Below the pieces are notes generated by a model that was not told the DNA's origin, did not search any database, and saw only the letters and a program-made list of their open reading frames with translations. From positions 324,732-388,731 of the forward strand of contig CACAND010000001.1 in the NCBI GenBank assembly GCA_902533795.1: a DNA stretch of 64,000 nt, written 5' to 3'. This document shows, piece after piece, positions 1-64,000 of this stretch. Every line of letters starts with the position of its first letter. Position 1 is the stretch's first letter. This DNA comes from an uncultured Candidatus Actinomarina sp. GTDB lineage: Bacteria > Actinomycetota > Acidimicrobiia > Actinomarinales > Actinomarinaceae. A program made the translations under genes and the position numbers.

Positions 1-279
1 ATCAGTTAAATCAATTATTGAATTATATGGTTCAGAGATAAGCATCAATTTGAATCTGTCAATTGGACCTGTAACTTCCTTATTATCTTTATGAGCATTG
101 TCCCAAATAATTTCCACAGATTTATCTGGATCTTTAGAAAAGTTTTGATAACTTTCCATAATTTCAACCAATATCTCTTCTGGCTCTCTTATTTCTATAG
201 ATTGAGCAGCAGGCTCTGATTGATTACAAGTAATAAATAGTAAGGAAATTATAAAAAATTTTAAACTTTTTCTAACCAC
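1..279 (-). CDS. Putative lipoprotein, DUF4864-like (3' end outside window)
   Basis: A minus-strand frame stays open for 93 codons from a GTG at 279 to the window edge, so the C-terminus is missing. The N-terminus has two basic residues, a hydrophobic stretch and LLFITC, an imperfect lipobox, then a Gln/Ser/Glu-rich linker. The motif DNKEVTGPIDRFKLML followed by EPYNSII resembles DUF4864-type domains (small stress- or thylakoid-associated proteins of unknown role); that match is from memory and tentative. GTG is the only start after an in-frame TAG. The start overlaps the stop of the upstream microprotein by 8 bp, so the genes are probably translationally coupled. Confidence 0.55.
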   Translation of the reverse strand, partial: MVRKSLKFFIISLLFITCNQSEPAAQSIEIREPEEILVEIMESYQNFSKDPDKSVEIIWDNAHKDNKEVTGPIDRFKLMLISEPYNSIIDLTD

Positions 280-367
280 GAAATACTAAAGTTACCACCA
301 AATAAAGATGCAATAAAAATGTTAGAAATATAAAAGACCAGAAAAGTCTTTTTTCTAATTTACTCAC
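272..367 (-). CDS. 31-aa single-TM microprotein (copy B of a tandem pair)
   Basis: GTG start, stop TAG at 272-274. The product is a short basic head SKLEKRLFWSF followed by one hydrophobic helix. It is a clear paralogue of the preceding 35-residue ORF: both carry S-x-LEKR-x-FWSF, then four residues, F-x-LH-x-YLV. The GTG overlaps the upstream stop as GTGA (4 bp), and the stop overlaps the lipoprotein start by 8 bp. This close packing and the shared motif argue for real translation. Function unknown. Confidence 0.6.
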   Translation of the reverse strand: MSKLEKRLFWSFIFLTFLLHLYLVVTLVFRG

Positions 368-471
368 AACGAGATTGTGAGAAGCCCCATTGAATCAATT
401 ACTAGGTACATATGTAATACAAAAGCTACACCCATAAAACTCCAGAAGGTACGTTTTTCTAATCTACTCAC
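364..471 (-). CDS. 35-aa single-TM microprotein (copy A of a tandem pair)
   Basis: GTG start with an AGGA ribosome-binding site about 8 bases upstream, stop TGA at 364-366. It starts SRLEKRTFWSF, followed by a hydrophobic helix containing LHMYLV, and matches its downstream neighbour at most motif positions. The pair looks like a recent tandem duplication of a one-helix membrane protein. I recognise no family. The genes 512-670, this one, copy B and the lipoprotein form an apparent minus-strand operon. Confidence 0.6.
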   Translation of the reverse strand: MSRLEKRTFWSFMGVAFVLHMYLVIDSMGLLTISL

Positions 472-511
472 AGTTGAATCCTAGTAATAATAAAAAGTTT
501 TACCTAATTAG

Positions 512-670
512 TTACTCTTGGTTTGCTCTTTCATATGCTTGGCTGTACAAAATTAATGTAGGAGCCCATAATCCAATATATATTGCAAGTTGTGAGTCAT
601 CCAAAACAACGTAAATAATTACAGATGCAACAACGGAAACAATACTTGCGTATAAACCTAATTTTATCAT
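512..670 (-). CDS. 52-aa two-TM membrane protein
   Basis: ATG start preceded by AAAGGA at good spacing, stop TAA at 512-514. The protein has two hydrophobic helices (about residues 3-23 and 28-43) joined by a short acidic loop (LDDSQ), and a polar tail ending ANQE. It is first in the apparent minus-strand operon of small membrane proteins and is divergent, across 54 bp, from another small membrane protein. No family recognised. Confidence 0.55.
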   Translation of the reverse strand: MIKLGLYASIVSVVASVIIYVVLDDSQLAIYIGLWAPTLILYSQAYERANQE

Positions 671-724
671 TTATATCCTTTCAGTTAATATTATAATTTA
701 ACACGATTATTAATATTAATTTAT

Positions 725-868
725 ATGATTGAAACATTAACATCAAATCCATTAACGTTAGTCCTTATATTCCCTGTAGTGACGTTGACAATATTCGTTG
801 TTGGGATAATTAGGATGGATATTGCTAAATTTAATCAAAAACATGTTTTTGTCACTGAAGAAGAGTAA
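725..868 (+). CDS. 47-aa single-TM protein
   Basis: ATG start, stop TAA at 866-868. A polar N-terminus is followed by one hydrophobic helix (about residues 9-29) and a charged C-terminal tail ending VTEEE. It lies between a divergent small membrane protein and a same-strand hypothetical gene 37 bp downstream. No family recognised; called a gene on composition, membrane topology and filling an otherwise empty interval. Confidence 0.45.
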   Translation: MIETLTSNPLTLVLIFPVVTLTIFVVGIIRMDIAKFNQKHVFVTEEE

Positions 869-905
869 CTTTATTATTGTCACAATAAAATACTTATATT
901 AAATT

Positions 906-1406
906 ATGGACCTTAATAATATTGAAAACTTGGAAGATGTAGAGCTTTTTGATCTTCAAAATCAAATCACCGAAATTATAAAAAAAAGAAATCTTGAAAA
1001 GGGAGATATTGAAGAAATAATAGATAATTCATTCAACATAGGTTTTCCAAAAATTGATGGTGTTGGACTCAACCCATGGATTGATAATTCTTTAATTATT
1101 TGTCCTGGAGCAAGAATTGATAAAACTAAAACTCGTCATATTTGTAAGTTTATAGTCATTGACGAAGAGTGGTCTTGGGAGTCGCCTCATATGATAAGTG
1201 ATGTAATTAGAAGAGACCAATCGTCTAAAAATTTTAGACAACACTCTATTACTTTAATCTCTCCTTTTGAAGGGATGAAGGTTCAGGTAATATCTCAGAA
1301 ATCGCAACAAGGCAAACATCTTGTTGAAGGAGTCGATTCATTTGAATTTAGAAATGGAAAGTTAGAAAAAACAATGACCAAAACCTCTAGGTCTAGAGAT
1401 CACTGA
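906..1406 (+). CDS. Hypothetical protein, 166 aa
   Basis: Soluble, acidic N-terminal half with a predicted helix (residues about 8-42), then a mixed region with WSWESPHMISDVIRRDQ. No signal peptide or membrane helix. It lies 29 bp upstream of the NDH-2 gene on the same strand and may be co-transcribed with it. I do not recognise the family; the length and codon use look like a genuine gene of this genome. Confidence 0.7.
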   Translation: MDLNNIENLEDVELFDLQNQITEIIKKRNLEKGDIEEIIDNSFNIGFPKIDGVGLNPWIDNSLIICPGARIDKTKTRHICKFIVIDEEWSWESPHMISDVIRRDQSSKNFRQHSITLISPFEGMKVQVISQKSQQGKHLVEGVDSFEFRNGKLEKTMTKTSRSRDH

Positions 1407-1435
1407 TTAATCAGTAAAGTTTTATAATTTAATAT

Positions 1436-2677
1436 ATGTTAAATGTAGTTGTAATTGGTGGTGGGTTTGGAGGACTTAAATTTCTTCAACGGGCTAGAAG
1501 TAGCAAAATTCAATTTACTCTTATAGACAAGCAAAATCATCATTTATTTCAACCATTACTTTATCAGGTAGCAACTGCAGTTTTATCTCCAGCTAATATT
1601 GCTTTTCCAATCAGAAGAATGTTTAAAAATTACAAAAATGTAAAAGTAATATTAGATGAAGCTGTAGATATAAATCGTGACGAAAAGACTGTGACCATAT
1701 CAAATGGCGACAATATAAAGTACGATCAACTAATTGTAAGTACTGGGTCAAAACATTCTTATTTTGGTAATGAAGATTGGTCTAAATATTCAAATGGACT
1801 TAAAGGAATTAATGACGCTTTACAAATTCGTGAAAGATTATTGAGGGCGTTTGAAAAAGCTGAGAATGAAAAAAATATTGATAAGAGAGCAAAATATTTA
1901 AACTTTGTAGTCGTTGGTGGCGGGCCTACAGGAGTTGAAATGGCTGGCTCAATAGCTGAGATTGCATTTAACAATATGAAGGAAGAGTTTAGAAATTTTA
2001 AGAGTTCAGATGCTAATGTTTATTTAATTGAAGCTACTGAAAAAATCTTACCAATGTATAGTGACAGGCTGTCTGGAAAAGCAAAAAAGTATCTTGAAGA
2101 CTTTGGAGTTGAAGTAAGAACAAATGAGAAAGTTGTGAAAATAGAAAATGATCTAGTCACGACGGACAAAGAAGACATACATACAGATAATGTTGTTTGG
2201 GCAGCAGGTAATGAAGCAAGCCCAATAATTGAGAAGCTAAATACGAAAACAGATAATGAAGGAAGAGCAATTGTTGACCCAGATTGTTCACTTAAAGACG
2301 ATGGAAACGTATTTGTTATCGGAGACGCTGCTAATTATAAAGATAAGAAAAACAACACTCTTCCAGGCATTGCCCCAGTAGCAATCCAACAAGGGAAATA
2401 TCTCGCAAAAGTTATAAAGAGTAAAACAATCAAGAAAGATAGGAAACCTTTTAAATACAATGATAAAGGAATGATGGCAACGGTGGGCAGGTATAAGGCG
2501 ATAGGTAAAATTGGAAATATAGAAGTATCTGGTTTTTTAGCTTGGCTCTTTTGGAGTGCAATTCACATTCTGTATTTAATAGGATATAGATCAAAAATAT
2601 TAGTTGTGATTGAGTGGATATTTTCCTACCTTTTCAATAAAAAAGGTACAAGATTAATTTACAGAGAACCAACTTAG
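1436..2677 (+). CDS. ndh: Type II NADH dehydrogenase (NDH-2)
   Basis: A 413-residue FAD-dependent pyridine-nucleotide oxidoreductase that passes electrons from NADH to quinone without pumping protons. The N-terminal FAD Rossmann motif is GGGFGGL. A second nucleotide-binding motif, VVGGGPTGVEMAG, lies near residue 160, and the FAD-contact motif VFVIGDAA near residue 290. The hydrophobic C-terminal stretch (WLFWSAIHILYLIGYRSK) is the usual membrane anchor of bacterial NDH-2. Length is near the family norm. It ends 3 bp from the convergent mgtE gene. Confidence 0.92.
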   Translation: MLNVVVIGGGFGGLKFLQRARSSKIQFTLIDKQNHHLFQPLLYQVATAVLSPANIAFPIRRMFKNYKNVKVILDEAVDINRDEKTVTISNGDNIKYDQLIVSTGSKHSYFGNEDWSKYSNGLKGINDALQIRERLLRAFEKAENEKNIDKRAKYLNFVVVGGGPTGVEMAGSIAEIAFNNMKEEFRNFKSSDANVYLIEATEKILPMYSDRLSGKAKKYLEDFGVEVRTNEKVVKIENDLVTTDKEDIHTDNVVWAAGNEASPIIEKLNTKTDNEGRAIVDPDCSLKDDGNVFVIGDAANYKDKKNNTLPGIAPVAIQQGKYLAKVIKSKTIKKDRKPFKYNDKGMMATVGRYKAIGKIGNIEVSGFLAWLFWSAIHILYLIGYRSKILVVIEWIFSYLFNKKGTRLIYREPT

Positions 2678-2680
2678 AAC

Positions 2681-4051
2681 TTACAAGAATAAAAGCGCAA
2701 TAGCCAGAAAGCCACCAAAACCCGCAATATCAGTAACTAATGTAAGAAATATATTTGATGCTAGTGCTGGATCAAATCCTAATTTTTTTAAAATCAAAGG
2801 TATTGATGAACCAAAAAAATTCCCAATAAATATATTAGTAAAAACAGCAGAACCTAAAGCTAAAGAAAAATCACCTAAACCAACAAAGCTCAATATAAGA
2901 AATGAAAAAGTGCCAACCAAGATGCCATTTATGATTCCAATCAGTGTTTGTTTTCCAATTACATCAAGAACTCTTGCCTCAGAAACATCATTTCGTGCCA
3001 AAGCTCTTATTACAATTGCTAAAGACTGAGCACCAGAACTTCCCCCAATTAATGCAACTACCGGCATTAAAGCAGCCAGTAATACATTACTAGTAATTGT
3101 TTCCTCAAATTGGAATATCAAAAACGAAACAATAAATGCCAAGACCATATTTATTGCTATCCATGGAAGTCGAGACTGTATTGATTTTTGAATAGGTGTA
3201 AAAATTGTTTCTTCAGCCCCTGCACCAAATGATTGAGAAAAATCTTCAGCAATTTCTGTTTGTATAACATCTAGTGCCGAATTTATAGTTATTTGACCAA
3301 TCAATTTATTATCTTTATCAATTACTGGGAGAGCTAGTAGTTCATATTGTCTTATTAATCCTGCCGCCTCCTCCTGATCAGATGAAGGATTTACAAATAC
3401 TGGATCTTGAATCATTACATTTTTGATTAAGTCGTCTTCATTTGCAAAGACAATTTCTCTAAAAGAAATCACTCCCGTGAGTCTATTTTCTTTATCTACT
3501 GAATATACATAAATTAAATCCTCTACGTTATTGTGAAGCGACTTAAGTTCTTTCAGAGCATCTTTAACAGTTAATCCAGTTGATATTTTTGCTACTTCTT
3601 CAGACATCTGTCTTCCTACAGAGTCTTCTGGGTAAGACAGCCTTCTATCTATATTTAGTTTTGTAGATTTGTCTAAAATTTCTAAAATTTCATCAGTTTC
3701 ATCATCAGTAGATCTTTCTAAAACATCAACAACGTCTTCTGTATCCATTTGCTTAAAAATCTCCTCAACATCTTTGTCATCCAAAGATTCAACAATTTCA
3801 ATAATTGCACGTGGACGCAGGGATTCAAAAATTTTTACCGCTGTTAAGGTTGGAAGCTCGGTAATTAATTTTCCCGCCTCAATAGATTCAAATTCTTCAA
3901 GTGCATCAGCAGAATCGAAAGGATCTTTAGTGGCTATTTGAATCCACAATTGTTTGTTTTCTTCAAGATACCTATAAGCTTTTTCTGGATTAGAACGGGC
4001 TAAATCTCTAAGTTCTTTACCTTTTGATGGATTAACAATTTCATTATTCAT
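2681..4051 (-). CDS. mgtE: MgtE-type Mg2+ transporter/channel
   Basis: About 456 residues in MgtE order: an acidic helical MgtE-N domain, two CBS domains (around residues 140-260), and a C-terminal pore domain of about five helices containing GGSSGAQSLA and ending with TDIAGFGGFLA. MgtE imports Mg2+ and is gated by Mg2+ bound between the cytosolic domains. I chose ATG at 4051, with AGG five bases upstream, over the GTG two codons earlier. It follows the S9 peptidase by about 45 bp and may belong to the same TPP-controlled transcript. No M-box Mg2+ riboswitch fits upstream. Confidence 0.93.
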   Translation of the reverse strand: MNNEIVNPSKGKELRDLARSNPEKAYRYLEENKQLWIQIATKDPFDSADALEEFESIEAGKLITELPTLTAVKIFESLRPRAIIEIVESLDDKDVEEIFKQMDTEDVVDVLERSTDDETDEILEILDKSTKLNIDRRLSYPEDSVGRQMSEEVAKISTGLTVKDALKELKSLHNNVEDLIYVYSVDKENRLTGVISFREIVFANEDDLIKNVMIQDPVFVNPSSDQEEAAGLIRQYELLALPVIDKDNKLIGQITINSALDVIQTEIAEDFSQSFGAGAEETIFTPIQKSIQSRLPWIAINMVLAFIVSFLIFQFEETITSNVLLAALMPVVALIGGSSGAQSLAIVIRALARNDVSEARVLDVIGKQTLIGIINGILVGTFSFLILSFVGLGDFSLALGSAVFTNIFIGNFFGSSIPLILKKLGFDPALASNIFLTLVTDIAGFGGFLAIALLFL

Positions 4052-4097
4052 GAACACCTGATATTTACTTTAATTAGATTTTATAAGTTTATTTTGA

Positions 4098-5987
4098 CTA
4101 GCTAAGTTGTTTTTTATGCCAATTGATAATTGAATCAAATCTTTGAACTCTATGTTCTGGTTTGCCAGATCTAGAAAGTTCATGACTTTCATCTGGGAAC
4201 CTTATCATTGATGATGAAACACCTCTCCTTTTAAGGTTTGAAAATAATTGCTCAGCCTGCTCAATTGGGCACCTGTAATCTTTTTCCGAATGAATTATTA
4301 GTGTTGGGGTAATAATGTTGTTTGCATAAGTGATTGGACTTTTCTTTCTGTACAAATTCAAATTACTTTTTAGGTCATCCAAAAGATACATTTCAGGAAA
4401 TCCAATTCCAATATCTGAAGTTCCGACCATTGTTTCCCAGTTCAATAGAGCTCTCTCGACAACAGCAGATTTAAACATTTTTGGATAATGACTAATTACC
4501 CAAGAAGTCATAAAACCACCATATGAACCTCCCATAATTCCATAGTTTTTATTTTTTATTCCAAGCTTTTTTATCATCATTTCAAAGCTTTTAATTACAT
4601 CATAAGTGTCATTCTCACCCCATTTGTTCCCACAAACGTCTCTAACAAACTTGTGTCCTCTACCTGATGAACCACGAGGATTACAAGCTACAACATTAAA
4701 ACCAGAAGATGCAAAAACCTGAAACTCATCAAAAAACCCAAATCCATATTGACTGGCAGGACCACCGTGTATGTTTAGCAAAGTAGGTTTATTGATATCT
4801 ACAAGTATTCCCCAAGTATCAATTTGAGATTTTCCAGTTTCAAATCTTTCATATACACAATTATGAGTACGTACTTTATTGTGAAAATTATTATTAAAGT
4901 CTGAAAATTTTTTATCCTCATCATTTCTAATTAAATATACTTCATCTTTTTTATCGAATGAGCTTACTAGAGCATAAATATCTTCACCATCAACACAGAA
5001 ATCAGAGGTTAGGAGTTCTTTATCATATAAAATCTCAAAACTTTCAAAATCAGTTTTAAGTAGACTTTGTTTTCCAGAATCTTCATACAAAACATAAATT
5101 TTGTTATCACTAACTTTCGTTTTAACTACACCTCTATCAATAAAATTACTAACTTTGTTGGCAATACCTCTTTTGTTAATTTTGAAAATACTAATATTCG
5201 TCGGCCAGTCAAATCTCTTATCAAGACCGACACCGTATAAATTATCTTGATAAGAAAATAACTGGCTCCACATACCACCTGTATTTATAACTGTTAATTG
5301 TGAATCTGAAAATTTTATAATTTGATCTTCAAGCATCGTTCCATCTTGATTATGCTTGCTTGCTATAAAGTACATATCAGAGTTAATTTCAAGAAGAGAG
5401 GATATTGATAGAAACAGTTCTTTATCTCCATCTATAATTTTCTGACTTTTACCAGTAGAAGTCTTTACTTTATAAATATGAAATCTTTTATTGTATATAA
5501 CCCCTGTTGTATCAAATCGAAAAGGTAATTTATCAATTTCTAGAGGATGATCAGTTTTATTTTCAATTTTTTTATATTCACTCGACCACTCTTTTGTTAT
5601 TACGTAAATAAATTCATCATTAGAACTCCATAAATAGTTAACAATAGAATCATCAGTTTCAAATACTATTTTTTCTTTACCCCTATTTCTAAAAATAAGC
5701 TTATTTTTTTCTAGTTTTTTTTTCTTTTCTAATTTATCCAAAATTTCAGTAGATTTTGGTGTTTTGATAAATGCAAATGATTTTTTATTGTTTGAGTACT
5801 TCGGTGCTGAAAAATTCCAATACGAGGATTGTTTTAGTTCTCTCCATTGATTTTGTGAAAATTTCCATATTGAAGATTCGTATGAATTTTTATCCAGGTT
5901 CATTTTCGTTGACTTAAGTAGCAAGTCTGAGTTATTATTACTTATTTCAGACAGGCTTACAAAATCAGATATATTTTTTGGCTTCAT
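4098..5987 (-). CDS. S9-family prolyl oligopeptidase (acylaminoacyl peptidase type)
   Basis: A 629-residue serine peptidase with an N-terminal beta-propeller-like region and a C-terminal alpha/beta hydrolase domain. The nucleophile elbow is GGSYGGF (Ser near residue 490); SEKDYRCP supplies the acidic residue and DESHELS the His. GGPASQYG is the oxyanion region typical of this family. No signal peptide, so it probably acts on peptides in the cytosol. It follows the TPP-riboswitch-linked symporter by only 16 bp, so co-transcription is likely, although a link to thiamine is not obvious. Confidence 0.9.
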   Translation of the reverse strand: MKPKNISDFVSLSEISNNNSDLLLKSTKMNLDKNSYESSIWKFSQNQWRELKQSSYWNFSAPKYSNNKKSFAFIKTPKSTEILDKLEKKKKLEKNKLIFRNRGKEKIVFETDDSIVNYLWSSNDEFIYVITKEWSSEYKKIENKTDHPLEIDKLPFRFDTTGVIYNKRFHIYKVKTSTGKSQKIIDGDKELFLSISSLLEINSDMYFIASKHNQDGTMLEDQIIKFSDSQLTVINTGGMWSQLFSYQDNLYGVGLDKRFDWPTNISIFKINKRGIANKVSNFIDRGVVKTKVSDNKIYVLYEDSGKQSLLKTDFESFEILYDKELLTSDFCVDGEDIYALVSSFDKKDEVYLIRNDEDKKFSDFNNNFHNKVRTHNCVYERFETGKSQIDTWGILVDINKPTLLNIHGGPASQYGFGFFDEFQVFASSGFNVVACNPRGSSGRGHKFVRDVCGNKWGENDTYDVIKSFEMMIKKLGIKNKNYGIMGGSYGGFMTSWVISHYPKMFKSAVVERALLNWETMVGTSDIGIGFPEMYLLDDLKSNLNLYRKKSPITYANNIITPTLIIHSEKDYRCPIEQAEQLFSNLKRRGVSSSMIRFPDESHELSRSGKPEHRVQRFDSIINWHKKQLS

Positions 5988-6003
5988 TTAAATTTTCTAT
6001 TTA

Positions 6004-7383
6004 CTATTTTATTCTGTTGTAAGAAAGAGTACCAATGATAGAAAAAATAAACCCTACTCCAAATGTGTTAAGGTCTGCAAGCCCATAGAGATCAGTTGGT
6101 ATAAATATCCCACCTGGATTCAAATCTAAATCAATAAAATAAAATCTGTACAACACTGATGAAACAAAACCCAAAGATGTGGGGATCACTATACCCTGGC
6201 TAGTTTTTCTTGATTTAATTTTATAAAATGCAGGGAAGACCAAACATACAGCCAAAAGGTCAGCAAATAAAAATACTGAAAATATATTTGTTACATAAAA
6301 TGATAATCCTAAAGAGCCAAAAGTAATTATAAGTGTAATTATTTTTGCTTCAGACACACCTCTTTTTACAAGATCTAAAGCCATTGTTGAAGATATTGCA
6401 CTTTGAAGAGTATCAATACTTGACGCAACAAGCATTGTACAAAGTACAATTACAAGAATTCTTGAAAAGGTATTAAATTCTATTTGCTGGATAAAACTTA
6501 AGGAAGGATTTTCAATCCCAAAGCCTGCTCCAGATGAACCTGCAATTCCAAGAACGAGTACTGTTATAAAACAACCCAATCCAGCATAAATGGATGATTT
6601 TTTAATTACATTTTCATCAATTGCAGAATATGTTCTTTGCCAGTAACCCTGAGAGAATATTTCTGCTGCAGTTACTGCAAGAATTACAGCAAGAGCAGAC
6701 TTAAAACTGGCAAATGTAAATGTATTTAATCCTCCATCGTAAGAAGCTTCGATAATATTATTAATTCCATTTTGACTTATCCACAAAAATAAAACAATAA
6801 TGAGAAGTGCAATTATTGATATACCTTGGAATCTATCAGTGACAAGAGACGCCTTAAAGCCTGAAAGATTTAAGTAAAGAAAAGTCACGACTGCTATTGC
6901 TGTACAAACAATGAAACCAGAAGTCTCCGATATTTCAGGAAACAAAAAATTTATTGATGCGAATTCAGCAATTAGAAAAGCTGACATATAGATGGTTGCA
7001 ATTATTGAGACAAAAACTTGAGCAAAATTTCCATATTGTTGACTTATGTATTGAGGAAGAGTTGCTTTGTCTGGAACTGTTTGAACAATACGTGGTCCCA
7101 CAAAATACAACAACACAAAAGGGGTAGCGGCAGAGATTGCATAACCTATAACATCAAAACCTAAGCCATACCAGCCAACCTCTGCTGGAGAAGCAATAAT
7201 CCATAACCCCATACCACTTGCATAAAAACTCAAGGATAGATTGAGGGTCTTTTGAGATTTCAGCATAACAAAATAACTTTTATCTTCTGTTTTGTTTGCC
7301 AGCCTTCTTGTTAAGACAAGAAAGAGAAAAAGTATAAAGAATATAAGTATGTAATTAATTAAAACGTTTGTACCTAACTGCAC
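6004..7383 (-). CDS. Sodium:solute symporter, probable thiamine or precursor importer
   Basis: A 459-residue SSS-family transporter with about 12-13 hydrophobic helices. The GTG start at 7383 has GAGG at good spacing. The gene sits directly behind a TPP riboswitch, which implies that its substrate is thiamine or a thiamine precursor such as HMP. A TPP-riboswitch-controlled SSS transporter (named ThiV) is described as a candidate HMP importer in SAR11 bacteria; whether this protein is orthologous cannot be judged here, so no symbol is given. No thiamine biosynthesis gene lies in the window. Confidence 0.85.
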   Translation of the reverse strand: MQLGTNVLINYILIFFILFLFLVLTRRLANKTEDKSYFVMLKSQKTLNLSLSFYASGMGLWIIASPAEVGWYGLGFDVIGYAISAATPFVLLYFVGPRIVQTVPDKATLPQYISQQYGNFAQVFVSIIATIYMSAFLIAEFASINFLFPEISETSGFIVCTAIAVVTFLYLNLSGFKASLVTDRFQGISIIALLIIVLFLWISQNGINNIIEASYDGGLNTFTFASFKSALAVILAVTAAEIFSQGYWQRTYSAIDENVIKKSSIYAGLGCFITVLVLGIAGSSGAGFGIENPSLSFIQQIEFNTFSRILVIVLCTMLVASSIDTLQSAISSTMALDLVKRGVSEAKIITLIITFGSLGLSFYVTNIFSVFLFADLLAVCLVFPAFYKIKSRKTSQGIVIPTSLGFVSSVLYRFYFIDLDLNPGGIFIPTDLYGLADLNTFGVGFIFSIIGTLSYNRIK

Positions 7384-7404
7384 AATTACCTCATTTCATA
7401 AATG

Positions 7405-7492
7405 GGATAAGAGTTCCGAATATCCCTTCGTTAGAATTACCTAACAGGTTCAGACGGTCGGTTTTTACACCCTCTCAGCATTTTGCTCCCGT
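7405..7492 (-). promoter_or_regulatory. TPP riboswitch (thi box)
   Basis: Read on the minus strand, the element has every conserved block in order: GGGAGC, GCTGAGAGGG, CCGACCGTCTGAACCTG, GGTAAT and CGAAGGGA. The end of the aptamer (GGGATA, 7421-7426) can pair with TATCCC (7404-7409). The same CCC can instead pair with GAGG of the symporter's ribosome-binding site, through CCCATTT against AAATGAGG. Bound TPP would keep GGGATA in the aptamer, free CCC and hide the ribosome-binding site. That is a standard translational OFF switch. The structures are drawn by eye, not computed. Confidence 0.93.
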
Positions 7493-7538
7493 TAATACAA
7501 TCCTACTCTATTTCCAATTTATCATTAGTATTTCAAGA

Positions 7539-8450
7539 ATGATTAATAATAATCAAATAAACAATAGACCATCCCTCATTCAAACTATAGGAGCAGTTTT
7601 AACGGCAGGAGTTATGTGGGGTTCTGCAAATGTAATTATTCGTAGTTTGCTTATTGAAGGGTTAAATGAAATTTTTTTAGTAACGGTCAGAGTATCAATT
7701 ATTGGTACTCTACTTTTCTTTTATTATTTAATTTTTAATAAAGAAAAATTTAATAAACAGCTTTTAAAAGAAGCTTCTTTTACTGGTTTAGCCTCAATAT
7801 TTTTTGTAAGCTGGGCCTTTATATTTTCTCTTCAATACATTTCCTCAGGATTAGTTACTTTATTGATAAGTTCTGCTCCAATTTTTACAGTTATGTGGGT
7901 AAAGCTAATCTTAAAAGAAGAAAAAATTTCAAAACTAAAATATTTCTCCGTATTGATTGGTTTTTCTGGAATAGCTTATTTATTTATTTCCCAGGAAACA
8001 GGTTTGTTGAATCAAGGAAATATTTTTTTGGGAGGTACATTGGCATTCTTAGGAGTTCAATGCATTGCTCTCGCTACTGTTCTCAATAGAAAATTTGCTC
8101 CTAAATATAAAGTAAGTAGCTGGTTAACCTATCAATATCCACTTGTAATAATTCTCACCTTTTTGACGTATTTAATTTCTGGAGTAGGTATAGATATATT
8201 AAATGTTTCACAGCTGATAAGACTTGGAGCATTAGTTGTATGCAATCTTGGAGCATTTTTATCTTTCACTTGGTTAATTCAAAGAGTAAGCGCATTACAG
8301 GTTGCATCTATTGATTATTTAGTACCAGTTGTAGGAGTAACAGCCGGAGTTATATTTTTAGGAGAAACATTTAATAGGAACATTCTGATTTGTAGTATTT
8401 TCATCTTTGTATCTTTATTACTTACAACAAAAGATGAATTTTCAAACTAG
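7539..8450 (+). CDS. EamA/DMT-family permease
   Basis: 303 residues with ten hydrophobic helices arranged as two EamA repeats; GVMWGSANVI and the second-repeat LGAFLSFTWLIQRVSALQVA are typical. These are metabolite exporters or importers of the inner membrane, and the substrate cannot be told. The frame is open further upstream, but that part is antisense to the TPP riboswitch, so I start at the ATG at 7539. No clear ribosome-binding site precedes it. It overlaps the convergent UDG gene by 4 bp. Confidence 0.85.
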   Translation: MINNNQINNRPSLIQTIGAVLTAGVMWGSANVIIRSLLIEGLNEIFLVTVRVSIIGTLLFFYYLIFNKEKFNKQLLKEASFTGLASIFFVSWAFIFSLQYISSGLVTLLISSAPIFTVMWVKLILKEEKISKLKYFSVLIGFSGIAYLFISQETGLLNQGNIFLGGTLAFLGVQCIALATVLNRKFAPKYKVSSWLTYQYPLVIILTFLTYLISGVGIDILNVSQLIRLGALVVCNLGAFLSFTWLIQRVSALQVASIDYLVPVVGVTAGVIFLGETFNRNILICSIFIFVSLLLTTKDEFSN

Positions 8451-9025
8451 AGATTATCAAAAGCAGTTTTAACTTTTTTTAAATCTTGCCAGGTTAACCA
8501 TTTTGGTTTCCCAGGCTCTTTCGAAGGGCTTCTTAAGAGATATGATGGATGAAAAATAGGCATAATTTTGATATTGTCCTTTATTATCCACTCACCTCTT
8601 ATCTTCGAAATTGGTTTTTTTATCTCAAGAAATGCTTCCACAGATGTTGATCCCGCCAAAATTATAATTTTTGGATTTAACAAATTAATCTGTTTTGTTA
8701 GCCAAGGCATACATGAATTTATTTCATTTGAATCAGGCTTCCTATTTTGAGGAGGTCTACACTTAACAATATTTGTAATATAACAATCCTCCAAAGGATC
8801 AATTTCAACAGACATTAATGCTGAATCAAGCATTTTTCCAGCTCTTCCAACAAACGGAAATCCTGTAATATCTTCTTGCTCCCCAGGTCCTTCTCCGATT
8901 ATTAAAATCTTAGCTTTAGAATTTCCCTTTGCTACAACAACATTATTTCTAGTTTGAGAAAGTTCGCAAGACTTACACTTTCTACATTCTTTATGTAGCA
9001 ATAAGAGATCTTGATTTGTTGTCAT
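8447..9025 (-). CDS. Family 4 uracil-DNA glycosylase
   Basis: 192 residues. Removes uracil from DNA. GEGPGEQED is the family 4 catalytic motif, followed by PFVGRAGKMLD, and HPSYLLRSPSKEPGKP is the C-terminal motif. Cysteines at CRKCKSC near the N-terminus plus CYITNIVKC and the later Cys in EINSC fit the [4Fe-4S] cluster ligands of this thermophile/actinobacterial-type enzyme. Start ATG at 9025. The upstream 330 bp hold structured non-coding sequence. Confidence 0.9.
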   Translation of the reverse strand: MTTNQDLLLLHKECRKCKSCELSQTRNNVVVAKGNSKAKILIIGEGPGEQEDITGFPFVGRAGKMLDSALMSVEIDPLEDCYITNIVKCRPPQNRKPDSNEINSCMPWLTKQINLLNPKIIILAGSTSVEAFLEIKKPISKIRGEWIIKDNIKIMPIFHPSYLLRSPSKEPGKPKWLTWQDLKKVKTAFDNL

Positions 9026-9059
9026 ACAAAAATTCTAATAGAAAGTTGTTTTGGGAACA

Positions 9060-9238
9060 CCCCAGTAAGAACTGGGGAGTTTTGTATACGTACTAATCGA
9101 ACAGGAATTAATTAGATATTTGATAATTATGAATACTTTTTTTAAACAGAATGTAAACACAAAGAAAACATATTTAAAAATGAGAAAACCCTTGAATACT
9201 CCGCTTGTTTTGTTGCCAAAACTCACTTGCTTCAAGGG
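9060..9238 (-). ncRNA. Candidate structured RNA in the udg-cbiM gap
   Basis: The interval 9026-9355 has no convincing gene but two strong inverted repeats. One is 9189-9196 (CCCTTGAA) with 9231-9238 (TTCAAGGG). Inside it is a 6-bp stem (9207-9212 with 9217-9222) whose minus-strand loop is GCAA, a GNRA tetraloop, which argues for minus-strand RNA. The second is 9060-9066 with 9071-9077 (CCCCAGT/ACTGGGG). The linker is AT-rich. It could be a small RNA, a 3' end of cbiM mRNA or a 5' leader of the UDG gene. It matches no RNA family I know. Confidence 0.4.
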
Positions 9239-9355
9239 CTATCTCTTTTTCTTCTTGTAATGATTATCTATAAAGACTTTCTTCACAAAAAGTTAATATA
9301 AAATTACACTGAAAATAAATTTTTTTCAAAAAAAAATTATCTTTTTTTTCCCACT

Positions 9356-10282
9356 TTAATTCCGATTTTTAACCTTAATAAAAATGTTAAATAATCCAAC
9401 GATTACAACTATTCCTAATACTGCACTCAGAACTGTAGACAAGAAGTTATTGTTAATATTTTCTATACCGTAATCTTCTAAAAATAAAACAACTCCTGTG
9501 TCTTCATTAAAGCCAAATGATTCAGCTACAGACTCAAGACCATCAGGTGACGAAGAGGCGTAAGGAGTAATTAAAGTGAGAACTAAAATTAGTAGAATAA
9601 ATAATCCATAGAATGAAGTTACTTTGTTGCTTTTGTCGGTATTTTTATTTACATAAACTAAATCAGATCTAACTCTTAAAAGCAATGAAACTATCAAAGC
9701 GGTAATTATTCCCTCACCAATACCAATTAACAAATGGCTTGAGACCATAGCTATTAATACACTTCCAAGAGGTACTGCAACAGTACCTCCCAAAGAATAT
9801 TCAAGAACAAATGCAATTGAAGAAAATACAACAGATAATAGACCAGCTATGAATGATCCTGAAATTGTGGAAGAATAACTTTCACCAAATAATTTTTTCC
9901 ATGTAGATATTGTTATCCAGCCAATAAGAGAAGTAACAACTGCCATATTTAGTAAGTTAACCCCTAAGGCACTCAGGCCTCCGTCAGCAAAAAGCAATGA
10001 TTGAATTACTACAACTATTGATATGCATATAATTCCAAGACTAGGCCCTAATACGACAACAGCCAGCGCACCACCTAAAAGATGACCACTGGTTCCTGCT
10101 GCTATAGGGAAATTAATCATTTGTAATACAAAAATTAATGCCGACATCATTCCAGTAAGCGCAATTAAACGATCAGCTACTAAATTCTTAGCATTTCTAA
10201 TATATGCCCAAATAGTCGCCAAGCTTATCAAACCAGATGCAGCAGAAACCGGAGCATTTATAAATCCGTCAGGTACGTGCAT
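9356..10282 (-). CDS. cbiM: CbiM-type cobalt/nickel transport membrane protein
   Basis: The start MHVPDGFINAPV is the conserved CbiM N-terminus, whose His and free amino end bind the metal ion, so I begin at 10282 and discard 17 upstream residues. SGHLLGGALAVVVLGP and the DGGLSALGVNLLNM motif are diagnostic. The C-terminal part carries a PDGLE motif (SSPDGLESVAESFGF), a CbiN-like domain fused to CbiM. Together they form the substrate-capturing part of an ECF-type Co/Ni importer. No cbiQ or cbiO partner lies nearby and the 54 bp upstream are too short for a cobalamin riboswitch. Confidence 0.9.
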   Translation of the reverse strand: MHVPDGFINAPVSAASGLISLATIWAYIRNAKNLVADRLIALTGMMSALIFVLQMINFPIAAGTSGHLLGGALAVVVLGPSLGIICISIVVVIQSLLFADGGLSALGVNLLNMAVVTSLIGWITISTWKKLFGESYSSTISGSFIAGLLSVVFSSIAFVLEYSLGGTVAVPLGSVLIAMVSSHLLIGIGEGIITALIVSLLLRVRSDLVYVNKNTDKSNKVTSFYGLFILLILVLTLITPYASSSPDGLESVAESFGFNEDTGVVLFLEDYGIENINNNFLSTVLSAVLGIVVIVGLFNIFIKVKNRN

Positions 10283-10336
10283 ACAAAAAGTATAAAATTT
10301 AATTAAGTTAATGCAAACAATTTGCAATAACAAATA

Positions 10337-11074
10337 TTAAATTATTTTATTATCTTTCATCCAATTGTGAATCTCACTCAAAACAAACATTCTTGTATCT
10401 TGATTTAGTATTTCATGAGCGGAGTTATTTACTTTTATGAATTTTACATTCTCTAGTTTCATTATTTTTTCATTACCATCAATTGGACAAACACGATCAT
10501 TGTCGCCATGTAAAACGATTGTAGGTATTTTTAAATTACTAATATTTTCTTGAACATAGTCCTGTATTCGAGTTATTTCTGAACCAAGCCTAAAAGAGAA
10601 AGTTCTGAAGACAAGGGGGTCTTTAAAATAGCTTGATACTACATCCCTATCTGTTGATAAATTTCTTTTTGTAATTGGAGAAAGTGTTCTAAATCTTGGA
10701 GCTATCTTGCCTAGTGGTTTTGATAGCGATCTTATAAATTTTGGATAGTTGTCTTTGAAGAGAGGAGCAGTCAATATTAAATAATCAGGTTTTACAACTT
10801 CATTAATCACTCCGTATACCGAAATCAAAGCACCATAGGAGTGTCCAAAAAGAATTTTTGTTGAAAAGCTATTTAGGCTCTCAAAGCCTTTTTTTAATGC
10901 AGACTCATTATCTTCCCAAGATTGTATATGCCCTTTTTTTATTGTATCTTCTCCATGACCAGGGAGATCTATTAAGTGTGGAGAAATACCTAAATTTTCA
11001 AACCAATCAAAGTTAATCTGATGTCTTCCTTTATGTTCAAACAATCCGTGAAGTAATAAAACTCCGGCGTCCAT
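10337..11074 (-). CDS. Alpha/beta hydrolase (lysophospholipase/monoacylglycerol lipase-like)
   Basis: 245 residues. HGLFEHKGRH resembles the oxyanion region of serine aminopeptidase S33-type hydrolases. GHSYGA gives the nucleophile Ser, HGDNDRVCP the acidic residue and NSAHEIL the His. No signal peptide, so cytosolic; substrate unknown. It lies 54 bp upstream of cbiM on the same strand and is divergent from the DUF3445 gene. Confidence 0.82.
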   Translation of the reverse strand: MDAGVLLLHGLFEHKGRHQINFDWFENLGISPHLIDLPGHGEDTIKKGHIQSWEDNESALKKGFESLNSFSTKILFGHSYGALISVYGVINEVVKPDYLILTAPLFKDNYPKFIRSLSKPLGKIAPRFRTLSPITKRNLSTDRDVVSSYFKDPLVFRTFSFRLGSEITRIQDYVQENISNLKIPTIVLHGDNDRVCPIDGNEKIMKLENVKFIKVNNSAHEILNQDTRMFVLSEIHNWMKDNKII

Positions 11075-11105
11075 AATTTTTCTCCTATATATAAACTTAA
11101 TACTA

Positions 11106-11825
11106 ATGAATTTAGATTACGTTAAGATTCCTTTTACAAACAATCCATCAATGACAAGATATGATGGCCCAATTTATAATAAAACTCCAGATAAAAATTA
11201 TTTATCTGAAAAAGCTAAACAGATGGAATACTTTGGAAACAGCATTTATGGTGAAACAGAAATTTCAAAAACAAATAATCTACTAAGTAAATTAATAGAT
11301 TATTTTGACTTTGATCAGCCATTAAGTATTAAAGAATTATCACTTAAATTAGAAGAAGATTTTGCAGTTATGTTTAAAGGAAAAATGGAACTTGGATCTA
11401 TATCTTTTCCAAGCGGGTGGGATTTTTCAGAAAAACTAGGTAAAGACTTATCATTTATTCATGATCCAGTTGCTGATAATTCAAAATTAGTATCTTCGAG
11501 TGTAAAGTTATCCGATTACATGTGCAAACAAACTATTCAGAGATGGGTTTGGACAGTTACAACAAGTTGCGAGTTAAGTGAACACCCAAAACTTACAAAG
11601 CCTGAATTATCAACTGCAGAAAATTTATTTTTTAGACTTGAAACTCAAACTTCAACACCTCTCGACAATATAACTAGTCTTTTTTTAATAAAGGTTGAAG
11701 TCATTCCACTAAAAGAAGTTTGGGATAAAAAAATATTGGAAAGCATTAATTCAATGAGTGAAGATATATTGAAATATAAAGGTTTAGTGAAAATTAAAAA
11801 ATTACTAAATACAATACAAATATGA
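11106..11825 (+). CDS. DUF3445 family (haem-dependent N-demethylase alpha-like)
   Basis: 239 residues. The block FPSGWDFSEKLGKDLSFIHD, followed by PVADN, then RWVWTVTTSCELSEHP and FRLETQTSTPL with SLFLIKVEVIPL, follows the DUF3445 pattern. Characterised members are haem-containing oxidative N-demethylases acting on small amines such as dimethylamine. Usual partner subunits are not in the window, so the substrate is open. The stop overlaps the next gene by 4 bp (ATGA), so the two are probably co-translated. Confidence 0.75.
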   Translation: MNLDYVKIPFTNNPSMTRYDGPIYNKTPDKNYLSEKAKQMEYFGNSIYGETEISKTNNLLSKLIDYFDFDQPLSIKELSLKLEEDFAVMFKGKMELGSISFPSGWDFSEKLGKDLSFIHDPVADNSKLVSSSVKLSDYMCKQTIQRWVWTVTTSCELSEHPKLTKPELSTAENLFFRLETQTSTPLDNITSLFLIKVEVIPLKEVWDKKILESINSMSEDILKYKGLVKIKKLLNTIQI

Positions 11826-12241
11826 AGAAAGCTTATATTGCAGGGCCTTTGTTTGATGATCATGAAAGAGTATATTTAGAAAAAATTACACAGATTGTTG
11901 AAAGTTTTGGCTTCAACACATTTCTACCTCATCGAGATGCTGGATTGGTTACTGGTGATTTTACATACGAAAAAAAAGTCAAGGTTTTTGATGTTGACAT
12001 GGAATACCTAAAGCCAGCTGATTTAGTGGTTGCTCTTTTATCTGGTAGGGATGTTGATTCTGGTACCGCTGCAGAGATTGGATATGCGTATAAAGCCGGT
12101 AAAAGATTAATCGGAGTAAGCGCAAACAGTATTAAACCAATAAATAATTTTGTTTGGGGAATATTTAATTATGGTAAAGATATTGTTGAAGATTTAGATC
12201 AACTAAAAAGTCTTTTATCTAAAGAATATTCTGCAACTTAA
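11822..12241 (+). CDS. Nucleoside 2-deoxyribosyltransferase-like protein
   Basis: 139 residues. It starts with KKAYIAGPLF, typical of the nucleoside 2-deoxyribosyltransferase fold, and contains PADLVVALLSGRDVDSGTAA then EIGYAYKAGKRLIGV, where the Asp and Glu occupy the catalytic and binding positions of the family. Some relatives are N-glycosidases of nucleotides rather than transferases, so the reaction is uncertain. Coupled to the DUF3445 gene by a 4-bp overlap. Confidence 0.85.
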   Translation: MKKAYIAGPLFDDHERVYLEKITQIVESFGFNTFLPHRDAGLVTGDFTYEKKVKVFDVDMEYLKPADLVVALLSGRDVDSGTAAEIGYAYKAGKRLIGVSANSIKPINNFVWGIFNYGKDIVEDLDQLKSLLSKEYSAT

Positions 12242-12267
12242 AACAATTTTCTTTATTATTAAATTAT

Positions 12268-13254
12268 ATGTTAAGCGATGAAGCAAAAAAAAGTATAAAT
12301 AAATACAAATCGTATTCAGGATTTATATCTTCAATGTATAAAAACCCTAACGTTATGAGTAAAAGACGAAGATTTTTCTTTCGCTGGCTTATAGACCTTC
12401 AGGGGACAATTGGACCAAAGGTTGAGGGTACTATTAAAGAAGAAATTGAACTTGGAGGGATTAAAACTTTAAAAGTATCTACACCTAAATCAGATCCAAC
12501 CAGAATTTTGCTCTACTATCACGGAGGAGCTTACTCAATGGGTAGCCCAAAATCTCACTTTTCCTTAGTAAGTTATTTAGCTGATATAACCCAAACAACT
12601 GTATTCGTCCCTGATTATCGATTAGGACCAGAACATAAATATCCAGCTCAATTAGAAGATGGTTTAAAAACATTTGAAGCTTTAATTGGTGACTATGGGT
12701 ATTCTGCTGATCAGATTTCAATGGGGGGAGATTCAGCTGGAGGAAATTTAGCCCTTATTACTATGCTAAAACTGAAGGAAGAAGGAAAAGAATTACCGAA
12801 TGCACTGGCATTACTCTCTCCATGGGCAGATCCAGCAGGAACAGGAGATACGTATAATTTAGAAATGGCTGATCGAGACATTCTTTTGGGACCAATGATT
12901 AAAAGAGTCTGGGAAAATAATGATCATCTTTATGATGGATATTTAAACGAAGAAGATGCTGATAATGATAATCCTTTAATTTTTCCTATTAAAGGAAACT
13001 ATGAAAATAGTCCTCCAATTATGATTCAGGTCGGAACAGAAGAGTTGTTATTGTCTGATTCTAGAACTTTAAAAGACGCATTAGAAAGAGATAATTGTAT
13101 TCATGAATATTACGAATGGGAAGGAATGTATCACGTATTCCATATTGACGTAACAATGCCTGAAACTATCTCAGCATTTAAACAAATTGGAAAGTTTTTA
13201 GAAAAATACTCTTCAACAAAAAATGAAATACAAACAGAATCAAATTTAGATTGA
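12268..13254 (+). CDS. Alpha/beta hydrolase fold-3 esterase (HSL family)
   Basis: 328 residues. The HGGAY oxyanion motif (near residue 90) and GDSAGGN nucleophile elbow (Ser near 157) define the hormone-sensitive-lipase type. GTEELLLSDSRTL carries the Asp and MYHVFH the catalytic His. No signal peptide. The stop TGA overlaps a possible TTG start of a small membrane protein (TTGA). Confidence 0.88.
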   Translation: MLSDEAKKSINKYKSYSGFISSMYKNPNVMSKRRRFFFRWLIDLQGTIGPKVEGTIKEEIELGGIKTLKVSTPKSDPTRILLYYHGGAYSMGSPKSHFSLVSYLADITQTTVFVPDYRLGPEHKYPAQLEDGLKTFEALIGDYGYSADQISMGGDSAGGNLALITMLKLKEEGKELPNALALLSPWADPAGTGDTYNLEMADRDILLGPMIKRVWENNDHLYDGYLNEEDADNDNPLIFPIKGNYENSPPIMIQVGTEELLLSDSRTLKDALERDNCIHEYYEWEGMYHVFHIDVTMPETISAFKQIGKFLEKYSSTKNEIQTESNLD

Positions 13255-13418
13255 GTCTACTTGATGCATTTATAATTGGGTTTTCAATAATTTTTGGCAT
13301 ACTTTTAGCATTGTTTTTTTCAGGAGCCATTAAAAATGTAAAACCTTTTTTTATAGTTTTTATATTTGCTGTAGCTTGGGTAAGTAACTCATTTCTAATT
13401 TATGTAATTTTTAGATAA
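13251..13418 (+). CDS. 55-aa two-TM membrane protein
   Basis: Starts with TTG overlapping the esterase stop codon (TTGA), stop TAA at 13416-13418. Two hydrophobic helices (about residues 5-24 and 31-54) separated by SGAIKNVKP. No ribosome-binding site is evident and no in-frame ATG exists, so the call depends on the coupled TTG start, a configuration also used by the TSUP gene in this window. Function unknown. Confidence 0.45.
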   Translation: MSLLDAFIIGFSIIFGILLALFFSGAIKNVKPFFIVFIFAVAWVSNSFLIYVIFR

Positions 13419-13468
13419 TCAACCGATTTTGTTTTCTTATTATTTATATAACTAACTAGATTGATTTT

Positions 13469-13906
13469 GTGAGAAACATTAAAAACTTTGATGATTTAGA
13501 TATCTTTGTGACTGAGTTCATGTCAAAATGGGGAGTTACATTACTTAGATACTCTTTAGGCATTATCTATATATGGTTTGGTGCTTTAAAACCTCTAGGA
13601 TTAAGCCCTGCTCAAGAACTTGTGGAGAATACAGTTTATTGGTTTGAAAATCCCAAAACATTTGTGCCAATTCTAGGTATTTGGGAAGTAGTTATAGGAA
13701 TTACGATGATAATAAAACCACTTATTCGAATATCCATAATTTTATTATTTATACAGATGCCTGGAACGTTTTTACCATTAGTTCTTTTTCCCGAGGTATG
13801 TTTCACTACTTTTCCTTTTGGGCTTACACTTGAAGGTCAATATATCGTTAAAAATTTAATAATTATTTCGGCAGCTTTAGTAGTGGGCTCAACCGTTAGA
13901 AAATAA
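13469..13906 (+). CDS. DoxX-like membrane protein
   Basis: 145 residues with four hydrophobic helices in the DoxX arrangement. LLRYSLGIIYIWFGALKPLG at the start of helix 1, and PILGIWEVVIG in helix 2, fit the family. GTG start at 13469. DoxX-type proteins are small inner-membrane proteins often linked to redox or quinone processes, but no partner here indicates a role. Its end is 1 bp from the convergent metX stop. Confidence 0.75.
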   Translation: MRNIKNFDDLDIFVTEFMSKWGVTLLRYSLGIIYIWFGALKPLGLSPAQELVENTVYWFENPKTFVPILGIWEVVIGITMIIKPLIRISIILLFIQMPGTFLPLVLFPEVCFTTFPFGLTLEGQYIVKNLIIISAALVVGSTVRK

Positions 13907-13907
13907 T

Positions 13908-14987
13908 TTAGATAAATTTTCCTAATTCTTTTTCAAACAGATCAGGCTCTAAAAGAAAACAATCATGACCTTTTGTTGAGCTTATTGTTTTATGAGTTAC
14001 ATTGATTTGATTTGCTTCCAAAAGCTTAACAAATTCTGACTGTTCTTCTGGATAAAAACATACATCTGAATCAACAGAAACTACTAAAACTTTAATATCT
14101 TTGAGTCTTTCAATTTTCTCTACATCTATAGAAAAGTTTTGCCAACCTTTAATTATTGAATTGTAAGATTCATGAGTGAATCTCTCAATGAACTTTTCTC
14201 CTTGATGCATCATATAAGACTCTTGTGATGTTGATAAGAAACCATTAACTATGTCTTCACCATACTTACTTTCACCTTTAGCCCTTGATGCAAGAAGCTC
14301 CAAAGAGATGTAAGTTTTATGTGCAATCATTCTTGCTAAAGCCAAATACTCATCTCTTCTGTCAGGTGAACCCTTTGCCAGATTTAAGACGTAAGCTTGT
14401 TCAAGGTTGTGAAGTAATTGAATTGTGGATAATTTATATCCACTTGAAATTGAGATAAGATTTTCTACAAAATCTGGATATAAAAGGGAAAACTCTAATG
14501 CCATTAAGCCTCCAATAGAGGGACCAATCACGGCCTTTAAAGATTTAACTCCTAGGTTATCTAATAATTGTTTTTGTGAAGTTTCTATATCCTTGAAAGA
14601 AATATTTGGAAAATTCTCGCCATATTTTAATCCAGTTTTATTATCAATAGAATTTGGGCCTGTGGTCCCGTAACATCCACCAAGATAGTTTGCACAAACT
14701 ACAAAATATTTTTCGGTATCAATAAGTTTATTTACACCAACAAATTCGTCCCACCAGCCAATTTCTAATTCATCATTCCAGGGAATTTCTGAGTTTTCTT
14801 CTTGCGAGTAACTTCCTGCCAACATATGACTTCCGGTTAGAGCATGAAATATTAATACAGCATTGTCGCCTTTTTCTGACAAAGTTCCGTAAGTAGTGTA
14901 AGCAATCTCTACATTCTCAAGCAGTTCACCTGAATCAAGTTTAAATTGTGGAATGTAAAACTTGCTTGTTTTATTTTGTACTTTCAA
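13908..14987 (-). CDS. metX: Homoserine O-acetyltransferase
   Basis: 359-residue alpha/beta hydrolase-fold acyltransferase that makes O-acetyl-homoserine from homoserine and acetyl-CoA. HALTGS forms the oxyanion region, NYLGGCYGTTGP is a MetX hallmark, GPSIGG holds the nucleophile Ser (near residue 160), and the C-terminal GHDCFLLE provides the His. It overlaps metY by 17 bp and follows it in the SAM-riboswitch-controlled transcript, which supports methionine synthesis by direct sulfhydrylation. Confidence 0.95.
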   Translation of the reverse strand: MKVQNKTSKFYIPQFKLDSGELLENVEIAYTTYGTLSEKGDNAVLIFHALTGSHMLAGSYSQEENSEIPWNDELEIGWWDEFVGVNKLIDTEKYFVVCANYLGGCYGTTGPNSIDNKTGLKYGENFPNISFKDIETSQKQLLDNLGVKSLKAVIGPSIGGLMALEFSLLYPDFVENLISISSGYKLSTIQLLHNLEQAYVLNLAKGSPDRRDEYLALARMIAHKTYISLELLASRAKGESKYGEDIVNGFLSTSQESYMMHQGEKFIERFTHESYNSIIKGWQNFSIDVEKIERLKDIKVLVVSVDSDVCFYPEEQSEFVKLLEANQINVTHKTISSTKGHDCFLLEPDLFEKELGKFI

Positions 14988-16251
14988 GAGCTTGAGATAG
15001 ATCTTCTATGATATCATCTATGTCTTCAATACCAATTGAAAGCCTTACTAACTCTGCAGGAGAACCTGCAGCTATTAACTGCTCGTCATCTAATTGTGAA
15101 TGTGTTGTGGATGCAGGGTGAATTGCTAAAGATCTAGTATCTCCGACATTCGCAACATGTCTAAACATTTTTAAATTATTAATAAATTTCTGTCCAGAAT
15201 CTTTTCCACCTTTGATACCAAAAACAACCATTGTTCCGCCAGTACCTTTCAAGTACTTTTCTGATAGGTCATAAGCAGGATCATCTTTGAGTCCTGGAAA
15301 CCTTACCCATTCAACAAGTTCATGGTTTGATAGATATTCAGCTGCCTTTATAGCATTTTCACAATGCCTGTCCATTCTAAGACTTAAAGTCTCAAGACCA
15401 CTCATAACTTCAAAAGCTGTCTCTGGAGACATACTTGCGCCAAGGTTTCTTAGTGGAACTGTTCTTAGCCTTAATGAATAAGCTACATTACTTAAATCAC
15501 CTAAATCATGTCCCCATCTCATTCCGCCGTAACTGGTATCAGGCTTGTCATATAATGGAAAATTTCCATTACCCCAATCAAAACCACCTTTTTCAATAAC
15601 TGCTCCGGCAATTACTCTTCCATGCCCAGACATCCATTTTGTAAGAGAATAAACTACAATATCTGCTCCAAAATCAAAAGGTTTACAAATTGCTGATGTA
15701 GTAAAAGTAGCATCAACTATTAAAGGGATACCTTTAGATTTAGCAATTTCTCCTAATCCAGAGATATCAGCGACAACTAATCCTGGATTAGTTATTGTCT
15801 CACAATATATTGCTCGAGTGTTCTCATCAATGGCATTTTCAACAGCAGTTAGATCTGTAATATCAACTTTTTTAGAGTCGATACCGTATTCAGGCAATAT
15901 ATTATCGAACATTGTATAAGTACCACCATAAAGTTGGTTTGCTGTAACAAAATTATCTCCCTGACTCATAATATTTATAAGAGAGTACATAACTGCAGAT
16001 GTTCCCGACGATAGAGCAACAGACATAGCGCCATCTTCTAGAGCCGTCAGCCTTGCTTCTAAGGCACCAACAGTTGGATTCCCGAGTCGAGAGTAAATGT
16101 TTCCAAACTCTTTTAAGGCAAACAAGCTAGCTGCATGTTCAGTGTCATTAAATTGATATGCAGTTGTTTTATAAATAGGAACAGTTATTGACCCCTCGGA
16201 GTCAGCATCTGAATCCCAACCTGCATGTATAAGTTTTGAATCAAACTTCAT
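14971..16251 (-). CDS. metY: O-acetylhomoserine sulfhydrylase
   Basis: 426-residue PLP enzyme of the Cys/Met-metabolism family, converting O-acetylhomoserine plus sulfide to homocysteine. Features are AALSSGTSAVMYSL-like PLP phosphate-binding region (here VALSSGTSAVMYSL), VDATFTTSAICKP and SLTKWMSGHG containing the PLP lysine. SRLGNPT is also diagnostic. ATG at 16251 lies six bases after GGAG, which is part of the riboswitch expression platform. First gene of the metY-metX operon. Confidence 0.95.
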   Translation of the reverse strand: MKFDSKLIHAGWDSDADSEGSITVPIYKTTAYQFNDTEHAASLFALKEFGNIYSRLGNPTVGALEARLTALEDGAMSVALSSGTSAVMYSLINIMSQGDNFVTANQLYGGTYTMFDNILPEYGIDSKKVDITDLTAVENAIDENTRAIYCETITNPGLVVADISGLGEIAKSKGIPLIVDATFTTSAICKPFDFGADIVVYSLTKWMSGHGRVIAGAVIEKGGFDWGNGNFPLYDKPDTSYGGMRWGHDLGDLSNVAYSLRLRTVPLRNLGASMSPETAFEVMSGLETLSLRMDRHCENAIKAAEYLSNHELVEWVRFPGLKDDPAYDLSEKYLKGTGGTMVVFGIKGGKDSGQKFINNLKMFRHVANVGDTRSLAIHPASTTHSQLDDEQLIAAGSPAELVRLSIGIEDIDDIIEDLSQALESTK

Positions 16252-16254
16252 AAT

Positions 16255-16370
16255 ATTCTCCTTTGTTTGGAGAAGGGCTTTGACTACTTAGTTGCATTTC
16301 TGCCACATCTTCAGGCACCTTGGATAGTCATCCAGGTTGCCGAGGTCTTAACCTTCTCTTTATGCTTAAA
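16255..16370 (-). promoter_or_regulatory. SAM riboswitch (SAM-I/IV or SAM-IV type)
   Basis: Minus-strand leader of metY. The conserved core is CGGCAACC followed by AAGGTGCC. P1 is GAGAAGG (5') with CCTTCTC (3'); a small GGT-taag-ACC hairpin follows. P3 is CCTGGA with TCCAAGG. Its loop GACTA can pair with TAGTC downstream, the pseudoknot of the SAM-IV and SAM-I/IV group. A hairpin closed by a GAAA tetraloop (GCA-GAAA-TGC) lies between. The 3' P1 strand also complements the ribosome-binding site (TTCTCC with GGAGAA), so gene control probably acts on translation. Confidence 0.88.
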
Positions 16371-16471
16371 TGATTATATCAAATTTTATAAAATGAACTA
16401 AAACTTTTTATTTATTTCTTTGTATTTTAAAATTATTACTTGATTTTTATTTAATAGAATAATAATTAAAG

Positions 16472-17305
16472 ATGATTGACGATATAAATTTTACAAAATA
16501 TTCAAAAAATAAAATTTTTAAAAATCTATATAAAAGCAACGAAATTTTCGATGAGGAAATCAAAGATATTAACCAAATTATTTTTAGAATACCTAAAGAT
16601 CTTACCAAAATAGATAATTTGATTCTTTGTTACGATGGGCAGAATCTTTTTGATTCTTCAACCAGTCACTATGGAACAATTTTTGATTTAGAAAGTTTAA
16701 TAAATAGCTTTGAAGATCAAGTTAAAAAAAATTTTTTGATAATTAGTGTTACATCAAACTCTAAAAGACAATTTCAGTACAATCCCTATCTTACAGAGGG
16801 AGATAAAAATTTTGCCGAAGATCATATTGAAAATATTGTCTTAAAATTTATACCGTCAGTAAAAAATTTTTTAGGCATAAATTTTGATCAAACTAAATTT
16901 ATTGTTGCGGGAGCATCAATGGGTGGTTTAATGTCGATTAAAACATCCATACTTTATCCTGAGTTCGAAAATATAATCTCTTTATCTCCTGCATTTTGGT
17001 TTGGATACCCTGGCATACTAAATGATATTAAAAATCTTGGAAGTAACTCGACAACTTACCTTTATACCGGTAAAAAAGAGGGACATATTTTTGGTGATCA
17101 TGTTAAAAATATATTTCCAAAAAATCGAGATTTAGATTTTTCAAATAACGATAATTTTTATTTTTCAGGAGTAAAGAATGTAAATGATTCTTTTGAACTA
17201 AATAAAAAAAACGTAAAATTTTTTATAGATGAAAATGGACTCCACAATGAGACATCTTGGGCTTCTGCAATGCCAGAAATTTTTTTAAATCTATTAAACA
17301 ATTAA
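16472..17305 (+). CDS. Esterase D/enterochelin-esterase-like hydrolase
   Basis: 277 residues of the putative esterase family. LILCYDGQNLFD is the usual oxyanion strand, GASMGG (near residue 148) holds the nucleophile Ser, and the C-terminal ENGLHNETSWASAMPEI supplies the His region. No signal peptide. The substrate cannot be inferred. The 86 bp upstream of the gene, after the SAM riboswitch promoter region, are AT-rich. Confidence 0.8.
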   Translation: MIDDINFTKYSKNKIFKNLYKSNEIFDEEIKDINQIIFRIPKDLTKIDNLILCYDGQNLFDSSTSHYGTIFDLESLINSFEDQVKKNFLIISVTSNSKRQFQYNPYLTEGDKNFAEDHIENIVLKFIPSVKNFLGINFDQTKFIVAGASMGGLMSIKTSILYPEFENIISLSPAFWFGYPGILNDIKNLGSNSTTYLYTGKKEGHIFGDHVKNIFPKNRDLDFSNNDNFYFSGVKNVNDSFELNKKNVKFFIDENGLHNETSWASAMPEIFLNLLNN

Positions 17306-17348
17306 CAAATGAATTCTGGCTATACCTTATGATCTTTATTATTAATAT

Positions 17349-19133
17349 ATGGCAGTTAATTACAAAGCTCCTGTTAAAGATGTCATCTTCGCTTTTGAAG
17401 TTCTAAATTCTTACAAAACATTACAAAAAATAAATAGGTTTAGCGAATTTGGGCCAGATATTGCAGTGCCAGTAATAGAAGAGTGTGCTAAATTTGCGGA
17501 AGAAGTACTAGCGCCAATAAATTCTATTGGAGATACTCATGGTGCAACATTTAATGACGGCGAAGTTATTATGCCACCTGGATTTAAAGAAGCATATGAA
17601 AAATTTACTAAAGCAGGTTGGGCTTCAATGTCTCTTCCAAATGAAATAGGTGGCGGCGGTATGCCATATACACTTTCAGGTGGAACTTTAGAAATATTAT
17701 GTGCGGCTAATATGTCTTTTGTCCTTGGTCCTGGACTAAGTATAGGTGCAATTTCAGGAATAAATTTTAATGCTAGTGAGGATCAGAAGATTAAGTTCCT
17801 TCCAAAGTTGGTATCTGGAGAGTGGACAGGGACCATGAATCTAAGTGAACCTCAATCAGGATCTGACTTAAATAACATAACTACCAAAGCAGAACCCCAA
17901 GAAGATGGAAGTTACAAACTGACAGGAACAAAAATATGGATTGGGTCAGGTGAACATAACTTATCTGAAAATATTATCCACCTAGTACTTGCAAGAATTC
18001 CGGGAGCTCCAGAAGGCTCAAAAGGCATATCAATGTTTATAGTTCCAAAGATTTTGATAAATAAAGATGATTCTTTGGGAGACAAAAATAATGTAAATTG
18101 TATTTCAATAGAAGAAAAATTAGGTATACATGGTAGCCCCACATGTGTAATGGAATATAAAGAATCTATAGGTTATCTAGTCGGAGAAGAAAATCGAGGT
18201 CTTCATTATATGTTTACAACAATTAATGAAGCCAGAATTCGAGCTGGAGGTCATGGTTTAGCATGCACAATAGGAGCCTTCCAAGGTGCTGCTCAATATG
18301 CAAGGGATAGAGCTCAAGGTAGACCGGTTGGGATGTCAAAAGAAGATGCTAAAAAGTCTTCAATTATAGACCATGCCGATGTCAGAAGAATGCTTATGAC
18401 AATTAAATCATACTCTGATGCCATGAGGTATATGATGTATGACAATCAAATGATGCTAGATCTTTCATATTTTGGTGAAGGTGAGCTTAAAGAATTTGGA
18501 GAAGAAAGATGTTCCATAGTAACACCTATATCTAAAGCTTGGATCTCAGATTTAAGTGTTGAACTTACTTCGATAGCTATACAGGTTTATGGCGGTATGG
18601 GATACGTAGAAGAAACAGGTATTGCACAATATTTCAGAGATGCAAGAATAGCCCCAATTTATGCAGGAACAAATGGGATTCAAGCTTTAGATTTAATGTT
18701 TAGAAAAATTACCTTAGACAAGGGTAAACCAACCTATAAGCTTTTTGATGATATGTATGAAGTTTCTAAAGAATTAAAAAATGAAGATAACTTAAGTAAT
18801 CTTGGTCAGATTCTAAAGAAACACATTGATGACTTAAAGGAAGCTACAGAACACATGCTTTCTATATTAAATAATGGTGAATTATCTGAAGCAAGTGGAG
18901 CTGCGACACCATATCTTAAAATTTTTGGTCAGGTTTTAGGTGGATATTATATGGGCAAAGCAGCACTGATTGCTAATAAAAAAACAAAGGAAAACAATGA
19001 TGAATTTTATTCAGATAAGCTAATTCTTTCTAAGTTCTATATCGAACAGCTACTTCCTATAACAAGCGGATACTTAACGTCTATTAAATCAGGAAGTGAG
19101 GACTTATTTAAAATTAAGTCATCAAACATTTAA
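17349..19133 (+). CDS. Acyl-CoA dehydrogenase, DmdC/FadE5-like
   Basis: 594 residues, longer than the usual 380-residue enzymes, with the extra C-terminal domain of the DmdC/FadE5 subgroup. The N-terminus YKAPVKDVIFAFEVL is typical of that subgroup. MNLSEPQSGSDL binds FAD/substrate, and QVYGGMGYVEETGIAQYFRD followed by IAPIYAGTNGIQALD is the C-terminal signature. The catalytic Glu is probably in YAGTNGIQ-adjacent or equivalent position. DmdC oxidises methylmercaptopropionyl-CoA during DMSP breakdown, but no dmdA, dmdB or dmdD is present, so a fatty acyl-CoA substrate is equally possible. Confidence 0.85.
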   Translation: MAVNYKAPVKDVIFAFEVLNSYKTLQKINRFSEFGPDIAVPVIEECAKFAEEVLAPINSIGDTHGATFNDGEVIMPPGFKEAYEKFTKAGWASMSLPNEIGGGGMPYTLSGGTLEILCAANMSFVLGPGLSIGAISGINFNASEDQKIKFLPKLVSGEWTGTMNLSEPQSGSDLNNITTKAEPQEDGSYKLTGTKIWIGSGEHNLSENIIHLVLARIPGAPEGSKGISMFIVPKILINKDDSLGDKNNVNCISIEEKLGIHGSPTCVMEYKESIGYLVGEENRGLHYMFTTINEARIRAGGHGLACTIGAFQGAAQYARDRAQGRPVGMSKEDAKKSSIIDHADVRRMLMTIKSYSDAMRYMMYDNQMMLDLSYFGEGELKEFGEERCSIVTPISKAWISDLSVELTSIAIQVYGGMGYVEETGIAQYFRDARIAPIYAGTNGIQALDLMFRKITLDKGKPTYKLFDDMYEVSKELKNEDNLSNLGQILKKHIDDLKEATEHMLSILNNGELSEASGAATPYLKIFGQVLGGYYMGKAALIANKKTKENNDEFYSDKLILSKFYIEQLLPITSGYLTSIKSGSEDLFKIKSSNI

Positions 19134-20882
19134 TTACTCGAGTAGCATTCCTTCAAAGTTACTAATTTCATTTGTTTTTTTAATGATATTTTCTAACTCT
19201 TTTCTTAAAGTTGGAATTGGATCTTTTGTTAATTTTATTTTTTTGTCTTCTTGAAGCTTGATTTTGACATTCACATTTTCGTCTTCATTTAAATCAATAA
19301 AATCTTCTCTTTGGTGAGCACCTCTACTCTCTTTTCTACTTAATGCACTCATCAATGTAGCTTCTGAAGAGACAAGAGAGGCCTCTAAATCCAACGCAAG
19401 CATTAAATCTTGATACCCTTCAGAATCAGGACGTACATCAAGATTTTTAGATGCTTCTTTAAGACTATCTATTTCAGACAAACCTTTAATTAATTTTTTT
19501 TCATTCTTAACAACACCACCATATTCCCACATAATATTTCTTAAAGATCTTTGAAGAGGTCTTGCAACTTCAGATCCATTTCTTATCAATGAATTAAGGT
19601 TTTCATGTGCCTGCTGTATTGCCTTTTTAGACCTAACTTGAACTTCAATTTCTTTTGATCGTTTTGTAGCTGCAGCCCCAGCTCTTTTTCCAAAAATAAG
19701 AATCTCAGCTAGTGAATTGCCCCCAAGTCTATTTGCACCGTGTAGTCCTGCTGTAACCTCTCCAGCAGCATACAGCCCTTCAACTCCCGTCCAATGATCA
19801 TGTGGGGTAACAACGATACCTCCCATTGAATAATGTGCTGTAGGTGAAACTTCCATTGGACTTTTTGAGATATCAATCATTAATGTATCTAGAAATTGTC
19901 TGTACATTCTTGGAAGTTTTTCAATGATAAAATCTTTACTTTTATGACTGATGTCAAGATAAACACCCCCATTTGGAGATCCTCTTCCCTCAACAATTTC
20001 TGTATAATTAGCCATTGCAACTCTGTCTCGGGTTGATAATTCCATCCTTTCTTTATCGTAATTTTCCATGAATCTATCACCGTCACTGTTAATTAGCTTT
20101 CCACCCTCACCTCTAACAGCTTCAGTTACTAAAGTTCCTGCCATCTCTTCTGGTATAACCATTCCAGTTGGGTGAAATTGAACCATTTCCATATCACTTA
20201 ATTTACAGCCGGCCTTTAAACCTAAGTAAAACCCATCACCTGTATTTTCATTTCTCCTTGATGAGCTTTTTCTCCATAATCTTGTGTGACCTCCTGCAGC
20301 AACAATGATAGAGTCTGCTAAGTAAACGGTTCTTTCACCACTTTGAATATCAAATGCCATTGCACCAAAACATACATTGTCATCAACCAATAGATCAGAA
20401 ACATATTGGGAATCTAAAATGGGTATATCAAGGCTTTTTGCTTTATTTATTAATGCAAAAAGTATTGATCTTCCTGTATAGTCGCCCGAGTAACAAGTTC
20501 TTCTGTATGTGTGAGCACCAAAAAACCTTTGGTCAATTTTGCCGTTATCAAGTTTTGCAAAATTGGCACCCCAATTATCAATTTCTTCTACAAGCTGGGG
20601 AGATTCTTTAGCCATAAGCTCAACAACCTCTGGCTCAGATAGTCCATATCCCTCAATATATGTATCTGCAAAATGTTGTTCCCAAGAATCTTCTTGATCG
20701 ACATTTCCAAATGCAGCATTTATACCTCCAGCGGCAAGGACCGTATGAACATCAGTTCTTTGTCTTTTGCCAAGTACAGTAACATCCATTCCTTCTTGTT
20801 TAGCTTCAATTGCTGCTCTGAGACCAGCTCCTCCACTACCAATAATTAATACATTTGAAATCTGAGTTGAGTGTTTATTCAT
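19134..20882 (-). CDS. sdhA: Succinate dehydrogenase/fumarate reductase flavoprotein subunit
   Basis: 582 residues. GSGGAGLRAAIEA is the FAD dinucleotide fold; GAHTYRRTC contains the His expected to bind FAD covalently; FHPTGMVIPEEMAGTLVTEA followed by VRGEGG is the substrate site, and PTAHYSMGG plus GLHGANRLGGNSLAE are further family motifs. The C-terminal SRGAHQREDF is typical. SdhB and SdhC are not adjacent, so this subunit is encoded apart from its partners, or it serves another FAD oxidoreductase; L-aspartate oxidase is less likely. Confidence 0.85.
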   Translation of the reverse strand: MNKHSTQISNVLIIGSGGAGLRAAIEAKQEGMDVTVLGKRQRTDVHTVLAAGGINAAFGNVDQEDSWEQHFADTYIEGYGLSEPEVVELMAKESPQLVEEIDNWGANFAKLDNGKIDQRFFGAHTYRRTCYSGDYTGRSILFALINKAKSLDIPILDSQYVSDLLVDDNVCFGAMAFDIQSGERTVYLADSIIVAAGGHTRLWRKSSSRRNENTGDGFYLGLKAGCKLSDMEMVQFHPTGMVIPEEMAGTLVTEAVRGEGGKLINSDGDRFMENYDKERMELSTRDRVAMANYTEIVEGRGSPNGGVYLDISHKSKDFIIEKLPRMYRQFLDTLMIDISKSPMEVSPTAHYSMGGIVVTPHDHWTGVEGLYAAGEVTAGLHGANRLGGNSLAEILIFGKRAGAAATKRSKEIEVQVRSKKAIQQAHENLNSLIRNGSEVARPLQRSLRNIMWEYGGVVKNEKKLIKGLSEIDSLKEASKNLDVRPDSEGYQDLMLALDLEASLVSSEATLMSALSRKESRGAHQREDFIDLNEDENVNVKIKLQEDKKIKLTKDPIPTLRKELENIIKKTNEISNFEGMLLE

Positions 20883-20946
20883 ATATAAATTAAATTTTAT
20901 ATGTGGTTTGTAACTATCAATAATTCTCGTGTTTTAAACTTATGAA

Positions 20947-21228
20947 GTGGAGATAATAGGAACTTATTTTGAGAATCTTGTTTGGAACGAAATATCTAAA
21001 ATTCCTTTTGGAAAAACTACTACCTATAAAGAAATAGCAATAAAGATTGGTCATCCTAACTCATCAAGAGCAGTTGCAAATGCTTGTGGAAAAAATCCTT
21101 ACCCAATAATTATTCCCTGCCATAGAGTCATTTGCTCAAATGGGAAGTTAGGGGGTTATAGTGGTCCTGGTGGCATATCTGAAAAAAGAAGACTCCTAAA
21201 AAATGAAAACAACGAAACAAAGTTTTAA
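20947..21228 (+). CDS. ogt: O6-alkylguanine-DNA alkyltransferase (C-terminal domain form)
   Basis: 93 residues covering only the DNA-binding and active-site domain. IPFGKTTTYKEIA, SRAVANACGKNP and PCHRVICSNGKLGGYSG are the classical motifs; the Cys of PCHRV accepts the alkyl group, so this is not a Trp-containing alkyltransferase-like protein. GTG start at 20947; the nearby ATG at 20942 runs into a stop. Short enzymes without the N-terminal domain are common. Confidence 0.88.
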   Translation: MEIIGTYFENLVWNEISKIPFGKTTTYKEIAIKIGHPNSSRAVANACGKNPYPIIIPCHRVICSNGKLGGYSGPGGISEKRRLLKNENNETKF

Positions 21229-21341
21229 CATCATTTTCTTTTCTAAATTGCGTCTGAGTTAAACTTAAATTTATGAATTTTATAAACAGACATCATAAAG
21301 GATGGTCAGCTATTTAGCCGGGTCTTTTTTGTATTGTTTAG

Positions 21342-21366
21342 ATCCGGGTTTATCCCGGATTTTTTT
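21342..21366 (+). terminator. Rho-independent terminator
   Basis: Perfect 7-bp stem ATCCGGG/CCCGGAT with a TTTAT loop, followed by a run of Ts. It lies 114 bp after ogt. The sequence between has a GTCTG/CAGAC inverted repeat (about 21252-21288) and a short GCTA-TT-TAGC hairpin, so the terminator may end either the ogt mRNA or a separate small RNA. Confidence 0.88.
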
Positions 21367-21385
21367 GTAACTTAAAGTTATCCCC

Positions 21386-21415
21386 TTGACTTTAAATTAT
21401 AAAAACTTAGATAAT
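21386..21415 (+). promoter_or_regulatory. Probable sigma-70-type promoter
   Basis: TTGACT at 21386-21391 and GATAAT at 21410-21415 with an 18-bp AT-rich spacer. It directly follows a strong terminator and precedes a long hairpin with no open reading frame, so it would drive a small RNA starting near 21422. Confidence 0.5.
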
Positions 21416-21421
21416 TGGTCT

Positions 21422-21492
21422 CCCTTTTATCTGAGTACGTACCGGAATTAAGGGCCTGTGGTAGTGGATATACCAGGCTCTTAATTCCAGGT
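21422..21492 (+). ncRNA. Candidate small RNA with long hairpin
   Basis: Between the promoter-like sequence and the small minus-strand ORF lies a hairpin of about 21 bp. It pairs ACC, GGAATTAAG, G, GCCT and GGTA (21441-21462) with TACC, AGGC, T, CTTAATTCC and GGT (21471-21492), leaving the loop GTGGATA and two small bulges. No T-run follows, so it is not a simple terminator. No second copy was noticed in the window. Strand is inferred from the promoter only. Confidence 0.4.
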
Positions 21493-21512
21493 TAATTTAA
21501 AAGTGTTGGTTT

Positions 21513-21695
21513 CTAATTAAATAAAATTGCAAAAAAGATAACAAATATATAAATATAAACACTTATTGAACCTCCAATTTTTAACAAATTATTAAGTGGG
21601 ATTCCAATTTCATTACAGTATTTACAGTTGCTTAAAAGATTAGGTGGGAAAGCCTTCTCCCAGATTTCATTTTTGATGCATTGCTTGCAATTCAC
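21513..21695 (-). CDS. 60-aa zinc-ribbon membrane protein
   Basis: Two CxxC pairs (CKQC near residue 3, CKYC near residue 24) followed by one C-terminal hydrophobic helix. The only usable start, GTG at 21695, begins at the base immediately after the encoded CCA end of tRNA-Ile; a TAA lies in frame inside the tRNA. Translation would need a leaderless message made by tRNA processing, or a ribosome-binding site inside the tRNA. Regular Cys spacing favours a real protein, but function is unknown. Confidence 0.45.
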   Translation of the reverse strand: MNCKQCIKNEIWEKAFPPNLLSNCKYCNEIGIPLNNLLKIGGSISVYIYIFVIFFAILFN

Positions 21696-21773
21696 TGGTG
21701 GGCCTAGTTAGATTTGAACTAACGACCTCATCCTTATCAGGGATGCGCTCTAACCAGGCTGAGCTATAGGCCC
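21696..21773 (-). tRNA. tRNA-Ile(GAT)
   Basis: The minus strand folds as a cloverleaf: acceptor GGGCCTA with TAGGCCC, anticodon loop CTGATAA with anticodon GAT, and T-arm GTTAGTTCAAATCTAAC. The 3' CCA is encoded (21696-21698). Confidence 0.95.
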
Positions 21774-21862
21774 TTTCGCTCTATCTACAATAGTAATAAA
21801 TACAAAATATTTCTAAAATTTTTTCATTTACGAGTCAATACAAGGCATAATAAATGATGCGA

Positions 21863-21935
21863 GGGGATGTAGCTCAGCTGGAAGAGCACCTGCTTTGCAA
21901 GCAGGGGGTCGTGGGTTCAAGTCCCATCATCTCCA
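21863..21935 (+). tRNA. tRNA-Ala(TGC)
   Basis: Acceptor GGGGATG with CATCTCC (one G-U), anticodon loop TTTGCAA with anticodon TGC, T-arm GTGGGTTCAAGTCCCAT, discriminator A at 21935. CCA is not encoded. Confidence 0.95.
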
Positions 21936-21955
21936 CAAAAAGGTATTCTTATATT

Positions 21956-22141
21956 ATGGATAAAAAAGATTTTGAAAACTTATCTGAAAAAGAACTAAAG
22001 CAACTTAAAGACTCAATCGATGATGCAATCGAAGAAAAAAAGGTTCGTGATTCATTTAAAAAAAGCAATCCAAAAGCAGTTGCTATTGCATGGATACTAA
22101 TTGCCGTATTGATCTCAATATATAGATATATAACTTTTTAA
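21956..22141 (+). CDS. 61-aa protein with C-terminal TM helix
   Basis: ATG at 21956; the same frame runs back through tRNA-Ala, which is ignored. The charged N-terminal part (about 40 residues, coiled-coil-like EKELKQLKDSIDDAIEEKK) is followed by one helix (AVAIAWILIAVLISIY). Its stop TAA abuts the ATG of the next gene, so both are probably co-translated. Family not recognised. Confidence 0.6.
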   Translation: MDKKDFENLSEKELKQLKDSIDDAIEEKKVRDSFKKSNPKAVAIAWILIAVLISIYRYITF

Positions 22142-22375
22142 ATGGAATATTTAATAGCTTTATTAATTGGAGTTGTAATTTTTAGATTTTTAAAAAATTC
22201 GATTGGTTCACTAGCAAGTGTACCTCCAGAGATTGATCCAAGTGATGTTTTAGAGACGGCGCAATCATTTTTATGTAAAGCTTGCGGGACAGAATTAACA
22301 GTAAAATTACAATCTGTTGTAGCTAACGAGCCACCCAAGCACTGCAAGGAAGAAATGACGCCTATAGAATATTAA
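22142..22375 (+). CDS. 77-aa membrane-anchored zinc-ribbon protein
   Basis: N-terminal hydrophobic helix (residues 1-18), then a short linker and a zinc-ribbon-like unit CKACGTELTV with a later PPKHCKEEM (C-x2-C ... H-C). Similar small ribbons occur in actinobacterial proteins of unknown function. It begins immediately after the stop of the upstream 61-residue gene and is convergent with crgA. Confidence 0.6.
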   Translation: MEYLIALLIGVVIFRFLKNSIGSLASVPPEIDPSDVLETAQSFLCKACGTELTVKLQSVVANEPPKHCKEEMTPIEY

Positions 22376-22403
22376 ATTTTTCAAAAAAATACTTTTTATT
22401 CAA

Positions 22404-22664
22404 CTAATTATATTTTGTAGTCATTAGAAAGCCTATACCTATACAGCCTAAGCCACTCCATAAGTACCATCTTGATACTGACCCGGGTAATAATGTTAGA
22501 TAATTTAATACTATTAACAAAACACCAATGATCATAAGTGAAGACATTGTAAGGACAAACCACCTAGGTGAAGGCCCACTTACATCAGACATCTGAGAGG
22601 ATATTTTTTTAGACTTAGTAGGTCCAAGATTTTTTGTTTTATTTCTTTTTTTAGAGACAGGCAT
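22404..22664 (-). CDS. crgA: Cell division protein CrgA
   Basis: 86 residues: basic N-terminal tail (MPVSKKRNKTKN), then SPRWFVLTMSSLMIIGVLLIV and a second helix ending LMTTKYN, the two-helix layout of CrgA. CrgA is found only in Actinobacteria and coordinates FtsZ and peptidoglycan synthases at the septum. Its proximity to pknB and pstP matches the usual actinobacterial cell-envelope neighbourhood. Confidence 0.85.
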   Translation of the reverse strand: MPVSKKRNKTKNLGPTKSKKISSQMSDVSGPSPRWFVLTMSSLMIIGVLLIVLNYLTLLPGSVSRWYLWSGLGCIGIGFLMTTKYN

Positions 22665-22682
22665 AATTAAAAAATAGTATTC

Positions 22683-23513
22683 TTAAGAACTAATTTCAAT
22701 TAATTTCTTATTCTTTATAGTGACCATTCCTTCACTTTCAAGTTTTTCTAAAATATGTTCAAGTCTATTTTCTTCTGTTTCAATAATCATATTTAAAGAA
22801 GATATATCAACATTTTTGTTCACTATAAGGTGTTTAATAATTTTTCCTCTAATTTCTCGATCTGAACCTTTGAATGTTGTTTGAGTACTTTTTTTAACTT
22901 GTATGAACTTTTTACATTCATTATCAAATATGCATATATTGCACGAAGGACTTTTAGATGTACATATCTCAGAACCAAAGTCCATCAACACTTCATTAAA
23001 TTTTCTTGACTTTATGTTTTTTAATATATTTTTTTGGTTTTCAATTATAAATTTTTTTGGATCTTTAGTTCCAAAAAATCTACTAAACACCCTCAAAACG
23101 TTCGTGTCCTGAGTTATTACCTTGTCATTATAAGCAAATGATAAAATAGCATTTTTAGTATATTCTCCAACTCCAGGAAGGATGTCGAATTCTGGATAAA
23201 TTGAATCAAAGGAATTTTTGGACAAGATTTTTGAGGCTTCATGCAGCCTAATAGCTCTGCTGTTGTAGCCTAACCCAGACCACATTCCAAGGATTTCTTT
23301 TTTAGTAGCTTTAGACATTTCATTTGGGCTTGGAAACTTCCTTATAAATTTTTGATAATACTTATTAGCTCTATCTAATTGCGTTTGTTGAGAAATTACT
23401 TCTAGTAGAAGAATTTTCCATGGATCTTCACTGTTTCTCCACGAATATTCTCTTGTATTTTTTATGGACCAACTTAATAATTTTTTTTTAAATATATGTT
23501 GTTTACTCATCAA
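22683..23513 (-). CDS. mutY: A/G-specific adenine DNA glycosylase
   Basis: 276 residues. WSIKNTREYSWRNSEDPWKI is the MutY N-terminus; the helix-hairpin-helix motif LPGVGEYTKNAI precedes QDTNVLRVFSRF, which carries the catalytic Asp region. Cysteines in ICTSKSPSCNICIFDNEC form the [4Fe-4S] site. It removes adenine paired with 8-oxoguanine. The C-terminal NUDIX-like domain is short or absent compared with E. coli. Overlaps pknB by 11 bp. Confidence 0.9.
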   Translation of the reverse strand: MMSKQHIFKKKLLSWSIKNTREYSWRNSEDPWKILLLEVISQQTQLDRANKYYQKFIRKFPSPNEMSKATKKEILGMWSGLGYNSRAIRLHEASKILSKNSFDSIYPEFDILPGVGEYTKNAILSFAYNDKVITQDTNVLRVFSRFFGTKDPKKFIIENQKNILKNIKSRKFNEVLMDFGSEICTSKSPSCNICIFDNECKKFIQVKKSTQTTFKGSDREIRGKIIKHLIVNKNVDISSLNMIIETEENRLEHILEKLESEGMVTIKNKKLIEISS

Positions 23514-25272
23514 AGGTTAGCTCAACTACTCCTTCAGGCTCAAGAAATTCTCCTTTACGGGGCAACTGCTTTCTAACCAATCCATTAGTGTCACCACTTA
23601 CAGTTGCTACAAGTCCTGCTTCTTCTAGTGCATCAATTGCAGCTTGATAATTTAAACCTTCAACTTCTGGAACCTCAATTTTTATTCCAAGTGACACAAT
23701 AAGAGTAATTAATTCATCAGGAGTGATAATTTCACCAGCTTCCGGTAGAGTTCCAGAAATGAGCCCTTCTTCAGTATCTTCAGAAAATTCCTCAATTGTT
23801 TTAAATTCTAAACCCAGTGTTTCAAGAATTTGAGTGGCATCTTCAAGTGATTTTTTAGAAAGATCTCCAAGCTCAATCAAGCTAGGGCCAGATGAAATTA
23901 CGAGATCTACACTAGAACCGGGACTCATTTTTTTTCCAGCCATTGGATTTTGTGAAATTATAAAACCAATAGGAACATTGTCATCACTTACCTCTATTTT
24001 TTGACCAATTATAAAACCACTTTCTTCTATAACGTAAACAGCTCTATCTGTTTCTAAATCTACTACATAAGGTATTGGATATGCTTCTGGTCCAACGGAA
24101 ACAATTATTGTTACTAATGTATCAGGATTAGTTGATGTATTTGCTGGGGGTTGTGTTCTGATGACAGCTCCTGAAGGGACGTCTGGATGAGCTGAATTTT
24201 CTATCCCAACTTTAAATCCTAAACTTTGTAGATCATTTAGAGCTTCAGTTTGACTGCTTCCAGTCAAATCTGGAACGTTAATGATCACCTGGGTACCTCC
24301 ATCTACAGGTAATCCATCAAAAATTCGAGTTAACGTCCATACCGTTCCTATAACAATTGTTAAAGAGATTATGAGTGCTGGTAAGGTAAACCTATATTTT
24401 ATTTTTGGACTTGTTAGGTCAACTAGATTTTCTTGTGTTTGCATTGCTTGAAGCTGTGTTTTTTGCTGAAGGAGAACCGCTCTTAAATCTTCTGCATTTT
24501 TAAATCTATCTTTTGGATATTTATGAAGCAATTTCAATACTGCATTTTCAATACCTTTAGGAATGTCAGATCTGAAGACACTTAACTTTTCAGGTTTGTC
24601 AGTTATGTGCTTTGTTGCTGTTGCAATTGGTGTATCACCTTCAAAAGGAGGTCTGCCTGTAATAAGTTCATAAAGAACAGTCCCTAAAGAATATAAGTCA
24701 GATTCTTTAGATACAGGCTTACCCTGAGCCTGTTCTGGGGATATATAGCTCGCGGTACCAAGAATAGATCCTGTTTTTGTAATATCACTTTCTTCATTTT
24801 GAAGAGAAACAATGCCAAAATCAGTAACTTTTACTTTTCCTTCGGGAGTTATCATTATATTTCCTGGTTTTATATCCCTGTGTACAAGGCCTTTTGAATG
24901 GGCTGCTTGTAAGCCACTTGAAACTTGAGCTCCAATAAAGAGGACATCATTTAAACTTATGGTTCTTCTTTTAGCAATTATGGACGTTAGTGTATTCCCT
25001 TCAATATATTCCATTACAAAAAAAGGCTCATCACCTATTCCCCAATCAAAAATTTGAACGATGTTTGGGTGGTTTAAGTTGGCAGCTGTTTGAGCTTCTC
25101 TTTTAAATCTTTCTACAAACTTCTCCTGTTGAACATAATTTGGTTTTAGTGTTTTTATCGCAACAGTTCTTTTCAGTTGTTTATCATTTGCTTTGTAAAC
25201 ATAGGACATCCCACCTTCCCCTAGAAGTTGAATAATCTCGTATCTTTCTTTTATTATTTGTCCTATTTCCAT
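23503..25272 (-). CDS. pknB: PASTA-domain Ser/Thr protein kinase
   Basis: 589 residues: kinase domain (1-270) with LGEGGMSYVYKA, VAIKTLK, HRDIKPGNIMIT, DFGIV and SPEQAQGKPV. A juxtamembrane linker and one TM helix (about 302-322) follow. Four PASTA repeats then fill residues about 330-589, expected outside the cell to sense muropeptides or lipid II. PknB controls cell-wall synthesis and division. The partner phosphatase lies 3 bp upstream, and crgA-mutY follow. The rodA and pbpA genes usual in this locus are missing here. Confidence 0.93.
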   Translation of the reverse strand: MEIGQIIKERYEIIQLLGEGGMSYVYKANDKQLKRTVAIKTLKPNYVQQEKFVERFKREAQTAANLNHPNIVQIFDWGIGDEPFFVMEYIEGNTLTSIIAKRRTISLNDVLFIGAQVSSGLQAAHSKGLVHRDIKPGNIMITPEGKVKVTDFGIVSLQNEESDITKTGSILGTASYISPEQAQGKPVSKESDLYSLGTVLYELITGRPPFEGDTPIATATKHITDKPEKLSVFRSDIPKGIENAVLKLLHKYPKDRFKNAEDLRAVLLQQKTQLQAMQTQENLVDLTSPKIKYRFTLPALIISLTIVIGTVWTLTRIFDGLPVDGGTQVIINVPDLTGSSQTEALNDLQSLGFKVGIENSAHPDVPSGAVIRTQPPANTSTNPDTLVTIIVSVGPEAYPIPYVVDLETDRAVYVIEESGFIIGQKIEVSDDNVPIGFIISQNPMAGKKMSPGSSVDLVISSGPSLIELGDLSKKSLEDATQILETLGLEFKTIEEFSEDTEEGLISGTLPEAGEIITPDELITLIVSLGIKIEVPEVEGLNYQAAIDALEEAGLVATVSGDTNGLVRKQLPRKGEFLEPEGVVELTFDE

Positions 25273-25275
25273 AAT

Positions 25276-25929
25276 CTAAACTAAGTTAATTACAATTGCT
25301 GATACATTGTCTTTAGGATTTAATAACAACACCTCACTAACAAAGGTATCAGCACTTGTACCATCTTGCATTTTTTTCTTTATGTATTCTTCCCCAACTT
25401 CATTGTAAAGGCCATCACTACAAAGGAACACAACATCGCCAATCTGCAATTGAAAATCTACTTCTTGTATATTAAGTTTTTCATTTGATCCAAGTGCTTG
25501 TTTTAACACATTTTGATATCCTGGTACGTTTTGATCTTCTGTAACCTTGATCAAATTTCTATCTGACAATACATAGCATCTACTATCACCGACATGACCA
25601 ATTTTCAGAAGTGCATCACTATTTATAGATATTGAGGTCATTGTTGTTCCCATTCCAAGAGATGATGGATTTTTCTCCTGATATTCTAAAATATTTTTAT
25701 TTGCTTCTGTAATTATTTGATTTAAATCTGTAATTTCTTCTAAAAGAGTGTCGGCAGCAATTTTACTTGCAATATCGCCATTAACATGACCACCAAGACC
25801 ATCACAAACTGCTGCTTTAAAAGGTGGCTTTGAACTACCCGAAATAGGCGGAAATATGGTATCTTCATTTTTTTTTCTATTAGGCCCACACTCACTTTTT
25901 GCAGACCAAACAATTTTAAAATCTTTCAT
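25276..25929 (-). CDS. pstP: PP2C-family Ser/Thr phosphatase
   Basis: 217 residues with PP2C metal-site motifs: KKNEDTIF, CDGLGGHVNGDIAS, GHVGDSRCYVL and SDGLYNEV. It reverses PknB phosphorylation. Unlike mycobacterial PstP it has no C-terminal membrane segment, so it would be cytosolic. It sits upstream of pknB with a 3-bp gap and is divergent from the anchored protein at 26011. Confidence 0.9.
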   Translation of the reverse strand: MKDFKIVWSAKSECGPNRKKNEDTIFPPISGSSKPPFKAAVCDGLGGHVNGDIASKIAADTLLEEITDLNQIITEANKNILEYQEKNPSSLGMGTTMTSISINSDALLKIGHVGDSRCYVLSDRNLIKVTEDQNVPGYQNVLKQALGSNEKLNIQEVDFQLQIGDVVFLCSDGLYNEVGEEYIKKKMQDGTSADTFVSEVLLLNPKDNVSAIVINLV

Positions 25930-26010
25930 TCACCAATAATCTTAGTTGTGAAATGTAATTGTATTTCTAGACTGTATAAAGAACAAGAATTAAAAAACAT
26001 TGAGAACTCT

Positions 26011-26988
26011 ATGAATATAACACGGTATTTTATTGTAATAATTCTTAGCATTGGAATTGGATTTTTTGGATTACGTTTCTATGACAATTTTTCTGAATCT
26101 TCCGACCTAAATACTTTCCTCGAAGAAGCTTACGTGATCTCAACCCTTCACAATGAATCATCAAAAGACTACCAAAGGCTAATAAATTTTGATGAGCTAA
26201 ACAGAGACGAATTTGAATCAACGTTCATTGAGATCATTAGAAACGCTCAGGAAGCAAACAATATTTTGATTAACTCTGAGAGTCAATATAAAGGAAGCGA
26301 AAAAGAACTTTTAGAGATTGCAACTACATCTTGGCTTAAAGGATTGGAAACATTTCAAGTTTCAATATTAAATTTGGTTGACCAAGAATACACTCAAGCA
26401 TTAGAAGAATCCATTGCTGAAAGTATCTCAAGCTTATCAGTTGGAGATAAAGCTTATATTAATTTTTTGATTGAAATAAATAGTAAATCAGAAACCGAAA
26501 ATATTTTTTTGCCTGATTTTTTTAATATTGAGTACACAGGGATTGAATCAAATGCATATCAATTTGCTGAAGTAATTGTAGACAAAGCCTTGGAAAATAA
26601 AAGTGGCTTGTTTCTAAAAAGAGATATTTCAGTAACGGGTGTTGAGTTTGTTCCCGAATCAATTGCAACCACAGAAGAGGGATACAAGGTCTTACTAGAC
26701 AAAGAGGTTTCACTACAGTTAGTGATCGCTAATGAAGGAAATGTAGAAGAGACAGAAGTCCTAATTCTAATTTTAGTAACAGATGAATTTGGTGAAACGG
26801 TATTTGAGAAAAGAACAAAATTAAATACCATTGGACCGTTTGAGAGTAAAAGCTATTACACAGAACCGCTAAAAATTGAAAAAGGAATTGTCTATGAGTG
26901 GTTTATACTTGTCGAAGAAACAGAAAATGAAGAAGATTTTGAAGACAACATATATTCAGTCAAAGCATTCATACCTCCCGAGGATTAG
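26011..26988 (+). CDS. Membrane-anchored extracytoplasmic protein, unknown function
   Basis: Starting at MNITRYFIV gives 325 residues with a single N-terminal helix (about 6-23) and a large acidic outer part. A helical region (about 30-170) is followed by a beta-rich C-terminal part (VSLQLVIANEGNVEETEVLI) that looks like a CARDB/Ig-type adhesion or binding domain. A GTG at 25948 in the same frame would add 21 residues and is less likely. It is divergent from pstP-pknB and sits 3 bp before serS. Confidence 0.6.
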   Translation: MNITRYFIVIILSIGIGFFGLRFYDNFSESSDLNTFLEEAYVISTLHNESSKDYQRLINFDELNRDEFESTFIEIIRNAQEANNILINSESQYKGSEKELLEIATTSWLKGLETFQVSILNLVDQEYTQALEESIAESISSLSVGDKAYINFLIEINSKSETENIFLPDFFNIEYTGIESNAYQFAEVIVDKALENKSGLFLKRDISVTGVEFVPESIATTEEGYKVLLDKEVSLQLVIANEGNVEETEVLILILVTDEFGETVFEKRTKLNTIGPFESKSYYTEPLKIEKGIVYEWFILVEETENEEDFEDNIYSVKAFIPPED

Positions 26989-26991
26989 TAA

Positions 26992-28242
26992 ATGATCGAT
27001 CCCCAACTTTTAAAAACAAATATTGAAGCAATCGAAGAAAATATAAGAAAAAGAGACCTTAATATTGATTTAGATAAATTAAAACATCTTGATGAAAGTA
27101 GAAGAGCTTTAAAGTTTGAATCTGAAAAGCTACGATCTGAACAAAAAAAATTGGGCAAGGAAATTGCATCAGCATCCGAAAAAGACAAAGTTATCCTCTT
27201 AGAAAAGGCAGAAAAGATTAGCGATAAAGTAAAAAGTCTCTCTGAAGAAACACAGCAAAAAGATGAAGAATTTTTTGATGCATGGATAAAAATTCCAAAC
27301 ATAGTCAACTCTTCTTCTCCAGTGGGTAAGACTGATGAAGATAATAAAGAAATAAAGAAGGTAGGAGAGCCAAAGAACATTAAAAACCCGATGACACATT
27401 TAGAAATAGGTGAAAACCTTGGATTAATAGATGTAGAAAGAGCTTCTAAAATATCAGGTTCAAGATTTTCATATTTATTTGGAGATTTAGTAAAAATCCA
27501 ATTTAACTTAGTTTCGTATACATTAAATAAATTATCAGAAAAAGGTTTCAATCCAACAATACCTCCAGTTTTAGTTCGTGAAAATGCATTATTTGGAACA
27601 GGATTTTTTCCTGATGACTCTGACCAAGTTTATGAAGTTCAAAATGATGACCTATTTTTGGTTGGGACATCTGAAGTTTCATTAGCGGCACTTCATACTG
27701 ATGAAATCATAGACATGAAGAACTTACCATTAAGATATGCTGGTTATTCAACTTGTTTCAGAAGAGAAGCAGGAACTTATGGCAAAGATACAAGTGGTAT
27801 TTTTCGAGTTCATCAATTTGATAAAGTTGAGATGTTCTCCTTTTGTGATCCAGAAAAATCAAATGAAGAACATGAACATATTCTCGCAATTGAAGAAGAA
27901 ATACTTAAAGATCTTGAAATTCCTTACAGAGTTGTTGATGTATGTACCGGAGACCTAGGAGCGTCTGCAGCAAAAAAATACGATATAGAGGCATGGATAC
28001 CAAGTCAACAAAAGTATAGGGAAGTAACTTCATGTTCTAATACAACCGATTTTCAAGCAAGAAGATTAAACATGAGAACAAAAAATGAAGATGGAAATAC
28101 TATATTGCATACTCTAAATGGTACAGCTTTAGCAGTAGGAAGAATCTTAATTGCCTTACTTGAAAACAATCAGCAACCTGACGGAAGCGTAACGTTCTCT
28201 GATGATTTAGGAACGATACTTGGAGTAAATAAATTAAGCTAG
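26992..28242 (+). CDS. serS: Seryl-tRNA synthetase
   Basis: 416 residues: an N-terminal coiled-coil arm (about 28-110) that grips the tRNA-Ser variable loop, and a class II catalytic domain. Motif 2 is RYAGYSTCFRREAGTYGKDT; VGTSEVSLAALH is the SerRS signature; motif 3 ends NGTALAVGRILIALLEN. All four tRNA-Ser genes seen in the window lie within 1.5 kb downstream. Confidence 0.96.
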   Translation: MIDPQLLKTNIEAIEENIRKRDLNIDLDKLKHLDESRRALKFESEKLRSEQKKLGKEIASASEKDKVILLEKAEKISDKVKSLSEETQQKDEEFFDAWIKIPNIVNSSSPVGKTDEDNKEIKKVGEPKNIKNPMTHLEIGENLGLIDVERASKISGSRFSYLFGDLVKIQFNLVSYTLNKLSEKGFNPTIPPVLVRENALFGTGFFPDDSDQVYEVQNDDLFLVGTSEVSLAALHTDEIIDMKNLPLRYAGYSTCFRREAGTYGKDTSGIFRVHQFDKVEMFSFCDPEKSNEEHEHILAIEEEILKDLEIPYRVVDVCTGDLGASAAKKYDIEAWIPSQQKYREVTSCSNTTDFQARRLNMRTKNEDGNTILHTLNGTALAVGRILIALLENNQQPDGSVTFSDDLGTILGVNKLS

Positions 28243-28785
28243 GAATAAACTTGCAACCATACTTAATGCAAGAATCACATAAACAATTCTTTCTAATTTT
28301 TGATTACCTATAAGAAAATTCTGAAGACTTTCTCCAAGAAAAAGCCAAGTTATAACGCAAGGTCCGCCTACCAGTAAATAAATGAGATTTGCTTGTAAAT
28401 GAGGTATCTGAAAAGCAGTCAAGCCTGATACTGCCATAACGACTCCTTTCGGATTAACCCACTGAAACAATGCAGCTTGTAGAAAAGTGAATGGTTTTTC
28501 TTCATCGCTACCTTCTTTTATCGTGGTTTTAGTTATTGCAACTCTATAAGCAATATATAAAATCACTATGTAGCCTGCATATTGTAGGTATTGAAAAATT
28601 ACCTCTGGAACGTATGAAAGTAAATTACCTCCTAAGAAGAACAAAAAATTGAAACCTAACCAAATACCAAAAAAATGAGGCAGTGATCTTTTCCTTCCAA
28701 ATCTTATTCCAGAAGCCATTAGCATTGAATTATTGGGCCCAGGAGTAATAGAAGTTACAAATGCAAAAATACCAAATTCAACCAT
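28234..28785 (-). CDS. LysE-family exporter
   Basis: 183 residues with about six hydrophobic segments. The N-terminal FVTSITPGPNNSMLMASGIR followed by FG is the LysE/RhtB signature; MVVMAVSG-like GVVMAVSGLTAF lies mid-protein. These proteins export amino acids; the specific substrate is unknown. Convergent with serS by 9 bp. Confidence 0.85.
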   Translation of the reverse strand: MVEFGIFAFVTSITPGPNNSMLMASGIRFGRKRSLPHFFGIWLGFNFLFFLGGNLLSYVPEVIFQYLQYAGYIVILYIAYRVAITKTTIKEGSDEEKPFTFLQAALFQWVNPKGVVMAVSGLTAFQIPHLQANLIYLLVGGPCVITWLFLGESLQNFLIGNQKLERIVYVILALSMVASLFLA

Positions 28786-28831
28786 CAGAATATTGTAGGT
28801 TTATTTATGCTTTATAGAAGAGAATTTAAAG

Positions 28832-28920
28832 CGGAGGGAGTGGGATTCGAACCCACGGAGCCTTTAAAGACTCACGACATTTCGAGTGTCGCGCACTAGG
28901 CCGGACTATGCGATCCCTCC
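28832..28920 (-). tRNA. tRNA-Ser(CGA)
   Basis: Type II tRNA of 89 nt with a long variable arm (GTGAGTCTTTAAAGGCTC). Acceptor GGAGGGA with TCCCTCC, anticodon CGA in CTCGAAA, discriminator G. CCA is not encoded. Confidence 0.95.
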
Positions 28921-28938
28921 TAGAATAAGTTTAGGGAA

Positions 28939-29397
28939 ATGAATTATAAATCTGACATAGAAAAAATGGAAGTAGCCCTACAAGAAGCAAAAAGGGCTCT
29001 TGAAATAGATGAAGTTCCTATTGGTGCCGCTATTTTTGATGAAGAGGATAAGTTAATTGCAAAAGCTCACAACAGAAGAGAAATAGACCAAGATCCAACC
29101 GCGCATGCTGAAATTCTTGTAATAAAAGAGGCATCTAAAATTTTAAAAACCTGGAGACTTGAAGGAACTACCCTTGCAATAACATTGGAGCCAGATCCAA
29201 TGTGTGCGGGTGCTATTGTAAATGCAAGAATAAAGACACTTTTATATAGTTCTCCTAATTTAAAGTCAGGAGCCGCATACACCTTATATAATATTCCTCA
29301 AGATAAAAGGCTAAATCACTTTGTTGAGATAAGAGATAATATTTTGTCCCATGAATCTGAAGTTATATTATCCTCTTTCTTTGAAAGTAAGAGATAA
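28939..29397 (+). CDS. tadA: tRNA adenosine-34 deaminase TadA, altered zinc motif
   Basis: 152 residues of the tRNA-specific deaminase family, which converts A34 of tRNA-Arg(ACG) to inosine. HAEILVIKEASK carries the zinc His and catalytic Glu. The second motif is LEPDPMCAGAIV where the family has PCxxC: the first zinc Cys is Asp (GAT codon), the second Cys is kept. The rest of the protein, including the C-terminal helix ILSSFFESKR, is normal. A Cys codon to GAT needs two base changes, so a single read error cannot explain it. Its expected substrate, tRNA-Arg(ACG), lies 320 bp downstream. Confidence 0.9.
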   Translation: MNYKSDIEKMEVALQEAKRALEIDEVPIGAAIFDEEDKLIAKAHNRREIDQDPTAHAEILVIKEASKILKTWRLEGTTLAITLEPDPMCAGAIVNARIKTLLYSSPNLKSGAAYTLYNIPQDKRLNHFVEIRDNILSHESEVILSSFFESKR

Positions 29398-29425
29398 GTA
29401 AACTTATATTTTAGATCTTTTACAT

Positions 29426-29514
29426 GGAGGGATCGCATAGTCTGGCCTAGTGCGCACGCTTGGAAAGCGTGTAAGGGTTTATCCCCTTCGAGGGTTCGAA
29501 TCCCTCTCCCTCCG
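29426..29514 (+). tRNA. tRNA-Ser(GGA)
   Basis: Type II tRNA, acceptor GGAGGGA with TCCCTCC, anticodon GGA in CTTGGAAAG, variable arm AAGGGTTTATCCCCTT, discriminator G at 29514. Its first 30 bases match tRNA-Ser(CGA) on the other strand with one difference, so the two form an inverted repeat around tadA. Confidence 0.95.
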
Positions 29515-29533
29515 CACAAAAGATTTTAAATTT

Positions 29534-29619
29534 GGAGGGATGGCCGAGCGGACGAAGGCGTTAGTCTTGAAAACTAATGTATGTATTCCATACCGTGGGT
29601 TCGAATCCCACTCCCTCCG
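29534..29619 (+). tRNA. tRNA-Ser(TGA)
   Basis: Type II tRNA, acceptor GGAGGGA with TCCCTCC, anticodon TGA in TCTTGAAAA, variable arm around TATGTATTCCATA, T-arm GTGGGTTCGAATCCCAC, discriminator G. Confidence 0.95.
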
Positions 29620-29626
29620 CATGCTT

Positions 29627-29718
<92 letters not shown>

Positions 29719-29719
29719 A

Positions 29720-29793
<74 letters not shown>

Positions 29794-29821
29794 CAATTAT
29801 GTCTTTTTTAATTTGGTATTT

Positions 29822-30481
29822 TTAATAATTCCAAAGAGGTTCGGTTAGATTCCAATCTGGTGACTCACCCCATTTATTTAAATAAGTGACTTCTTCAACC
29901 GGCTTTCTTTCAGCAACACCCCATTTTCCAAGTGGATAACCTGCAGTTATTGTTGCATTTAATGTCCATCCTTTATCGGCTGGAATCCCAAGAACTTCAT
30001 ATACGTCATCTGTTTTAAAACTCATAACTGTGGTAAGGCAAGTCCCAATACCATGTCCTCTAGCAGCAAGCATTAAATTCCAAATAGCTGGATAAATTGA
30101 CGATCCAGTTGGATCATTTCTAGAAAAGGCAAGTACTAATAAAGGTACTTTATGATAGTTTTCTGCCAACCAACTTGCCGAATTACTTATCCTTTTTACT
30201 GATTCAATTTGATCTTTATCTTTCAAGTTTGATGCACCTAAATCCTCTGAATTGTTGTAAAAAGATTTCACATAATAATCCCAAGTTTCTTTATAAATGT
30301 CAGAAAGTTTTTCACGTACTTCTTTATCAGTTACAACAACAAATTTCCAATCCTGACGATTTGAGCCACTTGGTGCACGAATTGCTGAATCAATTATGGA
30401 CTTAATAACATCCTCAGGTATTGGATCTTCTTTTACTCTTCTCATAGCCCTTGTTGTATACAAAGCTTCAAATACATCCAT
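29822..30481 (-). CDS. Nitroreductase-family FMN oxidoreductase
   Basis: 219 residues. TTRAMRRVKEDPIPEDVI and APSGSNRQDWKFVVV are the FMN-binding N-terminus; AARGHGIGTCLTTV and the C-terminal GYPLGKWGVAERKPVEEV complete the fold. Substrate unknown; such enzymes reduce quinones, nitro-compounds or enones. Divergent from the crotonase gene with 26 bp between starts, so the promoters overlap. Confidence 0.88.
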   Translation of the reverse strand: MDVFEALYTTRAMRRVKEDPIPEDVIKSIIDSAIRAPSGSNRQDWKFVVVTDKEVREKLSDIYKETWDYYVKSFYNNSEDLGASNLKDKDQIESVKRISNSASWLAENYHKVPLLVLAFSRNDPTGSSIYPAIWNLMLAARGHGIGTCLTTVMSFKTDDVYEVLGIPADKGWTLNATITAGYPLGKWGVAERKPVEEVTYLNKWGESPDWNLTEPLWNY

Positions 30482-30507
30482 GGAAATATCTTACTAAGAT
30501 TATTTAT

Positions 30508-31317
30508 ATGGAAGATAAATTAATAAAAGAAATTAAAGATGATGTTGCTTATATTTGGATTAACAGACCGGATAAAAAAAATGCATTAGATTTTGATGTA
30601 TGGTTTGGCATTCCTGACTTAATTGAAGAGATAGTAAAAAAAGAAGAAGCAAGGTGTATTTTGTTGGCAGGTAAGGGAGATGCATTTTCTGCAGGCATTG
30701 ACATAACAGTATTAATGCAAGACATGAATTTAAACGAGAATCTATCTTCTACTGCAAGTGATAGAAGAGAAACAATGAAACAAATAGAGGACCTACAAAA
30801 TGCATTTACCAGAATTGCAAATTCTCCAATACCAACAATTGCATTAGCCCATGGTTTTTGTATCGGTGGAGCTACGAGTATGGTCTCTGCTTGCGACATT
30901 CGACTTTCAACTCGAGACGCAGTTTTTTCTATAGGTGAAACAAAACTTGGACTTGTTGCAGATGTTGGAATCTTACAAAGGATGCCAAAAATTGTTTCAA
31001 AAGGAGATTTAAGAGAGCTAGCTTTCACAGGTAGAAAGTTTGATGGAGAACATGCGGAAAAAATAAGATTTGTAAGCAATACATATGAAAATGTTGAAGA
31101 ACTCCACAAAGCCGGGTTGGAGATGGCTAAAGAGATTGCTTCAAATTCAAAAAATATTGTTCAGGGTACAAAAGAAATTTTACATAAAGGGGAAGACTTA
31201 ACAACCGATCAAGCACTTGATTATGTTAGATTGTGGAACACATCCTATCTAATTTCTGACGACCTTAAAGAAGGCGTGTTGGCATTTCTTGAAAAAAGAG
31301 ACCCTGATTTTAATTAA
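30508..31317 (+). CDS. Enoyl-CoA hydratase/isomerase, dienoyl-CoA isomerase-like
   Basis: 269 residues from the ATG at 30508; the frame's earlier ATG lies inside the nitroreductase gene and is ignored. Crotonase oxyanion motifs are DAFSAGIDI and HGFCIGGATSM. The segment KLGLVADVGILQRMPKIV has an Asp typical of delta(3,5)-delta(2,4)-dienoyl-CoA isomerases (ECH1 type), used in beta-oxidation of unsaturated fatty acids. Exact activity remains inferred. Overlaps the dGTPase end by 8 bp. Confidence 0.85.
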   Translation: MEDKLIKEIKDDVAYIWINRPDKKNALDFDVWFGIPDLIEEIVKKEEARCILLAGKGDAFSAGIDITVLMQDMNLNENLSSTASDRRETMKQIEDLQNAFTRIANSPIPTIALAHGFCIGGATSMVSACDIRLSTRDAVFSIGETKLGLVADVGILQRMPKIVSKGDLRELAFTGRKFDGEHAEKIRFVSNTYENVEELHKAGLEMAKEIASNSKNIVQGTKEILHKGEDLTTDQALDYVRLWNTSYLISDDLKEGVLAFLEKRDPDFN

Positions 31318-32290
31318 TTTTTCCAAAAGTTGAGATTGCGAACCTATCAGTCATCCCAGCAACATAATCAATAGAATTTTCAATATCATCTTCACTTTGT
31401 ATATAATTTTTTGGTAGTTCATTTTTATTTTCTATAAAATATTCGACAAGCGTTTGTACAATATTTTTACATTCTTTTCTTTGATCGTTAGTTTCTTTTC
31501 TGAGATAAACATTTTCGAACATAAACTCTCTTAATTCATTCATAATTTCTCCAATTTCAGAATCCATTACTAGTTCGTTACTATTTGAAGCTTTAAATAT
31601 TCCAGAAATCAAACTATTGATCCATTGCTTTCCAGGGGTACCAAGTTCTTTAGTAATTTTATTTGGAATATCACTAATTTTGATTACATTTGCCCTTAAT
31701 GCGTCCTCAACATCATGAGATAAGTAGGCAATCCTGTCTGCAAACCTACAAATCATTCCTTCTTGCGTGGAAGGCTTTTCAGTATATCTCCAAGGATGTT
31801 TTTCAATACCATCAATAGTTTCAACACTAAGATTAAGGTTTTCAATTTTGCTAAAAATTTTAACTGAGTTTTCAGAATGACTCCAGCCATCAGGATGCAT
31901 TTCATTAAGTATTTCTTCTCCAGTATGACCAAAAGGTGAATGACCAACATCATGACCTAGACATATAGCTTCAGTCAAATCCGGATTTAGCCCAAGGGTT
32001 TTTGAAATAGATCTTCCAACTTGAGTTACATTTAAGGTATGAGTCATCCTTGTAATAAAATGATCACCATCAGGGTTTATAAAAACTTGAGTCTTATGCT
32101 TCAGTCTTCTAAATGCTTTTGAATGAATTATTCGATCTCTATCTCTTTCAAAAATAGTTCTAAACTCGTCATGCTCCTCATGACTTAATCTACCTTTGGA
32201 ATTTTCAGAAAGCATTGCATTGGAAGATAAAGTTATTCTTTCGTTAGTTTCTCGCCATTTTCTGTCTCTAAGAATGAAGGAATCGTTCAT
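31310..32290 (-). CDS. dgt: dGTP triphosphohydrolase-like HD protein
   Basis: 326 residues with the HD-domain order of bacterial dGTPases: SKAFRRLKHKTQVF, then FITRMTHTLNV, LGHDVGHSPFGHTGEE and the distal metal Asp region ADRIAYLSHDVEDA. It splits dNTPs to nucleoside plus triphosphate and helps balance the pool. The next upstream gene encodes a deoxyribonucleotidase-like protein, consistent with nucleotide turnover. Confidence 0.9.
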   Translation of the reverse strand: MNDSFILRDRKWRETNERITLSSNAMLSENSKGRLSHEEHDEFRTIFERDRDRIIHSKAFRRLKHKTQVFINPDGDHFITRMTHTLNVTQVGRSISKTLGLNPDLTEAICLGHDVGHSPFGHTGEEILNEMHPDGWSHSENSVKIFSKIENLNLSVETIDGIEKHPWRYTEKPSTQEGMICRFADRIAYLSHDVEDALRANVIKISDIPNKITKELGTPGKQWINSLISGIFKASNSNELVMDSEIGEIMNELREFMFENVYLRKETNDQRKECKNIVQTLVEYFIENKNELPKNYIQSEDDIENSIDYVAGMTDRFAISTFGKIN

Positions 32291-32306
32291 GATTTCAGAT
32301 TAATTG

Positions 32307-32852
32307 TTAAAGAGAATTTAATAAAGGAATTAAATCTTTCCATTCATTCAAATCAAGAACACCTGTTACCGGATCGTTGTATTCTCTTACAAATCTAATA
32401 ATAACTTTATTCTTTAAATTTTTAACATAATTATCGAGCTGATACGGCGCATCATCAATGTAAACATCGCAATCAATTTTCCATTTATCCTCAATGAAAT
32501 GTATTTCTTTTGTTGGAATTTTTTTTTCACCTAGCCACATCAATGTATCATGAATTGACCACCATGGCTTTGAGGATATGATAACTATTTCATGTCCCAT
32601 CTTCGATAAGTCATATAGAATTTCTAGAGAATCTTCGTAAATATCTAAATTTCTAAAAATTGACGAACCGTTTATATCTTTTGCCCATTTCCAAAAATCT
32701 ATCTCTTCTTCAAAATGAGTGAGTGGTTTTGATAAACCCCATTCGGTAATGTCTTTTTCAAGAATTTTTTTCCCAAACTCAGCTTCATACTGTGTCGTCC
32801 AACCTTTGGTGAAGTTTGCAACAACACCGTCTAAATCTACTCCAATTCTCAT
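32307..32852 (-). CDS. 5'(3')-deoxyribonucleotidase-like HAD hydrolase
   Basis: 181 residues. The N-terminus RIGVDLDGVVANFTKGW gives the HAD nucleophile Asp (DLDGV), with ISSKPWW as motif II and DVYIDDAPYQLDNY as motif IV. Substrate is probably a deoxynucleoside monophosphate, but phosphatases of this family vary. It is 17 bp upstream of dgt and divergent from dnaX. Confidence 0.75.
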   Translation of the reverse strand: MRIGVDLDGVVANFTKGWTTQYEAEFGKKILEKDITEWGLSKPLTHFEEEIDFWKWAKDINGSSIFRNLDIYEDSLEILYDLSKMGHEIVIISSKPWWSIHDTLMWLGEKKIPTKEIHFIEDKWKIDCDVYIDDAPYQLDNYVKNLKNKVIIRFVREYNDPVTGVLDLNEWKDLIPLLNSL

Positions 32853-32911
32853 TTGACTAAGTTTAATTCTTCAGTGCACTATAGATGTGTAAGCTATTAG
32901 CATTTAGTAAT

Positions 32912-34435
32912 ATGGAACAAGCATTTTATAGAAAGTATAGGCCTCAAAACTTAGACGAGATGGTTGGTCAGGATGAAGCAGTAGCCCTTATTTCATCACA
33001 AATTTCGGATGATAAAATTGGTCATGCATATCTTTTTTCTGGACCAAAGGGTGTTGGAAAAACTTCACTTGCAAGAATAATTGCTAAAGAACTTGGATGT
33101 GACCCTATTTTTGATGTTTCTGAAATTGATGCTGCATCCCATAATAAAGTCGATGACATTAGAGACATGAACGAAAGCGTAAATTTTATAGCAACATCTC
33201 CTGGGAAAAAAAGAATATTTATTTTGGATGAGGTGCACATGTTATCGAATGCTGCATCTAATGCATTTCTAAAAACGCTCGAAGAGCCACCAGAGCACGT
33301 TATTTTTATTCTTGCAACCACTGAGCCTGACAGAGTAATTGAGACCATTAGAAGTAGAACAACTCAAGTTGTGTTTAAGAAAATTACGGATGAAAAAATA
33401 ATCAACGTTCTTGAGCAAATCTCAAAAGAAGAAAAGATTAATTTTAAAAAAGACATCTTACAGATCATTGCATCCTATTCTGACGGGTCACTTCGAGATG
33501 CAATTAACTTACTTGAGCAGGCAAATAATACATTTGGTTCTGGTCTAACAGTTGAGAATATTTTTAGCTTAGTTGGCAAACTAGGATCGTCAGAGATAGA
33601 TCAAATAATTGAATCGATTGAGTTTCAAGATACGAGCAAAATTTTGACTGTAATTAGAAATGCATATTCGAAAGGATTACAACCCTCCGATATAACTAAT
33701 TCTGTATCTGAATTTTTTAGAAATTTGTTTTATTTGAAATATTTACCTGACGATGAAAAACTAAAATCTCTGTCAGAGAATTTTTCAAAAAATTTAGAAA
33801 AAGCAAATGAAAAAATTTCTGCAAAGCAACTTGTAAGAATTCTTGATCTAATTGACGAAATAAATTCAACATTACCTGTTTCAAATTCTCAGCATTTAAA
33901 ACTTGAACTATTCATGATGAAATTAGTAAAGCCAGAATTTGGTTCAGACGTAAAGTCGATAGGATATAGGTTGGATCTTCTAGAAGGCCAATCAAATTTA
34001 TTACAGCCAAAATTAAATGATGAAAGTGATTTAAACGATTCAAAAAAACATACTGAGGTTAAGCCTGAATCGAAGAAAAAAGAAAAAAAATCAATAAAAA
34101 AACAATCTATCGAGGATTTTGATATATTCTGGCCCAAAATTTTAAATTCTCTGAAAGAGATACTGTCTTCAAGAAAATTTTCTTACTTGACATCAATTAA
34201 GCCTGAGGTTCGAGAGAATGGTGATCTTATTTTGTTAGTTGATAAAAATAACGAATTTCTTTTTGATGAATTAAAGAAGTCATCTGAGATAAATGACTTG
34301 GTTAAATCTGAAATAGCAAAATTGATGGGAATCGAAATAAGTGTAATTATAGAAATTAGTGAAATTACAAACAAAAGTGAAGATGGTGGGATAACAGCAG
34401 CGCAGGAAATTTTTGATGTTGAAGACTTAAGCTAA
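32912..34435 (+). CDS. dnaX: DNA polymerase III tau/gamma subunit without zinc module
   Basis: 507 residues from the ATG at 32912 (MEQAFYRKYRPQNLDEMVGQ). Walker A is GPKGVGKTSLARI, Walker B FILDEVHMLSN, sensor ATTEPDRVIETIRSRT. The family's four-Cys zinc module, which normally lies between AKALNC and the DAASH motif, is missing: AKELGCDPIFDVSEIDAASH runs straight through, leaving one Cys. Domain III and a Lys-rich linker (about 390-405) are present, followed by a short C-terminal domain. It loads the clamp at the replication fork. Confidence 0.93.
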   Translation: MEQAFYRKYRPQNLDEMVGQDEAVALISSQISDDKIGHAYLFSGPKGVGKTSLARIIAKELGCDPIFDVSEIDAASHNKVDDIRDMNESVNFIATSPGKKRIFILDEVHMLSNAASNAFLKTLEEPPEHVIFILATTEPDRVIETIRSRTTQVVFKKITDEKIINVLEQISKEEKINFKKDILQIIASYSDGSLRDAINLLEQANNTFGSGLTVENIFSLVGKLGSSEIDQIIESIEFQDTSKILTVIRNAYSKGLQPSDITNSVSEFFRNLFYLKYLPDDEKLKSLSENFSKNLEKANEKISAKQLVRILDLIDEINSTLPVSNSQHLKLELFMMKLVKPEFGSDVKSIGYRLDLLEGQSNLLQPKLNDESDLNDSKKHTEVKPESKKKEKKSIKKQSIEDFDIFWPKILNSLKEILSSRKFSYLTSIKPEVRENGDLILLVDKNNEFLFDELKKSSEINDLVKSEIAKLMGIEISVIIEISEITNKSEDGGITAAQEIFDVEDLS

Positions 34436-34773
34436 TTATCTTTTAGGTTTAACTCACTCAAAGCCATAGTAATTCTTCTTGAACCTTGATTTTGTGCACT
34501 CTTACACAATTCTATAAAACTTCTAAGTTCACCTGTTCTAAATTTTTTTAATTCATCACCTGAAGATATATTTCCACTTCTTTCTCTTTCTAATAATTTA
34601 ATTTCGATTTCTTTAGCTCTTGCAAGATAGGTACTACTAACTTCAAAAAGAGTATCAATACCATCGGATATTGGAGGATTAATATGTCCCATCAAAACAT
34701 TTATGTACTCATTGATTTCATCATGAAGCTCATTAACATCTGATAAACCCTTTTTTAATGGAAATTTTTGCAT
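34432..34773 (-). CDS. Hypothetical helical protein, 113 aa
   Basis: Predicted almost fully alpha-helical, no Cys, no membrane segment; contains LHDEINEYINVLMGHINPPI and LARAKEIEIKLLERERSG. It directly follows murJ (stop and start adjacent) on the minus strand and overlaps the convergent dnaX stop by 4 bp. Its position after murJ suggests co-transcription. I do not recognise the family. Confidence 0.6.
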   Translation of the reverse strand: MQKFPLKKGLSDVNELHDEINEYINVLMGHINPPISDGIDTLFEVSSTYLARAKEIEIKLLERERSGNISSGDELKKFRTGELRSFIELCKSAQNQGSRRITMALSELNLKDN

Positions 34774-36270
34774 TTATCTAACCTTATTTATTTTCACATA
34801 TTTCATTTTAATTACACTAACAGACACAATAAAAGATAATGCAATTATTGTTGTGGAAATAAATATGTATAAGAACTTACCAAAATTATCTATTGGTAGG
34901 AATTGAATAATTCCTAGAGTAACAAAATAAATAACTGAAGAAATTATCAAATCGCTAATCAAATTTTTATTCAGAATTTTTTCTCCATCAATTTTTAAAG
35001 TGGCTAATAAAATTAATGAATATAAAAATAAAGAAGAAATGATTATAGTTGCGTAACTAATTTCGGATTTATTTTCAGTATTCAAAATAATTAATGTAGC
35101 TAAAACAGTCGAGGAAGTTCCTACCAGAACGGGATACCAATAATTAGATTGTACATAAAATGATCTAGTAACGATTTGGTTTAATGACCATGGCAAAATT
35201 CCAAAAGCAACAATTGACATTATTGAACTAACCCGGAGAACATCACTACTATTAAATTCTCCTCTTTCATAAACAAGACTTATAATTTCAGCATTATTTG
35301 TAATAAGCACCAACACAATTGCTAGGTTCACAAAATATAATATTGCTATTTGTTGACGAATTAATTCTTTTAGTTCTTCAAATTTTTCCCTTACAAATAA
35401 ATTTGACATAGTGGGAAAACTAGCAACACCTACTGCCTGTGCCATAACGCCCACAGGTAAAATGGCGATTCTCCTTGCATATCTAAATGATGCAATTGCT
35501 CCAACACTTAACATGGAACCAAAAATTCTAAACAACTGTTCATCCATAACTGCAATTGATTGGCCAACAATTAAAGGAACTGAAACTTTAAAGTAATGTG
35601 TCAAGTCTTGAATCTTTGGTTTTATTATTTTTACATTTAGACCAATTTTTTTCAGCCCATATACTTGAATAACTATATGTCCTATAAAAGAACCTATAAA
35701 GCCACCAATGGCAAATCCATAAATTGTTGATTCCGGGGTAGAAGAATTTATCCAACCAAAGAAAATTATTGAAAGATTATATATTACTGGAGCTAATGCA
35801 GCATATTTAAACTCGCCCATGAAATATTGATAGGCCATCATGACTGCTCCAGAAAAGAAGAAAACCTGACTAAAAATTATTGGTGTAAATACTTGAACAA
35901 AAAGCTCAATATCAATTACTCCAAATATTTCACCAATTTCATATCTAAACATAAAGAAAATAATTGAAAAAATACCAAATATTAGGGTTAGACCACTTAA
36001 AAGTGAGAGAAAGTAATTATTTAAATCAACAAGTTTATCTTTTTGAATTTTGGACAAAATAGGTATTAATGTAATTGCTAAATATCCACCTGCAGAAAGA
36101 TAGAACAAAAAATCAGGAATTACAAAAGCAAGATCCAAAGTGTCTGTTGCTGACGAGACACCTGTCCATCTTGCAAGAAGAATCTCCCTAATAAACCCAA
36201 ATATTCTGCTCATCAAATAGGCTAGAGAAATAATTGAAATTGGTCCCAGCAGTTTTTTAAAGTTCCGCAT
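34774..36270 (-). CDS. murJ: Lipid II flippase MurJ (MviN family)
   Basis: 498 residues with about 14 hydrophobic helices. SRIFGFIREILLARWTG is the MurJ N-terminal signature, with Arg residues in the central cavity, and TDTLDLAFVIPDFLFYLSAG follows. It moves lipid II across the membrane for peptidoglycan synthesis. Overlaps the PHP gene by 14 bp. The long C-terminal pseudokinase domain of mycobacterial MviN is absent. Confidence 0.92.
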   Translation of the reverse strand: MRNFKKLLGPISIISLAYLMSRIFGFIREILLARWTGVSSATDTLDLAFVIPDFLFYLSAGGYLAITLIPILSKIQKDKLVDLNNYFLSLLSGLTLIFGIFSIIFFMFRYEIGEIFGVIDIELFVQVFTPIIFSQVFFFSGAVMMAYQYFMGEFKYAALAPVIYNLSIIFFGWINSSTPESTIYGFAIGGFIGSFIGHIVIQVYGLKKIGLNVKIIKPKIQDLTHYFKVSVPLIVGQSIAVMDEQLFRIFGSMLSVGAIASFRYARRIAILPVGVMAQAVGVASFPTMSNLFVREKFEELKELIRQQIAILYFVNLAIVLVLITNNAEIISLVYERGEFNSSDVLRVSSIMSIVAFGILPWSLNQIVTRSFYVQSNYWYPVLVGTSSTVLATLIILNTENKSEISYATIIISSLFLYSLILLATLKIDGEKILNKNLISDLIISSVIYFVTLGIIQFLPIDNFGKFLYIFISTTIIALSFIVSVSVIKMKYVKINKVR

Positions 36271-37132
36271 GTTTTGCTTTCATTTTTTCAATTAAGTTGT
36301 ATGGAATATTCAACTGATTATTCTCATATCCGAATCCTATATTTATATTAGGTTTATTCATACCGTGATAATCAGACCCACCACTTCTAAGCAAATTCAG
36401 AGTATTTGTAATTTCTTCTAGTGAGTTTGAAGTCGATTTAGAGTAACTGGAGTAATATGTCTCAACACCATCTATTCCTAGAGACTTTAATTTTTTTAGA
36501 ATTTCAAAAAATGATTCATTGTGCCAATTTTCTGAAAAAGAATAATTTTTATTACTTACCAAGGTGTGAGGATGAGCCAGAAATATTAAAGATTTAGATT
36601 CTTTAGCAACTTGAATAACATCTGTAATTTGGTTTTGATGAATTCGGGAATCACCAACTTTTCCATTACCCAAATATTTTTGAAAGGCTTCATTTAACGT
36701 ACTTACATATCCTTTTGATTTCATTAGGTTTGCAATATGAGGACGTCCTGGTACTTTTGTCTCAAAATTTTCTAATTCATCTTTCTCAATCTCGATACCA
36801 ATGTTTTTTAAATTATCTAGAATCTCATAATTTCTATTTTTTTTATCCTCTCTTATTTTGAAAAGCATTTTATCAAGAGGAGTATTCTTTTCTAAAAAGT
36901 AAATTAAAAGATGTATCCCGCTGTATGGATTCTGTGAATCAAGATCGTTCCAGCTTACACTCATTTCTACGCCAGAGATAATTTCAATTCCTTCAGCATT
37001 TACCTCAGATAAGTACTCATGATCAGTTACAGATATTGCTTGTAATTGCTGATCTTTCGATTTGCTAACAATCTCATCAATACTGTCTGTTCCATCAGAA
37101 TTTTTCGAATGAATATGAAGATCAATGCTCAT
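36257..37132 (-). CDS. PHP-domain phosphoesterase (RNase AM/YciV-like)
   Basis: 291 residues. The PHP metal motifs are LHIHSKNSDGTDS, SVTDHEYL, ISGVEMSV, FLAHPHTL and the C-terminal GGSDYHG. Relatives hydrolyse 3',5'-bisphosphonucleosides or trim RNA 5' ends. Overlaps murJ by 14 bp and is divergent from lysC. Confidence 0.85.
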   Translation of the reverse strand: MSIDLHIHSKNSDGTDSIDEIVSKSKDQQLQAISVTDHEYLSEVNAEGIEIISGVEMSVSWNDLDSQNPYSGIHLLIYFLEKNTPLDKMLFKIREDKKNRNYEILDNLKNIGIEIEKDELENFETKVPGRPHIANLMKSKGYVSTLNEAFQKYLGNGKVGDSRIHQNQITDVIQVAKESKSLIFLAHPHTLVSNKNYSFSENWHNESFFEILKKLKSLGIDGVETYYSSYSKSTSNSLEEITNTLNLLRSGGSDYHGMNKPNINIGFGYENNQLNIPYNLIEKMKAKHAEL

Positions 37133-37189
37133 TAAATCTAAGAATACTAGGTCTGTTAAATCTTTAATAAACTCATTAGAATGTTTCAG

Positions 37190-38398
37190 ATGAATTTAAT
37201 AGTACAAAAATTTGGTGGAACTAGTGTTGAGAATCCTGAAACACTAAAGATAGTTGCACAGAAAATAATTGACTGTAAAGAAGCAGGAAACGAAGTTATT
37301 GTTGTAGTTTCTGCTATGGGATCAAGCACAGATGAATTGATAAATTTAGCAAATGAACTTTCAGAAACACCATCACCAAGAGAAATGGATATGCTTTTAT
37401 CTGCTGGAGAAAGAATAACAATGTCACTATTAGCTATGCATTTAAATAATCTTGGTTACGAATCTTTCTCACTAACTGGCTCACAAGCAGGAATAACGAC
37501 TACTTCCAGACATGGAATGGCAGAAATTGAGGGCATTTCAGGAGAAAGGGTTAAAGAAGGAATAGAAGATGGAAAAATTGTAATAGTTGCTGGTTTTCAA
37601 GGAGTAAATAAAGAAACAAAAGAAATTACAACATTAGGCAGGGGAGGCTCGGATGCAACAGCTGTTGCATTAGCAGCTGCTCTTGATGCTGAAAAATGTG
37701 AAATATATACAGACGTTGAAGGAGTGTTCACAGCTGATCCAAGAATAGTTGAGAAAGCCAAGCTTATAAAAGAGATTACTTATGATGAAATGCTTGAAAT
37801 GGCCTCTTCTGGAGCGAAGGTTTTAATGGCTAGATCTGTAGAGTTTGGTAGAAGGTATAATGTACCAATAATTGTCAAACCTACGTTTAGTATTGGTGAA
37901 GGAACAATTGTAAAGGATAATGTTATGGAACAAGCCATAGTAAGTGGAGTTACACACAACGATAAAGAAATTAAATTTACTTTATTTGGGGTTCCGGATC
38001 AACCGGGTATAGCTGGTAAAGTATTTGGTCCACTTTCAGAAGCTGGTGTAATTGTCGATATGATCGTTCAGAATGTATCCAAAGACTCTAAAACTGATAT
38101 AAGCTTTACTTCACCAAGCGAACAAAAAAACGATGTAGAAACTATATTAGATAATTTATCAAGTGAATTGAATGCTGAAGGATCTGATTCTGATTCAGAC
38201 ATTGCAAGAGTTTCACTTATTGGAGCAGGGATGAAAGCTGAATCTGGAATAGCTTCGAAAATGTTCTCAATACTTGGCAAAAATAAAATCAATATCGCAA
38301 TGATTTCAACTTCTCCCATCCGGATTTCTTGTGTTGTTAGTAAGAGCGATATGCAAAAAGCAATTGACTCTCTCCATGAAGAGTTTATTGAGATATAA
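37190..38398 (+). CDS. lysC: Aspartokinase
   Basis: Start MNLIVQKFGGTSV at 37190; an ATG nine bases earlier is less conserved. About 402 residues: kinase domain with KFGGTSV, TLGRGGSDATAVALAAAL and YTDVEGVFTADPRIV, then two ACT domains (about 265-402), the site of lysine/threonine feedback. It begins aspartate-family amino-acid and diaminopimelate synthesis. The stop abuts the start of asd. Confidence 0.95.
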   Translation: MNLIVQKFGGTSVENPETLKIVAQKIIDCKEAGNEVIVVVSAMGSSTDELINLANELSETPSPREMDMLLSAGERITMSLLAMHLNNLGYESFSLTGSQAGITTTSRHGMAEIEGISGERVKEGIEDGKIVIVAGFQGVNKETKEITTLGRGGSDATAVALAAALDAEKCEIYTDVEGVFTADPRIVEKAKLIKEITYDEMLEMASSGAKVLMARSVEFGRRYNVPIIVKPTFSIGEGTIVKDNVMEQAIVSGVTHNDKEIKFTLFGVPDQPGIAGKVFGPLSEAGVIVDMIVQNVSKDSKTDISFTSPSEQKNDVETILDNLSSELNAEGSDSDSDIARVSLIGAGMKAESGIASKMFSILGKNKINIAMISTSPIRISCVVSKSDMQKAIDSLHEEFIEI

Positions 38399-39400
38399 AT
38401 GAATATTGCAATCGTAGGAGCTACAGGTCTTGTTGGGCGTAAAATAATCAAACTTTGTGAAGAATTTTTTGATATTAGTGTTGAGTTTCAATTATTTGCT
38501 TCAAAAACGTCTGAAGGAAAAATACTTTCAGTAAATGATAAAGATCTTGTAATTAAAGAATTAAATATTAAAAATATTGAACCATGTGATATTGCTTTAT
38601 TTTCTGCCGGAGGGGTTAGATCAAAAGAATATGCAAATGAATTTGTTGACAGAGGTGCTTTTGTGATTGACAACTCTTCAACATTTAGAATGAATGATGA
38701 TATACCACTAGTTGTTTATGGAATAAATGAAAATACGATTAATGAAAAAACAAAAATTATTGCAAACCCAAACTGTACAACAATGGCTTTAGTAATGGCT
38801 TTGAAACCTTTACATGATATTTTTAAACTTGTTGGAATTGTTCCTGTTTCCTATCAAGCAGTTTCAGGTTCAGGAAAAGATGCTGTTGAATCTCTTAATA
38901 ACGAGTTATTAAACCTTCAAAATTCTGGATCTGCACCAGATGAAAAATATTATAAAACTCAAATAGCTAAAAATGTAATACCAGTCGCAGGAAATATGAC
39001 TGAAAATGGATACACAGATGAAGAAATGAAGTTTTCCAATGAATCAAAAAAAATACTAAATATCCCAAATTTAATTGTGGAGCCTTCAAATGCTCGTGTG
39101 GGGGTCGAAACAGGACATGGTATTTTTTGTAGTGCTACATTTGAGGAAGATGTAGATGTAGATAAAGCTATTGAGTCAATTAATTTATTCGAGGGTGTTG
39201 AATATTGGGCAAACGACTATCCAACCCCTGTTGATGCTGAAGGAAACAGAAATATCTTTGTTTCCAGAATGAGATCAGGTTTATCAAGTAACAAAATTCT
39301 CAATTTTTGGGCTGTTGGAGACAATCTTTTAAAAGGAGCTGCTCTAAACGCAGTACAAATAGCTAGCTATATTCAAAAAAATGATATCTATTCCAGATAA
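38399..39400 (+). CDS. asd: Aspartate-semialdehyde dehydrogenase
   Basis: 333 residues. GATGLVGRKIIKL is the NADP site; NPNCTTMALVMAL contains the catalytic Cys; SYQAVSGSGK is the substrate motif and RVGVETGHG carries the catalytic His. It reduces aspartyl phosphate and is co-transcribed with lysC. Overlaps the acyltransferase gene by 20 bp. Confidence 0.95.
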   Translation: MNIAIVGATGLVGRKIIKLCEEFFDISVEFQLFASKTSEGKILSVNDKDLVIKELNIKNIEPCDIALFSAGGVRSKEYANEFVDRGAFVIDNSSTFRMNDDIPLVVYGINENTINEKTKIIANPNCTTMALVMALKPLHDIFKLVGIVPVSYQAVSGSGKDAVESLNNELLNLQNSGSAPDEKYYKTQIAKNVIPVAGNMTENGYTDEEMKFSNESKKILNIPNLIVEPSNARVGVETGHGIFCSATFEEDVDVDKAIESINLFEGVEYWANDYPTPVDAEGNRNIFVSRMRSGLSSNKILNFWAVGDNLLKGAALNAVQIASYIQKNDIYSR

Positions 39401-40052
39401 GGTACCAAGAAAAAAAAGAATTGTTTTGGGACCGCTAAGCAGGAAGTTGCTTCAACTTTCAAAATGGGATATTACTGGAGAGTTTCCCAATTATAAAAAA
39501 ATAATCTTAATTGGAGCTCCACACACTGCAAACAGAGATGCATGGTATGCATTACTTGCTATTTTGGCCTTAGATTTGAAAATTAATTTTTTCGGAGCGA
39601 AATGGATCTTCACCAGGCTTCCAAGCTTATACACTTTTTCTAAAGACGTTGATAGATTAGGAATACCATGGCCACTTGGTTGGTTACAAAAAATAATTCT
39701 CCTAAAACTTGGTGGAATCCCTGTTTATAGAAACAAATCAAAAGGATTGATCAAAGGGGCCATAGAGGAATTTTCAAAAATAGATGAATACGTACTTTGT
39801 ATAGCCCCTGAAGCGGGAACAGAACAGGTCAAAAAATTTAGGAGTGGTTTTTACTACCTTGCTAAAGAATTAAATATTCCATACTTACCAGTAGAACTAG
39901 ATTTTAAAAATAGACGTTTCCATGTACAAAAAGAGCAATTTGTAACAATGTCTTTCGAAGAAGAATCTGAAAAAATTATTTCACTCTTTGAGGGAGTAAA
40001 TGGAGCGTTAAGAGAATTTACAATGCTAGAAGAAACGGAACAAAGAGACTGA
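39381..40052 (+). CDS. PlsC-like acyltransferase
   Basis: 223 residues. APHTANRDAW fits the acyltransferase HxxxxD motif (H-T-A-N-R-D) and IAPEAGTEQVKKFRSGFYYL the PEGT-type substrate motif. One hydrophobic stretch (LLAILALDLKINFFG). It probably acylates glycerophosphate or another lipid acceptor. Its overlap with asd suggests coupling by compactness, not pathway. Convergent with the DUF554 gene, overlapping it by 35 bp. Confidence 0.78.
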   Translation: MISIPDKVPRKKRIVLGPLSRKLLQLSKWDITGEFPNYKKIILIGAPHTANRDAWYALLAILALDLKINFFGAKWIFTRLPSLYTFSKDVDRLGIPWPLGWLQKIILLKLGGIPVYRNKSKGLIKGAIEEFSKIDEYVLCIAPEAGTEQVKKFRSGFYYLAKELNIPYLPVELDFKNRRFHVQKEQFVTMSFEEESEKIISLFEGVNGALREFTMLEETEQRD

Positions 40053-40701
40053 GCATGTAATTTCCTACAGGAATTTTTTTTAACCCTAAAAGATTTATTC
40101 CAACACCTATTAGTAAAACTCCTCCTATCCCTGCGATTGAATCCGAAATCTGTTGTTCAATATTTGTGTTAATCAATAAAGCTAATAAAGTAAATGCTCC
40201 TTGATAAATCAAAATGGAGATTCCCGAATATACCGCCCCTTTGCCACCACTAGATGTGATAAATATTACAAGAAAACAATCAAGTGCTGTTTTTATTAAC
40301 AAAAGCTCTAGGTTGGATTCTACAACATCAAAAAAAGGTCCAATAATTGCTAGAGGGCCAGTTATTACAATCAAAGTTGTTGTAAGGTAGCTCTCAATAA
40401 ATTTTGTTTTGTCGCCCTCACCTTTTTCAAATCTTAAATAAATTTTATCTCCAAATGTTTTAATTCTGTTTTCAATTTTCAAGTAGCTACCAACAATTGC
40501 TCCAACTAGTACCGCAAACAATGTGAATATAAAATCTGGGCTCTTCAATGTTTCTCTAAATCCTAAGGCTAAAACTAGGAGACCAAGAGGAAGAAGGTTT
40601 TCTTCAAAGTTTTTTAACTCTTTTTTAAAAATTATTCGTGCGAGAATACCCGATATTATTACACCAAAGCCATTAATTAATGTACCTATTCCAGGAATCA
40701 T
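40018..40701 (-). CDS. DUF554 membrane protein
   Basis: 227 residues with about six to seven hydrophobic helices. GIGTLINGFGVIISGILAR at the N-terminus and LGFRETLKS plus GAVYSGISILIYQGAFTLLA are typical of DUF554 (YdfK-like) proteins, whose transport role is unproven. Overlaps dcd by 4 bp. A short inverted repeat followed by eight Ts at about 40063-40081 lies inside its 3' end and could end the opposing plus-strand transcript. Confidence 0.85.
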   Translation of the reverse strand: MIPGIGTLINGFGVIISGILARIIFKKELKNFEENLLPLGLLVLALGFRETLKSPDFIFTLFAVLVGAIVGSYLKIENRIKTFGDKIYLRFEKGEGDKTKFIESYLTTTLIVITGPLAIIGPFFDVVESNLELLLIKTALDCFLVIFITSSGGKGAVYSGISILIYQGAFTLLALLINTNIEQQISDSIAGIGGVLLIGVGINLLGLKKIPVGNYMLSLFVPFLLAL

Positions 40702-41264
40702 TCTTTATTGAAATCATTATGGCTCTTACTTGGTGTGGGCCCTTCTTGACCTTGATACTTGCTACCATAACTTTCATCTCCATACATTGATACTGAAGGG
40801 GAATTTAAATAGTAAAAAGAAATCTGTCCAATTTTCATTTCCGGATAGATTTTTATTGGTAAATTTGCAACATTTGAAAGTTCTAAAGTCAAATAACCTG
40901 AAAATCCTGGATCAACGAAACCTGCTGTAGAGTGAATTAATAAACCTATACGCCCTAGAGATGATTTTCCTTCAAGCCTTGCAACAATTTTGTTTGATAG
41001 CGTAACTTTTTCATATGTAGTTCCCAAAACAAATTCACCTGGATGAAGAACGAAAGGCTCATCTATTGTCGCCTCAACCAGAGTAGTCAAATCTTCTTGT
41101 GGTGACTTTGGATCAATATGACTGTATTTGTGATTCTCAAAAACTCTAAACTCTTCACCAACCCTTAAGTCAATACTTGAAGGCTGTATATAGCTTGTAT
41201 CTAATGGACTAATCTCAATTAATTTATCTTCCAAAGCTTTATTTATATCATTATCTGAAAGCAT
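40698..41264 (-). CDS. dcd: dCTP deaminase (possibly bifunctional)
   Basis: 188 residues. PSSIDLRVGEEFRVF, EGKSSLGRIGLLIHSTAGFV and DPGFSGYLTLELSN are the trimeric dUTPase/dCTP-deaminase motifs; Glu in LTLELSN region is the catalytic base. Actinobacterial members may also hydrolyse dUTP. It supplies dUMP for thymidylate and is co-transcribed with DUF554. Confidence 0.93.
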   Translation of the reverse strand: MLSDNDINKALEDKLIEISPLDTSYIQPSSIDLRVGEEFRVFENHKYSHIDPKSPQEDLTTLVEATIDEPFVLHPGEFVLGTTYEKVTLSNKIVARLEGKSSLGRIGLLIHSTAGFVDPGFSGYLTLELSNVANLPIKIYPEMKIGQISFYYLNSPSVSMYGDESYGSKYQGQEGPTPSKSHNDFNKE

Positions 41265-41309
41265 GATTCCTCTTGTTTAAAGAATATACTAATCTAAAAA
41301 TTTTTGTTT

Positions 41310-41510
41310 TCAGTTATTTATCAATGAGACAATTGTCCAAAATGTAATAATAAAACCTACAATTCCCAAAAAAATTGTTCTTGATTTGTAAAAGTTTTCT
41401 TTATTTTTATTTTTGTTGATGTAAGCAAGAAGACTCCCAACAAACATAGCTGAACCTAGTCCTAACAATAAAAGTCTTATGGTTAAATCGAGAGCAAATG
41501 GGTCATTCAT
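41310..41510 (-). CDS. 66-aa two-TM membrane protein
   Basis: I start at the ATG at 41510 (MNDPFALDLTIR); the longer frame overlaps the start of the convergent kinase-like gene region and is unnecessary. Two hydrophobic helices flank a Lys/Asn-rich loop (NKNKNKENFYKSR). It lies 45 bp upstream of dcd on the same strand. Function unknown. Confidence 0.55.
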   Translation of the reverse strand: MNDPFALDLTIRLLLLGLGSAMFVGSLLAYINKNKNKENFYKSRTIFLGIVGFIITFWTIVSLINN

Positions 41511-41536
41511 GACATTATTGTTATCATAATAAAATA

Positions 41537-42382
41537 ATGGATACAAGAAAAATAATTAATATTTTTAATGAGTTTGATATTTCATCAACTAAAGATGAAA
41601 GCAAATATAAGATTTCAAAATTAGAAAGTATTACTAATCTAAATCATAAAGTGGAGGTCGATGATAAAAAATATATAATCAGAATACCTGGAGATAATCC
41701 TGATTTAATTAACAGATCGTCCGAGAGAGTTAACCAAGAGTTAGTTAAAAATATTGGAATAACTTTACCAATAATTCTTTTCGAAAAAGATACCGGAATA
41801 AAAATCTCTGAATTTTATGAGGATTTGTACACCTTTACATCATCAGATTTAAAAAATAAAAAATTTAGAGATGATGCTTTAGATCTTCTAAACCGTCTCC
41901 ACAATTCAGATTTAAAATTTCAAGAAAACTTTTCACCATTAAATGTTTTTAAAACATTAGCTAAAAACAATGAAAAAATTGAAAATGAATCAAAAGCAAT
42001 AGGTGAAGAAATAATAAAAAGACTTATTGAAATTGGGCTTGAAAGCAAGCCTTGTCATCAAGATTTGTATCATGCAAATTTCGTTTACTTGAAAGAAAAA
42101 CCTTATTTAATTGATTGGGAATATTCCTCACAAGGTGATCCAATTTTTGATTATGCAGATTTAATTTGGCAGAATGAATTAGAAGAAGACCAAGATTCAA
42201 TCAATGATATTTATAAAATAATCGATATAAAAGACGAAAAAATAAAAGTTAAATTTGAATTATTTCAAGTTCTTTCAATGATAACTTGGGGATTTTGGGC
42301 AAAAAGAAAGTCTCCACAAGGGAATAAAGGTGAAGAAGTTCTTCTTTTAGCTATAAAAAGATATGAAAATAATTTTTCATAA
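41537..42382 (+). CDS. Choline/ethanolamine kinase-like phosphotransferase
   Basis: 281 residues of the aminoglycoside-phosphotransferase/choline kinase fold. ITNLNHKVEVDDKKYIIRIP is the nucleotide-binding strand region, CHQDLYHANFVY the Brenner catalytic loop, and LIDWEYSSQGDPIFDYADL the metal Asp motif, which resembles choline kinase. The substrate is likely a small alcohol such as choline. No phospholipid-head-group genes are adjacent. Confidence 0.78.
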   Translation: MDTRKIINIFNEFDISSTKDESKYKISKLESITNLNHKVEVDDKKYIIRIPGDNPDLINRSSERVNQELVKNIGITLPIILFEKDTGIKISEFYEDLYTFTSSDLKNKKFRDDALDLLNRLHNSDLKFQENFSPLNVFKTLAKNNEKIENESKAIGEEIIKRLIEIGLESKPCHQDLYHANFVYLKEKPYLIDWEYSSQGDPIFDYADLIWQNELEEDQDSINDIYKIIDIKDEKIKVKFELFQVLSMITWGFWAKRKSPQGNKGEEVLLLAIKRYENNFS

Positions 42383-42451
42383 AAGCTATTCATTTATTAA
42401 CCTACATAGGTTAGAATTTCGCAGTTAGGAAAAAAGGAAAAATTTTTATTT

Positions 42452-42547
42452 ATGGGATCTTTGATTAAGAAAAGACGTAAAAAAATGTCTAAACATAAGT
42501 ATAGAAAACGTCGTAAATCAAATAGACATAAAAAAAAGGCTTCTTAA
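42452..42547 (+). CDS. Ribosomal protein bS22 (AURKAIP1/COX24-domain, 31 aa)
   Basis: ATG at 42452, 31 codons, stop TAA at 42545-42547. The start MGSLIKKRRKKMSKHKYRK and the Arg/Lys-rich remainder match the very small actinobacterial small-subunit protein bS22, which in mycobacterial ribosomes sits near the decoding region. It is usually missed by gene callers. AAGGA lies about 13 bases upstream, rather far. Its stop overlaps the stop of the convergent PAC2 gene by two bases. Confidence 0.85.
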   Translation: MGSLIKKRRKKMSKHKYRKRRKSNRHKKKAS

Positions 42548-43396
42548 AATTCTCCACCTTCATTATTAAGAAAATCTTCTATTTGCTCAACAAGATTATC
42601 TTCTGAGAAGCTGTCTTCAATATTTACTTCAGCCTCTTCTAACTTTGAAACATATTCTGCAAGATCTTGAGAATTTTCCATTGCTTTACTAATTTTTGTT
42701 TCAAACTGTTGACCTTCGGATTGTATTCCTGAGTCATCAATATCAATTTTTTAAGATTTCTGATGTTTTATTTAATAACGCACCTATTCCTTTTGGATAA
42801 GCACCAGAACTAAGATAATGAGGGACAGCAGCCCAAAGTCCAGAAGTTTCTATACCATTTTTTCTCAAGTCATGGCCAACTACACTTGTAATGCCTGTTG
42901 GCCCAGAATAGTTTGTTGGAAGCACATTAAATCTAGAATGAAACGTCGGATCATCACTTACGCCAAAAATTGGCACTGGCAGTGTATGAGCTACTTGGCC
43001 AAAGAATGCACCTAAAGTAACAGCTCTTTTCACTCCAAGATCCATTAAAGTATTTGAAATATTTTCTGAATATTTTTTCCATTTCATTGATGGTTCTTCA
43101 CCAAAAACCATTATTATTTCTCTTTTTAATTTGTAATCTTCAATAGAGTAAAACGATGTTTGTGGCCAATGGAAGTTACGCTCACCTATAGCTTTAACCT
43201 CAACTACAGGTCTTCTCATTTGATAATTGTAAAAACCTTCAGAGTTTAATTCTGCAAATGGTTCGACATCATAATTTCCACATATATTCTCAATACAACC
43301 ACTGGCAGTGTTTCCTGCATCACTCCATCCCTCGAAAGCCAAGATAGCTACAGGATCAGATAAGAGTGGTTTTCTATACCAAACAACATCTTCCAT
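42544..43396 (-). CDS. PAC2-family proteasome-assembly-like protein, frameshifted
   Basis: The first 217 residues (43396 to 42743) are a PAC2 domain: WYRKPLLSDPVAILAFEGWS, GEEPSMKWKKYSE and GAFFGQVAHTLPVPI. The frame stops at 42743. The next frame holds the expected actinobacterial tail (ISKAMENSQDLAEYVSKLEE and VEQIEDFLNN), ending at 42544. The shift is at an A6 run (42747-42752): removing one A joins both parts into 283 codons. Actinobacterial PAC2 proteins are linked to proteasome biology by homology only. Confidence 0.82.
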
Positions 43397-43436
43397 ATTG
43401 AAAGATTAATATTTAAAATAATTTATCTTAAAATTT

Positions 43437-45497
43437 TTAAAGTTTTCTTGATGAATTTATTACAACGGACAAACTTGACATGGCCATAGCTAATGCTGCC
43501 ATACTTGGGACAATATTCCCTGTAACTGCAATAGGGATCATAATTATGTTGTAAATAAAAGCTAAAAACAAATTCTCACTAATTCTTCTATTTGCATTTT
43601 TTGAAATTTTGAATATTGAGTTTAACTTTTCAAAGCCTCCTCTAAAAATAATTATATCACTAACACTTTGTGCAATTTGTGTACTCTGAGCAAATGTCAA
43701 ACTTACATTAGCTTGTTCCAGCGCAGGAGAGTCATTAATTCCATCACCTATAAAGCCAACAGTTTTATCTTTCTGTTTGTTCTTTATATATTCTAATTTT
43801 TCTTCTGGTGACTGATTTCCAAGGGCAACATCTATTTGTAAGTCCTCTCCAATTTTTTTAACTTTCTCGGGCTTATCTCCAGATAAAATTTCAATTTCAT
43901 ACTCATTTGAAAGATTTTCAATAACATCTTTATTTAAAGTTTTATCTTCAACCAAAGTAATTAGATACTCCTTAGCATCAATCTTTAAAATCAAATCACT
44001 ATCTAAATCTTTATTTGATTTTTCAACTTCCACATTCTTATTGTCTACAATTCCTGTAACACCTTTACCGGGAATTTCATTAAATTCATCAACAGGTGAG
44101 AGTTTTAAGTTTTTTATTTCTGACTCCAAAAGGATACTTTTAGCAATAGGGTGGTTTGATTTCTGTTCAACAGAAGCCAGTATCCTTATAATTTCATCAT
44201 CGACAACGAGGTCATTCTCATTTGTAATTTTTTCGATTTTAAAAATCCCGGAGGTTAAAGTTCCAGTTTTATCAAATATTAGTGTATCCAGCTTGGTAAA
44301 TTTTTGAAGATAGTCAAAATTTTTAAAAATAAATCCATTTTTATTTGAAATAGATGCAGTACGAAATAAAACAATTGGAGTTGCAAGACCAAGAGCACAG
44401 GGACATGCAATAACTAAGATTGCAATTGTTGAGCTAATTGTCACTGAAAAATCATTTCCAAGAATAAAGAATTTTATTAAAAAATTTATAAAGCTTAAAA
44501 GCAAAATTGAAGGAACAAAAATATTTGTTATCTTATTAACAATTTCTTGAACGTCAGGCTTCGTAGTTTGTGCTTTTAAAATTAATTTTTCAATGTAATT
44601 TATTGTTGTTTCACCATCTTCTTTTGTTACTTTAACTTCAATATCGTTTCCAAGATTGATAGAACCTGATATGACTGTATCTCCTTCTTTTTTTAAAATT
44701 GGTTCAGATTCTCCGGAAATAATACTTTCATCAACTTCAGATTGACCATAATCAATCTCACCGTCTAAGGGAATAATTTCTCCCTTTTTCACAATGATTA
44801 CCTGATCTATGGTTATTTCATTGATAGGCCTACGGACGATTTTTTTATCGTCATAAACATTCACATCTTTTGGAATACTTTCAATAATTGAATCAGATAT
44901 AGAGATTGAAGACTTTATAGAAATATCTTCTATTGTTTTTCCTATAAGTATAAAGCTTATAATGAAACCACCAGTCTCGAGATACATCAGTTCTCCATTA
45001 TTAGGCATTACACCAATAACGAAAGATGACAAGCTCCCAATCGAGATTAGCGTATCCATATTAAAATTAAGTTTTCTAATACTCTTTAATGCTGATAAGT
45101 GGAATGTTCTACCAAAAATAAATATTACTATTGAACTAATTCCTAATGCTACGAAATCTTGATTAGCTTCAATAAGTGGGTTGAGGGCAAGAGTTGACAG
45201 AAGTGAAATGATTGGAATAAAAAATCTTTTAAAATTTTTAATATCTTCAACTTGTATCTCTTCTTGAGCTGAGTATCCAACTGATCTAATTTTTTCAATA
45301 TAATTATCAGAATTTACATCTTCAATATTCAATTCGATTACAGCTTTTTTTAAGGGAAAGTTAACAACTACATCCTCAACAGATTCTTCTTTATTTAAAA
45401 CTCTTTCAATCCTTGCTGCACAAGCCGCACAGGTCATTCCTTCAACGGATAGAATAAGTGTTTTTGAATCAGCTGACAACTGTGTAGCCTTGTTCAT
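43437..45497 (-). CDS. copA: Copper-translocating P-type ATPase
   Basis: About 686 residues from the ATG at 45497. One N-terminal HMA domain with GMTCAACAARIE, eight hydrophobic helices, the metal-site motif IACPCALGLATP, phosphorylation site DKTGTLTSG and GDGINDSPAL. It exports Cu(I). It overlaps the copZ-like gene by about 29 bp and is probably co-transcribed with it. No CsoR-type repressor gene is seen here. Confidence 0.93.
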   Translation of the reverse strand: MNKATQLSADSKTLILSVEGMTCAACAARIERVLNKEESVEDVVVNFPLKKAVIELNIEDVNSDNYIEKIRSVGYSAQEEIQVEDIKNFKRFFIPIISLLSTLALNPLIEANQDFVALGISSIVIFIFGRTFHLSALKSIRKLNFNMDTLISIGSLSSFVIGVMPNNGELMYLETGGFIISFILIGKTIEDISIKSSISISDSIIESIPKDVNVYDDKKIVRRPINEITIDQVIIVKKGEIIPLDGEIDYGQSEVDESIISGESEPILKKEGDTVISGSINLGNDIEVKVTKEDGETTINYIEKLILKAQTTKPDVQEIVNKITNIFVPSILLLSFINFLIKFFILGNDFSVTISSTIAILVIACPCALGLATPIVLFRTASISNKNGFIFKNFDYLQKFTKLDTLIFDKTGTLTSGIFKIEKITNENDLVVDDEIIRILASVEQKSNHPIAKSILLESEIKNLKLSPVDEFNEIPGKGVTGIVDNKNVEVEKSNKDLDSDLILKIDAKEYLITLVEDKTLNKDVIENLSNEYEIEILSGDKPEKVKKIGEDLQIDVALGNQSPEEKLEYIKNKQKDKTVGFIGDGINDSPALEQANVSLTFAQSTQIAQSVSDIIIFRGGFEKLNSIFKISKNANRRISENLFLAFIYNIIMIPIAVTGNIVPSMAALAMAMSSLSVVINSSRKL

Positions 45498-45672
45498 CAA
45501 GGAGTGACTTAACAAGATCTAAATCAATTTCTTCTGAAGATTCTAATTTAACGTCTTTAGTTTCTATATTTACTTCAACTAATTCAATATCATCGACAGT
45601 TGATAGGGTTTCGATAATTGTACTTTTGCAATGATCACAACTTATTTCAGGAACAGTAAATTTTGTAGTCAT
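45469..45672 (-). CDS. copZ: CopZ-like copper chaperone (HMA domain)
   Basis: 67 residues forming one HMA fold: KFTVPEISCDHCKSTI with the metal-binding CDHC, and a C-terminal LLDEQGYTV. It would carry Cu(I) to CopA, encoded directly downstream with an overlap. The upstream gene is a small Cys/His-rich protein 50 bp away. Confidence 0.88.
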   Translation of the reverse strand: MTTKFTVPEISCDHCKSTIIETLSTVDDIELVEVNIETKDVKLESSEEIDLDLVKSLLDEQGYTVVS

Positions 45673-45721
45673 AAGTCGATAATAATTGAAAAAGGGTTAT
45701 ATTGTTAAATTGATTTTTTAA

Positions 45722-45916
45722 TTAAGCAGTTTCTTGAAGAATTCTTCCTCTAACTCTTGGATATTTAACAGGAGCGTGATTAAAACAATGCTCTCTTTTG
45801 TTATATATACTCAATTGAGTTTTACAAGACTCTTCTTTACAAGTTCTACCCTGGTCAAAACTTTTTGAAGGTCTTATACCACCTTTAATTTGACTTGCTT
45901 TTAATCCGTCAGTCAT
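45722..45916 (-). CDS. 64-aa Cys/His-rich actinobacterial protein
   Basis: I start at ATG 45916 with GGGGA 6 bases upstream; a GTG four codons earlier also exists. The core RTCKEESCKTQLSIYN followed by KREHCFNHAP looks like a treble-clef/zinc-binding unit (C-x4-C-x12-C-x2-H) seen in small actinobacterial proteins of unknown role. The remainder is basic (KYPRVRGRIL), suggesting nucleic-acid binding. A CRP-like palindrome lies 16 bp upstream of its start. Confidence 0.65.
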   Translation of the reverse strand: MTDGLKASQIKGGIRPSKSFDQGRTCKEESCKTQLSIYNKREHCFNHAPVKYPRVRGRILQETA

Positions 45917-45931
45917 AAATTTCCCCACTTT

Positions 45932-45949
45932 GTGAATATATTCACAAGG
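45932..45949. promoter_or_regulatory. CRP/GlxR-like operator (perfect 18-bp palindrome)
   Basis: TTGTGAATATATTCACAA is its own reverse complement and contains TGTGA-N6-TCACA, the consensus of CRP/FNR-family regulators including actinobacterial GlxR/CRP. It sits between two divergent genes, the Cys/His-rich protein (start 45916) and the SelW-like selenoprotein (start 46022). The regulator is not in the window. Confidence 0.6.
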
Positions 45950-46021
45950 TTAACAAAATATTGCATAGCATGCAAGTTTTTACAAACCTTTTTATACAGA
46001 TACATATAGTAACATTTGATT

Positions 46022-46258
46022 ATGAAAATCAAACTAGAATTTTGTATAGTTTGAAACTATACACCCCGTGCAGTTAGTACGGTTGAAGACATACTTGAAA
46101 AATATGGTAAAGATGTAACATCAATTGATTTGATACCTGGAACTGGTGGAGTATTTGAACTTTATGTTGATGAAGTATTAATCTATTCTAAGCTTGAAAC
46201 TGGTCGACATACTAACGAAGGTGAAATTTTACAGTTGATGGAAAAAGCGATTAGTTGA
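46022..46258 (+). CDS. SelW-like (Rdx family) selenoprotein, UGA = Sec at codon 11
   Basis: Reading 46052-46054 (TGA) as selenocysteine gives 78 residues: MKIKLEFCIV, U, NYTPRAVS, then a helix (TVEDILEKYGKD), LIPGTGGVFELYVD, LIYSKLETGRH and a final helix. This is the whole Rdx/SelW thioredoxin-like pattern: CxxU/C, N-Y-x-PRA, GG-x-FE, SK and GRH. The UGA falls exactly at the redox position. Terminal stop TGA at 46256-46258 overlaps the TTG of the TSUP gene. Such proteins are thiol oxidoreductases of uncertain substrate. A broken gene is the alternative, but no other defect is seen. Confidence 0.85.
46066..46082 (+). promoter_or_regulatory. Candidate bacterial SECIS element
   Basis: Hairpin CCGTGC-AGTTA-GTACGG (six pairs including one G-U) begins 11 nt after the UGA. 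Counting U of the UGA as 1, the loop G is 22 and the following U is 23; the SelB-contacting G and U of E. coli fdhF are, as I recall, 23 and 24. Distance and loop therefore fit a bacterial SECIS read by SelB. Drawn by eye. Confidence 0.65.
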
Positions 46259-46986
46259 CATATCCATTCGATCTATCTTTACTTGAATTAATTTTTATTT
46301 CATTCCTGTTGTTTGCAAGTGCAGCCATACAAGGCATTTTAGGATTTGGTTTTGCAGTTATTTCCTCACCGATATTAGTTCAAATCGAACCATTGCTTGT
46401 TCCACAAATACTTAGCCTTTTGGCATTACCAATGACTTTTAGAATCTACCAAAGAGAAAAAAGCAAGGTAGATTGGAAACCATTCAAATTTTTATTTTTA
46501 GGAAGAATTATTGGAGGACCATTAGGCTTACTGCTTTTGATAAATTTAAGTGAACAACTACTCTCCATAAGTGTCGGAGCAATTGTTCTATTTGGCGGGC
46601 TTGCAACACACTATGGTTGGATTGTAAAAAGAGATAATAAAACATCTTGGATTGCAGGGACATTGTCGGGAGTATTCGCAATGATTGCTGGTGTAGGAGG
46701 TCCCCCAATCGCAATTCTATACAGAGGTACCTCTGGTAATGAATTTAGACCCTCACTCAATGCTGTATTTACATTTGGAATAACAATAACTCTTGGTCTT
46801 CTGCTAATCAGTGGAGAAATATTTAGTGATCATCTTACTCTTATATTATATCTCGCTGTTCCGGTGGCAATTGGGTTAAGACTTTCTTCATTTTTTTCAA
46901 ATATATCTGAGATGGCTATTTCAAGAGGGGTTACCTACTTTTCAATCATGTCAGGTTTATTTGTAATACTTAGAAATATAATTTAG
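46255..46986 (+). CDS. TSUP-family permease (TauE/SafE, DUF81)
   Basis: 243 residues with about eight hydrophobic helices. GILGFGFAVISSPIL and the repeat-2 motif GVFAMIAGVGGPPIAILY are the paired TSUP signatures. Members move sulfite, sulfonates, thiosulfate or related anions. TTG start overlapping the selenoprotein stop (TTGA) implies translational coupling and perhaps a shared role in sulfur or selenium handling, which is inference. Confidence 0.85.
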   Translation: MTYPFDLSLLELIFISFLLFASAAIQGILGFGFAVISSPILVQIEPLLVPQILSLLALPMTFRIYQREKSKVDWKPFKFLFLGRIIGGPLGLLLLINLSEQLLSISVGAIVLFGGLATHYGWIVKRDNKTSWIAGTLSGVFAMIAGVGGPPIAILYRGTSGNEFRPSLNAVFTFGITITLGLLLISGEIFSDHLTLILYLAVPVAIGLRLSSFFSNISEMAISRGVTYFSIMSGLFVILRNII

Positions 46987-47021
46987 TTTTGGAATTCGAA
47001 ATCATAGTTAACATTGAATAG

Positions 47022-48512
47022 ATGTATATAAGAGTTTTCATTTCAGCAGTTTTATTTTTTTTAAGCTTTCCACCATTTAATTTATGGTTCTTCATTTTTC
47101 CAGCACTATTCTTTTTTTACTATGCACTTTTAATTAGTGAAGCTCCATTTATAACTGGATTTATATTTGGTTCAATTTCATTTGGTGTTATTTTATTTGG
47201 AATCCAATCAATTGGTTATGAAGCATGGATTCCTCTAGTTATTTTGATGGGCCTTCTTTATGCTTTTCTTGGAAAGATATTTAAATTTATAGCTATCAAG
47301 ACGAGTAATAACTTTTTCGTTCTAATAGGAGTGTTAAGTATTTTTGATTTACTGAGAGCCTATTTTCCATTTGGTGGATTTCCTTGGGGTTCAACCTCAA
47401 CCGTTCTTTTAACAGGGTACAGGGACAGTTTATTCAATTTACTGCCAAGCTTGTTTAAAACATTTGGACCCACTGGATACTCATTAATCATTCAATCAGT
47501 GACTTTAATTTTTGTTTTATTAATTATTGATAACCAAAAAAAATATTTTTACTTGAAAGATTCACTAATATTTTTTACTTTTTTATTCATCCCACTGTCT
47601 ATATATTTAGCAAATAGCAACTTAAATTTATTTTTAAATAATTCAATAAATGAAAAAGTTAGTGTATCAATTATTCAAGGTAACAGCCCTTGTCCTGGAG
47701 CCAAAAATAATTGTAACGACGAAAGAAAGCGAATATATGAAAGTCATTTAAATTTAACAAGAAGCATACAGAACGATAAAGATTTAATCATTTGGCCAGA
47801 AAGCTCAACTGGATTTAGAAATGATCCATTGATCCACGAACGAGTATTAAATGACATTTCTTACGAAGCTCAAAGGCTTAATTCTTACTTTTTAATTGGA
47901 GGAGATAGGCCAATTGAGGATAAATATTTTGAAAATTATGGTGTTTTTATAAATAACAACGGACTGATCGTTGATCAGTATCTGAAACAACATCCTGTTC
48001 CATTCGGAGAATATATTCCATTTAGAGACTATTTAGACTGGATTCCTTCTCTCTCACTTGTCCCAAGAGATATGATCAGGGGAGACAAAGAAAAGATATT
48101 TCAACTTGGCTCTTACAAACTTTCTACAGTAATTTCTTTCGAGGGTTCATTCCAGAGATATATAAGAAATAGCATTCAAGAAGGTGCTGAAATTATCGTA
48201 ATATTAACAAATCAAGCTAGTTATGGCCAAAGTGGAATGTCTGAACAGTTTTTGCTTATGTCACGTGCTAATGCAATATCAAACGACAGACCAATTATTC
48301 ATTCGGCAATTACAGGAAAGTCAGCATTTATAGATAATGATGGAAATATTTTATCTGATACAAATCTTTTTACAGCAGAAATTCTTAATCAATCAATACA
48401 ACCAATTGACTCCCAAACACCATATAGTTTATTCGGCAACTACTTCAACTTTTTCGTTATTGGCTTTGGCTTTTTAGTTTTCTTAAGAAGAAAATATAAA
48501 TTCAGTCTTTAA
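47022..48512 (+). CDS. lnt: Apolipoprotein N-acyltransferase, Ser at the nucleophile position
   Basis: 496 residues: N-terminal membrane helices (about 1-200) including FPFGGFPWGS, then a nitrilase domain. The catalytic Glu is in IIWPESSTGF and the Lys in KQHPVPFGEYIPF. The Cys motif of E. coli (CYE) reads SFE here (VISFEGSFQRY). I recall a Ser at this site in some mycobacterial Lnt, so activity is possible. It N-acylates lipoproteins such as the AapJ-like one in this window. Confidence 0.9.
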   Translation: MYIRVFISAVLFFLSFPPFNLWFFIFPALFFFYYALLISEAPFITGFIFGSISFGVILFGIQSIGYEAWIPLVILMGLLYAFLGKIFKFIAIKTSNNFFVLIGVLSIFDLLRAYFPFGGFPWGSTSTVLLTGYRDSLFNLLPSLFKTFGPTGYSLIIQSVTLIFVLLIIDNQKKYFYLKDSLIFFTFLFIPLSIYLANSNLNLFLNNSINEKVSVSIIQGNSPCPGAKNNCNDERKRIYESHLNLTRSIQNDKDLIIWPESSTGFRNDPLIHERVLNDISYEAQRLNSYFLIGGDRPIEDKYFENYGVFINNNGLIVDQYLKQHPVPFGEYIPFRDYLDWIPSLSLVPRDMIRGDKEKIFQLGSYKLSTVISFEGSFQRYIRNSIQEGAEIIVILTNQASYGQSGMSEQFLLMSRANAISNDRPIIHSAITGKSAFIDNDGNILSDTNLFTAEILNQSIQPIDSQTPYSLFGNYFNFFVIGFGFLVFLRRKYKFSL

Positions 48513-49710
48513 GACCTTCATTAAAGTGTAAATTTTTCATCGCTGCTGCTTCAACAATCCCATCTTGATAAGCTCTTAAATCAAATTTATGAAGTACTGC
48601 AAGTAGATGATCAAAAATATCTGATTGGATTTTTTCGTATTCAACCCAGTCTGTAGTTTTTGTAAAAGTATATATTTGTATAGATACTCCTTGGTTTGTC
48701 GGCGCTAATTGTCTTACCAAGAAAGTCATATTTTGTGTATCTAAGCTTTCATTTTGTCTTAAATAATTTTCTACATATGCTCTAAAAGTCCCAATATTTG
48801 TTAAATTTCTTTGTTCTATTTGAGAAGTATCATTTGATGAGTCATTATTAAACATTTCCACTTCCTTAATTTTTTCATCTAAATAACTTTTGATAGGTGG
48901 GATCTTTTTTAAATTCTCAATATCTTGGATGGATAAAAATTTAATACTTGAAATATCAACTGTTATCGATCTCATTATTCTTCTACCACCAAATTCAGAC
49001 ATGCCTCTCCAGTTTTTAACAGAGGTTGAAATAATTTTTGATGTCGGAATGGATGTTATAGTTTTGTCCCAATTTTGTACTTTTACAGTATGTAGAGCTA
49101 TATCTATAACATCTCCATCTGCACCGTATTCAGGGACCTCAATCCAATCACCATTATTTATTATGTTATTTTGTCCAATTTGTACTGAAGCAACGAAAGA
49201 TAATATTGTATCTTGAAAAACTAGTAAAAGTACAGCAGTTAGTGCACCAAGCCCACTTATATAATATGTAACTGATTGTCCAGACAATATTGCAAAAACA
49301 ATTATGAAGATAAATGCATTCAATATGATCTTAATAATTTGTATGTAACCTTTGATAGGCCTATCTTTTAAAGCATCATATTTGCTAGATGCATTATTAA
49401 GAATTGAAAGTAATTCATTCAATGTAAGCCCTAAAAAGATTGCCAAAAATGAACTGATTATTCTTTGACCAACTTCACTGTTCATTAAGTCAATTGAAAA
49501 TTCTGTAAAAACTATTCCATTAAGAAATGTAAATACAGCAACAAAAGATAGTCTGTTTAAAAACTTTTTTTCTAAAAAAAGATCATCGATGATTGTATTA
49601 GTTTTTTTTGCAATTCGCTTTAGAGCTGGGAAAACTAAGACTCTTAGTATTAAAAAAATACCAAAGCTGCTTCCAATAATTGCTAACAATCTTAAATTTT
49701 CATCCGTCAT
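48502..49710 (-). CDS. MscS-family mechanosensitive channel
   Basis: 402 residues. Four or five N-terminal helices, then the pore-lining helix and beta domain signature (ISGLGALTAVLLLVFQDTIL, IGQNNIINNGDWIEVPEYGADG and VKNWRGMSEFGGRRI). Longer than E. coli MscS, with a YbdG/YnaI-like C-terminal domain. It relieves osmotic stress. Convergent with lnt, overlapping by 11 bp. Confidence 0.88.
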   Translation of the reverse strand: MTDENLRLLAIIGSSFGIFLILRVLVFPALKRIAKKTNTIIDDLFLEKKFLNRLSFVAVFTFLNGIVFTEFSIDLMNSEVGQRIISSFLAIFLGLTLNELLSILNNASSKYDALKDRPIKGYIQIIKIILNAFIFIIVFAILSGQSVTYYISGLGALTAVLLLVFQDTILSFVASVQIGQNNIINNGDWIEVPEYGADGDVIDIALHTVKVQNWDKTITSIPTSKIISTSVKNWRGMSEFGGRRIMRSITVDISSIKFLSIQDIENLKKIPPIKSYLDEKIKEVEMFNNDSSNDTSQIEQRNLTNIGTFRAYVENYLRQNESLDTQNMTFLVRQLAPTNQGVSIQIYTFTKTTDWVEYEKIQSDIFDHLLAVLHKFDLRAYQDGIVEAAAMKNLHFNEGLKD

Positions 49711-49728
49711 ATAGCTATATTACCTTAG

Positions 49729-50412
49729 TCAGAATCCTCTTTCCTGACCTTTCCAAGGAGGAGAGACATTATTTTTAAATTCTTCAACGCTTGGTCCCTT
49801 TAGGTTTTTTAATTTTCTTAAACCCAAAAAATATGAAACAATCAAAAGTATTAAAGTTGTCTGATTAGAAGTTGATAATTTTATAATTGCAAGAATTTCA
49901 GGATTATTAAAAAACAATACCTGAAGACCTCCCTTTAGAGAAAGAAAAGCTACCCACAAAATAGCAACTTGATTGTAAGCTGGCTTAACAGAAGGCAATA
50001 AATACCATTCCATAGGCCATTTTCTAAAATATTGTGATGAGTAAATAGTAAAAGGTCTTCTAATCAATATTGATATAAATCCAATAAAAGCAATGCTTAG
50101 GTCTCTAATAATTCCTGGCAGAAAAAAACCTGATGCACTTCCTTGAAATCTAGCAATTAGTAATGCAACTATCGTTCCAACTACACCAATAAATGCAAAT
50201 TTTAGATCATCTTTTCTCAGCACTCTATAAATGATTGTAAAAACGACTAAGAACCCCGTTCCTATAATTGCAATATTTAAATCAAAAAATCTATTTAGTA
50301 AAACAAAAAAAACTGGTGCAAGGATTGAATCAAATACATTATTTTGGGATTCGTTCAGTCCAAGAACTTCACTTTTTATTTCTGAGAATTGTTTTTTGAA
50401 TCTCTTAAACAA
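49729..50412 (-). CDS. DUF3159 membrane protein
   Basis: 227 residues with about five helices. GFFLPGIIRDLSIAFIGFIS, RRPFTIYSSQYFRKWP and PAYNQVAILWVA are typical of actinobacterial DUF3159 proteins, resembling intracellular septation-like membrane proteins. Its function is unknown. TTG start overlapping the purB stop by 8 bp, so it is coupled to the purine operon. Confidence 0.8.
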   Translation of the reverse strand: MFKRFKKQFSEIKSEVLGLNESQNNVFDSILAPVFFVLLNRFFDLNIAIIGTGFLVVFTIIYRVLRKDDLKFAFIGVVGTIVALLIARFQGSASGFFLPGIIRDLSIAFIGFISILIRRPFTIYSSQYFRKWPMEWYLLPSVKPAYNQVAILWVAFLSLKGGLQVLFFNNPEILAIIKLSTSNQTTLILLIVSYFLGLRKLKNLKGPSVEEFKNNVSPPWKGQERGF

Positions 50413-51688
50413 TTGAATTTATTTTTTCTTCAAAGTTCTCATTTGTTTTTTCAGAGAGAATTTCATTTGTTATGCTTTTTAATTCTTCAATTGAAACACT
50501 CTCAAAATTTTCTGAAAGCGTAGTTAAGTAATCATCTAGATCATCAAATTCAAATGATTGTGATTGAATAAATCTATATGCTTCATCTCTATCAACTCCT
50601 TTAGTAATGAGATGTGAAAGACAAGCCTGAGTTAATATACTTACTCTTGCTAAGTCAATATTGGAATTAATCTTTTCGTGGTTTATTTGAATATTGCTAA
50701 ATAATTTTTCCATTTCAATAGTTGCAAAGGAAATGAGGTTGAAACCATCAGGAAAAATAATTCTTTCTACTGAAGAATTTGAGATGTCTCTTTCGTGCCA
50801 TAAAGAGATATTTTCTAAAGAAGTGATAACGTAACCTCTTAAGATTCTTGATATTCCTGAAACTCTCTCAGAAGTTATTGGATTTTTTTTATGAGGCATT
50901 GCTGAAGAGCCCTTTTGTTCTTTTGAAAAAGATTCAAAGATCTCCCCAACTTCTGATCGTTGATACCCGCGAAGATTTTGTGATATACGATCAAAACAAC
51001 TTCCAAGCATTCCTACAGCAATTATTACTTCTGCATAACGATCACGACTTACAATCTGTGAAGCAAAAAGTTCAGGTTTTAGATTCAAGCTACTTAATGC
51101 TCTTTCCTCTATTTCTTGATTTAATATAGAGTAATTTCCAACTGCACCACTAAATTTACCAACAGAAATATTTTCTTTAGCTTTTACAATTCTTTGTTTA
51201 TTTCTATTAATTTCAAGAAGCCAATTTGAAAATATATTTCCCAGAAAAGTAATTTCCGCAAACACACCATGTGTTCTTCCAATTATTTTTGTATCCTTTT
51301 CTTTTATCGCAAGATTTTTTAAGGTTTCTATTAATTTATCAATTTGAATTAATAGAAAATCTAAAGACTCAATTATTAAAAGACTGTTTGAAGTGTCAAC
51401 AATATCCGAACTTGTCAGTCCATAATGTACCCACTCTGAGTTTTTTTGAATTTTATTTTGCAAAATATCAACAAAAGATGCAACGTCATGATTTGTGATA
51501 TTTTCTCTTTCTTCTAATTCTTCTAATGAAATATTTACCTTAAGTATTTCCGCGGACAAACCTTTTGGAACAATTCCTGCATCTTCAAGTTGTTTAGTAA
51601 CGGAAGATTCAACTTTTTTCCAGGTAGATATTTTGTTATTTTGATTCCAAATATCTTCAATTTCGTTTATCAAGTATCTTTTTATCAT
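50405..51688 (-). CDS. purB: Adenylosuccinate lyase
   Basis: 427 residues of the fumarase/aspartase superfamily. KGSSAMPHKKNPITSERV is the signature containing the flexible catalytic loop; VHYGLTSSDIVDT and GRTHGVFAE are the other active-site regions. It acts twice in purine synthesis. Start abuts the stop of purA, so both AMP-synthesis enzymes share a message. Confidence 0.95.
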   Translation of the reverse strand: MIKRYLINEIEDIWNQNNKISTWKKVESSVTKQLEDAGIVPKGLSAEILKVNISLEELEERENITNHDVASFVDILQNKIQKNSEWVHYGLTSSDIVDTSNSLLIIESLDFLLIQIDKLIETLKNLAIKEKDTKIIGRTHGVFAEITFLGNIFSNWLLEINRNKQRIVKAKENISVGKFSGAVGNYSILNQEIEERALSSLNLKPELFASQIVSRDRYAEVIIAVGMLGSCFDRISQNLRGYQRSEVGEIFESFSKEQKGSSAMPHKKNPITSERVSGISRILRGYVITSLENISLWHERDISNSSVERIIFPDGFNLISFATIEMEKLFSNIQINHEKINSNIDLARVSILTQACLSHLITKGVDRDEAYRFIQSQSFEFDDLDDYLTTLSENFESVSIEELKSITNEILSEKTNENFEEKINSIV

Positions 51689-52960
51689 TTATCTAATTAT
51701 ATTTTGCTTTCTTTCTGGTCCAACAGATATATATTTAATTGGTATTTCTGTAAATTCTTCAATGAAATTTATATAAGTTTGTGCACTTTCTGGAAGTTTA
51801 TTAAATTCTGTAATTGAAGATATATCATCATTCCACCCCTCAAACGATTTATATATAGGTGTTGATTTTTCTAGAATATCCTCAACTAAAGGGTAATCAG
51901 TTAATTCCTGATCTTTAAATTTATAACCTACACAAATATTGACCTCATCTAAACCAGTTAAAACATCTAACTTTGTAATAAACAATTCACTCAAAGAATT
52001 TATTCTTGCTGAATATTTAAGTGAAACAAGATCTAACCAGCCACATCGTCTTCGTCTACCAGTCACTGTTCCAAATTCAGCACCTTTCTCGATTAAATAA
52101 TCTCCTATTTTATTACTCTGTTCAGTCATGAAAGGACCAGTGCCTACTCTAGATATGTAAGCTTTTGTAACACCAACAACCTTTTCAAAATTTAATGGTC
52201 CTATTCCAGAACCAATTGAGGCATTCCCCGCGCTGGTATTTGAACTTGTTACAAATGGATAAGTTCCATGATCAATGTCTAGTAATGTACCCTGAGCTCC
52301 TTCAAAAAGAATATTTTTATTTTCTTTTATAGAATTTGAAATAAATAATGAAGTATCTGTCGATAAGGATTCAATTAATTCGCGAAAAGTTTCATACTCA
52401 GATAATATTTCATCAAAATTTAAAGCTTTTCCTTTATAAATTTCTTCAATAATTTTATTTTTTTCGTTTAAGTTTTCTTGTAATTTGGATTTAAATTTTT
52501 CCGGTGATAAAAAGTCTTGTATTCTTATACCTTTTCTTTGAATTTTATCTCCATAACATGGGCCTATGCCTTTTTTAGTGGTGCCTATTTTTCGATCGCC
52601 TAAGCTTTCTTCTATCAATTCATCGAGGACTTTGTGATAAGGCATAATAATATGTGCGTTGTAAGAAAGTTTTAAATTTGAAGTATCAATATTTTTCTGA
52701 TTTAAACTATCAATTTCTTTTTTGAGAACTTCAAAATCAACTACACAACCTGAAGCTATTACTGGGGTACAAGTATCGTACATAACCCCTGATGGAACCA
52801 TAGATAATGCAAATTTTTCATCATCAACCACGATTGTATGACCAGCGTTGTTACCACCTTGAAAACGTACAACTAGGTCAGCTTTTGATGCAAAAAAGTC
52901 TGTGACTTTACCCTTGCCCTCATCGCCCCACTGAGCGCCTAAAACAATGGTAGTTGACAA
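51689..52960 (-). CDS. purA: Adenylosuccinate synthetase
   Basis: 423 residues. LGAQWGDEGKGKVTD is the P-loop signature with the catalytic Asp; FQGGNNAGHTI, GTTKKGIGPCYGDK and TGRRRRCGWLD follow. TTG start at 52960 is preceded by AAGGAG at 6 bases. It condenses IMP and aspartate with GTP; purB follows directly. The 183 bp to the divergent aapJ hold only AT-rich promoter-like sequence that I cannot resolve. Confidence 0.96.
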   Translation of the reverse strand: MSTTIVLGAQWGDEGKGKVTDFFASKADLVVRFQGGNNAGHTIVVDDEKFALSMVPSGVMYDTCTPVIASGCVVDFEVLKKEIDSLNQKNIDTSNLKLSYNAHIIMPYHKVLDELIEESLGDRKIGTTKKGIGPCYGDKIQRKGIRIQDFLSPEKFKSKLQENLNEKNKIIEEIYKGKALNFDEILSEYETFRELIESLSTDTSLFISNSIKENKNILFEGAQGTLLDIDHGTYPFVTSSNTSAGNASIGSGIGPLNFEKVVGVTKAYISRVGTGPFMTEQSNKIGDYLIEKGAEFGTVTGRRRRCGWLDLVSLKYSARINSLSELFITKLDVLTGLDEVNICVGYKFKDQELTDYPLVEDILEKSTPIYKSFEGWNDDISSITEFNKLPESAQTYINFIEEFTEIPIKYISVGPERKQNIIR

Positions 52961-53143
52961 CTTTGCTCCTTGAAATACAACATTGGATAATACAGGTATT
53001 TTGTATCTATATGAATATTTTTTTTAACTATAAAAGAATCAATTTGTAGGGTTTTGTAAACTATATTAGATTAATACATAGACAGAAACTTTAAGTAATT
53101 CTATTTATTGTTTTTGTCTGCTTTTATATAAAAGGAGAAAACA

Positions 53144-54220
53144 TTGAGTAAAAAAGCAATCGTTTCTTTACTTGTACTTTCTATGGTTGCTGTTGCATGT
53201 GCAACAGATACAGCCGAAGAGGAAGTTGCAGTTGAAGAAGAACACGATCACTCTGATGAATCAACACTTGAAATGGTCCTTGAAAGAGGATTCGTAAAGT
53301 GTGGAGTCAGTGGTAGTGCTACAGCTTTTTCCGAGACAGGTGCAGACGGTTCAATAACTGGTTTTGATGCTGATTATTGTTATGCCGTTGCAGCAGCTCT
53401 TTTTGGAGATTACAGTAAAGTTGAATTCAAATCACTTACATCAGCAGAAAGGTTCACCTCTCTAGCAGCTGGTGACATTGATGTTTTGATTAGAAACACA
53501 ACTTGGACTCAAAGCCGTGATACCGAACTTGGTAACGATTTTGGTCCTACTACATATTTCGACGGTCAACAATTAATGGGTAGAAATTCTGATGGTATAT
53601 CAAGTTCTTCTACACTTGCTGATATTGACGGTTTGAGTGTATGTACAAATGCTGGTACTACAACAGAAAAAAATATTACTGAAGGTGCAGGACTTGTTGG
53701 TGCAACCATCACGCTTGTAACAGTTGAAAAATTCTCAGAAGCTATGGATAAGTTCATTGCTGGAGAGTGTGACATTGTTACAACTGACGGTTCAGCTTTA
53801 GTTGGTAGAAGAGCAGTTAACGACGCTCTTAATGATTGGTCAATATTTCCACAATCACCAATTTCTAAAGAACCATTAGGACCTGTTTACAGATCAAACG
53901 ACAGTATGTGGGGAGACGTCATTAACTGGGTTGTTTATGCAACCATCATCGCTGATGAGTATGGCGTAACTAGTGCAAACGTTGATTCTGTTGACACCGA
54001 TGCTTTTCCAGAGCTTGGAAGACTTTTTGGAGCTAATGACGGCGAGTTACAGACCGTTATGGGACTTAGCGCAGATGCATTTTATAATGTCATCAAGCAA
54101 GTTGGTAACTACGACGAAATTTACTCCAGAAACCTTAATCCTGTAGGATTATTCCGTGAAGGTGGAGCAAATGATAGATGGACAAATGGTGGTCTAATTT
54201 ACGCACCTCCTGCTAGATAA
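53144..54220 (+). CDS. aapJ: Amino-acid ABC transporter substrate-binding lipoprotein (AapJ-like)
   Basis: 358 residues. TTG start with AAAGGAG upstream, a signal peptide ending VAVACATD (lipobox Cys near residue 19) and an acidic linker with HDH. The core LEMVLERGFVKCGVSGSATAFSE, GFDADYCYAVAAALFGD and DGLSVCTNAGTTTEKN matches the general L-amino acid binding protein family. It is followed by a strong terminator, then aapQMP, which would let the binding protein be made in excess. Confidence 0.92.
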   Translation: MSKKAIVSLLVLSMVAVACATDTAEEEVAVEEEHDHSDESTLEMVLERGFVKCGVSGSATAFSETGADGSITGFDADYCYAVAAALFGDYSKVEFKSLTSAERFTSLAAGDIDVLIRNTTWTQSRDTELGNDFGPTTYFDGQQLMGRNSDGISSSSTLADIDGLSVCTNAGTTTEKNITEGAGLVGATITLVTVEKFSEAMDKFIAGECDIVTTDGSALVGRRAVNDALNDWSIFPQSPISKEPLGPVYRSNDSMWGDVINWVVYATIIADEYGVTSANVDSVDTDAFPELGRLFGANDGELQTVMGLSADAFYNVIKQVGNYDEIYSRNLNPVGLFREGGANDRWTNGGLIYAPPAR

Positions 54221-54237
54221 TTTATCATTATAAATTT

Positions 54238-54268
54238 AAAGAAGAGGGCTTTATGCCCTCTTCTTTTT
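54238..54268 (+). terminator. Rho-independent terminator after aapJ
   Basis: Perfect 9-bp stem GAAGAGGGC/GCCCTCTTC with a TTTAT loop and five Ts, preceded by As. Its place between binding-protein and permease genes suggests partial termination, giving more AapJ than membrane parts. Confidence 0.93.
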
Positions 54269-54322
54269 ATGTTTTGGGCAATCTAACTATCTTATTTCTG
54301 TTCAATTTGGTAAAATTCACTA

Positions 54323-55882
54323 ATGTTGGGAAAAGTTCTAAAAAATTTTGATATTAGAACGTTTTGGCGAGATGTCAGATTTTTAAAATGGGCCGGGCAG
54401 GTTTTATTTTTAATACTTTTTGCTTATTCATTAGTGTTGTTCGTTCAAACTGGTATCAATAATCTGCAGTCAACAAATATACCATTTTCATTCGATTTTT
54501 TAGGTGACACTCCCGGCGTTTCAATCGCTGAAGGTTTTGAGACACTTCCTGACTCTGGACTCAGAATGCTTCATGTTGGTATGTTTAACATGATACGAAT
54601 AATGATCGGTGGAATAATAGTTGCAACTATTTTTGGAACGCTCCTTGGTATTGCAAGATTATCAAGCAACTGGATTGTTGAAAAAGCAGCAACAGCTCTT
54701 TTAGAAGTTGTAAGAAATGTCCCACTTTTAGTACAAATCCTTTTCTTCCAGGCATTTCTTTTAGCATTCCCAAGGCTCGAAGAAAGAGATAGGGGAGAAA
54801 TTATGTTTCATGTGAGCTCAAAAGGAATTGCTTACCCCTGGCCGGAACGTCAAGAGTCTGCTTTTATGTTCTTTGGGTTTCTTTTACTTACAATTTATCT
54901 TGCTCGAAGAGTATTCAAGTGGAGAGTAAGCTTGTTGGAGAAAGAAGGAAGAGATACAAATCCATTTCTTTGGTCGTTTTTAACATTCCTTGTTTTAACT
55001 TTTGGCAATTGGGCAGGTGGTTATAAATTAATGGGTATTATTGGACTGATATCTGGTTATATTTCTGCCATTTTTGATTCTATTCCAAGCATTGCATACC
55101 AAGGTTTATTTTCGGCAATAGCAGTTTTTTTTGCATTTAGATACATCAGAAAACAAATTAGAAATACTGACACAGGCGAAATAAGAGGAATTCTTTCCGA
55201 TGATGATTATTTTCGAATTATATTATCAGGAGTAGTAGCAGTATTTGTTGTTTTATTAATGTTTATGCCATTTGGTCAAAATATAACTTATTTTTTAGAG
55301 GGGGATGAACTATTTTATAAATCAAACTGGGGTATGCCACAATTTTTTGATGGCGTAGCAAAAAGATTTGACTTTAACATATCAGGACCTCCAGTGATTA
55401 TGAGCTATCCCGAAATAGTACAAGCTGGAACAACAAAATTTACAAGATATTCTCCTGACTTAGGAAAGGTAACTACTGTTGGTTACTTTGCAACTTGGTT
55501 TGGAGTAACTTTATACACTGCCATATTCATCTCAGAAGTTGTTCGTTCTGGAATAATGGCAATCTCAAAAGGACAGTCTGAGGCAGGTTTGTCTCTTGGC
55601 TTGAGAAGAAGATCACTATTAAGACTGATAATACTTCCACAAGCCTTCCGTGTTATGTTGCCTCCTATGGGAAATCAATATTTAAATCTTGCAAAAAATA
55701 CTTCATTAGGAGTAGCAGTTGCCTATCCAGAAGTTGTTGCTGTTGGTCAGACTTTATATAACCAAGAGGGTCAAACACTGCCAGTCTTTCTCGTTTGGAT
55801 GATTTTCTACTGCTCGATAAGCTTGTCAATCTCATCAATTATCAATTATTACAATAGAAAAATGAAAATAGTTGAACGATGA
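54323..55882 (+). CDS. aapQ: Amino-acid ABC transporter permease (AapQ-like)
   Basis: 519 residues, longer than the usual 400. The His/Glu/Gln-type permease domain has ARLSSNWIVEKAATALLEVV near the start of the transmembrane domain and the EAA loop GQSEAGLSLGLRRRSLLRLI followed by ILPQAFRVMLPP. Between residues about 140 and 370 there is an inserted region with extra hydrophobic segments. It overlaps aapM by 4 bp (ATGA). Confidence 0.9.
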   Translation: MLGKVLKNFDIRTFWRDVRFLKWAGQVLFLILFAYSLVLFVQTGINNLQSTNIPFSFDFLGDTPGVSIAEGFETLPDSGLRMLHVGMFNMIRIMIGGIIVATIFGTLLGIARLSSNWIVEKAATALLEVVRNVPLLVQILFFQAFLLAFPRLEERDRGEIMFHVSSKGIAYPWPERQESAFMFFGFLLLTIYLARRVFKWRVSLLEKEGRDTNPFLWSFLTFLVLTFGNWAGGYKLMGIIGLISGYISAIFDSIPSIAYQGLFSAIAVFFAFRYIRKQIRNTDTGEIRGILSDDDYFRIILSGVVAVFVVLLMFMPFGQNITYFLEGDELFYKSNWGMPQFFDGVAKRFDFNISGPPVIMSYPEIVQAGTTKFTRYSPDLGKVTTVGYFATWFGVTLYTAIFISEVVRSGIMAISKGQSEAGLSLGLRRRSLLRLIILPQAFRVMLPPMGNQYLNLAKNTSLGVAVAYPEVVAVGQTLYNQEGQTLPVFLVWMIFYCSISLSISSIINYYNRKMKIVER

Positions 55883-57702
55883 TAAGAGATAGCAAATTTT
55901 TCATTGAAAATCCTTACGGAAGGTGGGTTAGAGATAATTTATTCTCCTCTTCGAGTTCTGCATTTTTAACTTTCTTCGCAGGTTTTATGGTTATTTATTC
56001 TTATAGAGGAATTGTTGGCTTCATATTAAATCCTGAAAGAATGTGGACATCAGTAACTTACAATATGAAGCTATACATGATTCTGGCTTATCCTGATGAA
56101 GCTATGATCAGAGTTTGGTTATCTGTAGGGCTTGCATTAATTCTTGGAGGTTTATCTATAGGATTTTACAATAGTGGTAAGACTATTTCTTTGGGTGGAA
56201 TTTTTCAAAAGCTATTTACAATATCTGCAGTAATAGCTATTTTAATTGCTTTAGCTCCAACAAATACAAATGTTATCCAAAATGATGGAAGTATAGAAGT
56301 TGTAGAAATAATTCCTCAAGATGTAAGAATGCTTATTCTAGTCCCGTCCTTGGTGCTAACTTTGGCATTCTTTTTTTTGAGGAATGTAAAAATTAAGAAT
56401 TTATTTAATACAGCAAAAGTAAATCTGACATATTTTGGATTAATTATTGCATCTTTATATTTTATTAAAATTCCAACAATATCACTTGATTCAAGCGGTG
56501 AAAGGATAATTCCAGATCCATTTCTTCCAATAGCCAGCACCACTTATATCCCATGGACAATCCTCTATGTTGGCATGTTATTATTCTTTTTTATTGGTTC
56601 ACTTTTAAAGAACAGAGATATAAAAATTATGGCAAGACTTATCCCGATTTCATGGTTCTTGTGCCCACTTTTTATATTCTCGTGGATTTTTAAGAAGCCA
56701 TTAGTTGAATTGAATACAGTTTTCAGTGCAGATATTCCTTCCATACTCGTTTTTGGAGTTATTGGATTTTTAATAATTAGATTTAGTGATAACGAATCTG
56801 TAGGAGTTTATAGAACTCCAATCAATATTGGGTTTTTAGTCTTGAGTATTGTAGTTTTTCTTTTACCCCTTGTATTTATCTTCAAAGCAACAATGGTACT
56901 TCTACTTTTACTTCTTATTGTTTCACCAGCTATCGCAACAACGAAAGAAGGTAAAAGACAGCTTTTTATTGTTTGGGTGGTTTCATTATTTGTTTTAACT
57001 TTTTTGATTAGGGGAGCAAGCTCTGACACGATGCTAGTAACTCCTACTGGAAGTATCTTTGGAGGATTTTCTTTGACATGGTTGCTTGCAATTTTTGGAA
57101 CTTATGCATCATTTCCGCTTGGACTTGCTTTAGCTTTAGGAAGGACATCAACCTTACCCGTAATTAGAATTATATGTACAGGAATAATTGAGATAGTTCG
57201 TTCGGTTCCTTATATTACTTGGTTATTTTTTGCTAGCGTTATGCTTACAGTTTTTCTTCCAGCGGGAGTTGAATTTAACTTGATAATAAGGGTTTTGATA
57301 TTAACTGCATTCTTTAGTGGGGCCTATTTTGCAGAATATATAAGAGGTGGTTTGCAATCAATACCAAAAGGACAATATGAAGCCGCCAATGCTATTGGAA
57401 TGAATCCATTTCAAAGAATATTTTTAGTAATAGTCCCACAAGCTCTTCGTACAATAATCCCTACCCTTGTAGGAAGTGTTATAACATCATTTAAAGACTC
57501 AAGTTTGGTAGCGATTATTGGATTATTTGATATTCTAAGAATCGGAACCTCAGTTATCCCAGCTCAATCACAACCAGTTGTATTTATAGGTAGAAACCTA
57601 GAACAATTAGTTTTCTTGTCTTTCTTCTTTTGGGTATTTACTTTTGTATTTTCAAGAAGATCGATGAAATTTGAGAAGCGTTTAGGTTTAGGAGAAAGGT
57701 AA
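55879..57702 (+). CDS. aapM: Amino-acid ABC transporter permease (AapM-like), enlarged
   Basis: 607 residues against roughly 380-430 in characterised AapM. The C-terminal third is the canonical permease with GTYASFPLGLALALGRTSTL, VRSVPYITWLFFASVM and the EAA loop KGQYEAANAIGMNPFQRIFL. The first 370 residues contribute about nine extra hydrophobic helices. ATG overlaps the aapQ stop; aapP follows 9 bp later. Confidence 0.9.
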   Translation: MIRDSKFFIENPYGRWVRDNLFSSSSSAFLTFFAGFMVIYSYRGIVGFILNPERMWTSVTYNMKLYMILAYPDEAMIRVWLSVGLALILGGLSIGFYNSGKTISLGGIFQKLFTISAVIAILIALAPTNTNVIQNDGSIEVVEIIPQDVRMLILVPSLVLTLAFFFLRNVKIKNLFNTAKVNLTYFGLIIASLYFIKIPTISLDSSGERIIPDPFLPIASTTYIPWTILYVGMLLFFFIGSLLKNRDIKIMARLIPISWFLCPLFIFSWIFKKPLVELNTVFSADIPSILVFGVIGFLIIRFSDNESVGVYRTPINIGFLVLSIVVFLLPLVFIFKATMVLLLLLLIVSPAIATTKEGKRQLFIVWVVSLFVLTFLIRGASSDTMLVTPTGSIFGGFSLTWLLAIFGTYASFPLGLALALGRTSTLPVIRIICTGIIEIVRSVPYITWLFFASVMLTVFLPAGVEFNLIIRVLILTAFFSGAYFAEYIRGGLQSIPKGQYEAANAIGMNPFQRIFLVIVPQALRTIIPTLVGSVITSFKDSSLVAIIGLFDILRIGTSVIPAQSQPVVFIGRNLEQLVFLSFFFWVFTFVFSRRSMKFEKRLGLGER

Positions 57703-57711
57703 TATAAACAT

Positions 57712-58440
57712 ATGAGCATAATCAAAACTGTAGATGTTAAAAAGTGGTTTGGAGATTTCCAAGCTCTAAAAGGGATATCTATGGAAGTCGCTGAAGGAGA
57801 AGTATTAGTAATATGTGGACCTTCAGGATCAGGTAAATCGACTTTTATTAGGTGCATAAATCGGCTTGAACAACATCAAGAAGGCGAAATAGTTGTTGAT
57901 GGAATTGAGCTAACAAATGACCTAAAAAACATTGAAGCAATTAGGTCTGAGGTAGGCATGGTTTTTCAAAGTTTTAATTTGTTTCCACATTTAACAGTAA
58001 TGCAAAATATCACTCTTGCCCCGATATGGGTAAGAAAAAAAAGTCGTAGTGAATCAGAAGAAAAAGCTATGGAGCTATTAGAAAGAGTAGGCATACCAGA
58101 ACAGGCACAAAAATTTCCAGGGCAATTATCTGGTGGCCAGCAGCAGAGAGTAGCTATTGCAAGAGCTCTTGCTATGGAACCTAAAATTATGCTTTTTGAC
58201 GAGCCAACTTCTGCCTTGGATCCAGAAATGATTAAAGAGGTTCTTGATGCAATGAAAGAGCTTGCAGAATCAGGAATGACAATGATCGTTGTAACACATG
58301 AGATGGGATTCGCTAAAGAAGTAGCTGATAGGGTAATGTTATTTGATGAGGGGTTGATGGTTGAAGAGAATACTCCAAACGAATTTTTTGATAATCCAAA
58401 AAATGATAGAACGAAACTATTTCTAAGTCAGATTCTTTAA
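57712..58440 (+). CDS. aapP: Amino-acid ABC transporter ATPase (AapP-like)
   Basis: 242 residues. Walker [14 protein letters not shown]-loop [10 protein letters not shown], signature [15 protein letters not shown], Walker [15 protein letters not shown] and switch His in VTHEMGF. It closes the aapJQMP operon, whose product imports a wide range of L-amino acids, in line with a heterotroph living on dissolved amino acids. It overlaps the convergent amidohydrolase by 4 bp. Confidence 0.95.
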
Positions 58441-59577
58441 AGTTTCTCCCAAAGATTATTTTCAGCTAAATCAATAATTGTAGCTCCCATGCCATAAGCT
58501 CCATCAAATATGGCCTTGTGCCCACTTTCTGTTGTGGTTGCAGCTGCGAATTCTGGTTGATGATTCACAGCTCCATTTGCTTCGATTGATATCATTGGAT
58601 GAATTGAAGGCATAGCAAAAGATATATTACCCATATCCGTTGACCCTAAGCCTAAATTTCCAGGATCCTGGAGAGGCATATCTCTTCCAATTTCAGTACA
58701 GTTATTCATAAATAGTTCATACATTGTTTGATTATTAAGAATTTCTTTATACCTAAAGTCGGGAGAGGTGATATCTGATTTGCACTTAGTTGATATTGCT
58801 GCAGCATTTACGAAGTTTAAAAAGTCTTGTTCTAATTTGTTTAGCCCCTCATCATTCAATGATCGAAGATACCATTCAGATGAGGTATATGATGGAATTA
58901 TATTTGGCTTAAATCCACCATCTTTAATCACTCCATGCATACGATCAGTTCTCAACATTTGCTGTCGATACGTAGAAGCGTTTACAAACAACTGTATTTG
59001 AGCATCCAATGCATTAATACCTTCTTCCGGAGCACCTGCAGCGTGTGCATCTTTCCCAAAAAATTCAACTTTATATTGTTGAATAGTAGAAAAGGTAGGG
59101 TTTGCTACATCATATGGACCGGGATGAATCATCATAGAACATTTAGCGTCCTCAAAAGCACCTCTCTCTAATAATATAATTTTTTCCACCTCCACCCTCT
59201 TCAGCAGGAGTACCTAGCAACTTAACCCTGATTCCTAATTCTTCGACTAGGTTTCTCAAGCCTAACCCAGCGCCAATAGAGCAAGTTGCAATTATATTGT
59301 GCCCACAGGCGTGCCCAATTTCAGGAAGAGCATCATATTCAACACAAAGAACAATCAAAGGTCCCTCTTTTCCAAAAGTTATTTCAAATGCTGTATCTAA
59401 TTCAGAGGTAGGATACAAAACATTTTCATCAAATTGCTTTATATAATTTACAAGGTGCTTTGAAGTTTCGAATTCTTCAAATCCTGTTTCAGGATTTTCA
59501 TACATCCAATCATTAACTTCAATTAGACCAGAGTGAAGAGATTCAAGTTCTGATTTAAAATTATTTTTTAAAGTCAT
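58437..59577 (-). CDS. M20-family amidohydrolase, frameshifted
   Basis: Two adjacent frames together form one M20 amidohydrolase. The N-terminal piece (59577 to 59152) has [28 protein letters not shown] and [13 protein letters not shown]. The C-terminal piece continues with [20 protein letters not shown], the dimerisation domain [19 protein letters not shown] and NHQPEFAA. The break is at an A6 run (59180-59185); deleting one A gives 379 codons in one frame. Members hydrolyse N-acyl or peptide bonds (PM20D2/AbgB-like). Confidence 0.85.
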
Positions 59578-60854
59578 GAATCAATCTTACTAAAATACTC
59601 CAAATTATACGAAGAAGATACGTTCCAAATTAACCACCCTAAATCTTTATCCTCAGCAGCACGTATATTCTCTCTAACCTCAAAGTCTGTATGCCAGAAG
59701 CCTTGCAAGAAAGGCCTTAACTTATAAGGTTGAACATCTCTATCAAGAGCATCTTGCAATGCTGAAGAAATTACTCCATAAGGATTTCTATTTGGGTTCG
59801 AAAACCCAAATGAACCTGAGTTGTAATGAGACGGATAAACCATTGGGGATATAAAATCTAAATTTTCAATCATTGTTTCAAGGTTTTGGCCAATCCCACC
59901 ATCAAATTTGTTAGTTAAGATAAAGCCAAAAACATCTGCTGACAGGAAACAACCTAGAGAATTTATTTCTGGCTTTGCCAAGCTTAGAAATGAATTAATA
60001 TTTTTTATCCTATTTTCATATGTACTCTCATTTTTAAATTTCATGTATTGGTGACTTGAGTCAGGGTATCTTATGTAGTCAAATTGAATTTCATCAAAAC
60101 CCAGCTCACAGGCTTCTCTTGAAATATCAATAATATAGTTTTGGGCTTTTTTACTACTAGGATCAATAAAGTACTGACCATCTTGAGAGTAAATAGTATT
60201 TTTAGCAGTATCAAAAACAGCTTCTTCAGGATATTTTTTTGCAAATAATGGGTCTTGAAATACAACAACTCTTCCAATTAGATATAGATTTTTATCACTC
60301 TTAAATTCTTCAAGAGAAGCTTTGTTATATTTACTTCTTACATTATTCATTTCAATAGCAAGGGGATTATTTGTCTCAAAGAGTATATGACCATTATCCG
60401 TTTTTATATCTATCACAAGAGTATTCACATTTGTATTTTTAAAAACTGACTCTATCAGATCCATCTTGTTTTTATTATTAAAGTGATATCCGTTTAAATA
60501 TATTCCTTTAATTCCCCCGTGCCTATCACTAAATTCAGCATATTGATTTTGTTTAATTAAAAATCTCAACTCTTTATTTAATTGAACTAGCTCTTTTTCT
60601 AAATCAAGAATAAAATTTGATCTGTATTCTTCTTCTTTAATAAGAATTTTTTCATTTGATTCCTTAGTGTTATCTTTTGCAATTATTTTGGAAATTTTAA
60701 GATCAATATTTTCTTTATATATAGTTGTATTTGTCGGCAAGTTATTTGATAATAAATATTGATCTTCTATTTCATTGGAAATGTCGTTTGAAATAAAATT
60801 AATTAAAGCAAATATAAATATAGATATAAGAAAAAAATTTGTTACCCTGTTCAT
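59574..60854 (-). CDS. DUF4015-type putative glycoside hydrolase
   Basis: 426 residues. An N-terminal hydrophobic segment (6-22) is a signal anchor, followed by a helical linker (about 60-100). The catalytic-like domain has GGIKGIYLNGYHFNN, LVIDIKTDNGHILFET, ELGFDEIQFDYIRYP and LDFISPMVYPSHY, the pattern of DUF4015/YngK-like TIM barrels. It probably acts outside the cell on an envelope glycan. It abuts the M20 gene, overlapping by 4 bp. Confidence 0.82.
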   Translation of the reverse strand: MNRVTNFFLISIFIFALINFISNDISNEIEDQYLLSNNLPTNTTIYKENIDLKISKIIAKDNTKESNEKILIKEEEYRSNFILDLEKELVQLNKELRFLIKQNQYAEFSDRHGGIKGIYLNGYHFNNKNKMDLIESVFKNTNVNTLVIDIKTDNGHILFETNNPLAIEMNNVRSKYNKASLEEFKSDKNLYLIGRVVVFQDPLFAKKYPEEAVFDTAKNTIYSQDGQYFIDPSSKKAQNYIIDISREACELGFDEIQFDYIRYPDSSHQYMKFKNESTYENRIKNINSFLSLAKPEINSLGCFLSADVFGFILTNKFDGGIGQNLETMIENLDFISPMVYPSHYNSGSFGFSNPNRNPYGVISSALQDALDRDVQPYKLRPFLQGFWHTDFEVRENIRAAEDKDLGWLIWNVSSSYNLEYFSKIDS

Positions 60855-60911
60855 CTTCTTATTTTAAGATTACTAATTCTATTCTCTTAAAGCTAGTTTT
60901 ATACTATCTAT

Positions 60912-61662
60912 ATGGAAAACTCAGCCACTTCTTATTCAAAAGTTGAAAAGTTTTATGAAATACCAGTCTTTATTGCTCTAGTTTCTTTAATCCCTGTAAT
61001 CATAATTGAATATAGAGACTCACCTTTAAAGGAGTTAGCAAACTTTGTAAATTGGGGAATATGGATAATATTTTTACTCGAATATGTCCATCTTTTTTGT
61101 ACTTTCGGGAAACAAAAAAGAATACTTTTTAAATCATAAAATTGAGTTATTTATTGTATTAGCTTCAATTCCTTTTGTACCTCGTGGACTTGAGTCATCA
61201 AGATTTTTAAGATTTATTAGACTTCCAAGATTGTTAAGACTATTCCAATTATTTAGGCTTGCCGCAGTTCTCGCAAAGTTCGGAACAGCTATAAAAACAA
61301 TATTTAATAGTCGAGGACTTAGATTTATCGTGTATGCGACTATATTTTTAATCATTTTTTTTGGGTTTCTTTTTTATATAGCTGAACCAGAAGTCGAAAC
61401 CTTCACTGATGGCATTTGGTGGGCTCTAGTTACAATAACAACTGTTGGGTATGGGGACATAACACCATATACTGCACTTGGAAGAATTGTCGCAAGTTCT
61501 CTTATGATTCTTGGTATAGGATTTATAGCAACTATTACTGCAGCTGTATCTACTTATTTCTTATCCAACTTTGGTGACAAAGAAACTACACTTGACGATA
61601 TTGTCAAAAAGCTTGATAATATCGAGAAAGAATTAGAAAAAATTAAGGATAATAAAAAATGA
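60912..61662 (+). CDS. Voltage-gated-like K+ channel, frameshifted
   Basis: The first frame (60912-61139) encodes helices S1 and S2 (YEIPVFIALVSLIPVIIIEY, VNWGIWIIFLLEYVHLF). The next frame (open from 61084 to 61662) encodes S3, an Arg-rich S4 (RFLRFIRLPRLLRLFQLFRL), S5, the selectivity filter TVGYGDITPY, S6 and a coiled C-terminus. Removing one base at either T6 (61093-61098) or A6 (61114-61119) yields 249 codons. Its last codon overlaps the DUF885 start (ATGA). Confidence 0.82.
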
Positions 61663-63347
61663 ACGAAAATCTAAAAGCCTTATCTGAAGATTTTTTTCAA
61701 AACTCTTTATCCACCTCCCCAACATCAGCAATGATGAGGGGATATAAGGAATATTTTGATCAATTAGAAGAGCTTACAGACGAAACTTTTGAAGAGGAAG
61801 CTCATAGAGTTGACGGTTTCATTTCAAGATTAAAGAATATAGATCCAAGCTCCTTATCAAATCGAGAAAAGGTAACACACGGAATGCTGGATTTTGCTTT
61901 AAGCTCAAGCAAAGACTCCCTTTTAGACAGAAGTTGGGAATTTGGTGCTGGCGTGTCAGGATATACGGGATATTTGATAGATTATAATCAACAGATGTTT
62001 GTACCTGATTTAGAGGCAGCAGACATGCTTTTAAAAAGACTAGAACTTTATGAAAGATTATATATTCAAATTGCGGCGGTCCAAAAAGAGGGTCTAAATA
62101 ACAATAGAGTTGCTACAGAAAGAAACTTGTTAAGAACTATTGATCAATTACAAAACTATTTGAAGACATCAGCTGACAGTGACCCATTGTTATTAATAAA
62201 TTTTTCACCAGAGATATCTGATTCTGAAATATCAAGCTGGAAAGAGAAAGCAATAGAAATTATTACAGCGAAAATTAGACCAACTGTATTAGATTATCTT
62301 GAACAGTTGAAAACAGAGCACCTTCCCAAAGGACGATCGGACGAAAAATCCGGAATTATGTGGATTGAAGGTGGGGAAGATCTTTATTTAAGGGCATTAA
62401 GAAAATATACAGGACATAAAAATACTACAGTAAAAGAAGTCCATGAGATTGGTTTATCTGAAATTGAAAGATTAAAAATAGAATTTTTCGAAGTTGGAAA
62501 AAATGTTTTTCAAAATGTTTCTACACCCGAAGAAGTCATATCAAAAATGCAAACTGACCCTTCTATGAGATATGAAAGTAAAGAACAAATGTTGCAGATT
62601 GCTATTGACACTATAGAAAGAGCATACAAACCTCTTGCAGAGTGGTTTACTGTTTTTCCAAAATCTCCATGTAAGGTCTTACCTGTGCCTGAAGCATCTG
62701 AACAGCATGCACCTCCTGCATATTATTATCCACCACTTCCGGATGGATCAAGAGACGGAACATATTTCCTTAATACATATAAAGCTGAGTCAAAAAGTAT
62801 ATTTGAAGCAGAATCAGTAGCTTTTCATGAAGCAATTCCTGGCCATCATCTTGATAGAACAATTGCAGTTGAATTAAAAAATGTTCCAAATTTTCAAAAA
62901 TATGTAGCGTCAACAGCATTTGTAGAAGGCTGGGGACTGTATTCAGAACAATTAGCTAATGAAATGGGACTTTATTCTAACGATATACAGCAACTTGGAA
63001 GACTTGGAAATGACGCATGGAGAGCATGTCGTTTAGTTCTTGATACTGGAATGCATGGAATGGGATGGTCAAGAGAAAGTGCAATAAAATTTTTCAGAGA
63101 AAATTCACCGATTGAAGAGATAAATTCAAATATTGAAACTGATAGATACATTGCCTGGCCTGGCCAAGCTTGTTCTTATAAAATGGGTCAATTGAAAATT
63201 GAAGAGTTAAGAAGGAAAGCGGAAAATGAGCTAGGTGATAAATTTGATATTAGATACTTTCATGATGAAGTTTTGTGCGATGGGGGAATTACTCTTCCTA
63301 TTTTGGAAAATAAGATTGAATCCTTTATTCAAGAACACAAAGTATAA
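61659..63347 (+). CDS. DUF885-family zinc peptidase-like protein
   Basis: 562 residues, largely helical. AESVAFHEAIPGHHLDRTIA carries HExxxGHH, the zinc site of this gluzincin-like family, and VEGWGLYSEQLANEMGLY and TDRYIAWPGQACSYKMGQLK are conserved in DUF885. No signal peptide. Probably a cytosolic carboxypeptidase-type enzyme. Confidence 0.88.
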   Translation: MNENLKALSEDFFQNSLSTSPTSAMMRGYKEYFDQLEELTDETFEEEAHRVDGFISRLKNIDPSSLSNREKVTHGMLDFALSSSKDSLLDRSWEFGAGVSGYTGYLIDYNQQMFVPDLEAADMLLKRLELYERLYIQIAAVQKEGLNNNRVATERNLLRTIDQLQNYLKTSADSDPLLLINFSPEISDSEISSWKEKAIEIITAKIRPTVLDYLEQLKTEHLPKGRSDEKSGIMWIEGGEDLYLRALRKYTGHKNTTVKEVHEIGLSEIERLKIEFFEVGKNVFQNVSTPEEVISKMQTDPSMRYESKEQMLQIAIDTIERAYKPLAEWFTVFPKSPCKVLPVPEASEQHAPPAYYYPPLPDGSRDGTYFLNTYKAESKSIFEAESVAFHEAIPGHHLDRTIAVELKNVPNFQKYVASTAFVEGWGLYSEQLANEMGLYSNDIQQLGRLGNDAWRACRLVLDTGMHGMGWSRESAIKFFRENSPIEEINSNIETDRYIAWPGQACSYKMGQLKIEELRRKAENELGDKFDIRYFHDEVLCDGGITLPILENKIESFIQEHKV

Positions 63348-63357
63348 AGCTCGATAG

Positions 63358-63741
63358 TTATTTTCTTATTGATTTATCTGACTTCTTGACAATTTCGTTT
63401 TTATAACTTTGGTGAATTTCTTTTTCTTTATTTTTAGATTCTACTTTTTGGTTAGAAATTTCGTTCTCAAGTAACAATACTTTTTTTTTCAGATTATCTA
63501 TTGTGTCTTTCATTTCATATATAATTTTTATTCCATCTAGGTTTATACCTCTTTGTGACAAATCCTGAATTTGTATAAGTTTATCAATATCATTTTGAGA
63601 ATAACGTCTGGTTCCTCCACCGGTTCTAAATGGTTTAATAAGACCTTTATTTTCATAAGTTCTAATAGTTTGCTGATGAATACCTGATAGCGATGAAGCT
63701 ACTGAAATAAAATATATTGCGTTTGACTCTTCGCTATTCAT
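63358..63741 (-). CDS. hspR: MerR-type heat-shock repressor HspR
   Basis: 127 residues. An N-terminal MerR helix-turn-helix (SGIHQQTIRTYENKGLIKPF) with RTGGGTRRYSQNDIDKLIQI, then a coiled coil. In Actinobacteria HspR ends the dnaK-grpE-dnaJ-hspR operon and represses it with DnaK. It overlaps dnaJ by 8 bp. Confidence 0.9.
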   Translation of the reverse strand: MNSEESNAIYFISVASSLSGIHQQTIRTYENKGLIKPFRTGGGTRRYSQNDIDKLIQIQDLSQRGINLDGIKIIYEMKDTIDNLKKKVLLLENEISNQKVESKNKEKEIHQSYKNEIVKKSDKSIRK

Positions 63742-64000
63742 CTAAATACTTTCTTGGAGAATCTCCAGATTCAAACTGGTCTCGAAATTTCTCTAAATGT
63801 TTTTTAGCTGATCTAGATAAATTTGTCGGAGGTATTATAAACACTTTTACATACAGGTCCCCAGATCTTCTTCCTTGAGGGGTAATTCCCTCTCCCCGGA
63901 TTTTGAATGTTTTTCCACTAGGGGTACCTGAAGGAATCTTTAAAGTAACAGATTTACTGAGTGTTGGAATCTTAATACTTGCACCTAAAGCTGCTTCTGT
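63734..64000 (-). CDS. dnaJ: DnaJ/CbpA co-chaperone, C-terminal part only
   Basis: 88 codons reach the window edge. TEAALGASIKIPTL, VTLKIPSGTPSGKTFKIRGE and GRRSGDLYVKVFIIPP are the DnaJ C-terminal substrate-binding domain. The J-domain lies beyond the window. Gene order with hspR is that of the actinobacterial heat-shock operon. Confidence 0.92.
   Translation of the reverse strand, partial: TEAALGASIKIPTLSKSVTLKIPSGTPSGKTFKIRGEGITPQGRRSGDLYVKVFIIPPTNLSRSAKKHLEKFRDQFESGDSPRKYLDE

Follow-up and report, generated by a model that had tools for sequence, protein, structure and literature searches.

A TPP riboswitch ahead of a divergent sodium symporter and an S9 peptidase in Candidatus Actinomarina: a predicted route for thiamine uptake

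In the genome of an uncultured Candidatus Actinomarina sp. (0.98 Mb on 13 contigs, at 90% completeness), a TPP riboswitch aptamer is followed on the minus strand by genes for a sodium symporter, an S9 family peptidase, and the magnesium transporter MgtE (Table 1; positions refer to the window, the whole 64,000-nucleotide stretch of DNA that was analysed). The arrangement raises the question of which compound is taken up under TPP control, and whether the two genes behind the symporter share in the task. Our analysis makes it quite likely that the organism is a thiamine auxotroph whose only TPP riboswitch represses a thiamine-importing, Na+-coupled symporter of the SSS type together with the S9 hydrolase just behind it, with MgtE as an optional passenger; thiamine brought in by the symporter would be pyrophosphorylated to TPP by a separately encoded thiamine pyrophosphokinase (TPK).

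Comparisons were made across a genus sample of 42 Candidatus Actinomarina genomes, all incomplete (51–94%); the named relatives whose symporters are 97–98% identical to the window's copy are themselves uncultured Candidatus Actinomarina. The divergently transcribed EamA-type transporter gene upstream is a conserved neighbour across the genus, with the exception of one divergent relative (G001). A CbiM-like component of a cobalt transporter, bearing a PDGLE domain at its C-terminus (9356–10333, minus strand), is a conserved neighbour in the relatives examined. Elsewhere in the window, four tandem tRNA genes lie within 370 bp (29426–29793, plus strand).

Table 1. Features of the TPP riboswitch locus and its divergent neighbour (window coordinates)
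Feature	Position	Strand	Evidence
TPP riboswitch aptamer (RF00059)	7406..7502	-	53.9 bits, E 5.7e-10
Putative translational expression platform	7384..7427	-	sequence and folding, 26 leaders
Divergent SSS/SLC5 sodium symporter, predicted thiamine importer, GTG start	6004..7383	-	SSS superfamily model E 2e-9 and predicted fold
S9 family serine peptidase (acylaminoacyl-peptidase/oligopeptidase-like)	4098..5987	-	Pfam Peptidase_S9 E 2e-47
MgtE magnesium transporter, facultative third gene	2681..4057	-	TIGR00400 283.8 bits, cut-off 232.75
EamA-type transporter, divergent neighbour, outside the unit	7539..8450	+	Pfam EamA E 5e-25

The aptamer and its possible mode of control

In a 401-base scan of the minus strand, the aptamer match (7502..7406) spans the full RF00059 model (positions 1–105). 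Its score lies 0.4 bits under the Rfam gathering cut-off of 54.3 bits, which is why a default Rfam scan of the window leaves it unlisted; a permissive scan detects it. It is the single TPP site in this genome, the next best match in a genome-wide scan reaching 13.4 bits. Strong matches occur in 33 of the 42 genus genomes; orthologous leaders score 37–55 bits (four reach the cut-off), and the leader stands directly 5′ of the same symporter gene wherever leader and gene can be read together. Alignment of 16 distinct representative leaders reveals an invariant CTGAGA core, canonical helices P2, P3, and P4/5, and compensatory (both-sided) changes at three pairs in the P4/5 and P3a-like helices. 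Helix P1 forms three of its five pairs in the window's aptamer and none in the consensus fold of the 16 leaders. The preliminary description had called the aptamer canonical, a slightly strong word: it holds for the core, whereas P1 is not conserved. The TPP aptamer is real, and it is predicted to bind TPP.

The aptamer was not found in nine of the 42 genomes, including one rated 90% complete (G032). That genome is without the aptamer, the symporter, a peptidase orthologue, and MgtE, and keeps TPK; an assembly gap or another route to thiamine may account for the absence. In G004 the contig stops at the start of the peptidase gene. In G012 the aptamer match and a truncated symporter gene are on different contigs.

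About 13 bases separate the 3′ end of the aptamer from a ribosome-binding sequence (GAGGT) that immediately precedes the symporter's GTG start codon at 7383, and a search of window positions 1–10000 turned up nothing like a terminator on the minus strand. With the aptamer so close to the ribosome-binding sequence and no sign of a terminator in that search, translational control is the most likely mode, with TPP probably repressing translation of the symporter mRNA. In the window's leader TATCCC has two possible pairings, one with GGGATA on the 3′ side of the aptamer and one over GAGGT; similarly, in many of 26 leaders a UCCC box that follows the 3′ GGGA of helix P4 could pair either with that GGGA or near the ribosome site. 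Folding calculations in which the aptamer strand was removed gave reduced access to the ribosome site in 22 of 25 leaders. The alternative pairing was no better than that of composition-matched shuffled linkers, which did nearly as well, and for this reason a switch by mutually exclusive GGGA/UCCC pairing is put forward as a plausible hypothesis only. When TPP is plentiful, the bound aptamer would hold its 3′ GGGA strand in helix P4, so that the adjoining CCC box would cover the ribosome-binding site and translation would be shut; when TPP is scarce, the site would be open and uptake would rise.

The window also contains a SAM-I-IV riboswitch (16279–16370, minus strand; 75.2 bits), directly 5′ of an O-acetylhomoserine sulfhydrylase-like gene (14971–16251) that is followed by a homoserine acetyltransferase-like gene (13908–14987), both named from their translations; this locus is an ordinary case of methionine control.

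The symporter and its predicted substrate

The symporter is divergent at the sequence level. It matches no Pfam model (PF00474 is not reached), scores 37 bits (E 2e-9) against the TIGR00813 SSS superfamily model, for which the cut-off is 184, and has no relative in the PDB by sequence searches with either the single sequence or a profile. Its predicted structure is more informative: the AlphaFold model (pLDDT 80, pTM 0.84) has as its best PDB match by E-value the human choline transporter CHT1 (3e-11, TM 0.72), and also matches SiaT (TM-scores 0.77/0.74), SGLT, NIS, and DUR3, so that the protein, as modelled, clearly has the SLC5/SSS (LeuT-type) fold. The match to the SSS superfamily is weak by sequence and clear by fold. 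CHT1 carries a quaternary ammonium compound, and its place as best match to the model is compatible with a cation such as thiamine, although only suggestive.

A tyrosine in TM2, an acidic residue in TM3, and a phenylalanine in TM6, at SiaT positions 78, 139, and 254, are expected of ThiV/SSSP symporters; the invariant residues Y81, E140, and F243 fall in the corresponding helices and are candidate counterparts. An SSS-like stretch of the symporter (SGFKASxxTDxxQ) could be matched to GGFLAVSWTDTVQ of PutP by a partial profile alignment (probability 40), too weak for placing substrate residues. Orthologues of the symporter were identified in 28 of 35 genus genomes searched.

A further indication of the substrate comes from the thiamine genes of the genus. 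Searches covered ThiC, ThiE, ThiL, TPK, PnuT, and YkoE in the 42 genomes and ThiD in this genome. None of the 42 genomes has ThiC or ThiE, and the same searches were positive in 13 and 11, respectively, of 14 control genomes. Each genome has a single ThiL-like match, under the cut-off, which in the window's genome is SelD rather than ThiL; the single ThiD-like match there is a ribokinase. TPK is encoded in 40 of the 42 genomes. The copy in the window's genome scores 139.7 bits against TIGR01378 (cut-off 76.4), matches both the catalytic and the B1-binding domains (PF04263 and PF04265), and has solved TPK structures among its relatives. YkoE and PnuT supply thiamine to bacteria unable to make it and are often TPP-controlled; neither family of importers is found in any of the 42 genomes. 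Since biosynthesis genes are absent, TPK is kept, and PnuT and YkoE are missing, the TPP-controlled symporter stands out as the leading candidate importer of thiamine. On this gene content the symporter probably imports ready-made thiamine, and Candidatus Actinomarina is predicted to be a thiamine auxotroph.

The preliminary description had left the choice between thiamine and HMP scavenging undecided, proposing a search for thiC, thiD, thiE, and thiL and naming a full thiamine pathway with another transporter as one finding that would speak against it; the results above run counter to such a pathway and favour thiamine over HMP. Import of HMP (or of some other pyrimidine precursor), the role proposed for ThiV in SAR11, has in its favour the same riboswitch–symporter architecture in SAR11, where there is evidence of HMP uptake (PMC11452348), and the frequency of HMP auxotrophy in marine plankton. 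Yet the joining of HMP to thiazole needs ThiE, which every genome of the genus lacks; ThiL is also missing, ThiD was not found in the window's genome, and the enzyme that has been kept, TPK, is useful only with intact thiamine. HMP brought into such a cell would lead nowhere, and we regard this substrate as unlikely.

The S9 peptidase and MgtE behind the symporter

The peptidase gene begins 9–29 bp behind the symporter gene in all 29 intact loci measured (16 bp in the window, as originally reported). The two genes are adjacent in 29 of 31 loci checked, with protein identity ranging from 54% to 100%, and the two exceptions keep the peptidase downstream, behind inserted genes that read, by their translations, as a Tdh-Kbl pair in G026 and a VOC-family protein in G001. 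The catalytic residues Ser488, Asp570, and His602 are invariant, and the protein has PDB relatives at E 4e-65. The peptidase is thus a constant partner in the unit and not an incidental neighbour. The narrow gaps in 29 genomes support the proposal of a single symporter–peptidase transcription unit, and nothing resembling the terminator that would have separated the two genes was detected in the minus-strand search described above; promoter-like matches were no commoner than in shuffled sequences and decide nothing about a separate start for the peptidase. In G026, the inserted genes (positions 2731–4950 of L111) are threonine dehydrogenase- and 2-amino-3-ketobutyrate CoA ligase-like, a pair possibly captured by the TPP-controlled unit.

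The role of the peptidase, left unexplained in the preliminary description, is still so, even though its constancy in the 29 intact loci makes it more than incidental. There is about an even chance that it is a housekeeping oligopeptidase that is simply carried on the same mRNA, plays no part in the metabolism of vitamin B1, and perhaps has start signals of its own: S9 enzymes are common, and in G026 and G001 other genes have been inserted before it. Against such a passive role, the adjacency is kept across this range of protein identity, with the gene behind the peptidase varying, and given such short spacing a promoter would hardly fit outside the coding sequence. A direct role, in which the enzyme releases thiamine, or a form of it bound to a peptide or acyl group, after uptake or otherwise acts on the symporter's cargo, would fit its constant position in a TPP-controlled unit and the intact Ser-Asp-His triad of a family of hydrolases; TPP-controlled salvage hydrolases such as YlmB do exist. 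No acyl-thiamine substrate known from seawater was identified, however, and the papers searched describe no further unit in which a TPP riboswitch is combined with an S9 peptidase; a direct role seems doubtful. The narrower proposal of a dedicated salvage hydrolase, releasing thiamine from acylated or peptide-linked forms imported by the symporter, is more doubtful still; if true, it would imply that seawater contains an as yet unrecognised pool of vitamin B1 in bound form.

MgtE is a looser associate. Its gene follows the peptidase gene by 40 bp from a GTG start or 46 bp from the nearest ATG, close to the spacing first described. An MgtE match is present in 19 of the 42 genus genomes and in four of the eight best; the remaining 23 genomes, including the other four of the best, have none, and many of these 23 still carry the switch, symporter, and peptidase. 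Where MgtE is missing, the peptidase gene is followed by a gene for NADH dehydrogenase on the opposite strand (directly so in two genomes) or by unrelated genes. Where MgtE and the peptidase are on one contig, MgtE keeps its place behind the peptidase, and it does so even in the divergent relative G001, which points to loss in some lineages as the simplest, if tentative, reading.

The earlier suggestion that Mg2+ import would be logical in the same unit finds no support as a general rule. A module in which the symporter and MgtE jointly supply TPP and its Mg2+ partner would account for the closely spaced, same-strand MgtE gene in the window's genome and for its retained position elsewhere; it is hard to reconcile with the persistence of the rest of the unit in so many genomes without MgtE, or with the NADH dehydrogenase gene that directly follows the peptidase in two genomes, and we consider it highly improbable. 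MgtE is an optional neighbour and does not speak for a general TPP/Mg2+ logic.

Relation to known thiamine uptake systems

The arrangement belongs to a known kind, the ThiV/SSSP-like combination of a TPP riboswitch and a sodium symporter. In SAR11, the SSS symporter ThiV (SAR11_0811)/SSSP lies behind a TPP riboswitch and has been assigned to HMP uptake (PMC11452348, PMC4260697, PMC2704228). Both are streamlined marine bacteria in which an SSS-type sodium symporter directly follows a single TPP riboswitch. In SAR11 the synthesis of HMP is all that is lacking, and HMP is the predicted import, whereas Actinomarina lacks ThiC and ThiE throughout the genus, showed no ThiL or ThiD in the searches above, keeps TPK, and is predicted to import thiamine. 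By description and architecture, the level at which ThiV/SSSP was compared, the Actinomarina symporter also differs from SAR11 ThiV in being followed by a peptidase; algal SSSP reaches the Pfam SSS model PF00474, and the Actinomarina protein does not.

Thiamine itself is carried by an SLC5/SSS-family protein under TPP riboswitch control in Candida (Dur31); Dur31 and Neurospora NCU01977, compared here by description, resemble the Actinomarina system in family and in riboswitch type, but are eukaryotic and controlled through splicing (PMC5997356). According to a published survey, the Actinomarinales resemble other streamlined microbes in their dependence on vitamins; the survey mentions no riboswitch (PMC7771536).

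The only distinctive points of the Actinomarina locus are the predicted change of substrate, from HMP to thiamine, and the constant peptidase. An abundant, streamlined ocean bacterium is thus predicted to need intact thiamine, not the HMP used by SAR11, and to obtain it through a related type of symporter; if this is true, two groups of plankton would depend on different vitamin B1 currencies.
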